Shown here in pieces: positions 1 through 64,000 of a DNA stretch of 64,000 nucleotides (position 1 is its first letter; each line of letters begins with the position of its first letter). Position numbers and translations under genes: made by a program. Below the pieces are notes generated by a model. It had not been told where the DNA came from and did no database searches. It saw nothing but the letters and a program-made list of their open reading frames with translations. Origin of the DNA: Polytrichum commune (taxonomy: Eukaryota; Streptophyta; Polytrichopsida; Polytrichales; Polytrichaceae); the NCBI GenBank assembly GCA_950295325.1, contig OX485803.1:1424001-1488000 (forward strand). The letters run 5' to 3'.

Positions 1-845
1 ATTCAGGTCTCATTGACGACTTGTATTTTAAATGATTTCCCATCTTCATTGCAAAACATCAAAACAATGCTCCACATCTTTACATGCAGCCTCTTGCATC
101 TTTGCATAGTATTGTCATTTTTCCTCCTTGAGAATCATGAATTGTTTGTACATATATTGTCCATTTGGGATAAATCCCATCCGCTAACATATGATACCTA
201 TTATTATTTACTTCAAAACTCATATCTTGGCCATCACCCTTCAAAGAATTAGCCACCAAAAGACTACGATCAAGTACATTAATGTCATTGTTTTCTCCAT
301 GCAAACCAAAGAAGGCATGCCATATCCACAAGCTTTGGTCTGCAATAGCTTCCAATATCATGGAATTCTTGCCCTCTCTATCTTGAAAAGTTCCTTGCCA
401 TGCAAAAGGACAATTCTACTCATAGTACATATAGTCCAATAACGCAAACATACCAGACAATCCACGTTTTGTATTAATAGCTACTTGTATTCTAGATCCT
501 ATCTAGTTGGTTGTCTAAGATATGTGCTCTCATATATAGCCTTGATAGCCCTGACAAATCGTTTTATGCTAACATTGATGTGTCCAATGCTAATCGCATA
601 TTTTCATTAGTGGCATCGAACGCGATGCCATAAGCCAAAATACACATTGCTGCTGTACATTTTTACAATCCACTCAAACCCAACTGACCAATGGTATAAG
701 ATTTTTGTACAAAATATGAGTCATAGTTCTACACACTTTCTACTATTCCTAAAAACAAACGCTTTGACATTCTAAACCTTTGGCGAAACATCCTTGCATC
801 GTAAATTGAATTCTCCACAAAATAGTCCTTCATCAAATGTTCGTG
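1..845 (-). pseudogene. PIF/Harbinger-like transposase remnant, cut by the window edge
   Basis: The minus strand reads as a decayed plant Harbinger nuclease (DDE_Tnp_4 / Plant_tran type). From right to left one can read a segment resembling [20 protein letters not shown] followed by [13 protein letters not shown] and YDSYFVQKSYTIGQLGLSGL (about 840-640). After several stops comes an open 93-codon block (361-80) with LWIWHAFFGLHGENNDINVL, NRYHMLADGIYPKW and YVQTIHDSQGGK. The NNDINVLDRS block, which carries one expected acidic catalytic residue, is kept. The part between about 440 and 480 that should carry the earlier catalytic Asp is unreadable. Frameshifts and stops between 370 and 800 make it non-functional, and the C-terminus lies outside the window. 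Family assignment rests on recognised motif order; no terminal inverted repeats were located. Confidence 0.8.
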
Positions 846-971
846 CTCCTCAATTCTTCCCTATGTAATATGCGATTCTTTGCCACGTTTTGAACCCCCA
901 CGCTAGGAGGATCGATAGCGCCAAGTTCCAATACTAGGGACCCAGAGTCCCAGACCTTGCAGCCCATGGTG

Positions 972-1105
972 CCATGGCCAGGGATAAGTGCCCAGAACCC
1001 TTGAACAGTGCAAAGGACGGCAGAGCTGGAGTTGATACAGATACTATATTTAGGACTGTAAGAGCTACAGTAGAGAGAATATTGCCAAGAATTCGGACCC
1101 TGAGG
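972..1105. repeat. short dispersed repeat, copy 1 of 3
   Basis: This stretch (read on the plus strand: a ...GATAAGTGCCCAGAAC block, then GTGCAAAGGACGGCAGAGCT, then a TATTTAGGACTGTAAGAGC block) recurs in diverged form at about 3101-3182 and 3355-3480. It is a low-copy interspersed repeat with no recognisable coding content. Confidence 0.55.
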
Positions 1106-2141
1106 TATCACCGAGTGCGGGTAATCGCATCTTCCGAAAATCTGGCCATGACAGTGCCAAGGAAATGCACTCTGCGCCCAGCTTCTTCCCCGCCATAGCC
1201 ACTTTCCTCTTGCGCTGCGGTCTCTCATTCTACTACTCTTTGAGCTCCCTCTCCTTGTGCTTCCCTGCATTCCAAGTGGGAGGAATTGATGTTCTTTTCT
1301 GCCTGATTGACAAACAGAAGGTTGTCAAGCATCTGTTGTTGTTTCACAATTCGTTGTCTATTAATATGGGTGCGCTCATCTCGCGTCTGTATGTCCCGCT
1401 AGAATTCTCACTACTGAATTTCTCCATACAGATCCAAGATCCCGAATACACAGGAAGAAACAACATCTCCGCTACTAGCCGTGACCACGCAACGGAATTG
1501 GGTTGGTGAGTCTTCTGAAATTAGTGGTTGTTCTTCACGCTTGGTGTTGAAAGATGACGGTTCGTGAGGATGACGAGGGGGAATCTGGGGGGTGATCTCA
1601 AGAAACACATATCTGGCTTCTTACATAGGTATGCGTAACTCCTTCCAATTTGAAAATTGCATGACTTTCTCTCCAGATTAGTTTGTTCAGATCCTTTTGC
1701 ATGCTAGTAAAATGACGATAGACACCAATGAAAGAAACTCACTCCACTATAGACCTGCCATAGCCACCCTTCGCTACTCTTGCCGCTGGCTCTCATCGTC
1801 CAACATAGCTCGCTCTCACGATCAACCAATTAGCACCACTCTGTGATGCCGGATAGGAAGCACATGACGAGTGATGCAAGTTGTGGTGAAAATTATGATA
1901 AGTTAATGCAGAATAGTGTAAATTGAGTTCCAGCTCCATTAATTTCTTGGATCAGCTCTACACATCATGTTATGTCCTGTACCAAATCTCTCGTGCGTTT
2001 TCTTGTGAGAGATTTCATTGTGAATCAGTTCTAGAGTTGAAGAATATCAAATTTCATGAGAGGCAAGTTCGAAAACACTTTCGGATTTGGTGGTTTCAAA
2101 GATGCTGACTGGACACCGGCAAGCTTATGCTTGTCAGTGTC

Positions 2142-2790
2142 AAAGGCCACCTCATACACGAGCCAAGAGCTGTGACCATGAAATTGTGAAAGCCCAGAAG
2201 AAATGTCCAAAGGCTGTCCCGAGACACTTCCCAAAATCATGTAGTGTGGTCACATGCCCTAAGTGTAGTGTGAAGTCATATGTGAATGTGCCTTCAACCA
2301 AATGCTATTTCAATGAGTTCTATTCATTGGGGTCCTCACACATTATGAAATGTAATAAATCAACACTTGTGAGGTTTCGAAGTGCCATGGTCACCCGGTT
2401 TTCTATACATCTTACATCAACTTATTGAGGTTATTGAGTTGGTCCCTGAAGCGTAGTGGGAAGCGAACTCAGACTGGCTCTGCCTTTTCCACTAGTGACA
2501 TTTGCTTGAAGTGCAATGGTCACAGGCCCTGAGTGTTGTGTGTGAAGTGGCCCCAAGTTAGACATGAACTACGTGCCTCTATCGTAAGAAAAAAATTACT
2601 AGATTTTGCCTGCCATGCCATTTTTTTGGTACTGAGTAGACATGCCCAATTCGGTTGAAGCCTGGTATACAACACTGGAGACTTCAATTTGCTGGGTTCT
2701 AAGAATCCTTTATAAGTTAAACTCTAATCAAGTATGAAACACTGCTTGAGCAGAGTGAGTATGCGTTGCAAGCTGTCAGTCATTTATGCT
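2142..2790 (+). repeat. dispersed repeat family, copy A
   Basis: A block of about 435 bp (2356-2790) is repeated directly at 3486-4015, with shared strings such as GTGAGGTTTC-AAGTGCCATGG, TTGCTTGAAGTGCAATGG and GTGTGAAGTGGCCCCAAGTT. The preceding 2142-2282 part (ACACGAGCCAAGAGCTGTGACC) matches the third copy near 36.75 kb. Short ORFs here do not resemble proteins. It is probably a non-coding transposable-element segment of unknown class. Confidence 0.65.
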
Positions 2791-3100
2791 CCAACGATCT
2801 CAATGGGTTCAAGGGTCACTTGCAGGGGATTCGGGGAAGCTTCTATCCGATGCTTGGAGGTCCAAGCATCTACTCACAAGTTCACAACCAGAGTAGGTAG
2901 GACAGAGGGTGGTGTGAATCGTGACTAAATAAATACAAATAATACGGTCAGCAAAGGTGGATCCTGGAGGTGGAAACTAAAGAATCTGGTACCTATTTAA
3001 AGTTTGAGTGTCGATCATTGCCCGGCGCTGCAGCTTGTGCACATGGACTCAGCGAGGAATGAAAGATTAGTACATTGATTTACTGAAGGTGTCTGTGCAT

Positions 3101-3480
3101 TCTCAAACCCAGAACAGTGCAAGGACAGCACAGCTTGAGTAAATATAGATACTTTGGCCAGTAAGAGCTAGAGCACAGGGAAGTCATACAAGTGTTATAG
3201 AATATTTAGTGTACAGCTTACAGCCACAACAGAAAAAGGAGCGAATCCCGAGTAGATAGTACAGACGATTTGGGAGGAGCACCAAAAATTCAGTCCAAAG
3301 TCCTGGTGTAGGATTGAAGGACCTGGACTTTGCAATCCATGACGGTAGGGCCAGGGCAAGATGCCCAACCTTTGAGTAATTCAAACCCAGAAGAGTGCAA
3401 GGGTGGCAGAGCTGGAGTAATTTCAAATATTATATTTAGGACAGTAAGCTACAATAGAGGGAAGATTCCCAAGAATATAG
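3101..3480. repeat. short dispersed repeat, copies 2 and 3
   Basis: Two tandemly placed diverged copies (3101-3182 and 3355-3480) of the 972-1105 repeat. Both carry the GTGCAAGG-GGCAGAGCT core and the TTAGGACAGTAAG-type block. They sit between the two copies of the larger repeat, so the whole 0.95-4.0 kb interval looks like a diverged segmental duplication. Confidence 0.5.
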
Positions 3481-3485
3481 TATAA

Positions 3486-4015
3486 AAAATCAACGTTGTG
3501 AGGTTTCAAAGTGCCATGGCATGGTCATCCGGTTTTGTGTTAGGCCTACCTCCAAGAGGTGGTTTTGGAAAATAATCCAAGTGACCATGAAACATGATCC
3601 ATTCGATGCCATGTAGGAATCCATGTAGACTTTACATCCATCTTGCATCAACTTACTTAGTTGGTCTTTAAAGTGTAGTATGAAGCAGACTTAGACCGGC
3701 TCCACCTTTTCCACCAGTGGGATTTGCTTGAAGTGCAATGGCCATGGGCACTGAGTCTTGTGTGTGAAGTGGCCCCAAGTTAAACATGAACTATCTGCCC
3801 CTATTGTAATAAAAAAATTACTAGATCTTTTCTCGCCATGCCATTTTTTTGTTACTGAATACACATGCCCAATTCAATTGAAGCCTGGCATACTACATTG
3901 GAGACTTCAATTTAGTGGGTTCTAACAATCCTTTATAAGTAAACTCTAATCAAGTATAAAACACTGCTTGAGCAAAGTGCGTCTATGTTCCAAGCTATCA
4001 CAGTCATATATGATC
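3486..4015 (+). repeat. dispersed repeat family, copy B
   Basis: Direct copy of 2356-2790. It carries about 95 bp more than copy A in the middle (a CATGTAGGAATCCATGTAGA segment) that is also present in the copy near 36.84 kb. That suggests copy A lost it and copy B is closer to the family consensus. Confidence 0.65.
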
Positions 4016-6721
4016 CATAATTTTGGGGTGTGATGTCAGCACGAGTTTACAACTGCTTTTGGCAAACAGGTTTGACAAATTTTAGTAAGTTGTGGATGAA
4101 TGGTGATGTGATTCTTACCAGACTTGAGGTGATCCATCTCTCGACACATTACAATAAGGGAGTTCAAACATTCGTAAATGATAATGTACTTCAGTTGATT
4201 ATCATCAAAAATTGACTCATTTGCTATGCTAAACAGTTCTATTATTGTGGGTTGTAGGAATTGCCTTGAGCTCACACTATTTCACAATTGAACAATCAAT
4301 GTGGTTGTGTTCCTTCTTGATGCATGCCCAATTTCTAGATTAAAATTAGTGTGAGGCACATTAATTGTTTTTCTAGGATGTTGAAGGGGGTCGTTTTTTT
4401 TAATTATGTAAGGTGTTGGTCGGAAATTTCAAGGAAGACCAACTTAGGGCAAGACCATGTCTTCACCCACATTATTTTCACCCAACTAGAGAATTATAGT
4501 GGCCACGTTAATTAATTTTTTCTTTTATTTTTCAACCACACTACTTCAACTGTTTAGTGTAATTGATACATGACCTAACTCAACTAGGGTTATGAGTGTT
4601 GGGAAGTTTAGACCTCCAATTGAATGACATGGTCATGTGAGAAGAATTGTGTTATTTAGGAAGTGAATCCCTTTTGAGGTAGAGAGTAGGTCTAAATTGT
4701 CAATCCATCAAGCCAAGCTCGTCTAGAGACTTCGGACTTAATTTTTGCATGATTGAAAGAATATGTAGTTGCATGCTCAACCACGTAGTAGACATCATGC
4801 TTTAATAGAAGGGGCCTTAGGATCATATGTGTTGGATTGTGTTGCATATGCCGCTCAAATTGTGACTTGTACTGTGAATGCAGAGAGCAAAGAGCACCAT
4901 GGTCGTTGTTTACTCAATTGCAACATTGTGAAACACGTTGCGAATTCTCTCAAATCAATTCAAGATGTCTTCTGAAAATTTGGATGTCCATTGAAGGGGT
5001 GACCCCAATATAAGGAGGTGACCTTGATGCATAGGTATGTCATCTCCCTTTACGAGTTGGAGATTCTACTATGCTACTTGAATAATGTCAAGGCAAGTTG
5101 TCAATATTCTTGGTAACGCCTCGAGGATTAATATGTTTTGACTTGTTAAGATATTGGTTTGTTGACTACGCTCATTGCGTTTCAAAAGACGAAAACATAT
5201 AAATTCGGGTTCACGCTTTCAAATCAATTTAATGCACTAGAAAGAGCCAAAGCGCTTCAATTGCACCCGTATTGTCCACATCCAGAATTGTTATCATCAA
5301 CAAACTTGGAAGTAATATATTGGAGTTAAAGTCAACTTCTATCCACGATTCTTGTCTAGACTCAATTTCAACTTAGTTGATAAAATACCTTGTGATTAGA
5401 AAGCCTGAAATCAGGGTTTTGACCCTTAAGGTTGAGGCAATTTTTTCTAAGAGGTTACCATTGCTCAGCCATTCTTGTGAAAACATTTATATTATAAGCT
5501 TCTAATTTTAGACATGTGGAGAGTTAAAAATCCTAACTTTACAAAGATGCCATCGGTATGGTTAGATTTACAGCAAGATGTACATATTTTCTTCCATAAT
5601 CTATTGAATTGGTATCGAATTGGATTGTTGTACGAGATTTTGGAAAGATTTCACTTCAACCTTTAGGGGTTAAATTTGGAATCCATGCGAATTTTGATTG
5701 AAAGGAAAGCATGTGTTAAGAAGGTCAAAATAGTGATCTAGAGGGTGACCTTTGTGACACATGATTTCTAGTGAACTTCATAATCCTTTTTTATATATGG
5801 TAAGATATTAGAATTTGTGATGAAAATATAGAATATGATTCGGATATTTAATTTGGGGCTATATTTCATAGGTTTGTTGGAATTTATTGTCACTCACAAT
5901 ATTTCAAACTTGAGATCAAAACCTAGAATCTTGAAGTCCCTTACCCTTTCACATGTTAGCAAGGCTTTCCCATCCTATTGTTAAGGTACTAATTTCAAAA
6001 TTGGAAATTATCACATCTTTTGTGTGTTATCCATTTAAATCTATAGGTAGAAGTTCCTACCCATTGATGCAAATAACCAAAATACTCTATCTAATATGTT
6101 CAAACATCATTTTATTTCCTTGTGTGCCAATTAAATGTTGGATCACGTTCTTGCATTATTTTCACATGCTTAATGTTTGTAATATGAGCATTGGCTAAAG
6201 CTAAAGTTGTTGTTTTATTAATTAAGAAGTTATCACTATATAAACCATATGAAATACATAGTTGATGTTAACTTTAGAAGGCTTGGTTTTAATCTAGTTG
6301 ACGACCTTCATCTCAAATTGTAATTTATCATAATTAAAGATCAATTACATGTTTGCTTATGCCAAAGAGGATAAGCAAGTGCACACCATACTTTGAATAT
6401 GAACTCTTTTGTGGTAAGAGATTTTTGTTTGGGGATGCATATGTTGATGTCCATTATATTAAAGATAGAATTATCATTTCCTCAAAGTCTAAGCTGTGTA
6501 AAAATTATTTTATATTAAAAACTTAATACTTTGACATTATTATGAGATTTTCAAGTTCTTTTTTCTTTTTTCTTCTTTTTTTTGCATCAATATTTGATGG
6601 TTTTTGGTGGTTCTTATAGGTTCAACTTTTAGTGGAGTTGATTAGTTACTATGTATACTTCAAGCATACAATACCTCCAACAACATAATCAAGATTGTGA
6701 ACATTCATTACACCTCTAAAA
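4016..6721. other. AT-rich intergenic region
   Basis: No convincing gene, RNA or repeat was recognised. Short ORFs of 60-85 codons are present on both strands but lack composition or motifs of real proteins. The last 100 bp precede the kinase-NBS-LRR gene, whose ATG at 6722 has a good plant context (AAAATGGC). Confidence 0.5.
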
Positions 6722-9700
6722 ATGGCAAATATTATGCGGCTAGCAATGGGGAGTGTGAAATTTCCTGCAATATCATTGTTGGATGAAGTATTGAATAGAA
6801 GACAATGCGAGAATTTGTTCAACTTTCAAAATGGTGTGCAAGCATTGCAAAGCATCACAAGTGGTCATGACAAGGTGTTTCGCAAAGCAGAAGAAGATCT
6901 ATATCAAATTGTATATAAAGCAAAAGTGCTAATTGAAGATTGTTGCAGAGAAGATTGGTGTCGCACTGGAGTGACATAATTCACGAACAAAGAGTGCTTT
7001 AGAGAACTCCTTTTGGACTTTGAAAATTGCTTCCACACAATTTGTGACATATCTCACCTTTACCATCCAGCTCAAGAATAAAAAATTCTTGCGATTAGGA
7101 ATGATATGACATTCTACCCAACATCCATTGATGCACTTAAAGAGGATCAAACTTCGATATGTGGAAGGTTTTCTAAACATTTGGATTCATGCACAACTAT
7201 GGATTGCGATGATTGCAAACTTGCGCAATACCTTAAGGAGTATCTAATGAGTCTACAACATGTTGAAGGTGGTGGTTTGGACAAAATTGATTTTCCTTAC
7301 AATTATCCCCGCCCGAAATATATAGGAGATCCACCTAGGGTTTTGGGAAGGTCAAACAACATGTGTGTGTTCTTGACAAATTGGTTGGGTATGGAGTCTG
7401 CAACAAAGGTGTTTGACATTCGTGATCCCAAGGACATAAATCAACTTTGGAAAGAAGCAAGTATTTTGGGAGGATTGAATCATCCAAACATCATCAAGTT
7501 TTATTGTTGTGGTTGTCATGAGGTGGAAAACCAATTTGAGCTTGTTATGGAATATGGAAAGAAAACCTTAACAGAGCATTTAAGTATGGCAGGTCCTCTT
7601 GAAGAGATAAATGCAGTGGACATTATGTTACAAATTGCAAATGGAATGTGCTACCTTCATGATATGAAGGTGGCACATCGTGACCTAAAGCCTGGTAATG
7701 TTGTTGTGATTCTACCAGATGATTCGACATTGACTAGACTTGGGTGCATACAAGTGAAATTACTTGATTTTGGTATTTCAAAGGTTGAAGTGAAGGATTA
7801 TGGGGAGGTGCCCACAGGTCGATGCATAGGAACATGTGGATACATGGCGCCAGAGATCATGGCGAATGAATTATTGGAGGTGGATGCTTTGAAAGCTGAT
7901 GTGTTTAGTTTTGGCATGTTGTGTTCTGATATTCTTTCGGGGGAGAAATATCCTTTTGGTTCATTTCGTGAATACCGAAAGTACATATTAGAATATTCTA
8001 GTAGACCAAAGCTACCAGAATCCTATTCAGAAGGATTAAGATCAATGGTGCATGATTGTTGGTCGTTGGATCCTTCGAAAAGACCAACATTTCTTGATAT
8101 TCACAACAAACTTACAAGTTTGAAAAGGCTTACAATCCTCAAGGGTGTGGTTAGGGTTGGAGGAGCTACAAATGATACACATGGCTTCTTATGGAAAGTT
8201 TGTTTATCATACTTATTCTTTGTTTTGGTCTCTTGGATCCAATACTTATGGTCCCTATTCAAATATAAACATGTGAATCGTTCAACCTTATTTCCAAGCG
8301 CCCAAAAGGCCTCTAATGGATCATCATCAAATCCATTTTCAATGGAGGTAAGTGTGTGGTTGATTTTATGAATGGAAGTTAATAGATTTCAATTTTATTT
8401 GGGATGATTGAAGTGACCTCACTAACCCTATCATGTGATCAACACTCACTAAATTCGAGAAGTTGGAAATTTTGTAGGTCAACAACGATGACAACATGAA
8501 GGAATTTTCTAAATTAATTGGAGTCCAAGACAAAGTTTTTCAATTGGAAAGACAACTTCAAAGTGTTGATCGTGTAGGACTTGTTGGCATGGGCGGAAGT
8601 GGCAAGTCGACGTTGGCTAAGGCTTTGGGCGACCACATCTCTAAGGGATTTGATGCAACATGTTTTGTATACGACTTGAAGGATGAAACTTGTACATTGC
8701 AAATAAAGCACAAGTCCAAAGGCATGGAAGACTCACGTCCTCAACCAAAAACATTGATAACAACACAAGAGATTTTGAAAGATATTCAAAGAACAAAAAC
8801 AATTCTTATTGTGGTTGACAATGTGAGCAAACAAAGTCAACTCCAACAACTATTGGGTGATGGTATGTTCAAAGATGTCAATGGCAGTAAATTGATTGTT
8901 AATTCTCATGATTGGAACGCCTTGGAACAACATGTACCCATGGGTGGTAAAATAAACATGCAAACCCTGGATGGGAACCAAGCTATGGAGCTATTTTCAA
9001 TGTGCGCTTTTGGGACCAACCAATCATGTCCACCTCATTTAAAAAATGTGGTTGAAAAGATTGTGGATGCATGTTGTGGACTCCCTTTGAGTTTGGAGGT
9101 GATGGGCAAATGCCTGCAAAGGGAATCACGATTGAGAATATGGGAGTGAACATTGTATAGGGTGTTGAGGGCAAGACATGATGGAGGTGCAGATGAAAAG
9201 ATTTGGAAGACATTGAGGATAAGCTTTGATGAGCTGAATAATCTAGAAAAAAACATGTTTCTAGACATAGCATGTTTCTTTTGTAAAGATACATATGTTG
9301 ATGATGTTTGTCCAACAAAGGAATCATATCTTAGAATGTTGCATGGAGATATGAAGATTGCCAAAAATGTCTTGAAAAGACTTCAAGAAAAATCATTGTT
9401 GGAAGTGAACGACTGGGAATGTTTTTATGTTCATGATCAATTGCGTGAGATGGGTCGTATGATTACGGAAAATGATTTTGCAGGGACTCGGATTTTTAAT
9501 ATAAGTTACCCTGCATTCATCAATCGTTGTAAACAAAAGGTATATGGTTTTGCGTTTTGTATAGGTTGATGTTTCTTATTACCTTCTTGACAAGGTCTAT
9601 TAAATTGAGGAAGTTACATTATATGTCAATAGTTGTAAACCCATGTATTCTAGATGAAAAACAAATCAACTCATGTGCTTTGTTGTGTATGTAGGGCATA

Positions 9701-10179
9701 GAACTTCTCCAAGGCCTATCAATTACAAATTTGGAAAACAAATCAATGTATGAAGGAGATATGGAAATGAAATCAATGGAAAAGCTTTATCTACTCCAAG
9801 TGCGATTTTGTGGAGATATTACCCCACTTTCTACTATTATGAAAAAATCACCCAATCTTAGATGGTTGAACATCCATCTCTCACCCAAACGTATTGACTC
9901 CACAAGATTGACAAACCAATTCATTGGGAAGTTTTTCACTGATATCCTAGAAAATCTCCAAAATTTGCGGTACCTTGCGATGTCCAATTGCAATTTTTTG
10001 GGATCAATTTCTTGTAAATACATGAATATGATGTCAATCCGGGAATTATCATTTTCAAATTGCGGACAAATGGATGAATTCCTCATTGGAGTTGATAAAC
10101 TCATCAACCTAGAAGAGTTAGGCTTCTTTGACTGCGAAGACTTCAAGGGCACCTCGATTCAGATAGCCAACCTATCCGC

Positions 10180-13100
10180 CTTGGAAAATTTACAATTCTC
10201 CAAATGTCGGGCATTGAAAATGATCCCAGAAAGCTTTCGCAACTTGACGAAACTCCAAATATTGCGCATGCTTGAATGTGAGGCTTTAGAGGATTTCCCT
10301 CTTGGAGTGAGCAACCTCTTAGCATTAGAGGAGCTCAATTTTGCAAGATGTCGGGCTTTGAAAACGATCCCAGGAAACTTTTGCAACTTGACAAAACTCA
10401 AAATATTGTGCATGTTTGAGTGTGAGGCTTTAGAGGATTTCCCTCTTGGAGTGAGCAACCTCTTAGCATTGGAGGAGCTCAATTTTGGAGGATGTCGGGC
10501 ATTGAAAACGATCCCGGAAAGCTTTGGCAACTTGACAAAACTCCGAATATTGTGGATGTTTGACTGTGAGGCTTTGGAGGTGTTCCCTCTTGGAGTGAGC
10601 AACCTCTTAGCATTGGAGGTGCTCAATTTTGCAACATGTCCGGCATTGAGAACAATCCCGGAAAGCTTTGGCAACTTGATGAAACTTAAAATACTACGCA
10701 TGTTTGAATGTGAGGCGTTAGAGGATTTCCCTCTTGGAGTGAGCAACCTCTTAGCATTGGAGGAGCTCAATTTTGCAAGATGTCGGGCTTTGAAAACGAT
10801 CCCAGGAAACTTTTGCAACTTGACAAAACTCAAAATATTGTGCATGTTTGAATGTGAGGCTTTAGAGGATTTCCCTCTTGGAGTGAGCAACCTCTTAGCA
10901 TTTGAGGAGCTTAATTTTGGAGGATGTCGGGCATTGAAAACGATCCCGGAAAGCTTTGGCAACTTGACAAAACTCCGAATATTGTGCATGTTTGAATGTG
11001 AGGCTTTGGAGGTGTTCCCTCTTGGAGTAAGCAACCTCTTAGCATTGGAGGAGCTCAATTTTGCAAGATGTCAGGCATTGAAAAGGATCCCGGAAAGCTT
11101 TGCCAACTTGAATAAACTCAAAATATTGTTCATGTTTGAATGTGAGGATTTGGAGGTGTTCCCTCTTGGAGTAAGCAACCTCTTAGCATTGGAGGAGCTC
11201 AATATTGCAAATGTCAGGCATTGAAATCGATCCCGGAAAGCTTTGGCAACTTGACGAAACTCAAAGTATTGAGCATGTTTGAGTGTGAGGCTTTAGAGGA
11301 TTTCCCTCATGGAGTAAGCAACCTCTTAGCATTGGAAGAGCTCAATTTTGGAGGATGTCGGGCATTGAAAACCATCCCGGTAAGCTTTTGCACTTTGACG
11401 AAACTCAAAATACTGCATATGTTTGAATGTGAAGCTTTAGAGGATTTCCCTCTTGGAGTGAGCAATCTTTTGGCATTGGAGGAGCTCAATTTTGCAAGAT
11501 GTCGGGCTTTCAAAACGATCTCTGAAAGCTTTGGCAACTTGACAAAACTCAAAGTATTGATCATGTTTGAATGTGAGGCTTTAGAGGATTTTCCTCTTGG
11601 AGTGAGCAACCTCTTAGCATTGGAGGAGCTCTATTTTGGAGGATGTCGGGTATTGAAAACGATCCCGGAAAGTTTTGGCAACTTGACAAAACTCCAAATA
11701 CTACACATGCTTCAATGTGAGGCTTTGGAGAATTTCCCTCTTGGAGTAAGCAACCTCTTAGCACTGGAGGAGCTCAATTTTGCAAGATGTCGGGCTTTGA
11801 AAACGATCCGAGGAAACTTTGGCAACTTGACGAAACTCCAAATATTGCGCATGCTTGAATGTGAGGCTTTAGAGGATTTCCCTCTTGGAGTGAGCAACCT
11901 CTTAGCATTAGAGGAGCTCAATTTTGCAAGATGTCGGGCTTTGAAAACGATCCCAGGAAACTTTTGCAACTTGACAAAACTCAAAATATTGTGCATGTTT
12001 GAGTGTGAGGCTTTAGAGGATTTCCCTCTTGGAGTGAGCAACCTCTTAGCATTGGAGGAGCTCAATTTTGGAGGATGTCGGGCATTGAAAACGATCCCGG
12101 AAAGCTTTAGCAACTTGACAAAACTCAAAATATTAAACATGTTTGAATGTGAGGCTTTAGAGGATTTCCCTCTTGGAGTGAGCAACCTCTTAGCACTGGA
12201 GAATCTTAATTTTGGAGGATGTGGGGTATTGAAAACGATCCCAGAAAGCTTTGGCAACTTGACAAAACTCAAAGTATTGATCATGTTTGAATGTGAGGCT
12301 TTAGAGGATTTTCCTCTTGGAGTGAGCAACCTCTTAGCATTGGAGGAGCTCTATTTTGGAGGATGTCGGGTATTGAAAACGATCCCGGAAAGTTTTGGCA
12401 ACTTGACAAAACTCCAAATACTACACATGCTTCAATGTGAGGCTTTGGAGAATTTCCCTCTTGGAGTAAGCAACCTCTTAGCATTGGAGGAGCTCAATTT
12501 TGCAAGATGTCGGGCTTTGAAAACGATCCGAGGAAACTTTGGCAACTTGACGAAACTCCAAATATTGCGCATGCTTGAATGTGAGGCTTTAGAGGATTTC
12601 CCTCTTGGAGTGAGCAACCTCTTAGCATTAGAGGAGCTCAATTTTGCAAGATGTCGGGCTTTGAAAACGATCCCAGGAAACTTTTGCAACTTGACAAAAC
12701 TCAAAATATTGTGCATGTTTGAGTGTGAGGCTTTAGAGGATTTCCCTCTTGGAGTGAGCAACCTCTTAGCATTGGAGGAGCTCAATTTTGGAGGATGTCG
12801 GGCATTGAAAACGATCCCGGAAAGCTTTAGCAACTTGACAAAACTCAAAATATTAAACATGTTTGAATGTGAGGCTTTAGAGGATTTCCCTCTTGGAGTG
12901 AGCAACCTCTTAGCACTGGAGAATCTTAATTTTGGAGGATGTGGGGCATTGAAAACGATCCCAGAAAGCTTTGGCAACTTGACAAAACTCAAAGTATTGA
13001 GCATGTTTGAATGTGAGGCTTTAGAGGATTTGCCTCTTGGAGTGAGCAACCTCTTAGCATTGGAGGAGCTCTATTTTGCAAGATGTCGGGCAGTGAAAAC

Positions 13101-14650
13101 GATCCCGGAAAGCTTTTGCAACTTGACAAAACTCAAAATATTAAACATGTTTGAATGTGAGGCTTTAGAGGATTTCCCTCTTGGAGTGAGCAACCTCTTA
13201 GCACTGGAGAATCTTAATTTTGGAGGATGTGGGGTATTGAAAACGATCCCAGAAAGCTTTGGCAACTTGACAAAACTCAAAGTATTGATCATGTTTGAAT
13301 GTGAGGCTTTAGAGGATTTTCCTCTTGGAGTGAGCAACCTCTTAGCATTGGAGGAGCTCAATTTTGGAGGATGTCGGGCATTGAAAACGATCCCGGAAAG
13401 CTTTAGCAACTTGACAAAACTCAAAATATTAAACATGTTTGAATGTGAGGCTTTAGAGGATTTCCCTCTTGGAGTGAGCAACCTCTTAGCACTGGAGAAT
13501 CTTAATTTTGGAGGATGTGGGGCATTGAAAACGATCCCAGAAAGCTTTGGCAACTTGACAAAACTCAAAGTATTGATCATGTTTGAATGTGAGGCTTTAG
13601 AGGATTTGCCTCTTGGAGTGAGCAACCTCTTAGCATTGGAGGAGCTCTATTTTGCAAGATGTCGGGCAGTGAAAACGATCCCGGAAAGCTTTTGCAACTT
13701 GACAAAACTCAAAATATTGCGCATGTTTGAATGTGAGGCTTTAGAGGATTTCCCTCTTAGAGTGAGCAACCTTTTAGCATTGGAGGAGCTCAATTTTGCA
13801 AGATGTGGGGCTTTGAAAACGATCCCAGGAAACTTTTGCAACTTGACGAAACTCAAAATACTGCGCATGTTTGAATGTGAAGCTTTGGAGGATTTCCCTT
13901 TTGGAGTGAGCAACCTCTTAGCATTGGAGGAGCTCTATTTTGGAAGATGTCGGGCATTGGAAACGATCCCGGAAAGTTTTTGCAACTTGACGAAACTCCA
14001 AATATTGCACATGTTTGAATGTGAAGCTTTAGAGGATTTCCCTCTCGGAGTGAGCAACCTCTTAGTATTGGAGGAGCTCAATTTTGCAAGATGTCGGGCA
14101 TTGAAATCGATCCCGGAAAGCTTCGGCAACTTGACAAAACTCAAAATATTGTGCATGTGTGAATGTGAGTCTTTGGAGGTGTTCCCTCTTGGAGTGAGCA
14201 ACCTCTTAGCATTGGAGGAGCTCAATTTTGCAACATGTCGGGCATTGAAAACAATCCCGGAAAGCTTTGGTAACTTGACGAAACTCAAAGTATTGAGCAT
14301 GTTTGAATGTGAGGCTTTAGAGGATTTCCCTCTCAGAGTGAGCAACCTCTTAGCATTGGAGAAGCTCAATTTTGCAAGATGTCGGGCATTGAAAACGATC
14401 CCGGAAAGCTTTTGCAACTTGACGAAACTCAAAATACTGCGCATGTTTGAATGTGAGGCTTTAGAGGATTTCCCTCTTGGAGTGAGCAACCTCTCAGCAT
14501 TGGAGGAGCTCAATTTTGCAAGATGTCGGTCATTGAAAAGGATCCCGGAAAGCTTTTGCAACTTGAAAAAACTTAAAATGTTGCGCATGTTTGAATGTGA
14601 GGCTTTGGAGGAGTTGCCTCTTGGAGTAACCAACTTCTTAGTGTTAGAGT
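10180..14650 (+). repeat. tandem array of about 31 LRR pairs, 144-bp unit
   Basis: The coding unit is 48 residues made of two 24-residue LRRs: an IPESFGNLTKLKILCMFECE type and an LEDFPLGVSNLLALEELNF type. The GATCC anchor that opens the P-E-S-F half lies at 10222, 10366 and so on to 14541. That is exactly 30 periods of 144 bp once the single deleted base near 11210 is counted, so no other indel has accumulated in 4.3 kb. Units differ by scattered substitutions, mostly at positions after the CMFECE and NFARC motifs. The pattern fits homogenisation by unequal crossing-over or gene conversion. Preceding LRRs (9731-10180) are irregular and older. Confidence 0.95.
11524..12963 (+). repeat. 720-bp tandem duplication inside the LRR array
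   Basis: 11524-12243 and 12244-12963 are near-identical copies of a block of five 144-bp units; only two or three base differences were seen when the 60-base rows were compared (for example near 11764 versus 12484, and 12228 versus 12948). Identity is far above that between neighbouring 144-bp units, so this is the most recent expansion event. A shorter similar block links 12840-13140 with 13410-13700, offset by four units. Confidence 0.9.
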
Positions 14651-14652
14651 AG

Positions 14653-15450
14653 CTCCAAACGGAGCTTAATTGGGAGTTAACATGATTCAAAAGACTTTAA
14701 GTGGGAAAATGTATGGTTGGGGTTGTTTTCGCTTTTTGAGTAAGGAATATGTGAGCATTTTCAGGAGTTATTGTAGAGAGATTTCCAGAGTGATCTTGGA
14801 TTTTGTCGAATGTCAAGGTATTTAATATGTAGGAACGTAAGGCTTTGGAGTAGTTTCCTCTTGGATCAAGCAACAACTTAGCATTTGAGGAACTCAATTT
14901 CGCAAAATGTTAGTCCTTAAAAATGATACGTGAAGTAGTTGGGAGCTTACAAGTCTCAAGAGACTTCAAATGCAAAAATGTGAGGTTTTCAAAGAAACCG
15001 CGATTGGATTAAGCATCCTCTTAGCATTGGAGGAACACAATTCTATGAATTTTTGGTCTTTAAAACAATACCAAAAGGCTTTGGGAGGTTGATGGATCTC
15101 AAGAAACTTGACATATATGGGGATGTGAGGCTATAGAGGAGTTTGCTTTGTGATTAAGCAACCTCGTAGGCTCAAAGGGATTGGATTCCTCAAAATGACG
15201 GTATGTGAATAACATATCTTAAGCATTTGGGAGCTTGAAAAAACTCCCAAAACTATACTTGCGAGGTTGTGAGGGTTTGGAAGAGTATCCACTTGGATGT
15301 AATTACCTCATAATGTTAGGCTTTATAAGAATATACCAAAAATATTTGGAAGCTTGAGGAGTCTTAAGATATTGTACATGCAAGAATGAAAGGCCTTGGA
15401 AGAGTGTCCTCTTGGACTCATTAAAGAACCTCTTACCATGTGAGCAATAG
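14653..15450 (+). pseudogene. decayed LRR continuation
   Basis: Downstream of the TAG at 14650-14652 the plus strand still contains recognisable but frameshifted LRR units, such as AGCAACAACTTAGCATTTGA (14870s), CTCTTAGCATTGGAGGAAC (15020s) and TTGGGAGCTTGAAAAAACTC (15220s). Spacing is irregular and all frames have stops. The array was once longer, and only its inner part has been homogenised. Nothing similar is seen after about 15450. Confidence 0.75.
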
Positions 15451-16710
15451 AAGTTCTAGATTGTGGAGGTGATATGAAGATTTTGGCTTTATGCCTCTTT
15501 AGTTTTTTAATATATTGAAATGTATAATGTTAATGTGATTTCTCAAAGGAGGTGTGATGAGATTGTAACCACTTCTAGTAGATGCATTGAAACCAAACTT
15601 GATTTGAAATCATAAATATGTTTCTTCAACTTATCTTACAAAGTGTTTGACTACATTTTGATAGTATATGAGATCCATTTGTCATGCCATTGCATGTTAA
15701 AGGCAATCAATAGAGTTTGGTATCATGATCCTATGGTCTACATGGACTTGACTCCAAAGTCACAACCATGTATTAATCATTGGTCGGCCCCATGTAGTAT
15801 TTATTTTATTTTGATTAGCCTCTCTATGTTAGCGATACACATTGAAAGTTAGTTCAACAAAAGTTCACAAAACATGTGCAAGTCAATACGGGGGTCTAAA
15901 TTTTTGTCATAAACATGGATTTTTTTTGTTTCTCAGTATGTTGTAAATGTTAAGTTTAGGAGCTACATTATAAGGTTTGGTGACTTCTAAACATACCTAA
16001 AACAAGTATCAAATAAGTACAGTGAGATCTTTGGGTGTATGTACAATAATATTAAAAGAAAGATCTAGTATTGACCCGTCCAAACTTTACTTTCAAGGTA
16101 ATATTACATGGCACCCTTTGAAGTTGCAACATCAAAACATCAAAACTAAGAAGTTACATGTAAAATAATTGTCCCTACCCCAAAAGTAGTCCGTAACATT
16201 GCACAATTGCTTGGTTGTGTTCCATGGACTAGACATCTTATGAGCATAATTCTCCTTTAATTTTGGGTTCCCTGTTCATGGGGAGCACATAGGATGAGTA
16301 GTATGAACTTTCGACAAGGTGTTGTAAGTTACTCCACGTATTTCAATCACGACCTCTTACTTTAGAAAGAGACCATCATGTAGTTGCATAGTAATGTTAT
16401 GTCATGAAGGATCATTCAAATTGGATGTAAGAGGATCTATTATAGAATGACTCCCACCACCACAAGCCTTGCACCCACTTCCATTTTCTAGTACATGATT
16501 TTATCCCTCTTGGGTCATACATAGCCTAGACTAAAATCGTTTTTGGGTTAGGGACATGGGCATTAGGATATGTAGGGGATTAGGTAATAGGTGAGGCCCT
16601 AGAGACAATGCATTATAGAAAATTAAGACCCCCGAGGGTGGTTAGATCTTTGACTTTAGGTCCTCACCGCAAGTAGAGAACTAGCCCTAATTGATGGATC
16701 CCTTCACCAT
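15451..16710. other. intergenic, no feature recognised
   Basis: AT-rich DNA with short ORFs only. No repeat partner within the window was noticed. Confidence 0.4.
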
Positions 16711-17688
16711 ACAGTCTAACCTTGATAATGTCACACCATCCGTTTCACCAAAAAGAGTGATATAAACAAGGTGTGACATATTTGATAATGTCACATTTTG
16801 AAGATTTGTGCATAATGTGATATTATCAAAAAAATAGGTAGAAAATCAAAAAAAAATTACAATGTAAAAAAAAAAAAAAACAAATACGAGACTTCAATGT
16901 TTTTGAATGTAAAATCTAATTCAAAATTGTGAATAACAACAAGAGCACATCATAATGTGTCATTGAGATCACGTAAAGACCTCTCACTAGAGACAAAGAA
17001 GCTTCTAATGTCACATTGTTTTGTTGATGTTAAATGTGCAACACCAATTCTAATGAGTTTGTCATGGATTTTTTCCATTCCTAACAACTCCAGAATGTTG
17101 ACAATATGAGAACCTTGGCTAGCCATAAAATTCAAAACATCTTTAGCATATTTTTGTGCATCGCTTAGCTTCACTACTTTAGACTCATCATCACTACTAT
17201 CAACAATCAATGGGTCTACTTCCATGGAATCAAGAACTTGTTCGCCATCTTGCACTAATTGCACAAGCTCCTCAGTAGAATATTCCACCTCAAAATCATC
17301 TTCACCTTCCATGTTTATGTACTCCAAAGGACAAAGCTTTTCTACAGGTTTTCTACAAAGTTTATGTACCCTTTGAGTGCCGTGTATAGACAACACCGTT
17401 TAGGGTTGGTGCACGATCAAGTTCCAAGAATAGCATTGCATTTATCACAGGGGCGGTGCATGACCCTTTCGGCTACTACAATCTGTCCATCCAACCATCA
17501 CATACAATCCATCCATACTTGGTATTATCACATTTACACTACGGATTTTGGAAAAAAATAGTGACATTACCAAGGGTGATAGGGATAATAATGAGGGAGT
17601 TTTACACTATGAAAATCGGTTTCAAACTTTTAAGTGATAATATCAAGGTGTTCTATTAACAAGGGTGACATTATCAAGGTTAGACTGT
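16711..17688. mobile_element. pogo/Tigger-type DNA transposon, internally deleted (copy 1)
   Basis: Perfect 24-bp terminal inverted repeats at 16711-16734 (beginning ACAGTCTAACCTTGATAATG) and 17665-17688. A TIR that begins CAGT and is rich in CCTTGATAA-type sequence is typical of pogo/Tigger elements, which insert at TA; TA flanks the left end at 16710-16711 if the TIR is taken as starting with C. Sub-terminal copies of the TIR core occur at about 16745-16815 and 17560-17665 (for example GTGATAATATCAAGGTG), as expected for transposase-binding iterons. Only the C-terminal end of a transposase is left inside, on the minus strand. Confidence 0.8.
16950..17396 (-). pseudogene. C-terminal fragment of pogo/Tigger transposase
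   Basis: 148-codon open frame. It has an acidic stretch (VDPLIVDSSDDESKVVKLSD) followed by SDAQKYAKDVLNFMASQG and a tail with TSTKQCDIRSFF. The order 'acidic linker, S-x-A-helical segment, Lys-Gln...I-x-x-F-F' is the usual C-terminus of pogo/Tigger transposases. The DNA-binding domain and the DDD catalytic core are absent, so this is a fragment. The ATG at 17396 is probably not a native start. A homologous, more decayed piece is at 41423-41620. Confidence 0.7.
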
Positions 17689-19194
17689 TATAGGTGGCGC
17701 CAACAAATCTTCCATGTGTCCCTTAAATTGCTTGCAACACAACCTTCCACACGTATCATCGTTGGATGGATCATCAACGGTGTACCCTAAGATGGATGGC
17801 CACAATTGAGCAAGATGAAGGATGGCCACACTCGCACAAGGATGGGCGTTTGTAATTCCATTTTGCAGATGACTACATTTTGTGTATGGGTTATGTCCCA
17901 CCTGTTTCTTTGATGTCTCGTTGGTCACGAAACGTTATCCTCTAGAGATCTTGTAGTTTGCTCGAGGAGTTCTTTGGAGTTGAGTTGATTTTGTAGGTAT
18001 CTGGAGTTGAGTTTCTTTCCTTGCCTCGCTTCTATGCCTTGCCACTTCGTTATTCAACATTGTGAGTCTCTTCTTTCCTTCATTTCTAGTGTTGAATGGG
18101 CGACTTGTTTGAGAGTTTCCAAAGAGCTTTGAGAGATGGTATCTTCAATCATAGATTGTAATGTGTGTTCAAAGAACCATGAAGCTATGATCAAGTCATA
18201 TTGGTTATTCATATGGCCAAAAGCTCAATAATGAGTTCTAGGGGAATATCACTACGATTCTTGCCACATTGTCATAGGTCAGTGTGATGACATCTCCTGA
18301 GCACAATTTTCTTTGGCCAATTAGGCTCACGAGTCAAGGTTCTTTGATATTGCTAAGGTCACATGTCAATAACATCTATGTAATATGTATCGCTATTCAA
18401 ATATGAAGAACATGACTCTGGATCAAGGAATGTTTCTAACATTATTTTGTGGACAAGGCATTTTTTATTTTTTTTGTTGATCCGAGTTTTGAGTTTTGAG
18501 TTTCTCTTATGTGCTAGTTGAGGTTGAGGAGCTTGCCATCTTGTACAAATAGAGCAAGAAAAAAAAAGATAGAAATAGAGAGAGCTTTAGATATTCGTGA
18601 GATAACTTCAGATGTTCGTGGGATAGCTTCAACAATATGCATCCACTGTTAAAAGTATTTCCAATGATTTATCTAGTCAATCCCGATTCGTTTGTTGCGT
18701 TTTTTGGTTGACACATATTGTTTATTTGAACATAAGTTCTAGGTTCTTGTGAGTGGATACTTGCTTTGATAATGGCAATTATGAGTGGATACATTTGGAA
18801 AAGAAAATGTGTTAGCCATTTGTCTTGTGGATAAGAACCATTGTTTGTGTCTCATGAACCTTAAGTTGCTCCTTGTTTCCCTGTGAGCTAGGATCACCCC
18901 CACCCTTAATTGCGTCGTGGTCCGGGTGAGGGATCCCCTGTCACATGTTCATCAAATGCTACAAGGGTGTGTAACCTCCGTTCACCTCAATAATGAGTCA
19001 GTGTGCTTGACACCTCTCCTTTATTATATTTTTTAGTTTTTGGACCTCAAGCATTCATAAATATTTGGGTTGCCTTCACACACAAAAGGAAGAACACTTC
19101 AAATCTATGTCATAATTTAATGGATCCTAATCCTAGTTGAGCCCGTTACAATGTGCAACTTAGTAGGGTTTAACCCGTGGTTTAGTTAAACTCA
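17689..19194. other. intergenic, no feature recognised
   Basis: AT-rich DNA. No ORF, RNA gene or repeat that I can support was found. Confidence 0.4.
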
Positions 19195-20135
19195 ATGTGT
19201 ATGTCCACTTAACCTCAACACTAACACCCTGTTGCGGCACTGCCCTCAACCTTCCGTCCTTGGGCCTCCAGGCCTTTGATGCCGGCTGGCCGCCTCCGCT
19301 CCAGTGCAGTGGCTCCTACCTCGGACTGCATTCCGAGGCTCCTGGAATTACCTTCACAGCTGCAGCTGTCGCTGTGGCCTTCAATCACCAGCTCGCCCTT
19401 TCGCCGGAACTCGGCAGACCAGCCTAACCCCTCAATTCCTTCTGGAGATACCACCAAGGGCCCTCGGCAATTTTGACCAGCCCAGCTGCAAGAATCAATT
19501 TACTAAAAGCAAGTGCTTTCGATCTCGCCACTCCTAGCTGCTTTCACTACCCCCTGCTCTATCTCAGGCGAAGCTCTCACTCCTTCAGTGAGCGGCAGTT
19601 TTCATTCGGTGGACAAACAGAGCAATAATTGCGGCACCTGAAGCCCTCCTACAGATGAACCCAAGCCTGAAGAGTAATGTGAATTCTTTCAGGGTTGAAG
19701 CAAGGTGCACCTTGGATCGCCCTTCGGCACTCTGCACCACAATTTGAATTAGCATGGGTACCGAATTCGGAGTATGAGCTTGAAGATGCCGACCCCAGCT
19801 CCTAGCTCGTCTGCCCTTCCACGCACCAAACCTCACAAAATTTCCACCTTCCTCCCTTTTCTGCATTTAGCCCTTCCAGCATTGATCCACCTGCAGTCGC
19901 CGCTCCCTCCCTTGATCGCCAATGTCGCGCACCTCAGGTGGGTAGCTTTGCAGCCGAGATCATGCCCAAGCCGCCCCGAAACAGACTCCCTTTCCTCTTG
20001 CTGGGAGCCGCCGAAGAAAGAGAGAGTCGAGAGCATCCTACCCGAGCATTCCAGGGACTCTCGACCCTGGATCCGAGAATCCGGTGCCTAATCCACATTG
20101 AGGGGACCCCCCATCCTAAAACGAACACTGGCTTA
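19195..20135. other. GC-rich island of unknown origin
   Basis: About 0.9 kb whose composition is clearly more GC-rich than both flanks (runs such as GCCGGCTGGCCGCCTCCGCT). Several overlapping ORFs of 66-105 codons run on both strands, as expected by chance in GC-rich DNA; none resembles a known protein. It may be a fragment of a captured gene, a transposable-element terminus or a CpG-rich regulatory island. It ends just before the inverted-repeat element at 20244. Confidence 0.45.
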
Positions 20136-20688
20136 GCCTAAATGACCAACCCCGTTGGCTTCAAGCCGCTTGAGCTTGGTATTAGGTAACTCTAATCAAA
20201 CTAATTAACTCATTTTTTATTTTTCTCACAAAATAATGTAAGCTGTGAGCCCAAAATGGTGCCCACATGTGGTGATTGACTCTTCGAAACCAATTTTAGT
20301 TTGACTTTGAAGTGTTATGATTATTCACAAAACATAAAAAGAGTGAAGTGTGGTGTGGATTTAAGTTTAGTCATTAGAATGTGTGGTGTGGTTATTTCAA
20401 GGTTTGATTTCAATAGGAGAATGCCTTGATTATGTGAGTAGGGGGTAAGGTGAAGCAAGGTGAGCTCCGCGGGTTAAATGCCCACTTTTGGATCCACCTT
20501 GGTAGTTTAGGAAGAAGAAGCTTGGTGGATGGGGATTAGTCCCTACTTTGGAGGAGAAGGTTAAAGGATTGTGATTGGGGGTGCTAATCCTCTCACCCTA
20601 TCCTCACCTCTCTCTCCCTCTCTCCCTCTCTCCCCCTTTGCTACTTAAGGTGTTTTTTCTCTCATTTTCCTCTCTCTCCATCAAGCGC

Positions 20689-20870
20689 TCTCAAGGGAGC
20701 AAGCTCTTAAGAGCTTGAGCCACGTGTGTGGGTTAGTAGTCTTTAGTGAAGTTAATTAGTTAAGCTCTCTCTCTCAAGTTCTCCCACGGGAGTGAGCTCT
20801 TATAGCTTGAAAGCCACGTGTGTGGATTAGTTAGCCCTTAGTGATGTTAGAGAGTTAGTTTAGTTAATTA
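20689..20870. repeat. imperfect tandem duplication with GCCACGTGTGTGG
   Basis: Two copies of roughly 80-100 bp. Each has AAGCTCTTAAGAGCTTGAGC-like sequence followed by GCCACGTGTGTGG and TTAGT-rich sequence (20697-20765 and 20793-20870). The CACGTG core is a G-box-like palindrome, but no function can be inferred from position alone. Confidence 0.6.
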
Positions 20871-20942
20871 GTTCAAATCACGAAATCAAGTAGTAAGTAT
20901 CTAATTAGAGGCTTAGGGTCACCAAATTAGCTTGTAGTTTAG

Positions 20943-21284
20943 AAGGTCCAGCATACTGAGGAGCTACTGGCCTCGGTCCAGCATACTAAGGGCTACCAAC
21001 ATACCAAGGAGCTACTGTCCTCGGACCAGCCGGCCGAGGAGCTACTGGCCTCGGTCCAGCATACTAAGGGCTACCAGCATACCAAGGAGCTACTGTCCTC
21101 GGACCAGCCGGCTGAGGAGCTACTGGCCTCGGTCCAGCATACTAAGGGCTACCAGCATACTAAGGAGTTACTGTCCTCGGACCAGCCGACTGAGGAACTA
21201 CTGGCCTCGGTCCAGCATACTAAGGGCTACCAGCATACTAAGGAGCTACTGTCCTCGGACCAGCAGATTAAGGAGCAAGGGTAA
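20943..21284 (+). repeat. 78-bp higher-order tandem repeat, open in one frame
   Basis: GGTCCAGCATACTAAGG recurs at 20975, 21053, 21131 and 21209, giving an exact 78-bp period; a truncated unit starts at 20945. Each unit is itself three related sub-units of 22, 26 and 30 bp, each ending in a GGGCTAC or GAGCTACTG(T/G)CCTC-like core. In frame +, 20943-21281 is free of stops for 113 codons, bounded by TAG (20940-20942) and TAA (21282-21284), and repeats a 26-residue motif containing ELLASVQHTKGYQHTKELL. There is no ATG. The other plus frames and the three minus frames have stops in every unit, as far as I checked. It could be an exon-like or simply repetitive stretch. Confidence 0.8.
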
Positions 21285-21978
21285 ACCAAGCCGAGCTGAG
21301 ATGGGTAGACCTGATAATTAGTTGGAGACTAGGCTAGCTAAACCATCACCTAATGAGTGATGTGGGTGACTTTAGAATTAGGACTTAGGGAGATGGCTTA
21401 CTTAGATCAATCAATGTGTGAGTTGTGTGATTAGATAGCTAGGAGGGTGTGTGGTTTTTACAAGCAATTGTGTTTGAGGTTAACCATTGAGGAAGTGTTT
21501 TTCAACACTTACATCTTTTTGGTAAAAATCAATCGCTTATAAAAGAATGGATAAAATGGAGGACTCTAGCAAAGGCAATGTGAAGGAAAGGATAATCAAA
21601 GGCCAAAGGAGAATATCCTTGAGAGCTTGTGTTGCCAAGGCCGCCGGTTGGACCCTAGAAAAGGCCAACGCGACCACGAGCCAAGAGGCTACCTCTAAAT
21701 AAACAAAGTAATTCAAAATGACATGAATGCTTAATGATGTGAAGAGATCAATTTTCACGCTACATACACTACATGTGATTCCCAAGGCCATCACCCGGAC
21801 TAGGACGCTTAAGGGTGGTGGAATTGGCCTCACATAAGCATAACGACTTAACACGACAAGGGTCTAAATTCCAAACTCCAATCCAATCTAACTCTTAACT
21901 AACTCAACAATTGCTAACTCTAATGTTTTAATCTTTTTAAAGTTTAAGTTGAATTGTGGGCACGAAATCGGGCTCACA

Positions 21979-23539
21979 TTCCCACATCTAATACGAGGAC
22001 TCCAGCAACTGCGGAAGTGTCTTGCTTGATGTCATGATGTGCACTTCACAATAGATCACATAGTTTTTCAATAACCTTGAGTTGCTCTTCATTGCGTGCA
22101 TTTATTACAAAGACTCGAACAATTGCAGGAGCCTCTTTCTTGAAGGTTTGGTTATGATTTCTATTAGAAAGTTTTAGAAGAGAAGAAAATTTAAACCTCT
22201 ATCCAAGAAAAACATATAGTAGTATGTTGTGTGCTTTGTACAATAGGCACTCACACTAATTGGTATTAATCACACTAATTGTCTAAGAATTCTTGGCTAT
22301 TAAATAACACTATGGTCCTTGTTATTGTAGCTAACTGCACTTTCTTGGCAACTTTCTTGATTGGAAATATTGATATATGAGTTTATTGCCTAATTATCAA
22401 GTATTTTGGTGCAATGAGTGAGTTTTGGTTGGCTTTGTGTGATGTTGAGCTTCTTTGAATTGAATTGTACCTGCAGATTTGTGTGCTTTGAGCTTCATGT
22501 CATGCTGATTGTCTCGACGCCATCTTGAATTTTGGTTTTGATCCAAATTTTATGTGGTGGTGTTTGTTTTGATACAAAGATTCAAGAGAGTCTTTAGAGT
22601 TCTATAGTTGTTGTGCACTAACTGATGAAAGCTTCTAGAATATGATGAAGAGCTAATGCCTTGGCATTGTCTAGATGACATGTGGTTGCAGCTTAGCATT
22701 CTAGATGTGCCATTGTGTTCTACTTTACTATATTTTCCGTTCTAACCAATGCATTTTGGCAAAACATTATCCTTGATGTTGAATGCGTATTGTAATTGAC
22801 AATCCTTGACTATGTAGTGGAATGACTGTTTTGATTACGTATTTGTATTAGGAGGTTAGTTTCGTATTTGTCAAGAGTTTTGTTCTTGAACACTCACATT
22901 TCAGGAGCATAACATTGATTGGTTAGATCATGGTTTAAGGCTAATTATATGCAAGCAACTTGTAATTAGGCTTGAACCACATATTTAGCATTAATTCTAG
23001 TTTAGATAATTTTCATAAGGCAAATTATTTGCATTATGTCATGTATGTGTAGGTATATGTAGTTGTGGTATCAAGGGATCTTAACTCTTAGTTTCTAAGC
23101 TTTTGCATTGTAAAAGGTTGAGCATTAGATCGCTTGTAGTCAATAAAAATGTAATGGAACATGTATGAGAAATAATAAGGTTAGAATAAAGCCACAAGGC
23201 TAGTTCGTAGAGGAATAAAAGTTATCTCATATTGTTTGTATGAACCACAAAAATGAAAAAAATAATGAAAGGCAAAGCAAAGAGAGCATGAGATCATCTC
23301 ACTCTAAGCATTGTTTATATGCCTTTGTGTAGGTGTATATCCTTGTACAATCTCATCTCTAGTCCTATTGACTCACAATAGGTTATGAGTCCACCATGCA
23401 ATTGAAGTGTCTAGAAATTTGATTGTTTTGAGGTTGCGAAGGGGATCTTGAGGAGTTGGCACTTTGGAGCTTCGGAGCGTTGGAGGTGTCCGAGGGCACA
23501 CTTGGTTGTTGTAAGTTTTTATTTGTGTTTGTTTTTGCT
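21979..23539. other. intergenic, no feature recognised
   Basis: AT-rich sequence without recognisable genes. A short similarity between about 22000-22030 and 22108-22145 (GACTC-AACAATTGCAGGAG type) is too weak to call a repeat. Confidence 0.4.
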
Positions 23540-24270
23540 TGAATGTATGTTAGATGCAAGAGCATGTGACTTAAGTGTCTTAAATGTTGACAAGTTTATT
23601 TGAGAGGTTTGGAGGTGTTTAGACTTTAAAAGCATTTGACTTGAGTGTTTTGAGCGTTCAAGGGCATATTTGAGAGCTTTGAAGATATTTAGACTCCAAT
23701 AGCACATGACTTGAGAGGATTGAGTGTTGAGAAGTTTCTTTGAGAGGTTTGGAGGTGTTTAAACTTTAAAAGCATATGACTTGAATTTCTTAAGTGGTTT
23801 AAGGTTTATTTGTGAGGCTTGAATGTTGTAAGGCTTGTTTGAAATCATTTTAAGGTGTTTTAAGTTGAAGGAAATAATTTTTGAGTATCTTGAGGTGTAG
23901 AGGATCTAATTATATATATTTGAGGTGAAGGAGATTTTATTTGAGTGATTTGAATATCTTAAGACCTCTCTTGAAGTATAAAAAACCTAACTTGAGGTAT
24001 TTGAGATAAAGATCTTATTTGAGAGATTTGAATGTTTTAAGATCTCTCTTAAGGTGTAGAAGATCTAACTTGAGGTATTAAAGAGTGTAAGGCATTTGAA
24101 ATGAAGGATATCTTATTTGAATGATTTGAGTGTTTTAAGAACTCTTTTGAGATGTAGAAGATCTAACTTAAGGTATTTGAGGATGAAGAAGATCTTATTT
24201 GAATGATTTGAATATCTTAAGACATCTCTTGGAGACTAGAATATCTAACTTGAGGTATAGAAGATCTAAT
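23540..24270. repeat. degenerate tandem repeats upstream of copia remnant
   Basis: Two related zones. 23550-23870 repeats GAGGTTTGGAGGTGTTTAGAC and CATTTGACTTGAGTGTTTT-like strings. 23880-24260 repeats an AGATCTAACTTGAGGTATT / GATCTTATTTGAATGATTTG unit about five times (near 23908, 23979, 24061, 24159 and 24241), spaced roughly 70-100 bp. Copies are strongly diverged. The position directly 5' of a copia gag suggests that it is the untranslated leader of that retroelement, but this is inference. Confidence 0.65.
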
Positions 24271-24429
24271 ATTTTGGAGATCAAAATAACCATTTGAAAG
24301 CATATGGGCATATTTCCACTACATTGAGGTGCAAATATATATTTTGAATATAAGAAGTTATATTTTAGTTTGTGTTGGGTTGATTGTAGGCCGAGAAAAA
24401 ACTAGTTTGAGTGTTTTAAGAATATATCC

Positions 24430-25990
24430 AAACGTACAATGACATCATTTGAGAGTGAGGCCGTTAGAGTCATTGACAAGTTCAATAAAAAGAACTTCAA
24501 TATTTGAAAGTTCAAAATTCAAATGTTGTTGGCATCCATGGATATTTGGGACATTGTAGACGGATCCAAAACTCCACCTTCTAATGCAGATCCCAAAGTA
24601 TTGAAGGAGTACCAACGACGCATCAAGAATACCATGTCCATCACACGGGGAGGTCACTTCATTGTCAAGTTGACACCACGTGCGGACAAAGTTTGCTACC
24701 CCTATATTACATGCCATATATAATTTTAAAATTTATGATATTTTTTCTACATATAAATAACCATTGATAGTATCTTTTGAATTTTTTTTTGAATTTTTTT
24801 GTCATCTTTATTTTTTTTAGTAATTGTTTTAGTTCAATTATGTGTCATTCTAGTTAGAAACGGTGTGTTTTATGAAAAAAACAAATCATCAAATTTAGTT
24901 ACCACTTTTAACTATGTCATAGGTATTGTGTATATCTACTCATGAAAAACAATTGATAAAATTTTGACCCATTTTGGTGGTGCAAATTACCAAAAGAAGA
25001 TTTTTTTTGGTTGCACGTGATGTTCAACTTGACAATGGAGTGATCTACCCGTGGTCCATCATTGGCCTCAACATGACGGACAACCAACTTGTGCACATCA
25101 AAAGTTGCAAGGAATCCGCAGAGGCATGGAAAACCCTTTGCAACATTTATGATACGAAAATTTTGTTCAACATTCTCTTCATTCGCCGTAAGTTTTTTAC
25201 GTACAAGATGCAAAAATGTGACGACTTGTTGGACCACGTCAATAAAATTAACGCATTCGCAGATCAACTTGTTTGTTTGGAAATATCCGTGAGAGACGAA
25301 GACATTGTCAAAACCTTGTTCAAGAGTGTGTCAACATCGTACAAATACCTGACTACCGCCTTCAAGACAATGCCAATGAAAGAGATTACGATGGACTATT
25401 ATGTGACGGCGCGGATATATGAGATGTCGAAGCGCAAAGAGACAAAACTCCAAGATGAGGATGCCACCACGATATTACGAAAAAATAAAGGCGGCAACTC
25501 ATTTCCACATTAAGGCGCAAAGTTGTGGTTTTATTGCGGCAAACCAGGCCACATTGCACGTTTTTGTTACAAAGCAAAGAACGAGGATTGCAAAAATGCA
25601 AAGAATGCGAAGCACGATGACGATTACACATTTGTAATGCACAATGAAACACATTTTAAAAGCGTGTGCAAGTAGATCATGTATTCGAGAGCCTCCAAAC
25701 ATATGATTTCCCATAGGGCCGCATTCAACACATATGAAGTAATCGCTTCATGCATTGTGCATTTGGGTTATAATAGTGTTGTCAAAGTCATTGGAATGGA
25801 ATCTATCATCGTAGAAACAATCGTGAATGATAATATCAACCAAATTTGTATCAAAGATGCGCTCTACATGCTCAAATTGCATGCCAATTTGCTCTCGGTG
25901 AGCAAATTTATCTTGAATAGTTTGAAGGTCTAATTCAACCTAAACAATTGTTTTTGCATACTACACCTTCCATGTTTGGTGAGTTTTTGG
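24430..25990 (+). pseudogene. Ty1/copia gag-protease pseudogene
   Basis: Gag part 1 (24435-24643): FESEAVRVIDKFNKKNF, WDIVDGSKTPP, LKEYQRRIKNTMSI. Part 2 resumes at 25062 after a MITE insertion: IGLNMTDNQLVHIKSCKESA, AEAWKTLCNIYDT, FFTYKMQKCDDLLDHVNK, KTMPMKEITMDYY. A zinc knuckle is seen in a shifted frame at about 25528-25575 as YCGKPGHIARFC; the first Cys of the CCHC is replaced by Trp. The aspartic protease begins near 25680, but its DSGAS-type active site reads YSRAS, preceded by a TAG; further similarity runs to LLSVSKFILNSLKV (25933). No integrase, reverse transcriptase or RNase H follows. Stops, frameshifts and lost catalytic residues show it is dead. Confidence 0.85.
24644..25053. 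mobile_element. 410-bp hAT-like MITE nested in copia gag
   Basis: Terminal inverted repeats of about 40 bp begin CACGGGGAGGTCACTTCATT at 24644; the right end, read on the minus strand from 25053, begins CACGGGTAGATCACTCCATT. Both then share TGTCAAGTTGA and a CACGTGC end. They differ by a few substitutions and a one-base gap. An exact 8-bp target-site duplication, GTCCATCA, flanks it at 24636-24643 and 25054-25061. Removing the element plus one TSD restores a continuous gag reading frame across the site (TMSI then IGLNM). An 8-bp duplication and CA-starting TIRs are the hAT superfamily signature. The interior is AT-rich and non-coding, so this is a non-autonomous element. Confidence 0.92.
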
Positions 25991-27176
25991 GTGCATGATT
26001 GGTGGTAGTGTGGAGGTTAGAATGATGACATTCTATATCAGATCATAGAGGGTCAAACCCAATTTGGCATGTCAAAAGGTACTAAAATAAGTTTGACCCT
26101 CCATAAATCAAAATAGGTTACTCTTCATTCATATTCAAACATTACCTCCAAACATGCACCACAAGTAGAAAGAAATTACTTGACTTTTTTTCAAAACAAC
26201 CGATGAAAGATCATAAGGGACCAACTCACAAGAAAGACTCACATTGAATTTGAGGATAACTCTATTGTACCTTTGCAACTTGCAAGGGATAGATTAATGA
26301 ACTTGTTAAAAAACTGGACCATGATCCATTCTAGGGTTGGCACAACAAAGTAACCTCAGTATCCGCCGAGGCAAACACCTGGTTCTCATTACAATATACT
26401 AACCTTCTTTAGTTTTCATTTCCATGCAATTCACATTTTTCTCTTGACAATATTTTGAGGAAGTGAATTTTAAGCTTACAACACCTTTGCACCAAATATG
26501 ACCACAATTTCTTTTGAAATAGATAGTGCAGTCAGTACCGAACCCATCTTACATGGGATTTTACAGGGAAGAAACTTACGGTCCCTGTTTTATTGACTTA
26601 GCCCCAATCCCCTATACATGGAACTACATGTTTCAAAAATATTACAAAGAACAAAGCATGTGAGTGTCCATTTGATAGATAGATGGATAGATATGCCCAC
26701 CCTGGGGATTCTGGATTACTTACACTTGAAAGCTCAAGCACTCATTCTGGTACGCAACTCTATACATAAACCTTAAGCAGAAATGTTTCTTTAAGTACAC
26801 TTCCCAAAGTCATGCAAGCAATCTAGTGCACCCAATAGTCACTTGTCATTTTAATATGATTTTTAACCTCCAAAAATTGCTCAATACAAAGCTCAATATC
26901 CTGAATTGAGTAAGAGAAGAAATGATACTACATCTTGCAATGAATTTGGCCCTTAAGAATTCACTTAAGTTGCTGGAAGCACAATCAAAATGCACTTCAA
27001 TCACATGCAACAAATGCAAGAAGGTTTGGAAGGGGTATCACATTGGATCCAGGATGAGATGGATCAATGGGTATGGGACGGATGCATTATTTAACATGGA
27101 AATTAAGGGTAGACACACACTGATATTTTTGCAACTAGGTTGCCCCACACTAAGTTATCAACATTCCACACTATTT
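25991..27176. other. intergenic, no feature recognised
   Basis: No supported gene. The open frame that starts at 26922 runs into the SINE and its poly(A) tail and is not a real coding region. Confidence 0.4.
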
Positions 27177-27363
27177 ACTACCACAGTAACATGGTCCGAG
27201 ATGACCTCAAACTACCGGATGATGGTGGAGAGATACCCAAATCTCAAGGAAGCGGTTGGCGGTTCAAATCCCAGCTGTGAAATCTCCTCTCTACTTGACG
27301 GAAAACTTGCCAGGTGGTCAACTGCCTCCTGTGCTTTGGCGTTGGCCTGTCAGCCTTCTGTCT

Positions 27364-27410
<47 letters not shown>

Positions 27411-27422
27411 ACCATAGTAACA
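27177..27422 (+). mobile_element. tRNA-derived SINE, copy 1, with target duplication
   Basis: Body 27192-27364 (173 bp) followed by 44 A residues (27365-27408). A near-perfect 15-bp target-site duplication flanks it: ACTACCACAGTAACA at 27177-27191 and ACTACCATAGTAACA at 27408-27422. An A-box-like TGGTCCGAGATGACC at the 5' end and a B-box GGTTCAAATCC at 27261-27271 are spaced as in a tRNA with a long variable arm (Leu/Ser type). It would be transcribed by RNA polymerase III from this internal promoter. The second copy at 39688 has about 95 percent identity by eye. Confidence 0.93.
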
Positions 27423-28390
27423 ATATACAATGAATTATTACTATACCACATGAATCCACAAGGTTTGTGTTTTGGATTTGACCCAGGGTAATTTGAATGG
27501 GCATATGTGCAGATTAGTGGGTTTTTACACGAGTAGATGACGGGGATCTTACATACAAAATTTAGAATAAGGAAAAGAAAGCAACCAAGAACGAGAATGA
27601 AATGGAAAGCAAACAAACATGCAGTAATATTTCACACGAATGCACTGACCTAGAACGCAGTAGAATGCAAGTCAATAATCCTGGGTCCTGGTTTGTAGAT
27701 GAATCTCAAAGAGTTACTAATATACACCCCAGGCACAAAAGACAACAATCCCCCTTAATCTAAGTGAAGAAAACAAAAATTCCAAGCATGTACATGCAAG
27801 ATTTGGATATTTCCAACTTATTACAACAAAACAGCAGAGTAAACTCATGCACTTAGAAATTCTGTAGAATGGGTACACCAGTAAATGGCCAAGAATTGGT
27901 CCGGCGATGAGCATTGCTCCCTATATAAAATCAATTTATTATTCCATGTCACCAGATCTTTGCTTGCTTGAGCAGGAGCAGAAGGGTAAATTATCATCAA
28001 CACATGTTGGGTGGGCTATGGAGGGTAGGCAACTGAATTTAGTGCCCAAAGATCATTATATACATTTGATTTCAAAATCACCACCAATGCGGGAAGCTTT
28101 TAAAGATTTGAATGTGTTATACATAAATGCACCCACCTGGCAGATTCTCTTCAAGCCCACTTCATAACCACATCTTGAATGTCAGTGTGGGTATCCTTGG
28201 TTGCTCAATGTAGACAATCTGGTAGGAGCTCCAGTGTGTCATAAGGAATGCACCTTGGATAGGACAGCCTTCACAGGTTTCATTGATAGGATTGATTGTG
28301 GGCATAGAGACACACTCATGTAATCCCATGAGCCCCAGACTCCTATCCAGATTGAATGTGATGAATTACAATTTTGGACACTGCAAAAGG
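27423..28390. other. downstream flank of the TPR gene
   Basis: No ORF of interest. Includes the 3' untranslated and terminator region of the minus-strand gene ending at 28391; I could not place a polyadenylation signal with confidence. Confidence 0.4.
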
Positions 28391-31300
28391 TTACCACAGT
28401 AAGGCAGGGGTAATGGAAGTGAATTTCTCGACAGGTGATGACTGCTCCAACACGATTGCAGCCTGGAAACTATCAACAGCCTCGCGCAGACAGCCCTCCT
28501 CTTTCTGCAACCTACCCATTTGGTACCAGGCCTCCTCATGGGTGGGCTCTGCCTGTAAAGCTTCAGCAAGATAGCACCGTGCCACTGGAATCGATGGCTT
28601 CCCGCCTGTTTGCCACAGAAGAGCACCCAGCTTCACTTTGCTGTCAACATGAGACGTGTCTACTGCAAGGGCATTCTGGTAGCACACCATGGCCTCTGCA
28701 GGCCGGCCTTGCGCCTCCCGCAACAATCCTACACATTGTGAGATTATCCGTCACCATATCAAGAAAACACTTATCATGAACACCACCTGCATAAACAAAT
28801 AAGGAAAGTGGCAGAGTGTAATTGTATCTAAGCATTTGGTAACCATGTGAATCATCTCACTAAAATTTAGACTCACCAGTATTTTGCCAGATGGTGGCAG
28901 AATAGGTTTTGAGCGATTGAGCTCTCTGAAGGCAAGTTTCGGCATCACACCATTGCTTTAGCTCCGTGTATAACAGGGCTAGGTCTTGCCAGACTTCCAC
29001 CTCCTCCACTGGCTCCTCCAACTGCATATCATCATTGTCCTCTCAATCCAAAGTTGCTGAGGAAGTTCAGGCCTGCTTGTACTTACATTCATGTTCTACA
29101 CAAAGAATGGGAGGTGCATGCCAACAAGTGAGATTCAATTGCTCACCATCTTCCTCATCTCGCTGCCAGTTTCCACATTTTTCTGCTCGGCTTGCAGGAG
29201 AGCAAGCAAAAGACGGTAGGTCTCAACAGCACGCAACGGCTGACCCAAGCCAAGCTGCACCTTAGCTCGTGTTCTCAGCAGAGGGCCTTGCTCCCATGGA
29301 CCGGTCTCCTCCAGCGCCGACTCCAGAACAGCCTCCGCCTCGCCATGCCGCTCTTGTGACGTTAGGAGCAAGGCCAGGAACCTCCATCCATATATCCTTG
29401 TGCCACCACTTTGATTCAGAAAGTGTTTTGCACATTCTAAAGCCAAGCTGATTTGACGTTGTTCGGCAAGTTCAAGACCGAGGTCAAAGATTATGGAAGG
29501 ATCTTCACTTTCTAAAGCAGCCGCCTCCTGCACAGTAAGGTTCACAAAGGTCCATAACCAAATCATTCTAAAGCTACCTAATTTCTGGGAAAAAGTGTAC
29601 TTCACAAGTACTTAAAACTGGGCATAAACTCCAAAGAGGGAATAGAAGAATGTGATCGATTGAGAAGTGAGCTTACTTGTAAAGCTTCAAGAGCTTCGAA
29701 ATGAAGCCTGGCCTTCTCTGAGTCAGAAGCCGCCACTTGAATCCTGGACCGAGTTGCAACGCCCAAAACATGCAGTGCGCAAGTTTTGAATGATAATAGG
29801 TCCCGCTGAGCATGTTGGAGAGCCCGCTTTGCATATCCAACGCCTTCACTCCCAAGCTCTGGTCTCCCAGCACACACTTTGGCCGCGAGCAGGAGTGAGC
29901 CTACATGGTTCGGCCTTTCAGATTCCCTCAGGGCCTTCCGCAGAAGATCAAGTGCAATAGTGTTATCCCCTGCTCCACAATAACAGAGGGCAAGATTGTA
30001 CCATCGGTCAGGCCGGGATAGCATCCCTGGCAGAAGCTCCTCAAATTGATGCGCCAATGCCTTCAATTGACCACACACCGAGAGTGCAAAAGATAGATGG
30101 TCCAAGATGCTTGGGTCCAGGTAACCATCCTGTTGTTTGTTGTTGCCCATTCGGAGAAGTATCATGAGCAGCAATATAGCCTCCTCGGCATTGTGCTTTG
30201 GTGTAAATGCACCCTCTACATGAGCTCCCAAACTTGCCCGTGGAGCCTCCACACCACTGTAGAGTAGCAAGATTGCAAAATGTTTCATGATATGCATTCG
30301 GTCCCAAACAGTCACACACCAGGAGAAGCGAAGCAATGACCTGCGGTATGCTGCCATTGCATCAGTTGTCCGACCGCATTCCAGGAGAAGCTCAGGCAGC
30401 AGTTTCACTGATTTGGCAACCATTTCACCCATCTTTGTGTCTCCCCACACCGCAGGTGGCCCTGTTGGAGTAGCCATCTCCATTGTGTCAAGTACACACT
30501 TGCACTCTCGTACAGCATCTGAAAATTGTCGGAAGATACCAGTCAGTGGAATGCCACAGGGCACTAACCTACAGGAGAATGCATCTTGTTGCTACATTCA
30601 CAACTCTTCCTAAGGGAAGACAACAATTGCAGATTTTCAAGGACAGGGAGCTTTCGTGATCGACAAAGATGAAAGGATTAGAAACTGAAATTAAATTGAT
30701 GCAAAAGCCTTTCAAACCTGTTCCCAAGAGAATAAATCAATTGTGAAAGTCCAAGGACAGGTAGCTATAACAATCAGCACAATAAAGGATAAGGATTTAG
30801 AACTGAGATCACATTTATGTAGAAGTCAATTCAAAAAATCTGCATTCTCTGCAGCTCATAATGGAGCACCTGAAAACCTCCCAAGCTCCTGCAGGCACTT
30901 GGCCTTGAGATAGAAAGCTTCCAAGAGCAAACTAGCACCGTGCAAGAAGGTGCAAAGAGCACTATCCCTTCCATCTCTGAAGAGTTTCCCTTTCGAATGC
31001 CGGAGTCTGGAGTCAGCAACAAAAAACCGCAAGCTCGCACCAAAGGAGTGCCCCTGGATCCCTTCAAACACCTGTAGGGCTCCAACAAAGTTGCCTCGCT
31101 CGAACTCTAAGCGACCAAGTAATGCTCGTGCTTCCTGGTCCAAACCCAACCAAAATAACAACCAACACATCAATGTCAGCTCAAGAGGCTGGAAGTGCAA
31201 GTGCAAAAGATTATTCTGGTTGATGCAGTTGCATTGCACATTGTAAACCATTTATACACAGTGGTCCGTGGATCCACAGCACTTTATGCATGATCATCTT

Positions 31301-32183
31301 TGCCATATATTGCAGTAGATGGAGAGGAGCATGTGATGAAGGAAAAAGGAAGACGAGAATTAAAAACATCCTCACTGGATTTGGAACAGGCAGAAACCAT
31401 AAAACCCTCTGCTAAAGTTTCAGGGTTCAGTGATCACACAGCCTTGCCGTTAGTTTGGCTCAAAAAAAACCTATAATCTCTCTAGAGAGCACATCAAGCA
31501 AAACCAAGTAAATCAATCTATGTCGGTTCATGAGGCTGGACTTGTAAGTGCAAAATCTTCTTCTGATTGAATGAGCATGTGATCAAGGATATAGGAAGAA
31601 GAAACCAAAACACATCCTCACTGGATTTGGAACAGGCAGAAATCATAAACCCTCTGCTAACCAGCCCTGCCCTTAGTTCGGCCCCAAAGTAATGTATTCT
31701 CTCTAGAGGGCACATCAAGCAAATCCAAGCTATGTCGGTTTAAAAGGCTAGAAATGTCGGCGCACAATATTATTATAATGCACGGGATAAAATTGCATAT
31801 TTAAGCATCATCATCTCGCACATGGAGAAGAGCATGCGATGAATACAAAAGGAAGGCAAGAACAAAAACCCTTCAGACTCGCTAAACAGACAGAAAACTT
31901 AAACCCTGTGCCCTTAGTTCGGCGCCAAGGAAATTTGTAAATCCTCTCCAGATGGCACATAACAAGTAAAACCCAACCCAGCAAAAAGTGGTACCTCGTT
32001 GTTGATGGAGAGCGCTTCCCGGAGAGAGACTTCAGCGTCGTGGATAGATCCTTGGCGCAGTTGCACTTCGCCTTCTTTCAGCTTGGCGGAGAGCTCCCGA
32101 GAGGAGGTTTCCAGCCGAAGCTCGGCTTTCGAGATTCCTCCTCTCTCATCAAACTTAAACTGGTTGGAGCAAGTGCACAGCAT
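28391..32183 (-). CDS. NPG/TTC7-like tetratricopeptide protein
   Basis: Six exons on the minus strand, 719 residues: 31995-32183, 30870-31134, 29677-30518, 29147-29527, 28877-29021, 28391-28728. All introns are GT-AG and the frames join exactly. The ATG at 32183 opens MLCTCSNQFKFDERG, close to the start of plant NPG/NPGR proteins, and total length matches the family (about 700). TPR-like helices are visible at residues 30-100 (LREALSINNE, ALLGRLEFERGNFVGALQVF), about 230-300 (WYNLALCYCGAGDNTIALDL) and 600-700 (GRPAEAMVCYQNALAVD, AWYQMGRLQKEEGCLREAVD). NPG proteins are the plant counterparts of TTC7. They scaffold phosphatidylinositol 4-kinase alpha at the plasma membrane and some bind calmodulin. 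The gene appears intact. Introns 1 and 2 contain tandemly repeated segments. Function is inferred from homology only. Confidence 0.92.
30626..30828 (-). repeat. tandem duplication in intron 2 of the TPR gene
   Basis: 30626-30711 and 30738-30828 are diverged copies (CAATTG...TCAAGGACAGGGAGCT versus CAATTG...TCCAAGGACAGGTAGCT, then GAAAGGATTAGAAACTGA versus TAAGGATTTAGAACTGA), period about 112 bp. The second copy ends just upstream of the intron's 5' splice site region (30869). Confidence 0.7.
31175..31990 (-). repeat. triplicated segment filling intron 1 of the TPR gene
   Basis: Three diverged copies start with a GTC(A/G)G-TCA-GAGGCTGGA-like block near 31175, 31522 and 31734. Copies 1 and 2 share CATCCTCACTGGATTTGGAA (31369 and 31613). 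All three share CC(C/G)TTAGTT(C/T)GG(C/G) followed by a CTCTCTAGAG-GGCACAT block; the last abuts the intron donor at 31994. Confidence 0.75.
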
Positions 32184-33597
32184 GGCTGATCGACACTACT
32201 CTCAAAACTCCCTCTCTTACGTACCCTCCTCACCTTCGATCTTTACCCCATCCTCCCAGAAGGCATTTCTTTGGCTTCAACGTGCTTCGCCTTCTTCAAA
32301 AGATTGCTTCTGAATGTCCATGTCTCTTGCATCCACCATTTACTTCCCCCATCGCCATGACCATCACATAAAAGAATACCTCATGCCATCGCATCACTTT
32401 CAAGAATTCCGAACACCTTTCCTTGGGAAAAAAATGGAACCGATCCAGAATCACATTCACAGGTTCGGCATTACATCCTGCATTGGAAAAACAGGGGCTC
32501 AAACCTCAAACGTCCGTGGATGGATTGCACTAACACATAAGACTTTTATAGCGCCATGAACCGAACGAAGGAAACAAAACAAAAACTCTCCAAACGTATG
32601 AGAATGGCGTAATAATTGTTAACCACCGATCGACCGCCTTAGAAAAATCTACACGGTCGCAGTCCCACATGAGAGCGCTCAAGCCAAAGAGATCCCCACA
32701 CCATCTCTCACCATTTGGCATTCATCATAACCTTAAAAACCATAAGCCAAAGCCCAACCTTAACCCACGGAGATGTGAGCAAGACATTAAGCAGCATGGG
32801 AAATCATTACCAGTGTGTGTAGATGGTAACCCCACAATTTGACAGAAATCCTAAAGAATGTTTAAAGGGAAGAAGAAGCATACTGCAGGTGGGTGTGGTG
32901 AATGCAATGAATGTATGTGGATTCCTCTTGTCCAGTTTATTCATGGAGAATGAAGCCAACGGACTGTTCTCTCAAGCACATCTCCTTCCCCTCCAGCTTC
33001 ACAAGAAAATGATGACGCTTCCCAGGACTAATTGAGTTAAACCAGTGCAGGCTTGCGGTTGATGAATGCGAGTGAGCTGAGTTAGCTATGGTGATAAAGC
33101 TCCACTTTTTAATGCAAAACTCTTTCGGTGTCGGAGGAGAAACAACATCGAAAACGTCTTCTAGGCTGAGAATCCGAGGTAGTGGGGAAAGGGCTTTGCA
33201 CTGTTTGCAGGCAGCAGGATGATTCATGGATGAATGGTATGTGGATGGTTCATTTGGTTTTGGTGTGCGCTGGTGGATGAAATGTGGATGATGGATGTAC
33301 CACGTTTGCATGGATGTACCACGTTTGTATGGATGGTGTGCTTGAGGTGATGCAAAACTAAATGAAACTCTCTATAGCACGAGGGGGAGAGGGGAACAAT
33401 TTTAGTTGATCCGACATCGAAAGTGGTATTAAAGACTCCAAATTACTATATGTATGGGGTGTATAATTGGAATGAAACGTATCTCAATTTGTATGGGGTT
33501 GTTTTTACTAAAGCCCCTTCATCCACAATGGATGAGTTTATCTAAACGCCACGATATCCAAGTCACAAAATAGGCTAGAGTATGTAGACTCACCCCT
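32184..33597. promoter_or_regulatory. upstream region of the TPR gene
   Basis: Contains the 5' leader and promoter of the minus-strand TPR gene, but I see no decisive TATA element. Short ORFs on both strands are not convincing. A small direct repeat, ATGGATGTACCACGTTTG, occurs twice at about 33291-33327. Confidence 0.35.
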
Positions 33598-33690
33598 CCC
33601 CCCCCCCCCCCTCCTCCCAAACAAACAAACCAAAAAATAAAAAATAAAACTAAAACTAAAACTAAACTAAACTAAACTAAACTAAACTAA
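33598..33690. repeat. poly(C) tract and (AAACT)n microsatellite
   Basis: Fourteen C residues (33598-33611), a short C/A-rich linker, and then about nine AAACT/AAAACT units to 33690. Simple sequence. Confidence 0.95.
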
Positions 33691-34011
33691 ATTTTAAGCA
33701 ATGAGCATAGGTATTGTTATTAGATTAAAACAAGTTGTAAGTTATTCTCATTAGCAATTGACATGGGATTCCAATGCACCAAAGTACATTTGTTTGAAAT
33801 CCGTATGCAAAACTTAACTTATATGGGCTCAACGTTTTATTTTTAGATGATCCCAAACCAATATGGATGTTAAATTTCAAGGTGGAAGATATCCTCAAAA
33901 CCAACATAAATTTATAGTGCAAGATTCCAAGGTGTTGGTTTTAGCACCCTATACTTCGTCCATATTGGACAAGGTTACATATCCTAGAGTCGGCAAAAGG
34001 GACCTTTGCAA

Positions 34012-34028
34012 GGGGGGGGGGGGGGGGG
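34012..34028 (+). repeat. poly(G) tract, 17 nt
   Basis: Uninterrupted G17. One of four plus-strand G homopolymers of 13 or more in this window (the others are at 40692, 56730 and 62325). Confidence 0.95.
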
Positions 34029-35310
34029 AGATGCCACATAAGCATACCTTTCATTCATTGAATAGTTTGGATGTTACCTCGTCCCGAAAATTAGAAACTA
34101 TGTGCATCCAAAGATAGGGTTTTTTTTAATTGATGGAATCAATAGAATTGAAGCATCTTTTTTTAATGAAACAAGCCCCACACAATATGTGAATTTGAGT
34201 TCAAAATTATGTAGGTTGTTATAGATTTCATAATATTAAGATTATGTTATTTATGAGATACCATGATATAAGAATTTTGCAAAAAGGGTTATAGTATATA
34301 CCCCCACCCGTCTGGCCCATAGTGGAGGATAATTGTAGGGCTAAACCACATTGCAATCAACTATCGGCTATGCATTTTGAGATTGTTTTTGAGATGAGCC
34401 AAAGTTTGGCCTTGGTCAAACAACCAACTAGAATTGGCCACACATGGAGGATAATCAAAACGCATAGCACAAGAGTCCTACAAACACCCTACAGTATAAG
34501 GGGGTGGATGAGAGGTACACTCGTATGTGTGTTAATCCCCTCTCAGTACAGGATGGGGGTCGGTACCATGGCTTGCTATGACAATTATGACAAGTATGAA
34601 AGGGTTGCAAAAGGCTTCGGAATCAGCAAGTAATTAAAGGGTCCTAACAGATGGACCATGGATGTGTGCATGGCCATTAAATGCAAAAAACTCTTAATCA
34701 GGAATAACTTCGCACTTACCACTAGTTGACCCCAATATGCATTTATTTACTCATTCGCGCTATGTACTCCCACCACCACGTGTAGCTAAAGTCGTGTGTC
34801 TCTAGAAGGACCAAGTTTTGCAACACCTAAGTTATCATGGGGAGGGTAAAAAATGCATAGAAACATTGCCTAGCCCAAAAAAAGTTTGGTTGAATTGACC
34901 CTTAAATCAGGGTGAGAGATCCTAACTTAGTCTATTGGGACCCAATTGAAATGATTTAAGAACAAATATGGGAAGGGCATGTTTAAACTGCATCCCCCGT
35001 GGTAGATGTCGTATGCCAAGCTCTTATTTAAAACAAGCAATAATGTTGCACACAATAACCATCTCCACTTATTTCACTCACTGGTATGAGATCAATCCCT
35101 ACCGTATGACTTTTGAGTTGTCATAATTATCTTACTTATGGGTTGGATTCAATGCAAGTCGTTTTTTTTGCCAAATAATTTGTTGGATATCACCCTCATG
35201 TGAATGGTTGGCGCATTTTATATGATGACATGGGACTTGAATTTAGGCATAGATGTTTCCAATTATACATAAACATAGGGCGTTGCAAACAAGTGTATTT
35301 CTTACTCTAC
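34029..35310. other. intergenic, no feature recognised
   Basis: The ORF at 34322-34633 has no recognisable similarity and no supporting splice or context signals. Otherwise nothing is supported. Confidence 0.35.
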
Positions 35311-35845
35311 ACCGTTTATGGGTATTTAGTGTCACATGCATAATGGTGTCACTCACCCTATCTTGAGGCATGTGTTAGATTACAATTAATCAGTCAACAA
35401 CTTCATCAATGGTGTCACCTCATGACACTTGGCACTCAAGAGTGCTTAATAACATCTTGACATGAGTATGTTCAACAATATTATGAGGTGTATGCCTATG
35501 TTACACAATGGTATGCAAGTTGACTAAAAGTGCACACAAATGACACTTGCCATTGGTAACTCAAGAACATCTTGCTCTTGCATACTAGAATGTGAACACA
35601 TGTTACTTGCCATTGGTATCCTCACTAATACCCCCCTTATGCACACTAAAACGTAAACCTATGATCTCAAGTATCCCATGTGCTACGCCAAATGTCATAA
35701 TGCAAATACATTTTCAATTAAAAAAAACTTATTTTTGTTAATAATATTAAGTTGACAATTAGCGGATGTGACACTTGGAGACCTCTAGGCATCTAGTTTA
35801 GATTATTCTTTAAGAGTGCGTTTAACACTAAATACCATAAACGGT
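35311..35845. mobile_element. candidate MITE with 21-bp inverted repeats
   Basis: ACCGTTTATGGGTATTTAGT (start 35311) pairs with its complement ending at 35845 (35825-35845, one base shorter), bounding about 535 bp. The interior includes several diverged CACTTGCCATTGGTA-type strings. No clear target duplication was found. A MITE is the simplest interpretation, but chance pairing in a repeat-rich area is possible. Confidence 0.45.
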
Positions 35846-36469
35846 TTAGTGAAAACGGTGAGAAACAACAACGTTCTAGGTTTGGTGTTATATTGATGTC
35901 ACTAGATTTATATGGAAATTGGTTATTTGGATGGTTGGGTGAATAGGTAGTGTGACTTATAGTGGGGAAGGGCCACACCGTTTATGATACTGGATCATAA
36001 TTAGTGTGGGATATTTATACTAGACCTTTTAAAATTAAGGTGATGTACTGTATGGTTTCCCAAATAAGGCACAAGATGTATCATGTGTAAGAAAGTAGCT
36101 TTCATTACACTTAATCTATTGTCATGTATATAATCAAATACTAAGTTGTGACATTAAGAATAGGGTGAGTTTTCATGATCGATGTGGCCCATTGAGTTTT
36201 CATTTGTAACAACCGGTATGGATAAATCACATCATTGTGACCCATCTAAAACCAAGTTCCCAATAGCTTGAAAGACCTTGCATTGTAAGAAATCCATGCA
36301 TTGTGGTGAATCAACCACGATACCTATTTGGAGACATGTTATTAGTTTTTTTTAAACCTGAGACAACATTCCCTTGACAAGAGGGAATCTGACATTTGGG
36401 CATAGCTTTCAACTTGCCCCTATTCAAAATTGTTGTTTATTCATGTCTCCATTGGGTGTACTATACTAG

Positions 36470-36995
36470 TAATGGTCACTTAACACACAGATCAAGAGCC
36501 GTGACCATTGAAATCTAAGGGTCCTTGAAGATCATCCAAAGGCAACACTTGAGAAATCGAGATTCAAATTGTAATTGATGGGCCCTCAAGCTTAATGTAA
36601 AGTGAAAGTAGACCATGTTGAGGGACCGCAACACATTCTAAAAGTGATGTCGATATCAAAAGAAAATACTATAACATGTAATGCTTGTAACAAGTTTCTT
36701 GAATGAAGAAACTCATGTAATGTCAACAAGGACCACTTCACACACGAGTCAAGGGCTACGACCATGTAATTGTGAGGGCCCTTGACTCATCCAAAAGTCG
36801 TACTAGTTGTTCAACTGACATGGTTTGTCATGTAGGAATCCATGTAGACTTTTCATCCATGATCATCTCTTTGGGCCCTTAGACCTTCACTTTGTGGTGT
36901 GGAGTGGACTTGGATGGTCTCAACATTTTCAACCAATGAGAGATCTTAGAATGCAATGGTCACATGCCTTTAGTCTCATGTGTGTGAAGTGGCCC
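36470..36995 (+). repeat. dispersed repeat family, copy C
   Basis: 36725-36995 matches the 2.1-2.5 kb and 3.5-3.75 kb copies: CACACGAGTCAAGGGCTACGACC, CATGTAGGAATCCATGTAGA, TGCAATGGTCACATGCC, TGTGTGAAGTGGCCC. A shorter, more diverged piece at 36478-36560 (ACACAGATCAAGAGCCGTGA) suggests an additional tandem half-copy. Confidence 0.6.
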
Positions 36996-39674
36996 TAAGG
37001 CTCTCTCCAAGCTCTTCGTGAAGATAAGTAGTAGAATATTGGTTCAGCCCAACCTTGTGTGCATATCTACATTGTATAAGTAATATTATGACTTTTAGAA
37101 AATCCTTACAAATACAAACCTTCCATTGAACATACATCACCACATTGAAAGCTTACAATGGCCGATGCATGCAAACAACTACAATCCTTTTCAAGGAACG
37201 GGGAGTGCCGACAGTTAGTTACAAACTAGCCGGTTGATTTTGAGAATTTCCAAATGAAATTAGCCGATTAATTAGCGTGGAGTTACCGTCGCCTTGCTAG
37301 CTTTAGGGTTTAGGGTTGTATGAGTGTTGAAGTTGAATCGGTTGAGTGATCGAGTGAGTTTGTATCTCTATGAGTGCTGAAGTAAGAATCTCGAGGCAAT
37401 GATGTGAATTGTCTTGGAAGGGCCAGATGAGGGGATAGATGACATTATCATCGATGACGTCCCACTTTGGAAGAATAACAGTAAGTATCGTTTTTTGTAT
37501 GTTAATCCCTCTTCTTATTTGAAGTCTCCTAATACACCAAGTGTGAGTGATGTGTCTTGTTTGTTTGGTGCAGTTGATACTAAAAACAATGGTACGTAGA
37601 TTTTGTAACTTTCAATACTAACCAACCTCCAAAAATTACTTGGACCTTTTGTGGATCTTGTTTTCTTTGAAGGCTACATCCTTGTCCCTAAGATGGTAGG
37701 GGCTTTGCCAATTTCAAATCCTACTAAGGATACTATTTAGACAAGAAAAATAAAGAGTGAACACCAACATTCTTTAACCCTAAACACTTGAAAAAAGATG
37801 AAGAAAATGAATTAATGACAATGAAACTTAAAGGAAAAAAAATTGGGAAGGGAATAAACATCCACCACCAAAATACAAAATTGGCCCCATTTTGGACATT
37901 TAGAAAACTGAATAAACAAGAAGAAAAAAATGTCAGCTAATTGCCTAAATACATTAGGAAATGGGGGATATCATCAAATAAAATATACACTCTCTAAGCC
38001 CACTTCCGGGTAAAATTTGAAAAATCCGAGCCAACTCCTAGAAGCTAGGAAATTATCCGTTTTCTCTACATAACTCCCCGGACGCTGATCCTTTTGATGG
38101 GAGATATCTCTTTATAAGTATCCAAGAAAACTCACATTGATTGATTTGTTGGATTCATGTGTAATGTGGAGAAAACATGAGTGAGTAAAGTGTTCAAGTC
38201 GGTTAGGTGGTTAGGTGGTCAACGCTAGTTATGGTTGACTATGGGCAACTGTATAGTTCAGATTACCAAGAAATACCCTGTAGTGTGACCCACATATGAA
38301 ACTTCACTGAAGGAAATAGTGTGTTGCTCTAAATAATGAATCGACCTATTTTTGCATTCCATTTTTGATAGCATGTTTTCATATTTTAGGAGAACCTATG
38401 TGACCATTTAATGAGCACGAAAATCTTCATTTCTATGATGAATAACTTGGATCATGTTAGCTACAAAATATTATGAGAAAAGTGGTCACAACATCCATTT
38501 AGATTTGCTAACTACCTCATACTAACTTAATCGTGTGTTTCATGTTCTAGGAGAAGAGGGCTAATTGGAAAAAGTAACCGTTTAAGACCCATCTACCTTA
38601 TCTCACCAAGTTCAAGGATGGTCCTGATCAAGGGCTTGAAAAGCTCCCACATTCTAGTCTCATGTGTACTCATATTTCCATGCAATAGCCCACCATGTCC
38701 CAACGGGACTTTGAGCTCTGATCCTTCTATATCAAATATCCATGATGAAAACTTTTGCAACAAACTCAGCTCCTAAAATCCTCAAGCAACCAATTTTGGT
38801 TGATGAATGAGTTCTATCCTACATTCATCCCACCTAACTGATTCATCTGCAATCAACACAATTACGAAAATCAAGCCAACATGGACATCTATTCATAGAC
38901 ACATGACCCGTGCAATTTGGAGATGATTAGAATGTGTTTTAAAAAAATAAAAAAATAAAACGTCAAAGTGGGAAGTGATCATGGTTTTGTTGTGTTGGGA
39001 GGTCATGTGAGGGTGTTGACTCCACTCAATGGTTGTCACTCCATTGTAAACTTTAAATGAACACCAACATTTTGTGTTTTGATAAAAGTGAATCTCTTGT
39101 TTATATGAATGTAAAAATCACCTTTATGCTCACATCGACCATTCAATTTACCTTTTAAACACTCTATGAATTTTAAGGAATTCTTTGCATATATGTAGTT
39201 AGAAACATGGGACAATTTTACATGCTCCCAAATGCAAGGTGGCTAGCATGTTGCGGTTTGCACATTGTGGCACGAGGATTTGAGGAGGTGCTCAACTATT
39301 CAGTTGTTCCCATCTAGTGGATCACACAAGCAATCCGCTCATTTTCCAATTGAATTTGATTGGAAAAAAAAATGGTAATTTTTAAGAGATAAAACATGTC
39401 TTTCATGTGCATTCCTTCCTTCAAATTGTTGTGACCTAAAAACCCAAAGGATTATTCACGCCCATTCCCCACCCCCACAAACAACTCATCTCCCATGTTT
39501 CAAGATCCTAAGGATAAATCCCAGTTTAACCTCAAAACCCGTCCATGGAAATGCCACCACCAACATCAACTGAAAATACACTCAAAACAACCCTTTCATA
39601 GGCTTGGGAAGGTAGGGGTTCCGTGTCCACGTGAAATTTCAGGCAGAATCGGTCGAAACCCTAATGTTTCCAAG
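36996..39674. other. intergenic, no gene recognised
   Basis: Contains a 61-codon ORF at 37414-37599 without recognisable similarity and a two-unit TTTAGGG telomere-like string at 37312-37325 that is too short to be meaningful. Nothing else is supported. Confidence 0.4.
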
Positions 39675-39881
39675 TCCAACCGGTCATTGGTCCGAGATGA
39701 CCTTAAACTACCGGGTGATGGTAGAGGGATACCCAAATCTCAAGGAAGAGGTTGGCGGTTCGAATCCCGGCTGTGAAATCTCCTCTCTACTTGACGGAAA
39801 ACTTGCCAGGTGGTCAACTGCCTCCTGTGCTTGGCGTTGGCCTGTCGGCCTTCTGTCTCAAAAAAAAATCCAATCGGCCAC
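39675..39881 (+). mobile_element. tRNA-derived SINE, copy 2
   Basis: Body 39688-39859 (172 bp) with A9 tail (39860-39868). It is nearly identical to the SINE at 27192, with B-box GGTTCGAATCCCGGC at 39757-39771, closer to the canonical tRNA sequence than copy 1. An imperfect target duplication is visible: TCCAACCGGTCAT before and TCCAATCGGCCAC after. The short tail and diverged duplication suggest an older insertion than copy 1, although the B-box is better preserved. Confidence 0.9.
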
Positions 39882-41190
39882 ATGTTGTGATCTTTCGGGG
39901 TTTTTTCTCTCGTTATTGACATGTAGAATATTCTGTATATTATTCCCTTTAAACGATCAATAAGTGCTTGATTACTTAGCACCATTTCGTGTGATTGAAT
40001 TGGGTTCTTTTGAAATGACAGAGGACTTTACCGGTTGCAATTGCCCTCGAATTCAATTCAAAGTTTGCGTACTTAAATAATCCGACGAGTCTGCCGGGGT
40101 GTCAGGAACATTAATCGCAGGAGTTTTAAGTTATGGCCTGTGCAGATATGTAAGTTAATTAAGTACTCGCACTTGAAAGCGTGTTCAAGTCAATTGAATG
40201 GGGCACATTATCATGAGCGGAAATTCAATGGGAATTTGGCCAATTTAATGGGTGTCTAATTACGTGCCCATGATGGCCTCGATCCCATCGTCATTCGTTG
40301 TCAAAGGCCATGGCATTATTGAGGCGGGCATTTACTTCGGCCTCACACGAAATGAGTGCCGTGAGGTACGGTGAGGTGAGGTGAGGTGCATCAATTACGA
40401 ATTCCTATGAGTAAGGTAGAGGGTGTTAAAGTCAACAACTACCCAAAACCAACACCTATAAACGTCTCCTAATCATCAACACTCTACTATCTTGAAGCGT
40501 TCCCCATGGTGTAGGAGTGTATGGGTCCACGGAGTGACGCATTTAGGTGTCATTAGAGCACCACATCATAGCGACCTCCACTGTCTTCGTGTAGGGTAGG
40601 TAACAGGCTCCACTCTATCTCGGGTTGGTTCAAGATGGGTTTAGGGTGGCTTGTCAATGCATGCTCTGGCCATTCTATACAATGCAGGGGAGGGGGGGGG
40701 GGGGTAATAGCCATTCTATTCACAAAGGCACGGAGGTAGGCCCACATAGCACAAAGGGGGTTGGTACCCAGGATGCAAGGTGGTGGTTTTCCAAGGGAAC
40801 TTGGTGGGATCATGGAGGTGGCCATGTGGCTTTGCGCACTGTTATTAGTTGGTCTTTGATCTAGCTTGGGTCTAGTACCCAACTATGTTGTGTTGGTTCT
40901 AGGCAATGAAGGTGGGGGCCCTCATCATATCCAAGGTCGTCATACACGAGGCCTACATATTGGTTTAAGGAAGCTAGCGGTTTTGACTTTGAATATTCAT
41001 CAACAATCTAATTGGGGCTAAAAATATGTTTTTTAAAATTTATACCTATGTTTAGAACAAAGGCTAATATGAATATTTTATCATATCAACCATGTAGCCA
41101 TATGTATGTGCAATAGCTTAAAGTGTTGGTTTAAGCACCCTCTACCTTATATGGGCAACAACAATGCCCGGGAAGTTTTAGGGCATACTG
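39882..41190. other. intergenic with poly(G) tract
   Basis: No supported gene. G13 at 40692-40704 preceded by a further GGGG. A GTGAGGT short tandem repeat occurs at about 40360-40388. Confidence 0.4.
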
Positions 41191-41898
41191 CATGTTCTCC
41201 CTCTTTAGTATGACACGTATGGGAAACACAAAAAATTGTATTATCGAGGTGTCGTCTTCTCGTTAATATGACAGATGGCGTAAAGTTGTCGTATTATGGA
41301 GGGAATATGAAAACATAAGTAATGTGAGCTTAAAAATATGTATACAATGAGTTTAAGCAATATAAATGGTATGAAATAATAATCTATAACTCCCAACAAA
41401 TACAAATGTTCTCAAGAACTCTTGAAATAAGAGTCCAAAGATCTTTAGTGTTGCCTACCCAAGCTAGCAACTGTCATCTTAGTTAAATTCCCTACTAATT
41501 TTTAAAAACTAATAATTTCATTGAGACCAAAATATAAAGAGTTCTCTAATAAGAAACTAGACAACAATGATGCATGACGTTTAGCATCACTAAGTTGTAT
41601 TGTAGGTGGAGCAACATCATCCTAATTCTCATTAAGTTCCCAACGATAAGTGGAGTTTCCAAGTAGTTCCCAAGTGAAAATGGATATATTCTAGATGTAC
41701 ATAACATAGATAAAAAGGAATCTTAGCATTAACTACCTCTTTAATATGAAAAAACAAAGATTCTAAATGTCGCATTATTGAGTATTGTAGTCGTATAAAA
41801 GAGGGAGTTTTGAACAAAAAGTTTGGTCTCGCAAAAAGTTTGTGTCGTAATATCAAGGGTGTCGTATAAACGAGTGTCATATTAACAAGGTTAGAGTG
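41191..41898. mobile_element. pogo/Tigger-type element, copy 2, decayed
   Basis: The right end (41874-41898), read on the minus strand, begins CACTCTAACCTTGTTAATAT and continues GACAC, closely resembling the TIR of the 16.7-kb element. The left end (41191-41216), beginning CATGTTCTCCCTCTTTAGTA, matches imperfectly. TA follows the right TIR (41899-41900). Sub-terminal GTCGTATTA/GTCGTATAAA-type iterons occur at about 41240-41300 and 41790-41870. The interior holds a decayed transposase C-terminus on the minus strand. Confidence 0.75.
41423..41620 (-). pseudogene. decayed pogo/Tigger transposase C-terminus
   Basis: On the minus strand one reads IQLSDAKRHASLLSSFLLEN, SLYFGLNEIISF, a stop, KLVGNLTKMTVASLG and SLDSYF. 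The arrangement 'L-S-(D/E)-A-x-x-x-A, then a helical segment, then Q-x-S-L-x-x-Y-F' is homologous to the fragment at 16950-17396. The rest of the transposase is missing. Confidence 0.65.
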
Positions 41899-41900
41899 TA

Positions 41901-43041
41901 GTCGTTCAAGATCCCAATGATTCTAAATCTAGCCGGCCGGTTACATGTTGACATCATCTTCCAAATTTTCTTTATTCATTTGAGATATATTCCATAGATT
42001 CCTCTAAAATGATCGGTATATCTCTTGAAGTCTCCAACTTCAACCGGTTATTATTTCTCAAACTCAACCAGTTCATCTATAACTATCCGCCGGTTCTCCC
42101 CGGACAGTGATGGGCAGTATCCAGGGAGATATTTGGGCATAACCGGTGTTCCTTAAGAATTAGTGTTAGACATAAATTATGCCGCTACCTTCGCTATTGC
42201 CACCTCCCTTCTTGTAAAGCATGCATTTCACTGGACTTGTGATTTTAGGGATGGAGCCCCACTATCCTGCTCGTTGATCTCTCAATTGCCGAAGTTGACG
42301 ACATTTTTTTTCGTATCCTTACTTCCACATATTACCATAGTTGTTATTTAGTGTTTGAGTTTACATTTAATGTTACTTACTTTCATAGGGTCATTGACTT
42401 TTAGTGTATGCGTTCATATTTAGTGTATCAAACACTAAATATCCTTTTGAGTATACCTATGTACACCATCTATATTATATAATTTGAAACACTCTAGTTA
42501 GGAACTAGCATGGACGTAAGGCATTTGCTGAAGAGTTTAAAACAAACTAATCCCTGGATGTATTAATGGCATGCACATCTATGGTATACATCACAAGAGA
42601 CTCACGTCATCGATATGTGCACTAAATTAACTATGGTATTTAGTGTGGGACACTCTTGTTAAGAAATTAGTCTAAATCTAGTATTTAGTGTCATAGGGTT
42701 GTTTATGTCACTGCAGTGACTTTTCTAATGACACTTCTTAAGATAAGTTTACAAATATTGTCAAGCCAACCCACTTTTAGTTCTTCCGTTGCCTAATTAT
42801 TGAAACAAAAGTTTGGTGTATTGCACATCCTAACACTTTTGTAATAAAGTGTTATCATAGATGATTGAAATTTGGGTAAATAATCACTTCGTAAGTGACA
42901 ATAATTGCAACATTGTAAATCTATGATGCCCATAACTGTTTTATAAGGAATGTCAAATAATGTTAGGTTTACATTTAGTGTTGGTGACACTACGTGAACG
43001 GTTTACAATTTGTATCGAGCAAGACAAAAAGAATTGGTGAC
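41901..43041. other. intergenic, no gene recognised
   Basis: AT-rich. Several ATTTAGTGT-type strings (42380-42700, 42970) are shared with the candidate MITE near 35.3-35.8 kb and may be scattered remnants of the same family. Confidence 0.35.
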
Positions 43042-43530
43042 AATAGAGTTATCCGTAAAGTGAGCTGGTGTTTTGACAGATTTTGAGTGCACTATTCACA
43101 CAAACCCATGGAAACGCAAAGTAAGGCTCTTGAATTCCGGGGCATAATACACAAGGCCAAGGTTTAGGGTCAGAGCTGGTCTGCTTGTTTTTGGATGAGA
43201 GAATCCGCCTATTCGTGGTTGAGGCCGTCATGCGTGCTTGCTAATTTTGGGCGTGCTTCACTACTTACTTAGTCTTGTCTGCACCCCTAACAGAATTAGC
43301 AAAACATGGCGACAGAATTAGCACCCTCTGACAAAGCGACGTTAAATTCCCAGGGCTCGCTTGCAACACAAGAGCAATTTTTTTTTTTCACCATTTCCGG
43401 TCCCTCAAAAGATTTGTGCCTGTGTTTTTTTATAGCTACAGACACCTGCTCCACTTTTAGGGCATGTCACAATTTTCTCAAATCTAGGCCCAAAACCCTC
43501 TCTTCAGCTCACTTTACGGATAACTCTAAT
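43042..43530. mobile_element. non-autonomous DNA transposon with 22-bp perfect TIRs
   Basis: 43045-43066 (starting AGAGTTATCCGTAAAGTGAG) and 43506-43527 are perfect reverse complements of 22 bp, with weaker pairing continuing inward. AAT flanks both sides (43042-43044 and 43528-43530), a possible 3-bp target duplication. The 483-bp element has a less AT-rich interior than its flanks, with a 79-codon ORF (43306-43545) that overruns the right TIR and is not transposase-like. PIF/Harbinger elements make 3-bp duplications, but the family is unproven. Confidence 0.8.
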
Positions 43531-43859
43531 AAATACAATACTTAGTGTAGTGTGGATGAGTCAGATGGTTGGTTAAAGCTTGACCAACTAAAAGCCCTCT
43601 ATGTCATGCACGTGCTTGTTTACACTGACCCGCACTTCAACAATAAAAAAAATAAAAAAAATCGGTGTAGTTCTCGTATTGACTATGTTCTGAAGATTAG
43701 CACTCTCAAGCTACACTAAAAATAATGGCTTTTGTGGACATATCTATATTCTTACTAACCACAGGTGTTGCTATAGTGTAACTCATAATTTAAAACATTC
43801 TCAAGGGAAAGCATGTCCAACCTCTAAGTCATAGAACATAGTATAATAATGCAATGCAA

Positions 43860-44240
43860 ATATATGATTCTGTGGCCCCCAATAAGGTGGGAGTATCTAT
43901 CTATTATTCATACATTCATGTTGAACTCGGAAGTTTGGGTGGAGTTATACTCCCAGGATAATATGCATGAATCATTATTTGTCCTAATAATATGCACAAA
44001 TCATTGTTCACAAGGAACACTGTGCATCCCAATATTATTCCCTAAAATGTTGTTATTCATAGCAACACTATCATTGAAAATACCATCACTATTCACATTA
44101 TTCTTACAATTCATTATTCGTACTAGCGTCAATTTCTTCCTATTTTCTAAGTTTCTTCCCCATGAAGGTAAGATGGTGGAGGCCCATGTCCAATGCTAAA
44201 TATAAAATGGAACACAACCATGCACTTGAATAAAGGGTAG
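43860..44240 (-). repeat. dispersed repeat, copy inverted relative to 53.2 kb
   Basis: Read on the minus strand, this matches 53150-53480 read on the plus strand: CATGGTTGTGTTCC/CATGATTGTGTTTC, ATTTAGCATTGGACATGGGC, AGAAAATAGGAA, GAATTGTAAGAATA, TGCTATGAATA, GGGAGTATAACTCCACCCA, CATGAATGTATGAATA. Similarity runs over about 300 bp with small indels. It is probably part of a larger transposable element of unknown class. Confidence 0.8.
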
Positions 44241-46150
44241 GAGTCCTATCAATACATTGATTAATTCCGGTTGTTCAAGTACTATAGTTTCCTAGCAGCT
44301 TGGGTAGGTCTTTGCCTGATAATTAATCAAAGTGACCAAAGACAATTAGGCAACCCAGAAAATAATATATCAAATCCGGGTAGTTTCAAAATACATTCAA
44401 AATAAGTTAGGCATTCATCCAAGTTTCTCTTACAATTTTTGGATGGCTATTGCTAATTTCATCTAAGGTGGCCGATTTACCCTAGACCCTCACCTTCATC
44501 TTTGAAGCTCCCATGAGTTACCCTGAACTCCTATGTGATATGGTTTCTTATGTGTGAGAGATATGTTACATTTGTCAATGAGTGCGGGTTAGAAGTCTTA
44601 GAATGGTGAGACAAAAGACATTGTAATGTATGTTTAAACCCACCGATACCTTTTTAAAAAAAAGCTACTTTATTGAATCACAACACATGTGAGCCAAAAT
44701 TTTGTGATTTGGGCATTAATTTGATATGTATAAAAATTTAGGCAAACCATGTCAATAATTTCCTACAAGTTTGGGCACCATTCTATTTATATATTTTTTG
44801 CCCAACCTACTAAGAAACTATGGTATGAAGTTGGTCATGTGACCACTTTGGTTTACACCACAGCCAATTGCAGATTTTACAGGGCCTTGGGATGACTTCA
44901 TGGTCCATGGTGTAAACAACCCCTCATTCATTGCCATGATAGTTTCAATAGTTGTCAGTCGACTCTTGCAAAGTTAACTTGGACGATACTCTGAGATTAC
45001 AGAGTAAAATTCCAGCAAAGTGTATACATACTAAGATTCAAAGAAAGTCTATATTAGTGCCACTACAGTAGCTTAACCTACACCACTTGCGTCACCTTCT
45101 GTGTTCCATACAACAAGGCACGTGGAGTGAACATGAGAACAAAAGTGGCCGTGTGTATCTTCACGAAGTTAGCTCCTGTAAATAACTGATCCCAGAGTAG
45201 TCAAGCCCTTATGATTGCCCCCGACTTTATTTCATGAGGAAGCCTCCACAAACTTGAACAACAAAATAGGTTATAGTTATATAACTGGAATTCAAGAAAC
45301 ACAGTTTCTCATCACCTAAATCAGTTGGAAGTGCTCACAATAAGGTTACATACCTCAACCTGCGTGAACTTATAAGCTTACCACTTGCAGATCATGCTGC
45401 TGAAAACATGCCAAACACCTTGACTTTGGAAGTCAGTGATGGTATTGACCCATGTAACGACTTGGATATACTAAAAGTCTCTCATCTTGTGACAGTAGAT
45501 AGATGAGAGATTCAGACTTGATGGTGAATCCATATATCACAAATTTATGCCACACCAACTGTAATTCGTGTGCAGGCTCTCACAAAAATCTTGGCACAGT
45601 GCTTCACCTGGTGGAATCTGTTGTGATCCATTTCAGGAGGCTGTAATGCACAAAATTATGATAAGAGATGCAACAGAAGGTTCTGAAATGGTTGCAGAAA
45701 ATAATTTCTAGAACACAAATTCCATCACATACTACTTGCATGAAACATGATGCATTAGCTTTAGAATATGGTGTCCGCCTGTCCAGTGCAACTCATTAAT
45801 TGTGCTGATGGTTGTCTACATTTCCTGGTGATACCTAACTCAATTAAAACTTGGTTCTGACTATTTGTTGCTACACTGAATCTTGTTCTCTGAAATTATG
45901 GACCTCAACGCAGTCTCCAATTCGACAGGGATGGAGGATGTGGATGCAGTGTATGAAGCACAAAAAATTCAAGGAATTGCAGATAGGTTATACTTACAAC
46001 AAGGTGCTAAAGTTACTGCTTACCACAGTAACATAGATACTCTTTTTATTCAGAGCTAAATTTGACAAAACATGAATTATAGTTGTGGTGACAGAACTAC
46101 AAGAAGGTCCAGAGAATATCATTCCCTGCCTTTTGCGAAGTGGACCATGA

Positions 46151-46181
<31 letters not shown>

Positions 46182-47984
46182 CTTGAGAGTGCTTTTGAGT
46201 TATCACAATCATGGAAGCAACAACCAGATCATTGCAAATTCAACGTGATGGAAATTAGTCTTGAAGTTCACACCAGGTCTGTGTAAGTATGTATCAATCT
46301 CAGTCCACAGACACGAAATAGCTGCCATAGAAGGAATGCGATTGGGTAACATACTAGACAGCAAGTTTGAGTTCATTTGTGATTGAAGCAGGCACCAAGA
46401 AAAAAAGCACAATTCATATTGAAAGTGGCACTTCCTCACGATCTATTGTTATTTCCCACCTGTTTTGGCCATTTCCAGACTTCTGAATTTCAAACACAGT
46501 ATACTACCGATGAATAGACCCCACTGCTCATATTCACCATATGCTCTTGGGCCAAACACTAACAAATTGCAAAGAAGGTTCCAGAAACAACTCTTAGAGG
46601 CCTCGAGAAGCAAATTCCAAAATCCAAAGCTTTCATACATCGCAGTATTTACTATACGCATGGCATCTTCAGTCTAATCTGACTTCTTCTCAGTTTAAAA
46701 CTCAAGCTCTACCATAGACTAACTTGAATTATTGAAGCTGTCAATTGGAAGCCCCTTTGGAAATTCTTTGCTTGTAACATTACAATAGATCTCATCTGAA
46801 CATTAAAGATAAACTTATTAATGACGAGAATGCGGATGGCAGTATGCAATTGATACTATGTCAATGCTTCAAACTTCATGCAAGCTTCTAAGGAAATGCT
46901 GTGAAAGACGGGTGTATTTTTTCTATTCAGAATGCATATTATGTGCAAACAGAATGCTTTGCAAGGGTAGCATTTCTCCTTATTACTTGACTAATTAAGA
47001 ACGCAGCCTGAATTTCAATGTGGGAAATAATGGTGTGACCAACAACGGACCAGGACCTGGAATAGTAGATTGAGCATGCAACTTCAAACAGACACCACTT
47101 ACAAATTTCCACTCACTGAAAAGATGTGAAGAACCAAAGAACAACATCAAGGAACATTTATAATAGTTCATCCTTTATGATACCTTGGAAGAATAGTTTG
47201 AGAGTCACTCTCAAAGGGCAAACTACATTGCGAGACTATTCTTATGCACCCAAAGAATCGCTGAAAGTGGTTTACAATAAACTTTCTACCGAATAAATGT
47301 CAACATGTACACTGACTATCGAACTATTTAAGGCAGATGCACAGATGTAAGAAAACGACGGAGAGAGTAAGCCTTGAGGTACCTGCAAAAATTAGCAGGG
47401 CCAATGGAGGAGCCTTGCAAGTCATCGCCAGGACATTCCGTTTCAGCAATACTGTACTTTACCCATCCATATCTCTCCCTCTCAAAACTAAACCTGCAAG
47501 CATTTATTAGCTCTCCCGCAGATCATTGAAGCAAAACAAAGGAATCTTACTTTGCTTCCACCCAAAAATTCGACTTTCAAGAATTCAAGGAGAGTATCTG
47601 TCCAATCCCACACAACATTTTCCCAATTCTTGTTTCCTCTGCTCTCACAGAAAATCTCCAAATGCAAGAGTTCGAGCAGAGTCTCCAACAATTCCAAGAA
47701 CCTTCAAAGTATCTGTAAAATGAAGTGACCCACATATTAAATTTTCTGTCCACCATATCCCGACATTCGGCCATATGCAGAACACTCCCAGCCACTGAAA
47801 ACCAATTCCTGAACGTACATGTCACCTACAAATGAATCTTCCTCCCGAGTTCTAACTTAGTCCTGGTAATATACGGCTCACTATCTCTTCCATTGTAAAG
47901 AACCGTACAACGCAATAATGGAATTCATTTGTAAGTTGCTCTCTGCAATCCAGGTGCCCAGTCTACTCTTCCGCCTATCTCGAG
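44241..47984. other. long unassigned region, possibly transcribed
   Basis: No gene could be assembled. The composition from about 45000 onwards is less AT-rich than typical intergenic DNA here. Contents: an (AT)n microsatellite at 46151-46177, a 53-codon ORF at 45898-46059, and sequence at 47750-47820 (CCATATCCCGACATTCGG...) resembling the repeated segments inside LEA-gene intron 2. A long non-coding RNA or an unrecognised spliced gene is possible. Confidence 0.35.
45898..46059 (+). CDS. small ORF of unknown function, 53 codons
   Basis: Begins MDLNAVSNSTGMEDVDAVYE and contains KIQGIADRLYLQQGAKVTAY. The composition is protein-like (hydrophilic, with mixed charges), unlike most chance ORFs in this AT-rich region. 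The IADRLYLQQGAKVTAYHS part faintly recalls the RecQ-helicase motif-IV region, but no other helicase exon was found around it. It may be an exon fragment, a microprotein or chance. Confidence 0.25.
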   Translation: MDLNAVSNSTGMEDVDAVYEAQKIQGIADRLYLQQGAKVTAYHSNIDTLFIQS

Positions 47985-48200
47985 TCAATCGACTTGGAAT
48001 TTTGCCACGGAAGGTCTCAGGACGGTAAAGGGGAGGTCACCGATGTTTGAAAACGTCAGTTCCAAAACGCAGATCGGTGGGCCAAGATTAAAGAATTTTG
48101 GCGTTGACATGTGCCTGACCTTGAAAAGCTTCGTTTCAACGTTGATCCCTCTTTTGCCGCAAAGGCAGTCATCCAGTGTATACCAGTGGTCAAGTAGCAT
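47985..48200 (-). CDS. unassigned 71-codon ORF
   Basis: ATG at 48200 opens MLLDHWYTLDDCLCGKRG, and the frame contains MSTPKFFNLGPPICVLEL and FSNIGDLPFTVL. The composition is plausible for a protein, but I do not recognise it. It lies 364 bp downstream of the LEA stop codon in the same orientation and could be a gene fragment. Confidence 0.3.
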   Translation of the reverse strand: MLLDHWYTLDDCLCGKRGINVETKLFKVRHMSTPKFFNLGPPICVLELTFSNIGDLPFTVLRPSVAKFQVD

Positions 48201-48563
48201 CAGGTTTTAGATACACCAGAGATATTTGTGGGTTTGTTGCTAACAGGTGTAAGGAGTAAGCAGGTTAAGTGGTCCACCCCAAGAAGGAACACAACCTCAA
48301 GAAGACATGTAATTATAAACCAATCCGTGATCAGATAATGCAAACTTTATATACAAATTTCTGCAAACTCTGAATGATGACTAAACCTTCACTTCATACA
48401 TCATGAAGTGAATAGACTAAAGCCCATGAGCTTACTCTCTTTGTACAAATCTTTCCCTATCATGTTCACTAACTATCCTTTGCACCACATCACATTCTCT
48501 TCATAATAATAATGGCAGGATAGGAGCATGCGTCACCCCTAAAATGTAAATCATGCAAATGGC

Positions 48564-51500
48564 TTATTTGGCATAGTCTGCCACCTGATCGGCGGTGGCT
48601 TTGCGAGCCTCAGATTCATGACCCACCGTTGTTGCAGATGCTGCTGGCTTATGATCCAAAGCCTTGGAGCTGTCAGCGTACCGGTTCCTAACACTATCCC
48701 ATGTGACACCAAGGTCAGCATGAGCATCAGCCGAATTGTCTTGTTTCACACCTTCAGCCGTCTTGCCTGCCTTCTCCTTGGCAGAATCCCACGTAGACAT
48801 AGCACTGTCAGCTACCTCATCTTTCTTCTCTTGCGTGGCACTCGCAGTGTCCGAAGCTCTAGTTTGAGCCCCCCCGAGAAGCTCAGAAGCCTTCTGCTTG
48901 ATCCCACCCCATGTCACGGCCGCATTTTCTTGAGCTTGCCCTGCATTGTCCTGTGCAGATCCTGCCGCGGTGGATGTGTTGTCCTTCGCCGAATCCTTGG
49001 TTTCGGCAGCTGTTTGCTTGGTGGAATCCCAAGTTGCAGCGGCTTTGGCCTTGGCTAAATCAGCTTGATCCTGGGCAGCAGTGCTTGTATCGTCCGCCTT
49101 CTGTTGCGTGGTGCCGAGAAGCTCTGAAGCTTTTTGCTTCATCTGCTCCCACACGGATCCTGCGTTGGCCTGTGCTTCGCCACCTTTGTTTTGGGCAGCT
49201 CCGGCTGCGTCGTAGGATCTGTCCTTAACAGACTCGAGAGTGGAGGCTGTCGCGTCCTTGGCTTGTCCTGCTTTCTCCTGCGCTGCTCCGCTGGTCTCTG
49301 ATGCTTTAGACTTTGTGACGTCTGCTGTCTGGCCTGCGCTGTCCTTGGCTTGCTGAGTCTTCTCCTGTGCTGCACCTGTGAGATCTCCGCCCTTCTCCTT
49401 CGTGACGTCCCATGCGCCCGCAGCCTTATCCGAAACTGCACCTGCGTACTCCGAAGCTGTTTGTTTTGAGCTGTCGAGCATCTGCTGGAGGTTCTCCTTT
49501 GCTTGGTTGATATAATCGTATGTGTTGTCCTTCGCAGCTCCATAGCTGCAATGGAAAAATAAGCAAGTCCCTTCAATTCCCACGCATTTTTCTAACTCTC
49601 TCGCAACCTGCTACAGGGTATATTCAAAAGGAAATGACGCCGCTGGCAGAAAATTCAAGGCCCAACATCTCAAATATTCTCTCAACCATATCCCGACATT
49701 TGGGCATAATTCAACAAGATCTGTGGTGATTTGTAAAGCCATCCCAGCCTCACTCCTCACTATCAAGAATCTTAAAGGCTGCATTTTGTTTATGTATTCA
49801 GTCTTATGTGATCAACAGATTCAGGTGCAACAAGTGCTTCAAAACTTAAGTAGCCCTTCATTGTAAAAACTTCTGAAACTGAACCTGAAAAAGGATAAAA
49901 AGAAGGTAGAGACTATACTTGTTGTTAGGAGTTCAATTCCTATGCACTATACAAAATGAATGAAGCTGTCGAATTCAAAGTCCAACTTTCAGCTGTATCC
50001 CGGCATTTGGATATTTGCTCAAATTATTCAGTTTTAACAAGACATGTGGTGTTTGTAGAGCCATCCCAGCCATTTACAACCGACTCCTTACGATGAAGGA
50101 TTTTGACAGCTGTATTTGCTTATGCGTTTAAGTTGCGTGACCAGATTCAGATGCTTCAAACTCAAGTAGCTGTTCAATGTAACGGATTCCTGAAATTGAA
50201 TCTGAAGGATTAAAAGAGGATGGAATCTGAAATTGTAAGGAATTTAATTCCTACAGTTTCACAAGAAAGCTGCAGAATACATACATCGAAATTAAGCAAC
50301 CAAACAAATTCTCAATAGCAAATCCGAAATTTGACCATGTGCAGAGCAATCACAGACAGCCATTGACATGTGATGAAGAATCTTAAAGAACTGGATTTGC
50401 TGATAGTTCTGACATCCCTATGCAACCCTTATCCGACCAAATACTCACGTTTCTGCAGCTTGGTCTGAGGTTTGACCCGCTTTGTCAGCGGCAGCATCTT
50501 TGGTACTGATGGCGGAATCCTCGACACTCTGGGCGGTTTGTCCAGCATATTCGGAGGCTTGATTCGTTCTATCAGCGGCGACATCCTTTGTGCTCTGTGC
50601 AGTTTGAGCCGTGCTGTCGGCAGCTTTGTTATAGGTGTCGGCGGCCGTATTTTTAACCTTTCCGGTCTGATCACTTGCGCTTTGCAGAGCGTTGTCCGTG
50701 GTCTGCTGGGCTCCCAGTTTCATCCCCTTCAACTTCTCCATGGCTGCCTGAGTGTACTGAGACAAAGTGTCCTGCACACCAAAACCCTCCGAAACTCAGA
50801 AAATTCGACCGAAGATGCAGCTCTTCAAGAATAACATACTTAAAGAGCGACATACAACCACCTCTCCTACCTCGAGGCATACAAATAAATGACTTCGAAA
50901 TTTGATGTCAAAATATCCAGTCACATTTTAACACTTTCTGCAGATACTGTGATGAGTCACCGACAAAAATATTCTCTCTTAACCAAATTGATCCAGATTC
51001 CGCAAATCACAGATCCTCTAGAAATTGCATCTATCTTCAAACTCTGAGAGCCGTTCTTTGCAATATACCATGTGACAAAAAGATCTTTCGAACTCTGCAG
51101 ATTCCAAAAATGCAGCTCTCCAAGAATTGCAAAATTTAGAGTGACATTGAACCTCTCCCACCTCGAGGCATGCAAATCTCCAAAGACCTTGATATCAAAA
51201 GATTGAAATAGTTCTTCTCAAATACTGTGTGTGCAAGGTAAAGATCTTTCGAACTCTGCAGATTCCATAATGTGCAGGTCTTCAAGAAACACAAACTTCG
51301 AGAGACGTTGAACCTCTCCCACCTCGAGGCACGCAAATCAAAGATCAATAGTTGATTACTTTCTGCGGATACTCTCATCATATTATTTTTTCTCCAATAC
51401 TGTAAAGATATGCAGTCCTTACACGAGGATAAAACGATTATTTTGAAATGAGAAATTTATCTTTGAGCCATACCAGGGCGGAGTTTTTGGTCTGCGCAAC

Positions 51501-51752
51501 GTAGTCTACAGATTGGTCCTTGGTGCCCGCAGCGGAGTCCGTAGCTTCGTTGGCCTTCTGTGCGCTCACATTCTTGGCAGCCTGGTACCGATCCTGCGCA
51601 GCCCTCAACGCAGACATCCCTTGCTCCTGGGCAGCGTTACGGTACTGCGCGATTGACTCCAACGCAGCGTCTGTCCCTTGTTGCGCCTGCCCAGAGGCCG
51701 CTTCACTCCTCTGCTTTGCCTCTTTGCCCGCATCGTTCTGCTGAGAAGCCAT
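48564..51752 (-). CDS. late-embryogenesis-abundant (LEA) protein, group 3/LEA_4-like
   Basis: Three exons on the minus strand, 527 residues: 51474-51752, 50449-50771 and 48564-49545. GT-AG introns; frames join exactly. It begins MASQQNDAGKEAKQRSEA and is rich in Ala, Lys, Gln, Asp, Ser and Thr, with almost no Cys or Pro. It consists of many degenerate 11-residue amphipathic units (forms like AGQTAQSVEDSA, AAQEKAGQAKDA, KDSAKDNTSTA) interspersed with TWDS and (K/S)QKASELLG modules, and ends ADQVADYAK. There is no signal peptide or membrane segment. Such proteins are intrinsically disordered, fold on drying and protect membranes and proteins in desiccation. G-box/ABRE-type motifs lie 415-450 bp upstream. 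Introns carry tandem repeats. Subgroup naming is tentative. Confidence 0.88.
49620..50400 (-). repeat. repeated segment in LEA intron 2, period about 300 bp
   Basis: A segment with TATCCCG(A/G)CATTTGG, AACAAGA(C/T)-TGTGGTG, GTA(A/G)AGCCATCCCAGCC and AGATTCAG(A/G)TGC strings is present near 49685-49930 and 49990-50265. A third partial copy (GACCATGTGCAGAG...CAGCCATTGACA...AAGAATCTTAAAG) lies near 50330-50395. Another diverged piece lies outside the gene at 47750-47820. Confidence 0.7.
50792..51340 (-). repeat. triplicated segment in LEA intron 1, period about 160-290 bp
   Basis: Copies at 50792-50886, 51083-51178 and 51245-51340 share ATGCAG(C/G)TCTTCAAGAA and CCTCTCC(C/T)ACCTCGAGGCA followed by -GCAAAT. 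The second and third also share TCTTTCGAACTCTGCAGATT. Minus-strand ORFs through these copies are accidental. Confidence 0.8.
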
Positions 51753-52159
51753 CTCTCAAAAATAATTCCCACCAAAAATCCACTCAACTCACTGATCGAT
51801 CCTGTTTTCCTTGAAGTCGTTCTGAAACCCAAAGATGTGACTTGCTCTCAAATTCTCCGCAACGATTCACTCAATACAAACACCTGTGCGACCAGAAAAC
51901 TAACAATCGTCTCTGCCACGAATACCCAAATCTCTCACAATCCTGTTGTTCTTCCTCGTTCTCAAACCAAACTTGTTGTAGAAACGCTGTGGGTTAAGCT
52001 ATTAATAAGGCGAGTGCGATAGTGCACTTAAAGGATGTAAAAGTGGTGCGGAGTGGGCTGGATTTGGTCGACGGAGATCGGGAGGAAGAAGGGGCGTGCT
52101 GATCTCGTTGAAGCTGGTGAGCTTCTGCCACGCGGACTCCTCACAAATGGCCGATCCAC

Positions 52160-52206
52160 ATATGGACACGTGCAATGGCGGACCCCATAGCCGCTGTGAC
52201 GTGGTC
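52160..52206 (-). promoter_or_regulatory. candidate ABA-response elements upstream of the LEA gene
   Basis: GACACGTGC at 52165-52173 (CACGTG core 52167-52172) and GACGTGG at 52198-52204 are ABRE/G-box-type sequences, as typically found in promoters of ABA- and drought-induced LEA genes. They are 415-452 bp upstream of the start codon. A weak TATTAAT-like sequence lies at about 52000-52008 on the minus strand. Regulation is inferred from motif and gene type only. Confidence 0.5.
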
Positions 52207-52517
52207 GGCGGGACGGTTCTAGGCGACGCGGTAGTGGATTGGTGCGCACTCAACATCCGTGTATGTGTGTGTATTCCCGTGCCTGTTTAAGGCTGTGGTG
52301 ATTCAGGCTCAAGCTCTGGCTAGCCATTGTGATAGATAATGCCCGAGTTCTATAAACCCATAATGGTCCCTCCCCAGGACTCATACCAATGTAGCACTGA
52401 GCATTTTAGAGCCTCTATCAATTGCTACATCAAGGATGAGTTGGACACATACAAAGCTCTCATGGCCACAAATTTTGTTTCTTGTTTCATGACATATTTT
52501 GATACGGGGTCGTATCA

Positions 52518-52712
52518 GGGGTCTAGCCGGCCCCCAGCATGCTCGGCCGGTGTGCCCCCAAGGAGTTGGTGCCGCCCATTCGGGGCGGATGGGACAATCC
52601 GGTGCTTAGGGGGCCTGTGTGGATGGGAGTTTGTCCCATCTGTCCTGAATGGGTAGCACCAACTCCGGGGGGCCTGCACCGGCCAGGCTAGTTGGGGGTT
52701 GGTTGGACCCCC
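52518..52712. mobile_element. GC-rich fold-back element (80-bp arms)
   Basis: Left arm 52518-52597 and right arm 52631-52712 are imperfect reverse complements around a 33-nt loop. The inner 57 bp pair best (GGAGTTGGTGCCGCCCATTC against GAATGGGTAGCACCAACTCC). The element is far more GC-rich than its flanks. It may be a MITE, a fold-back transposon or a small-RNA hairpin. No target duplication was identified. Confidence 0.75.
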
Positions 52713-52941
52713 CGGTGTGGCGACTATATGACGGGAAGGGAAGATGTGTGGCAAACATCTTGAAATTATTGTCTCAAAGGTTGACTAAGGATATTCTTGC
52801 CCTTGTTGGTAGAAATTCACGTATAAGATTGGAATAGGGACAACAATCACTCGTTTGGGTGAAGCCCTTGTGCATGTGGAATATCCAGACATGTGAGTAT
52901 CAAGGCATCGTGACCCAAAGAGTTGCCAAAAATAAGGAGAT

Positions 52942-52966
52942 TAATAATAATAATAATAATAATAAT
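52942..52966. repeat. (TAA)n microsatellite
   Basis: About eight TAA units; simple sequence. Confidence 0.95.
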
Positions 52967-53149
52967 GTCATTTATTATTATACTAATTTTATGTTTGGCT
53001 TACTTGCATTGTTGTTTAGGTATAACAATGCAAACAAAGACATTCAAGACAAAGCAATCCAATGGATCCTTAGTGGCGAGCTTGTTGGCAATGAAGGACA
53101 ACAACTTACCTATGTTGAAACTTTTACTAATGAACGCAAGAGACATAGC

Positions 53150-53480
53150 ATTATTCAACTTCATGATTGTGTTTCTTTCTATATTTAGCATCGGTCATGG
53201 GCATCCACTATTTTACATGCATGGGAAGAAAAAAATAGAAAATAGGAACAAACAAATGTTGATATGAACAATGAATAGTGCTAGTATGAATTGTAAGAAT
53301 ATTATGAATAATGTCAATATTTTTAGTAATAATATTGCTATGAATAGTATTTTTTGTGAGTTATACCAAGTGGAACAATGTATCATGCGAATATAGTGCT
53401 AGGAGTATAACTCCACCCACATTTTCAAGCGTCAGCTTGAATGTATGAATAGTTTACAAATATTATTACTTTGTTCAAGG
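53150..53480 (+). repeat. dispersed repeat, partner of 43.9 kb
   Basis: Plus-strand copy of the repeat at 43860-44240 (see there). Its position just ahead of the open frames at 53497-53946 suggests that both belong to one larger mobile element. Confidence 0.75.
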
Positions 53481-53496
53481 GGGACACATAATATAA

Positions 53497-53946
53497 GTGA
53501 CATATTCCAAGGTCATGGAATATGAATTAATACACGTCTTGGATAGTATGGTTGATGAGCATGAGGAAATTCCTTTGGAACATTTTGTCGTGCCTTTTGT
53601 TCTTATTGATGGTTCTAAGATCTTTAAAAGTACCTTGGTTAGTCAATTAAATAGCAACCCCACATTGTCCAAGGATAGGCTAACTAGAAATAGGTTTGGT
53701 ATGTTATAAACCAAGCCGGAGAAGAAAACATCAAGAGTTGGTGATAATGATTTCAGTCTAAATTTGGGATGTGATTGTGTTGTAGCTTTTGTCACCAAGG
53801 CAACGATTGAAAAATATTTAAAAAGAGGAAGGCCAAGCAAATCAAAAGCATTGACTACTAAAACTTGGTATTTAGGAAGGATTTATAAAATGCGTAGAAA
53901 AATTGCTAATAGGTGGGTTGAATATAAAGAACCAGTTGATTTGTGA
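53497..53946 (+). pseudogene. unidentified, probably element-encoded ORF with one stop
   Basis: One reading frame from ATG 53497 to the TGA at 53944-53946, interrupted by a single TAA at 53707-53709. It contains EYELIHVLDSMVDEHEEIPL, LNSNPTLSKDRLTRNRFGML, then after the stop TKPEKKTSRVGDND, KRGRPSKSKALTTKTW and RIYKMRRKIANRWVEY. The KRGRPSK string resembles an AT-hook, and the tail is basic, suggesting nucleic-acid binding. I do not recognise the family. Confidence 0.45.
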
Positions 53947-55300
53947 GATCGACCATCTCATATGGAGATTGGATTGTGTTGGTACCAAATAGACAATGAA
54001 TCATTATGGACTTGTGACTTGACTGATCATATCATGGTAGACTTGATCATGCATACATACGTTAGGCTTATATATATATATATATAATGAAAGAAAAACC
54101 ATATATAAGGGTATTAATTTGGAGGTGACGCACTCATGTTATACCTGACTTTTAACACTAAGTGCACTCCCCGGGGTAATTTAGTGCAATGTTTTTTGGA
54201 ATGTTAATATATATGTGAATTCTTATGTGATTATTGTTACTCCTTACATAAGTAATTTAAAACCAACTGAATGTAACAACTTAAGTTTAAATAATAGAAT
54301 GCTACAAAAGGTTTGAAATAAATTCCAAAGGACTCACAAAGAAATCACAAATCATACACACTAATAAAAATTTGATGGAATCTACTTGTTGCTAGAAGCT
54401 TTGGATGAATTCATGGTGGGAAGGATTTTTTAAAATATTTTGTTGTGAATCATGGCAGGAAATTCCCTACATAATCGACCAAACTTAGTATCTTATTTTG
54501 GGTGTTTTATTAATATAGCATATTCCCTCGTAAATCTTTGTGGAAAGAAAACATAAACTTAAGAGAGTCACATCACCAACACCTATTGAATTTGAATGAT
54601 TAAAGTAAACACAAATCTTGCTTTGCAATCCATGCTCAAAGCCTATCTCCCTCATTGATATTCTAACATAATTTGCATGGAAGCAAAATTTGTGCACGAG
54701 CTCCAACTCTTGGAGCCATGTCTATCACAAATTACAATACTTACCATTCACTCCACAAATGCATGGACCACAACAAAACAAAAGAGCAAGCATGTATTCA
54801 ACAAGTAAGTGCACTTGTAATGCAAGTAACCATAAAAATTAAAACATAAAAATGCTAAATAAGCACAAACAACAGAAATAGCTTATCTCATATATGTAGT
54901 ATGCGGCAAAACCGAATCAAGCATATAAAAATAAAATTTTGAGCCTCACTTGTTGACAACTTTGTTACTAATTTTTTTAAATAATCATTGTTAGAAGATA
55001 TCACTCCTAGTTTGCTACCTAGCACTTGATGAATACTAACAAACGCACAAGCTGTGATTATAATTGTTTCAATTTAACTCTTACATATGGCATGACTTAG
55101 TTTTGCATGCCTCTTCACATCAAACATAATGAAGTTGAAGAAGAAGATTTCAACGTTGCAAAAGTTAATCTTATGTACATTTGGACTATACTTCATGTCA
55201 AAACTCTCTACATGTTGTACCTAAACAATCTTTCTGCTAGTGTTGGAATAAATCTTAGTAACTTTATTTTTGTGACATGCAAGCTAGTAATTCTACCAGG
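53947..55300. other. intergenic, no gene recognised
   Basis: AT-rich, with a (TA)n microsatellite at 54069-54087. No supported gene. Confidence 0.4.
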
Positions 55301-55309
55301 GATGTAGCA

Positions 55310-56250
55310 AAAGACTTGCAAGTGAATCAAACTCATGTTGCATGAATTAGAAAGAAGAGATTATATGATCTTCAAGCTAGTAGCGGTGGTAGACCACAAG
55401 TGCTCACAAATGCACATGAGAGAGTATGTGTCAAAGTTGCTACATTAAGAGGTATTGATGTTACATCATAGGCCAACATGTGCGTAGGGAATGCCAAGTT
55501 ATTGTGAGTGTTGACATAATGAAAAGGGATTTGTGTGTTGCAGGGCTCATATTAAAAGTGAAGCAAAAGAAGTCTAATTTGAACCAAAAGCACATCAAAT
55601 GAACAGCTTGAATTTGCTAGATGCCACGAACATTGGACCATTTGTGACTAAGAGCACATTATCTTCTCCAATGAGACAAAGGTGTACCAATTTTGCTTAG
55701 ATGGTCGCAGTTTGTGTTGGATTCATGATGGGCAATCTTGTGATTCAAGACAATTCCAACAAACAATAAAGTTTGGTGGTGGTTCGGTGATGGTGTGGGG
55801 TTGTGTGACGTTCTAGGGCCTTGGCATCATTTCTAGAGTTGAAGGAAAAAATGGATCAACATCAATACAAGGAAATCTTGCAAAGATATTTATTATACAT
55901 TGTGATGGCTTATGGTCTTGATTCTTCTCATTTGATTTTTCAGCATAATAATGATCCCAAAGATACAACAAAAAAATGTTTGCCAATGGTTGAAATCATA
56001 AAAGTTCATTATTCTTAAGTGGCATGCACAATGTCTTGATCTAAATCCAATCGAGCATCTTTAGGCAGGGCTTAAACACCGTCTCAAATGATATCAAAGA
56101 GTTTCAGCAAGAAATTTAGAGTTGTGGGAGCTTATTGAGGATTGTTGGGCTTCCATGACACTAGAGGAGTGTAGAAGGTTGTATGAGAGCATACCAAAGC
56201 AAATCCAAGTTTTTTTAGCTAGTAAAGGCAAGTGGACAAAGTATTAGGTT
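55310..56250 (+). pseudogene. Tc1-like (Tc1/mariner) transposase, dead
   Basis: In shifting plus-strand frames: RKKRLYDLQASSGGRPQVLT (DNA-binding end), FSNETKVYQFCLDGRSLCW, GGGSVMVWGCVT, HQYKEILQ, FQHNNDPKDTTKKCL, then CLDLNPIEHL and a tail with WELIEDCWASMTLEECRRLY and KGKWTKY. The order matches a Tc1 DDE transposase. The first catalytic Asp (expected in F-S-D-E) is Asn, the second (expected in Q-D-N-D-P) is Asn, and the terminal Glu in NPIE is present. At least a dozen stops or frameshifts are seen. Terminal inverted repeats were not located. Confidence 0.85.
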
Positions 56251-57395
56251 GTTTTGTGACATAGGATGCAAAAGTGAGTCAAGGAACATAGTTTTCCTTA
56301 TTTTTTTATACATATTAATGTGAAAGAGACATTTTTTCCTATCAAAATGTAGCTTGCTCAAACTATTATCTTGCATAATTTTTGGTCGTGATGGCCTATT
56401 GCCAATTTCACAACATTTTTTATTGAACTAGGATTTACAAGAGTTTCACTCAGTACTGCTTCAAGAATGTTGCAACAACACAACCACAAAAATGCCTATA
56501 GATTTTACCAACCAAGAAATCCCAACAGTTGCACTTTGACACATCTAATGCTTGCAACAACACAATGTATATGATATTTTTACGTGCATTTTGCACTCAA
56601 GAGACATGCATGCAGATGCTATGCTTGCCACAGTGGGCGACCCTGCACATGCCACCGCCAACGCCACCTTCCATGTGTGATTACACCTGGCATTGCCATT
56701 TGTACCTGGGTTTGTGTGTGTGTGTGTGTGGGGGGGGGGGGGCTCCACCCAAATGCTTGTAACAAACCACATTCCAATTCAAAAAAGTCCCCACCAATCA
56801 TGGGACGACAAACTACTTATTTGACCCACCCACATAGAAGCAAGAAAGTTGCAAGAGCTCTACGGAACTTGATTCTAATTAGCACCAAGGTATGAGATGG
56901 AATTAAATAGTTTTTTTTTCCTCATTAGTTGGGAGTTAGTGTATATATCTTAAGGCTCATTAAACCATCCACATGTGAGGTTCACTTGAACTCCACTATT
57001 TATGTTATGTTGTTTGTAATTCATAAAGCATGCTAACAAACAATATTCAAGTATAATTATTCCATCAAGATGAGTAACCAAATCGCTTATGTTAGTATCT
57101 ATGTCTCATGCAAATTTTTTTGCAAAAGGATCCATGCAGTGACAAAAGCAAAGCCTTTCTCCAACCACATCGCTCAAGTTCAAAGGTGGCAAGGTAGACA
57201 TATGTTTTTTGGATACCTTTTTATGCTGCATCCATTTCTTGTGGGATTATGAAACATGCAATTAGTGCAAGATGATTTATTGTGTCCGCAATCATTTTCC
57301 TCATAAATTATTGAGTTCATTTGAATATCTTATTTGTTATCAAAGTGAAAATTCTCGTGCTCATTAAGTGGTCATATAGTTCCTCCCCAATCACA
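56251..57395. other. intergenic with (GT)n and poly(G)
   Basis: (GT)n at about 56713-56729 runs directly into G13 (56730-56742). No supported gene. Confidence 0.45.
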
Positions 57396-57778
57396 TTGAC
57401 TATTGAGCCTAGAATGGTTAGCATATTTTGGGCATGTAGTCCAATCTCTTTTAAACACATGTTTTTATTTTTATTTTTTTAATTGTCCGTTATTAGATCC
57501 ACACTTAACCACATACCACTCAAATATAGGTGTCCTTATTATTCCAATGTTTGTTTTAGGTGTGTTTACCTTAGTACAAGAAGTGAGATTGGAAGGCAAC
57601 CACCAAATAATTTGAGGTAAACGTGCCTAAGTCAATTACTTAGCATCTTAATCAAACACCTATATTTGAGTGATGTGTAAGGGATGGATCTAAGAATGAA
57701 CACCCAAAAGACATGTGTTCAAAAGAGATTGAACTACATGCTCAAAAATTGTTGACCATTCTAGGCTCAATAATCAAC
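57396..57778. mobile_element. long fold-back (hairpin) element, arms about 170 bp
   Basis: Left arm 57396-57573 and right arm 57613-57778 are reverse complements at roughly 75-80 percent, with a 39-nt loop. Shared blocks include TGAGCCTAGAATGGT (57409) against ACCATTCTAGGCTCA (57756), GTAGT(C/T)CAATCTCTTTT(A/G)AACACATG, ACTCAAATATAGGTGT, and GTTTACCT next to the loop. This is the structure of a fold-back MITE and would form a very long RNA hairpin if transcribed. Confidence 0.8.
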
Positions 57779-58138
57779 AAAGCTCACATCTTCTAGTAGG
57801 CTAAATCTATTCGTGAATTGCCATTTACAGATTCTTTTTTTAGGGCATGTCTAAGATCCTTCTCAACAATATATCATTGTTTGAGACTTGCCAAATTCCG
57901 TAACAGAAATGATCATGTTATCTTTAACAAATTAAATCAAATGATCTTGGTTCTTTACATCATTTAAAATTAACTTCTCTCGAAATCCCCCGGCCCCTGG
58001 ACTTGTCACATTGTGAGTCTAGTTTGTATTTCCGTCGTTGTCGGCTTACGATGAATTAGGGTTTAAAGCTCTGGCTATGGTGGTCTGAGGTTAGGAGGAA
58101 GAGCAGGTCTCGGTGGTTTTGGAAGGGAAGACGAGAAG
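57779..58138 (+). promoter_or_regulatory. upstream region of the ARMC7-like gene
   Basis: About 360 bp between the fold-back element and the start codon. The last 150 bp are less AT-rich and presumably contain the 5' leader. No TATA box that I can support. Confidence 0.4.
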
Positions 58139-60574
58139 ATGTTCACTAACGCGGAGCGGCAGAAGGAGCGCACTGGAAAATACGGAACCGCTCGGGATCA
58201 ATACTTGCAGGCAAGCTTCCCGGACTCTGTTTTTCTGCCTCACTTCCTTTTTGATATCTGTGGGGCATCTGTAATGCTGCATTTTGAGGGTCTGGTGGTT
58301 CCAAGATCTTTGTAGGAAGAATCATGATCTATTTTATGGCAGGTAGATCATCGACCTTGATGACTCTGTCGGCTTTTTAATAGTATAATAGTCAAATGGT
58401 GTCTACCTCGATCTTAAAGAGTATTGTGTATGCGGTTTCTATGATGCAATTATGGTCCATCCTGCATAATCTTTGATTATTTTGGCAATTGTGGATTGGT
58501 GGATATGAGTAGGTGGCGAATTTGCTGGATTCTGCTTCTCTTGCCTCAGTTCTTATGATCGATGTCTGTGGAGCATCTACTTTGCTCCATTTTTAGGTCA
58601 CGCTGATTCTACATGATAAGGCACTTTGTGATTGGATTGTACTATGGTGGACGGTGATCGCATTGCTTGGTTTGTTGCGGTATAAGCCTCAGAAGGTTTA
58701 TATTCTGTTCATATTCTTATGAATGATGGCTGTGGAGCATCTACTTTGCTCTATTTTTGGGTTAAGCTGATTCTACATGATAAGGGACTATGTGATTAGA
58801 TTGAGCTATGATGGACTGGTGATCGCGTTGCGTGACTTGTTGAGTTTTAAACATTAGAAGGTTTATATCCTTTTTTATCCTGGTCGATAGAGTCCTCAAA
58901 ATGCGATGTCATGGAGAGACTATGGGAACTGCTGTTCGGGAGTATATTGCGGATGTGGGTCATGGTTTTCCTGTATGTTATGAGTTTGCATTTGTTTTCT
59001 TGGGTTAGCTGGGTGTGGCCTATCATTTTGTTGCTTGGGCTCACCTGGTGGTACCTAGTGGAAGGATTTGTTTAAGAATTGGTTGAATCTAATCATCAAA
59101 CTTCACAACATCGGAGCGCCTTCAGTTCAAGATATGACGAGCGATTGCTTTGGTTTATGATCAACAATTTCTGGAAGTCTCTTCCAAATTTAGTGTCTTC
59201 ATTAATCATGTGTGCGCGGCTGCAATGAACTTTCTGCATAAGTTTTTGTTAAACGAAAGGACTTTCTCTTTCTGGCTGGTGATCGTTTGCAACAAGGATC
59301 AATCAGTTCACTATGCAAAGTTGATGAGGGATATTTTGGGGTCCTGTGCAGGACTTAGTGACGGAGTTTCAGCAAACTGTCCATGAAGGTGTTGCCCTAT
59401 GCAAGTCATTTGATCTTTGGGTATCAATCTTTTGATTCTTATCAACGATGGAATTAGTAATCAGGAATGCACATATGATGTGATAGTGGACATGGAGAGT
59501 TGAGATTCTGATCAACCCCACCATTTGCTTAGAACTTGGGACTCTTGACTGGGTGCAGAAGCGAAGGAACAAGTAGTAGCACATTTGGCCAATTTTGCTT
59601 ATGACCCATTCAACTTCGAGCATCTTCGCACGGTATTCTCATCTATTCCTGGTTTTCACAAGATTCTTGAGAATTGTTCGACTGGAGGGACTGACAGGTT
59701 TTCATGGAGGGGATCTCCATTTTACTTACGTTGTGATTTTCCGGCATTGACAGCTGCATGTTCTGGATCTATTCCTGGACTGCTTGACAGAGCCCAACGA
59801 GAAGCTAGTTGAATTTGCATTAGGTGGGATATGTAATTGCGTTGCTGGTAAGGCTCTACCTCTCACCTTGCATTGGAGTAGCACTAAGTACTAATGTGAA
59901 TCTTCTCTTCACTTCACCTGTAGGTGAGATAGGATAACAAGTATCGTCAAACCATGGAATCTATATACTTCATGTGGTTAAGTATGATAACCATACGTAT
60001 ATTCTACGTTGCAGATCCGACCAATGCTTCCATAGTTGTGGAGAATGGTGGAATTCCTCTCATCGTCCCCTGCTTAATGAGCCCTGTGGAAAATACGGTA
60101 TCCACCTGATTCAATGTTGTTACCATCTGGTCTTTCGATTGATATACAGCTAGTAGGTATATTAACTAAAGTAATTATCTGTGTATGTACCACACTGCAT
60201 CATGCTAGATTACCATATTGATCTGTGGTTGGATTTTGTGCAGGTTTTATCTGCCATTGCAACGTTGTATTACCTCTGTACTCCTGCAACAAAGAAAGGT
60301 ACATTATGTTGCTAGATCTGGGGTTTGTTGTTTGAAGTAATTTTTCAACATCATAAGTTTATTCATAAGTTCAGATTGAAGTTCTGAACTTGTGTGTAGA
60401 AAGAGGTTGAAGTCTTTTGGAACTCACACTAGGTGGGGTATTGAAACTCTTGCAGACATTTTGACACCAGAAGTTTTGGAATGTATGCACAAGTACGCCA
60501 ATGCTGGAGCTGTGAATATAAAATTCAGCAACTTAGCACAGTCCTTTCTTGATGTACACTACACACAGAGATAA
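58139..60574 (+). CDS. ARMC7: ARMC7-like armadillo-repeat protein
   Basis: Seven exons, 177 residues: 58139-58210, 59352-59388, 59559-59632, 59754-59847, 60015-60097, 60244-60298 and 60456-60574. All exon phases fit. It begins [20 protein letters not shown], the conserved start of plant ARMC7 homologues. Further conserved blocks: [98 protein letters not shown]. The protein is mostly armadillo-type helices, without a signal peptide or membrane segment. Length agrees with the plant family. Its molecular role is poorly characterised, so none is asserted. Intron 1 (58211-59351) uses a GC donor (CAG|GCAAGC) and contains three diverged copies of a repeat. The other introns have GT donors. The gene appears intact. 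Confidence 0.93.
58219..58860 (+). repeat. triplicated segment in intron 1 of the ARMC7-like gene
   Basis: A CTGTGG(G/A)GCATCT(A/G) block followed by TTTGCTC(C/T)ATTTTTGGGT-like sequence occurs near 58259, 58566 and 58730. The last two copies (about 58528-58690 and 58700-58860; period 164 bp) also share TGATTCTACATGATAAGG, GTGATTGGATTG-like and GGTGATCGC(A/G)TTGC strings. The first copy begins 9 bp after the exon. Confidence 0.8.
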
Positions 60575-62084
60575 ATAGACTGCCACAACTGCACTTAACC
60601 TGGGCATTGTGCGGGCTTGTATAGGAAGTGAGGTCAATGTGAATTTGTGTAATCTCTGGCATTCACTTAGCCAAAAAGGGATCAAGACAACTAACCATGA
60701 TACAGGTAGTAGATAGGGTTTCAGAATTCAATTACATAGTATAGTGATAAAAACATTTGCTTGTCTGGATACAGTCCCATATTCTTAATTCCTATTTATC
60801 ATATGTTTGTTTGAATTACTTTTTGGAGGAACATGCAAAATGCAATTGGCTCTGTTCCAATGAGCTGTCAATTGTTGATATGCAATCAAGCAACATTTTG
60901 TGCTTTAGGCATGCAAGCTCCTCATGTGAAGTTGCGTATTTGAGTTGATACATGTGTCTGGATTCCTGTGCTTTTATGTACTCACTCATGCAAATAGACC
61001 TAGTCTCAGAATCCCTGGCACCTTGTATCAACTAAATGAAAGACATCATATTTATAGATATCAACCAAATCGAAGATATGGCATGAACTCGGTTCACATT
61101 GCATATTTAAACAGAAGGGACTATGTACAGCCCTGCCAAATCCAAAGATAACAAGAATTTCATGTCTTTGCCATCCAAAATGATGCAGAAGGTATTGCGT
61201 TATCACCTTCCATTGATATAAGCTGAGGGCATACAAGCAGATGAATGGACAAAAGCGAAATTCTCTTACAGGAGGATGTACAAGAAACATACTAGGTAGT
61301 CAGTCTGAACATATTTTCACCGGATGGATGGAAGAGAAAAGCCAATAATTACCAGCTGAAGAGCTTACTAGCCCAAGCTCCTAATTTATTCAAGACCTCT
61401 GCAACTTTAGATAAGTAGAAATTCATGTACAAAACTAGATAGAGCAATCTAGAACCTAAGTTAATCCCCACTCTTAAAGTAAGGCATGGGGGGAGCTATA
61501 GATGCGGTAGAGCTTTACTTGCATAGTGCTTTGTTCATATGTAGATTACACTTGTAGTCTCCTGACCCTTCGTGTCAAGATACCATGTCACCAATCACTT
61601 GGTTGTTCATCTACCCATCTAGAATATTTAACGTCACTTGAGACCTTTTGGTTCGAGCTACCTTAAACTCTTTGATTCCAACACTCCCACTTAGCTCAAC
61701 ATTAAAATACTCAAGCTACATTCATTCTAGGAAAATGAGTTCAATTAACTCCTACTCTATTTAAACATTGTGTCGTGTTGATACTATAGGTTGGAATTGA
61801 ATCACTAACTCTTAGAATTTCCTTGCAAACCTCAAACTTTTAGTGAATGTACCCACTACCATCATAATGGTTAGGCAATAAAAAAATATTTAACTAACAT
61901 TAGATTTTTGAATTAAAATGTGTATATATTAGTAGTAGATGACTAAATTTTATGGTTTAAAATAGTAAATAAGTACCCTTAATTCACCATTAAATTTAAT
62001 CAAAATTTAATTAAAAATAGTTATATAATACAATATGGAGAAAAGGCCCATATAAATTGTGAATATTTTCCAGTGCCTTGTGGA
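60575..62084. other. downstream flank, no further gene recognised
   Basis: Includes the 3' untranslated region of the ARMC7-like gene. Short ORFs at 60757-61290 are not supported by similarity. Confidence 0.4.
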
Positions 62085-62100
62085 TTGGGAGATCTCCCAA

Positions 62101-63719
62101 TGTTAGTACATAATATTTAAATGCACCAAAATAGGAAAAAAAAAAAAAAAACCAACGTCAGGCAATCCGACGTGAATTTGAGCCCGTTGGCCCTACCATG
62201 CTAAGAATCCCCTTGGTGCAGGGTGGGGTTTACTGTCTATCTTGCGGTGGGTGGGCTCTTGTTTTTAAAACTATATGAAATAAAATGAAGTAATAATACA
62301 TTACATTGATACCTATTTACTATTGGGGGGGGGGGGGGGGAGAGTATTGGTTCTTGTTTATTATCGAGTTTTCTCTTATTAAGTACTAGGTATGTGAGAT
62401 ATTTGATGGCTATTTGGTGGATGGTTTTCATTGTTTTTTTTTTGTAAGTGATGTGGGGATATGTAGGTTCACAAGGAGTTCTATGCTTCTTGTGTGAACA
62501 ACTCCCCTTACCCCTGCGATGATAACTATGAGGGGTCTAATATTCCAGCCATGTGCTCTTATTGCGTCTATTAACGGGTTGTATTTGTCTTCTTTTGTTT
62601 GTATGGCTTGGTCAAGGAATCCATCATGCGTAAAGGTGAATTCAATAATTTGGATGGTTAGGTCCGGTGTAGGTATTAGTGGACCATTTTGTACATATGC
62701 AATGCCTTGTGTGTAAATAATATTTGGTCTTAGTTTTGCGAGGCATTCACATCGTGTGATGTTGCATGTGCAACTTAGTATCCATGGCGGGATGGTGTTG
62801 TCTTGGTGGTTGCCATGTTGGTTACCGACCTTAATGAGTGTAAGATGTCTAGTGTATACATTTGATTTCAGTAGGTTGGTGAGTTGGTGGGCAACGACAT
62901 TGTGTCTTGCAATTCTTAGGCCTTTAAGAAATGTATTGTTGCATAGAGAGAGTAAGTGCGGCCAAGTATCTTTGTTGTTCATTTGGCATAGTGTGCAATT
63001 GGGGTTGGGGTGTGTGTGTGGCTAGAAGAGATTTTTTCTATGATTGCCCATGTATTGGGCGAATCAAAACTTGAAGAGTTGTGTGATTTGGGTGTCCGTA
63101 GTTTTTGGGGTTTTCCAAAAGTGGTTAGACAATTTGTGGTGAATTTTCTCATTGGAGAGCCAATTTTTTGCATATGTGAATTTATGGTTGCTTCTTTTGT
63201 GAGCCTATTGTGTTATGTTATAAATGTTTGTAGGTTCCTTATTATGCCTGTTAGGTTGGTGCTTGAGGGAGGTTTAGCTAATCTATATGGTATGGTGTGG
63301 GCTACATGTATGCGCGGTATGGGTGTTATGGTGCCTTTTGAGGTGCCATCAATTGCCAGTGAGTCGGCCATGTCATTTCTTTTAAAACATGTGTGAGCTC
63401 TAACTTTTTGGATTGTTATTTTGTGTCGGAACCATGCTATGTGTTGAACTATAGATGCTATTAGCAATTTGTCCGGGTGATTGTGTTGGGAGGATGGGCA
63501 TCTTACGTGGTTGTTGATGAGATAGATGCTACTTAGGCTATTCGTGAAGATATGTATGTCGTGATTAACTTCTTGTGTGTTGGCAAGTGCTAACCAAATA
63601 ACATATAGGTATGCTCTAAGAATGCAAAATGCACTAAATAATAGAATGGGGAGACCTTCCGGTTCACACTTAAAAGATATTTTGAAGGGTTTAAGGTGAG
63701 CAAATTTCATGGCATCATG
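62101..63719 (-). mobile_element. 5'-truncated LINE (non-LTR retrotransposon) with target duplication
   Basis: Read on the minus strand, the body carries the RNase H and C-terminal part of a LINE ORF2, then a 3' region with G16/poly(C). GGGAGATCTCCC occurs at both borders (62089-62100 and 63720-63731), consistent with a 12-bp target-site duplication. No reverse transcriptase is present upstream, as expected of 5' truncation during target-primed insertion. A poly(A) tail in the expected place was not found, so border placement is moderately certain. Confidence 0.7.
62237..63715 (-). pseudogene. LINE ORF2 fragment: RNase H and C-terminal domain
   Basis: From right to left: a type-I RNase H with DIHIFTNSLSSIYLINNHVR, SSQHNHPDKLLIASIVQH, KVRAHTCFKRNDMADSLA (63560-63350); the first catalytic position in F-T-D-S is Asn. 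A frameshifted linker follows (63173-62990). Then a 180-codon C-terminal block with KDTWPHLLSLCNNTFLKGLR, DNTIPPWILSCTCNITRCEC, QIIEFTFTHDGFLDQAIQTK and AGVRGVVHTRSIELL (62970-62450). Past a T-rich frameshift it ends with IHQIAIKYLTYLVLNKRKLD. Frameshifts and a lost catalytic residue show it is inactive. The ORF start at 63788 lies in flanking DNA. Confidence 0.82.
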
Positions 63720-64000
63720 GGGAGATCTCCCGTTGTGGCTCCAAAAGGTCAATATTGGAGAATCCACTAATATCACCTTCAAAGCCACACCGGGAGATTG
63801 GAAGATCTCCCGATATCATACCCAATGATGAACCACACAGTAAACATCACAATAACCTTCTTGATTGGTTCCTCATAACAAATTATCTCCACGATTGCTG
63901 AACAATGTTTAGATGTCAAGGAACTTGGATCCCTTCATTCCTACTTTTTCCCTTCCTTGGGATTTCTCTTGTCCTCATATACATTGTGTTCATTGAAGCT
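63720..64000. other. right edge with GGGAGAT/ATCTCCC inverted repeats
   Basis: Besides the palindrome at 63720-63731, CGGGAGAT (63791-63798) and ATCTCCCG (63805-63812) form a small hairpin with a 6-nt loop. The remainder to 64000 has no recognisable feature. Confidence 0.5.

Follow-up and report, generated by a model that had tools for sequence, protein, structure and literature searches.

In Podospora, the NLRs HET-D and HET-E (HNWD family) have a sensor made of near-identical tandem repeats that vary in number, HET-D/E-type fungal proteins carry hypervariable residues under diversifying selection, and the cited passages propose concerted evolution for HET-D/E and for further NLRs of fungi that show high internal conservation (PMC12222747, PMC4986451). 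Near-identical repeats in the LRR region, differing in number between genes, are described in a plant study for the rice Xa1/Xo1 zfBED-NLRs and for flax L/M, and its relevant passages report that, of over 1000 NLR sequences from two rice genomes, only those at one locus carry near-identical LRRs (PMC7004385). In Physcomitrella, the excerpts from Xue et al. (2012) describe a PNL (PK-NBS-LRR) class in which phase-0 introns separate PK from NBS and NBS from LRR, 18 of the 45 genes of this class being PN forms (PMC3352924).

The stretch of DNA analysed here, hereafter the window, comprises 64 kb (C1:1424001-1488000) of a Polytrichum commune genome of 407.8 Mb in 64 contigs. It holds an array of LRR-pair units that is predicted to form the LRR exon of a kinase-NB-ARC-LRR gene whose exons, bounded by splice sites that are likewise predicted, are laid out as in the moss PNL class. 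The features of this gene are as follows.

6722-8347, + strand: exon 1, N-terminal region and protein kinase domain (Pfam Pkinase, 1.7e-38, on the ORF 7082-8371; alignment of 20 paralogues)
8348-8477, + strand: predicted intron 1, GT...AG, phase 0 (sequence; GT and AG in 20 of 20 paralogues)
8478-9539, + strand: exon 2, NB-ARC (Pfam NB-ARC, 1.3e-20, on 8478-9149)
9540-9694, + strand: predicted intron 2, GT...AG, phase 0 (sequence; GT and AG in 20 of 20 paralogues)
9695-10192, + strand: irregular LRRs ahead of the array, forming the start of exon 3, with no lesion found (sequence, paralogue alignment)
10193-14655, + strand: array of 31 LRR-pair units of 48 codons (Tandem Repeats Finder, in-phase cutting)
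11201-11343, + strand: unit 8, 143 bp, one base short, frame shifted (in-phase cutting, ORF list)
11524-12280, + strand: copy 1 of a five-unit block, lag 720, with 2 mismatches in 757 bp against 12244-13000
12244-13000, + strand: copy 2 of the five-unit block (self-alignment with copy 1)
14827-15416, + strand: decayed LRR-unit relics 3' of the stop, at 14827-15169 and 15345-15416 (blastn, 68-78% identity)

An N-terminal kinase, an NB-ARC followed by C-terminal LRRs and two predicted phase-0 introns are features that the window gene shares with the Physcomitrella PNL genes as described in those excerpts (PMC3352924). Besides Pkinase and NB-ARC, Pfam matched several LRR families on the window ORFs, all on the + strand, and a BED domain was absent from the matches of the four ORFs scanned. 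At the start codon, the initial two bases align in 19 of 20 paralogues. When solved structures were compared by sequence, the NB-ARC matched Roq1 best. Elsewhere in the window we observed a Copia-type gag fragment (24968-25513, + strand, Pfam 7.5e-24), an RNase H domain fragment that is perhaps retroelement-derived (63213-63815, - strand, 1.3e-05), a 348-aa ORF with a weak late-embryogenesis-abundant match below the Pfam cut-off (48564-49610, - strand), a pair of overlapping ORFs, perhaps exons of one gene, whose tetratricopeptide-repeat matches are weak and below the cut-off (29135-30591, - strand) and a second tandem array (20956-21264, 78 bp x 4.0, 96% matches).

Tandem Repeats Finder reported the LRR array at 10193-14655 with a period of 144, 31.0 copies, 89% matches and 0% indels, and cutting in phase yielded 31 units, all 144 bp long except one of 143 bp, with a stop codon (TAG, 14650-14652) inside the last. 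The first-pass annotation had described an exact 144-bp periodicity with one deleted base and a GATCC anchor running from 10222 to 14541. The spacing is as it claimed, although the anchor stands at the expected offset in 27 of the 31 units rather than in all (first at 10222, last at 14541; units 4, 9, 10 and 29 have none). Self-comparison of the region bore the repeat out, the lag-144 self-match being 0.874, whereas 200 single-base shuffles averaged 0.257 and never exceeded 0.28; together with the Tandem Repeats Finder result, this led us to reject a chance origin of the periodicity. Pairwise identity among the 30 full units ranged from 0.80 to 1.00 (mean 0.89; eight identical pairs). The consensuses of the two unit halves are 39% identical at the nucleotide level, which makes the two 24-residue halves distinct, and strands in a structural model recur about every 24 residues, in agreement with the earlier proposal that each unit encodes two different LRRs. 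The decayed relics were found by blastn of a doubled unit consensus against window positions 14656-15700.

Relatives of the window gene were collected by NB-ARC and kinase searches of the genome, the match lists giving lower bounds. This revealed at least 20 close paralogues (NB-ARC identity 79-89%), each with kinase and NB-ARC exons, and all 20 had an array with a 144-bp period, in which between 4 and 38 units were detected. Four of these arrays exceed the 31 units of the window (34, 37, 38 and 38), ruling out exceptional length of the window array. Ten more distant relatives (NB-ARC identity 55-69%, with an adjoining kinase match), which had been chosen without prior view of their LRRs, all had 144-bp arrays as well, of 4.7 to 42.2 copies, some of them clipped at the fetched end, and 72-bp arrays of at least 71 and at least 56 copies lay behind two of two distant NB-ARC hits (38% and 33% identity). 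Leaving the window aside, homogenised arrays were present at all 32 loci sampled, which were drawn from at least 150 NB-ARC matches. With such arrays at every other sampled locus and more units in four of the 20 close paralogues, the description of the window array as extraordinary is not supported. The 72-bp arrays (L031:373-5501 and L032:1-4017) have one LRR per unit versus the 144-bp pairs of the kinase class, and L019:3848-8290 displays a two-unit higher order, with period 288 (88% matches) over 144 (77%).

Unit spacing in the family was examined on either side of the first in-frame stop. Before it, 321 of 324 spacings were 144 bp, the remaining three being frame-shifting; of the 213 that follow it, 172 were 144 bp; and spacings of 141 or 147 bp were found neither before nor after (324 + 213 spacings). 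The "zero net slippage" of the first-pass annotation is not special to the window, the same regularity being found in those 321 of 324 family spacings. Whole-unit exchange combined with a fixed LRR length would result in the 144-bp regularity. In L012, a frame-shifting 146-bp spacing occurs twice, 9 units apart and within a duplicated block, a lesion spread by duplication.

To compare units, 526 of 558 detected units from 21 loci were retained (identity to consensus of at least 0.74). Of the 31 window units, 30 had their nearest unit in the same locus and one was tied; among all 526 units, 345 did so and 30 were tied, versus a label-shuffled mean of 3.2%. A tree was built for seven of the 21 loci (139 units); it rests on few columns and leaves 51 of 136 inner branches open. 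Locus labels changed 21 times on this tree versus 92.2 times when shuffled; the first units of all seven loci formed one group, which also took in window unit 8, and the grouping of inner units was mostly by locus. Copying of blocks is visible in the five-unit repeat of the window, which also has exact matches of 202-256 bp spaced 4, 7 and 9 units apart, in a repeated 4-unit block of L006 and in a repeated 9-unit block of L012 that carries its frameshift unit. The sister genes L010 (38 units) and L011 (30 units) match unit by unit at both ends but differ in length by 8 units. The first unit pair fell below the middle of the array in 18 of 19 loci and the last pair in 15 of 19, an edge effect that is absent from the window's own means (0.931 throughout). 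Homogenisation across the family is incomplete, as 151 of the 526 units were matched better by a unit of another locus than by any of their own; 43 of these matches link L010 with L011, and the remainder are scattered across many loci. By the nearest-unit measure, two loci do not look homogenised, L018 (4 of 4 units) and L020 (15 of 23). Array-specific fixed residues, compared at the 85% level for ten locus pairs, none with units from L021, were not used as main evidence: the window differed from L022 by 7, L028 by 10, L024 by 4, L026 by 3 and L017 by 2, and by zero from L001, L019 and L029 (the last with 5 badly cut units), while L022 and L023 differed by 3 and L028 and L029 by 0. Taken together, the arrays of the family appear to be under concerted evolution by whole-unit exchange, through unequal crossing-over or gene conversion. 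The proposal of a homogenised core maintained by unequal exchange or gene conversion is supported by the mostly locus-wise inner units, by the grouping of first units across loci, by the 720-bp block copy and by the downstream relics.

LRR strands follow the pattern xxLxLxx. Across 19 loci (bootstrap intervals over loci; L018 and L020 excluded; units of L008, L013 and the window behind the frameshift counted in unit phase), omega was 1.31 (1.04-1.64) at the ten x sites of this pattern, the best of 24 registers, and 0.21 (0.18-0.23) at the remaining 38 of 48 sites, the pairwise omega counting pairs with common ancestry. At the inner six strand sites, which were picked after viewing the data, omega was 2.03 (1.64-2.45). 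The window array alone gave 2.34 at strand sites versus 0.23 elsewhere, as would be predicted for an array that descends from a working gene. Part of the apparent selection could also be produced by a relaxation of constraint at the strand residues. A structural model of 9695-11224 (mean pLDDT 71, medium confidence) placed strands about every 24 residues, containing or flanking the strand sites, and a fold search with this model returned general LRR proteins. We infer that the strand face may bind ligands and that kinase output and oligomerisation may work as in other NLRs.

The window copy itself is predicted to be a disabled member of the family with a nearly intact array. Alignment with the 20 paralogues revealed nonsense codons at 6977-6979 and 7079-7081 in exon 1 and at 9147-9149 in exon 2, none of which is present in any paralogue in which the codon aligned gap-free; non-triplet indels were not found in the window exons upstream of the array. 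The short unit 8 shifts the frame, so that the ORF from 9695 stops at 11224 and seven whole units are readable. Owing to this missing base and the three nonsense codons upstream, the 31 units do not lie in one reading frame, and the predicted solenoid of about 62 LRRs is not encoded by this copy; nor is the copy one intact open gene of the PNL class. Upstream of the array, a nonsense codon or net frameshift is absent in 17 of the 20 paralogues, the exceptions being L011, L018 and L020, so that intact copies of that part of the gene exist. L017 has two deletions totalling 15 bp before its array, and stops within the kinase matches of L005 and L017 proved not to be exon lesions, being located just past the exon border. 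Among close paralogues, L016 and L017 only are open through the last unit, and L006 comes near to it. Because frame stops or shifts precede the last unit in most close paralogues, much of many arrays would go untranslated.

We consider it likely that the array is the LRR exon of a PNL-type kinase-NB-ARC-LRR gene, that this exon evolves as whole units and blocks of units are exchanged and strand variants kept, and that the window copy of the gene has been disabled. Exchange of whole 144-bp units and blocks would render units alike within a locus, and the same process would shift unit number in steps of 144 bp; changes at strand residues would be kept or favoured and most others removed, and exchange would reshuffle the surface variants into new sensor faces. 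The window would hold a disabled member whose array was left almost whole. From this one assembly, we infer that exchange may still be under way in populations. An error of assembly, in unit number or in the lesions, might be suspected from block copies that differ by just 2 of 757 bp; however, mean divergence among the window units is about 11%, the missing base is not part of any long homopolymer, and the presence of such arrays at 30 other kinase-NLR loci of the assembly, with units largely locus-specific in the 20 close paralogues, makes an artefact very improbable. It also seems improbable that the array is merely a selfish or neutral coding minisatellite, its units made alike by slippage or exchange and serving no recognition role. 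The L012 block duplication copied a frameshift unit along with the rest, arrays extend beyond the first in-frame stop in most close paralogues, and by a rough estimate the window block duplication is very probably younger than the loss of function, itself undated, all of which would suit such a repeat. It would leave unexplained, however, an omega of 0.21 at 38 of 48 sites alongside excess change at strand positions, and the fact that among the 324 pre-stop spacings those that keep the frame are all 144 bp.

The window gene might instead live on as a shortened kinase-NB protein, running from a later ATG of exon 1 to the exon 2 stop with the array as a passenger. The kinase ORF is open from 7082 beyond 8347 (Pkinase E 1.7e-38) with in-frame ATGs from 7106 onward, and short PN forms exist in Physcomitrella (18 among the 45 PNL-class genes in the excerpts of PMC3352924). 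Constraint, moreover, has been lost only in part: omega on the window branch was 0.60 over 1048 codons versus 0.51 in the nearest paralogue, L001, and 0.38 versus 0.50 in the NB-ARC exon. Against this, two nonsense codons lie upstream of such a protein and the third, with the frameshift, downstream, the nonsense codons being those absent from the gap-free codons of the 20 paralogues, and omega in the kinase exon was 0.77 versus 0.40. With 0.75 versus 0.93 at the start of exon 3, relaxation is visible in the kinase exon only, and we regard a surviving short protein as unlikely. The unconstrained share of the window branch was estimated roughly at 0.29, with an interval (-0.08 to 0.87) too wide to date the loss of function.

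The sister genes of the window copy carry the same kind of array, and these arrays are perhaps a recombining supply of new recognition surfaces. A broader proposal, to which we give slightly less than an even chance and which we put forward tentatively, is that in this plant the whole NLR repertoire, rather than a single locus, relies on internally homogenised LRR arrays to generate sensor surfaces rapidly by recombination, an LRR counterpart of the fungal NLRs with high internal conservation, in which the exchange unit would be 72 bp in some classes and a 144-bp pair in the kinase class, and exchange would continue for a time in disabled copies as possible donors. The interest rests with the array family more than with the window locus: its 21 close members include intact and broken copies and range from 4 to 38 units, which allows the pace and direction of repeat turnover to be measured directly. 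Among the matches listed in the open-access literature, we found none that describes homogenised arrays of LRRs throughout the NLRs of a bryophyte. Databases contain regular 'GNLTSLTTL' LRR proteins from Physcomitrella, so that the array pattern is perhaps not new to moss researchers.

Compared with known systems, the window array is regular and ordinary for the sampled genome, and uncommon among the plant NLRs of the cited papers. Whereas the excerpts on the Physcomitrella PNL class (PMC3352924) describe no unit array, the kinase class here carries homogenised 144-bp LRR arrays of up to 42.2 copies in the sampled loci. The near-identical LRR-region repeats of Xa1/Xo1 and flax L/M resemble them in differing in number between genes, but belong to other NLR classes, with 93-aa units in 3 to 5 full repeats in Xa1/Xo1 and units of about 150 aa in flax according to the passages cited (PMC7004385); the window units measure 144 bp, not the 279 bp of a 93-aa unit. 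In near-identical sensor repeats of changing number and in variable residues with signs of diversifying selection, the arrays are most like HET-D/HET-E (PMC12222747, PMC4986451). The fungal repeats, however, are WD40, ANK or TPR, with NACHT in HET-D/E, in the sections cited (PMC12222747, PMC4986451), and LRR motifs are reported from none of the fungal NLRs in the cited part of that survey (PMC4986451), whereas the repeats here are LRRs. The HNWD family is defined by NACHT and WD40, and Pfam gives NB-ARC and LRR in the window; judged by domain content, the family would be an analogue of the window gene, with membership excluded. The nearest functional analogue of the kinase-NLR arrays would be the fungal HET-D/E type, and if unit numbers vary between individuals, plant and fungi would have converged on a recombining repeat sensor built from different repeats.
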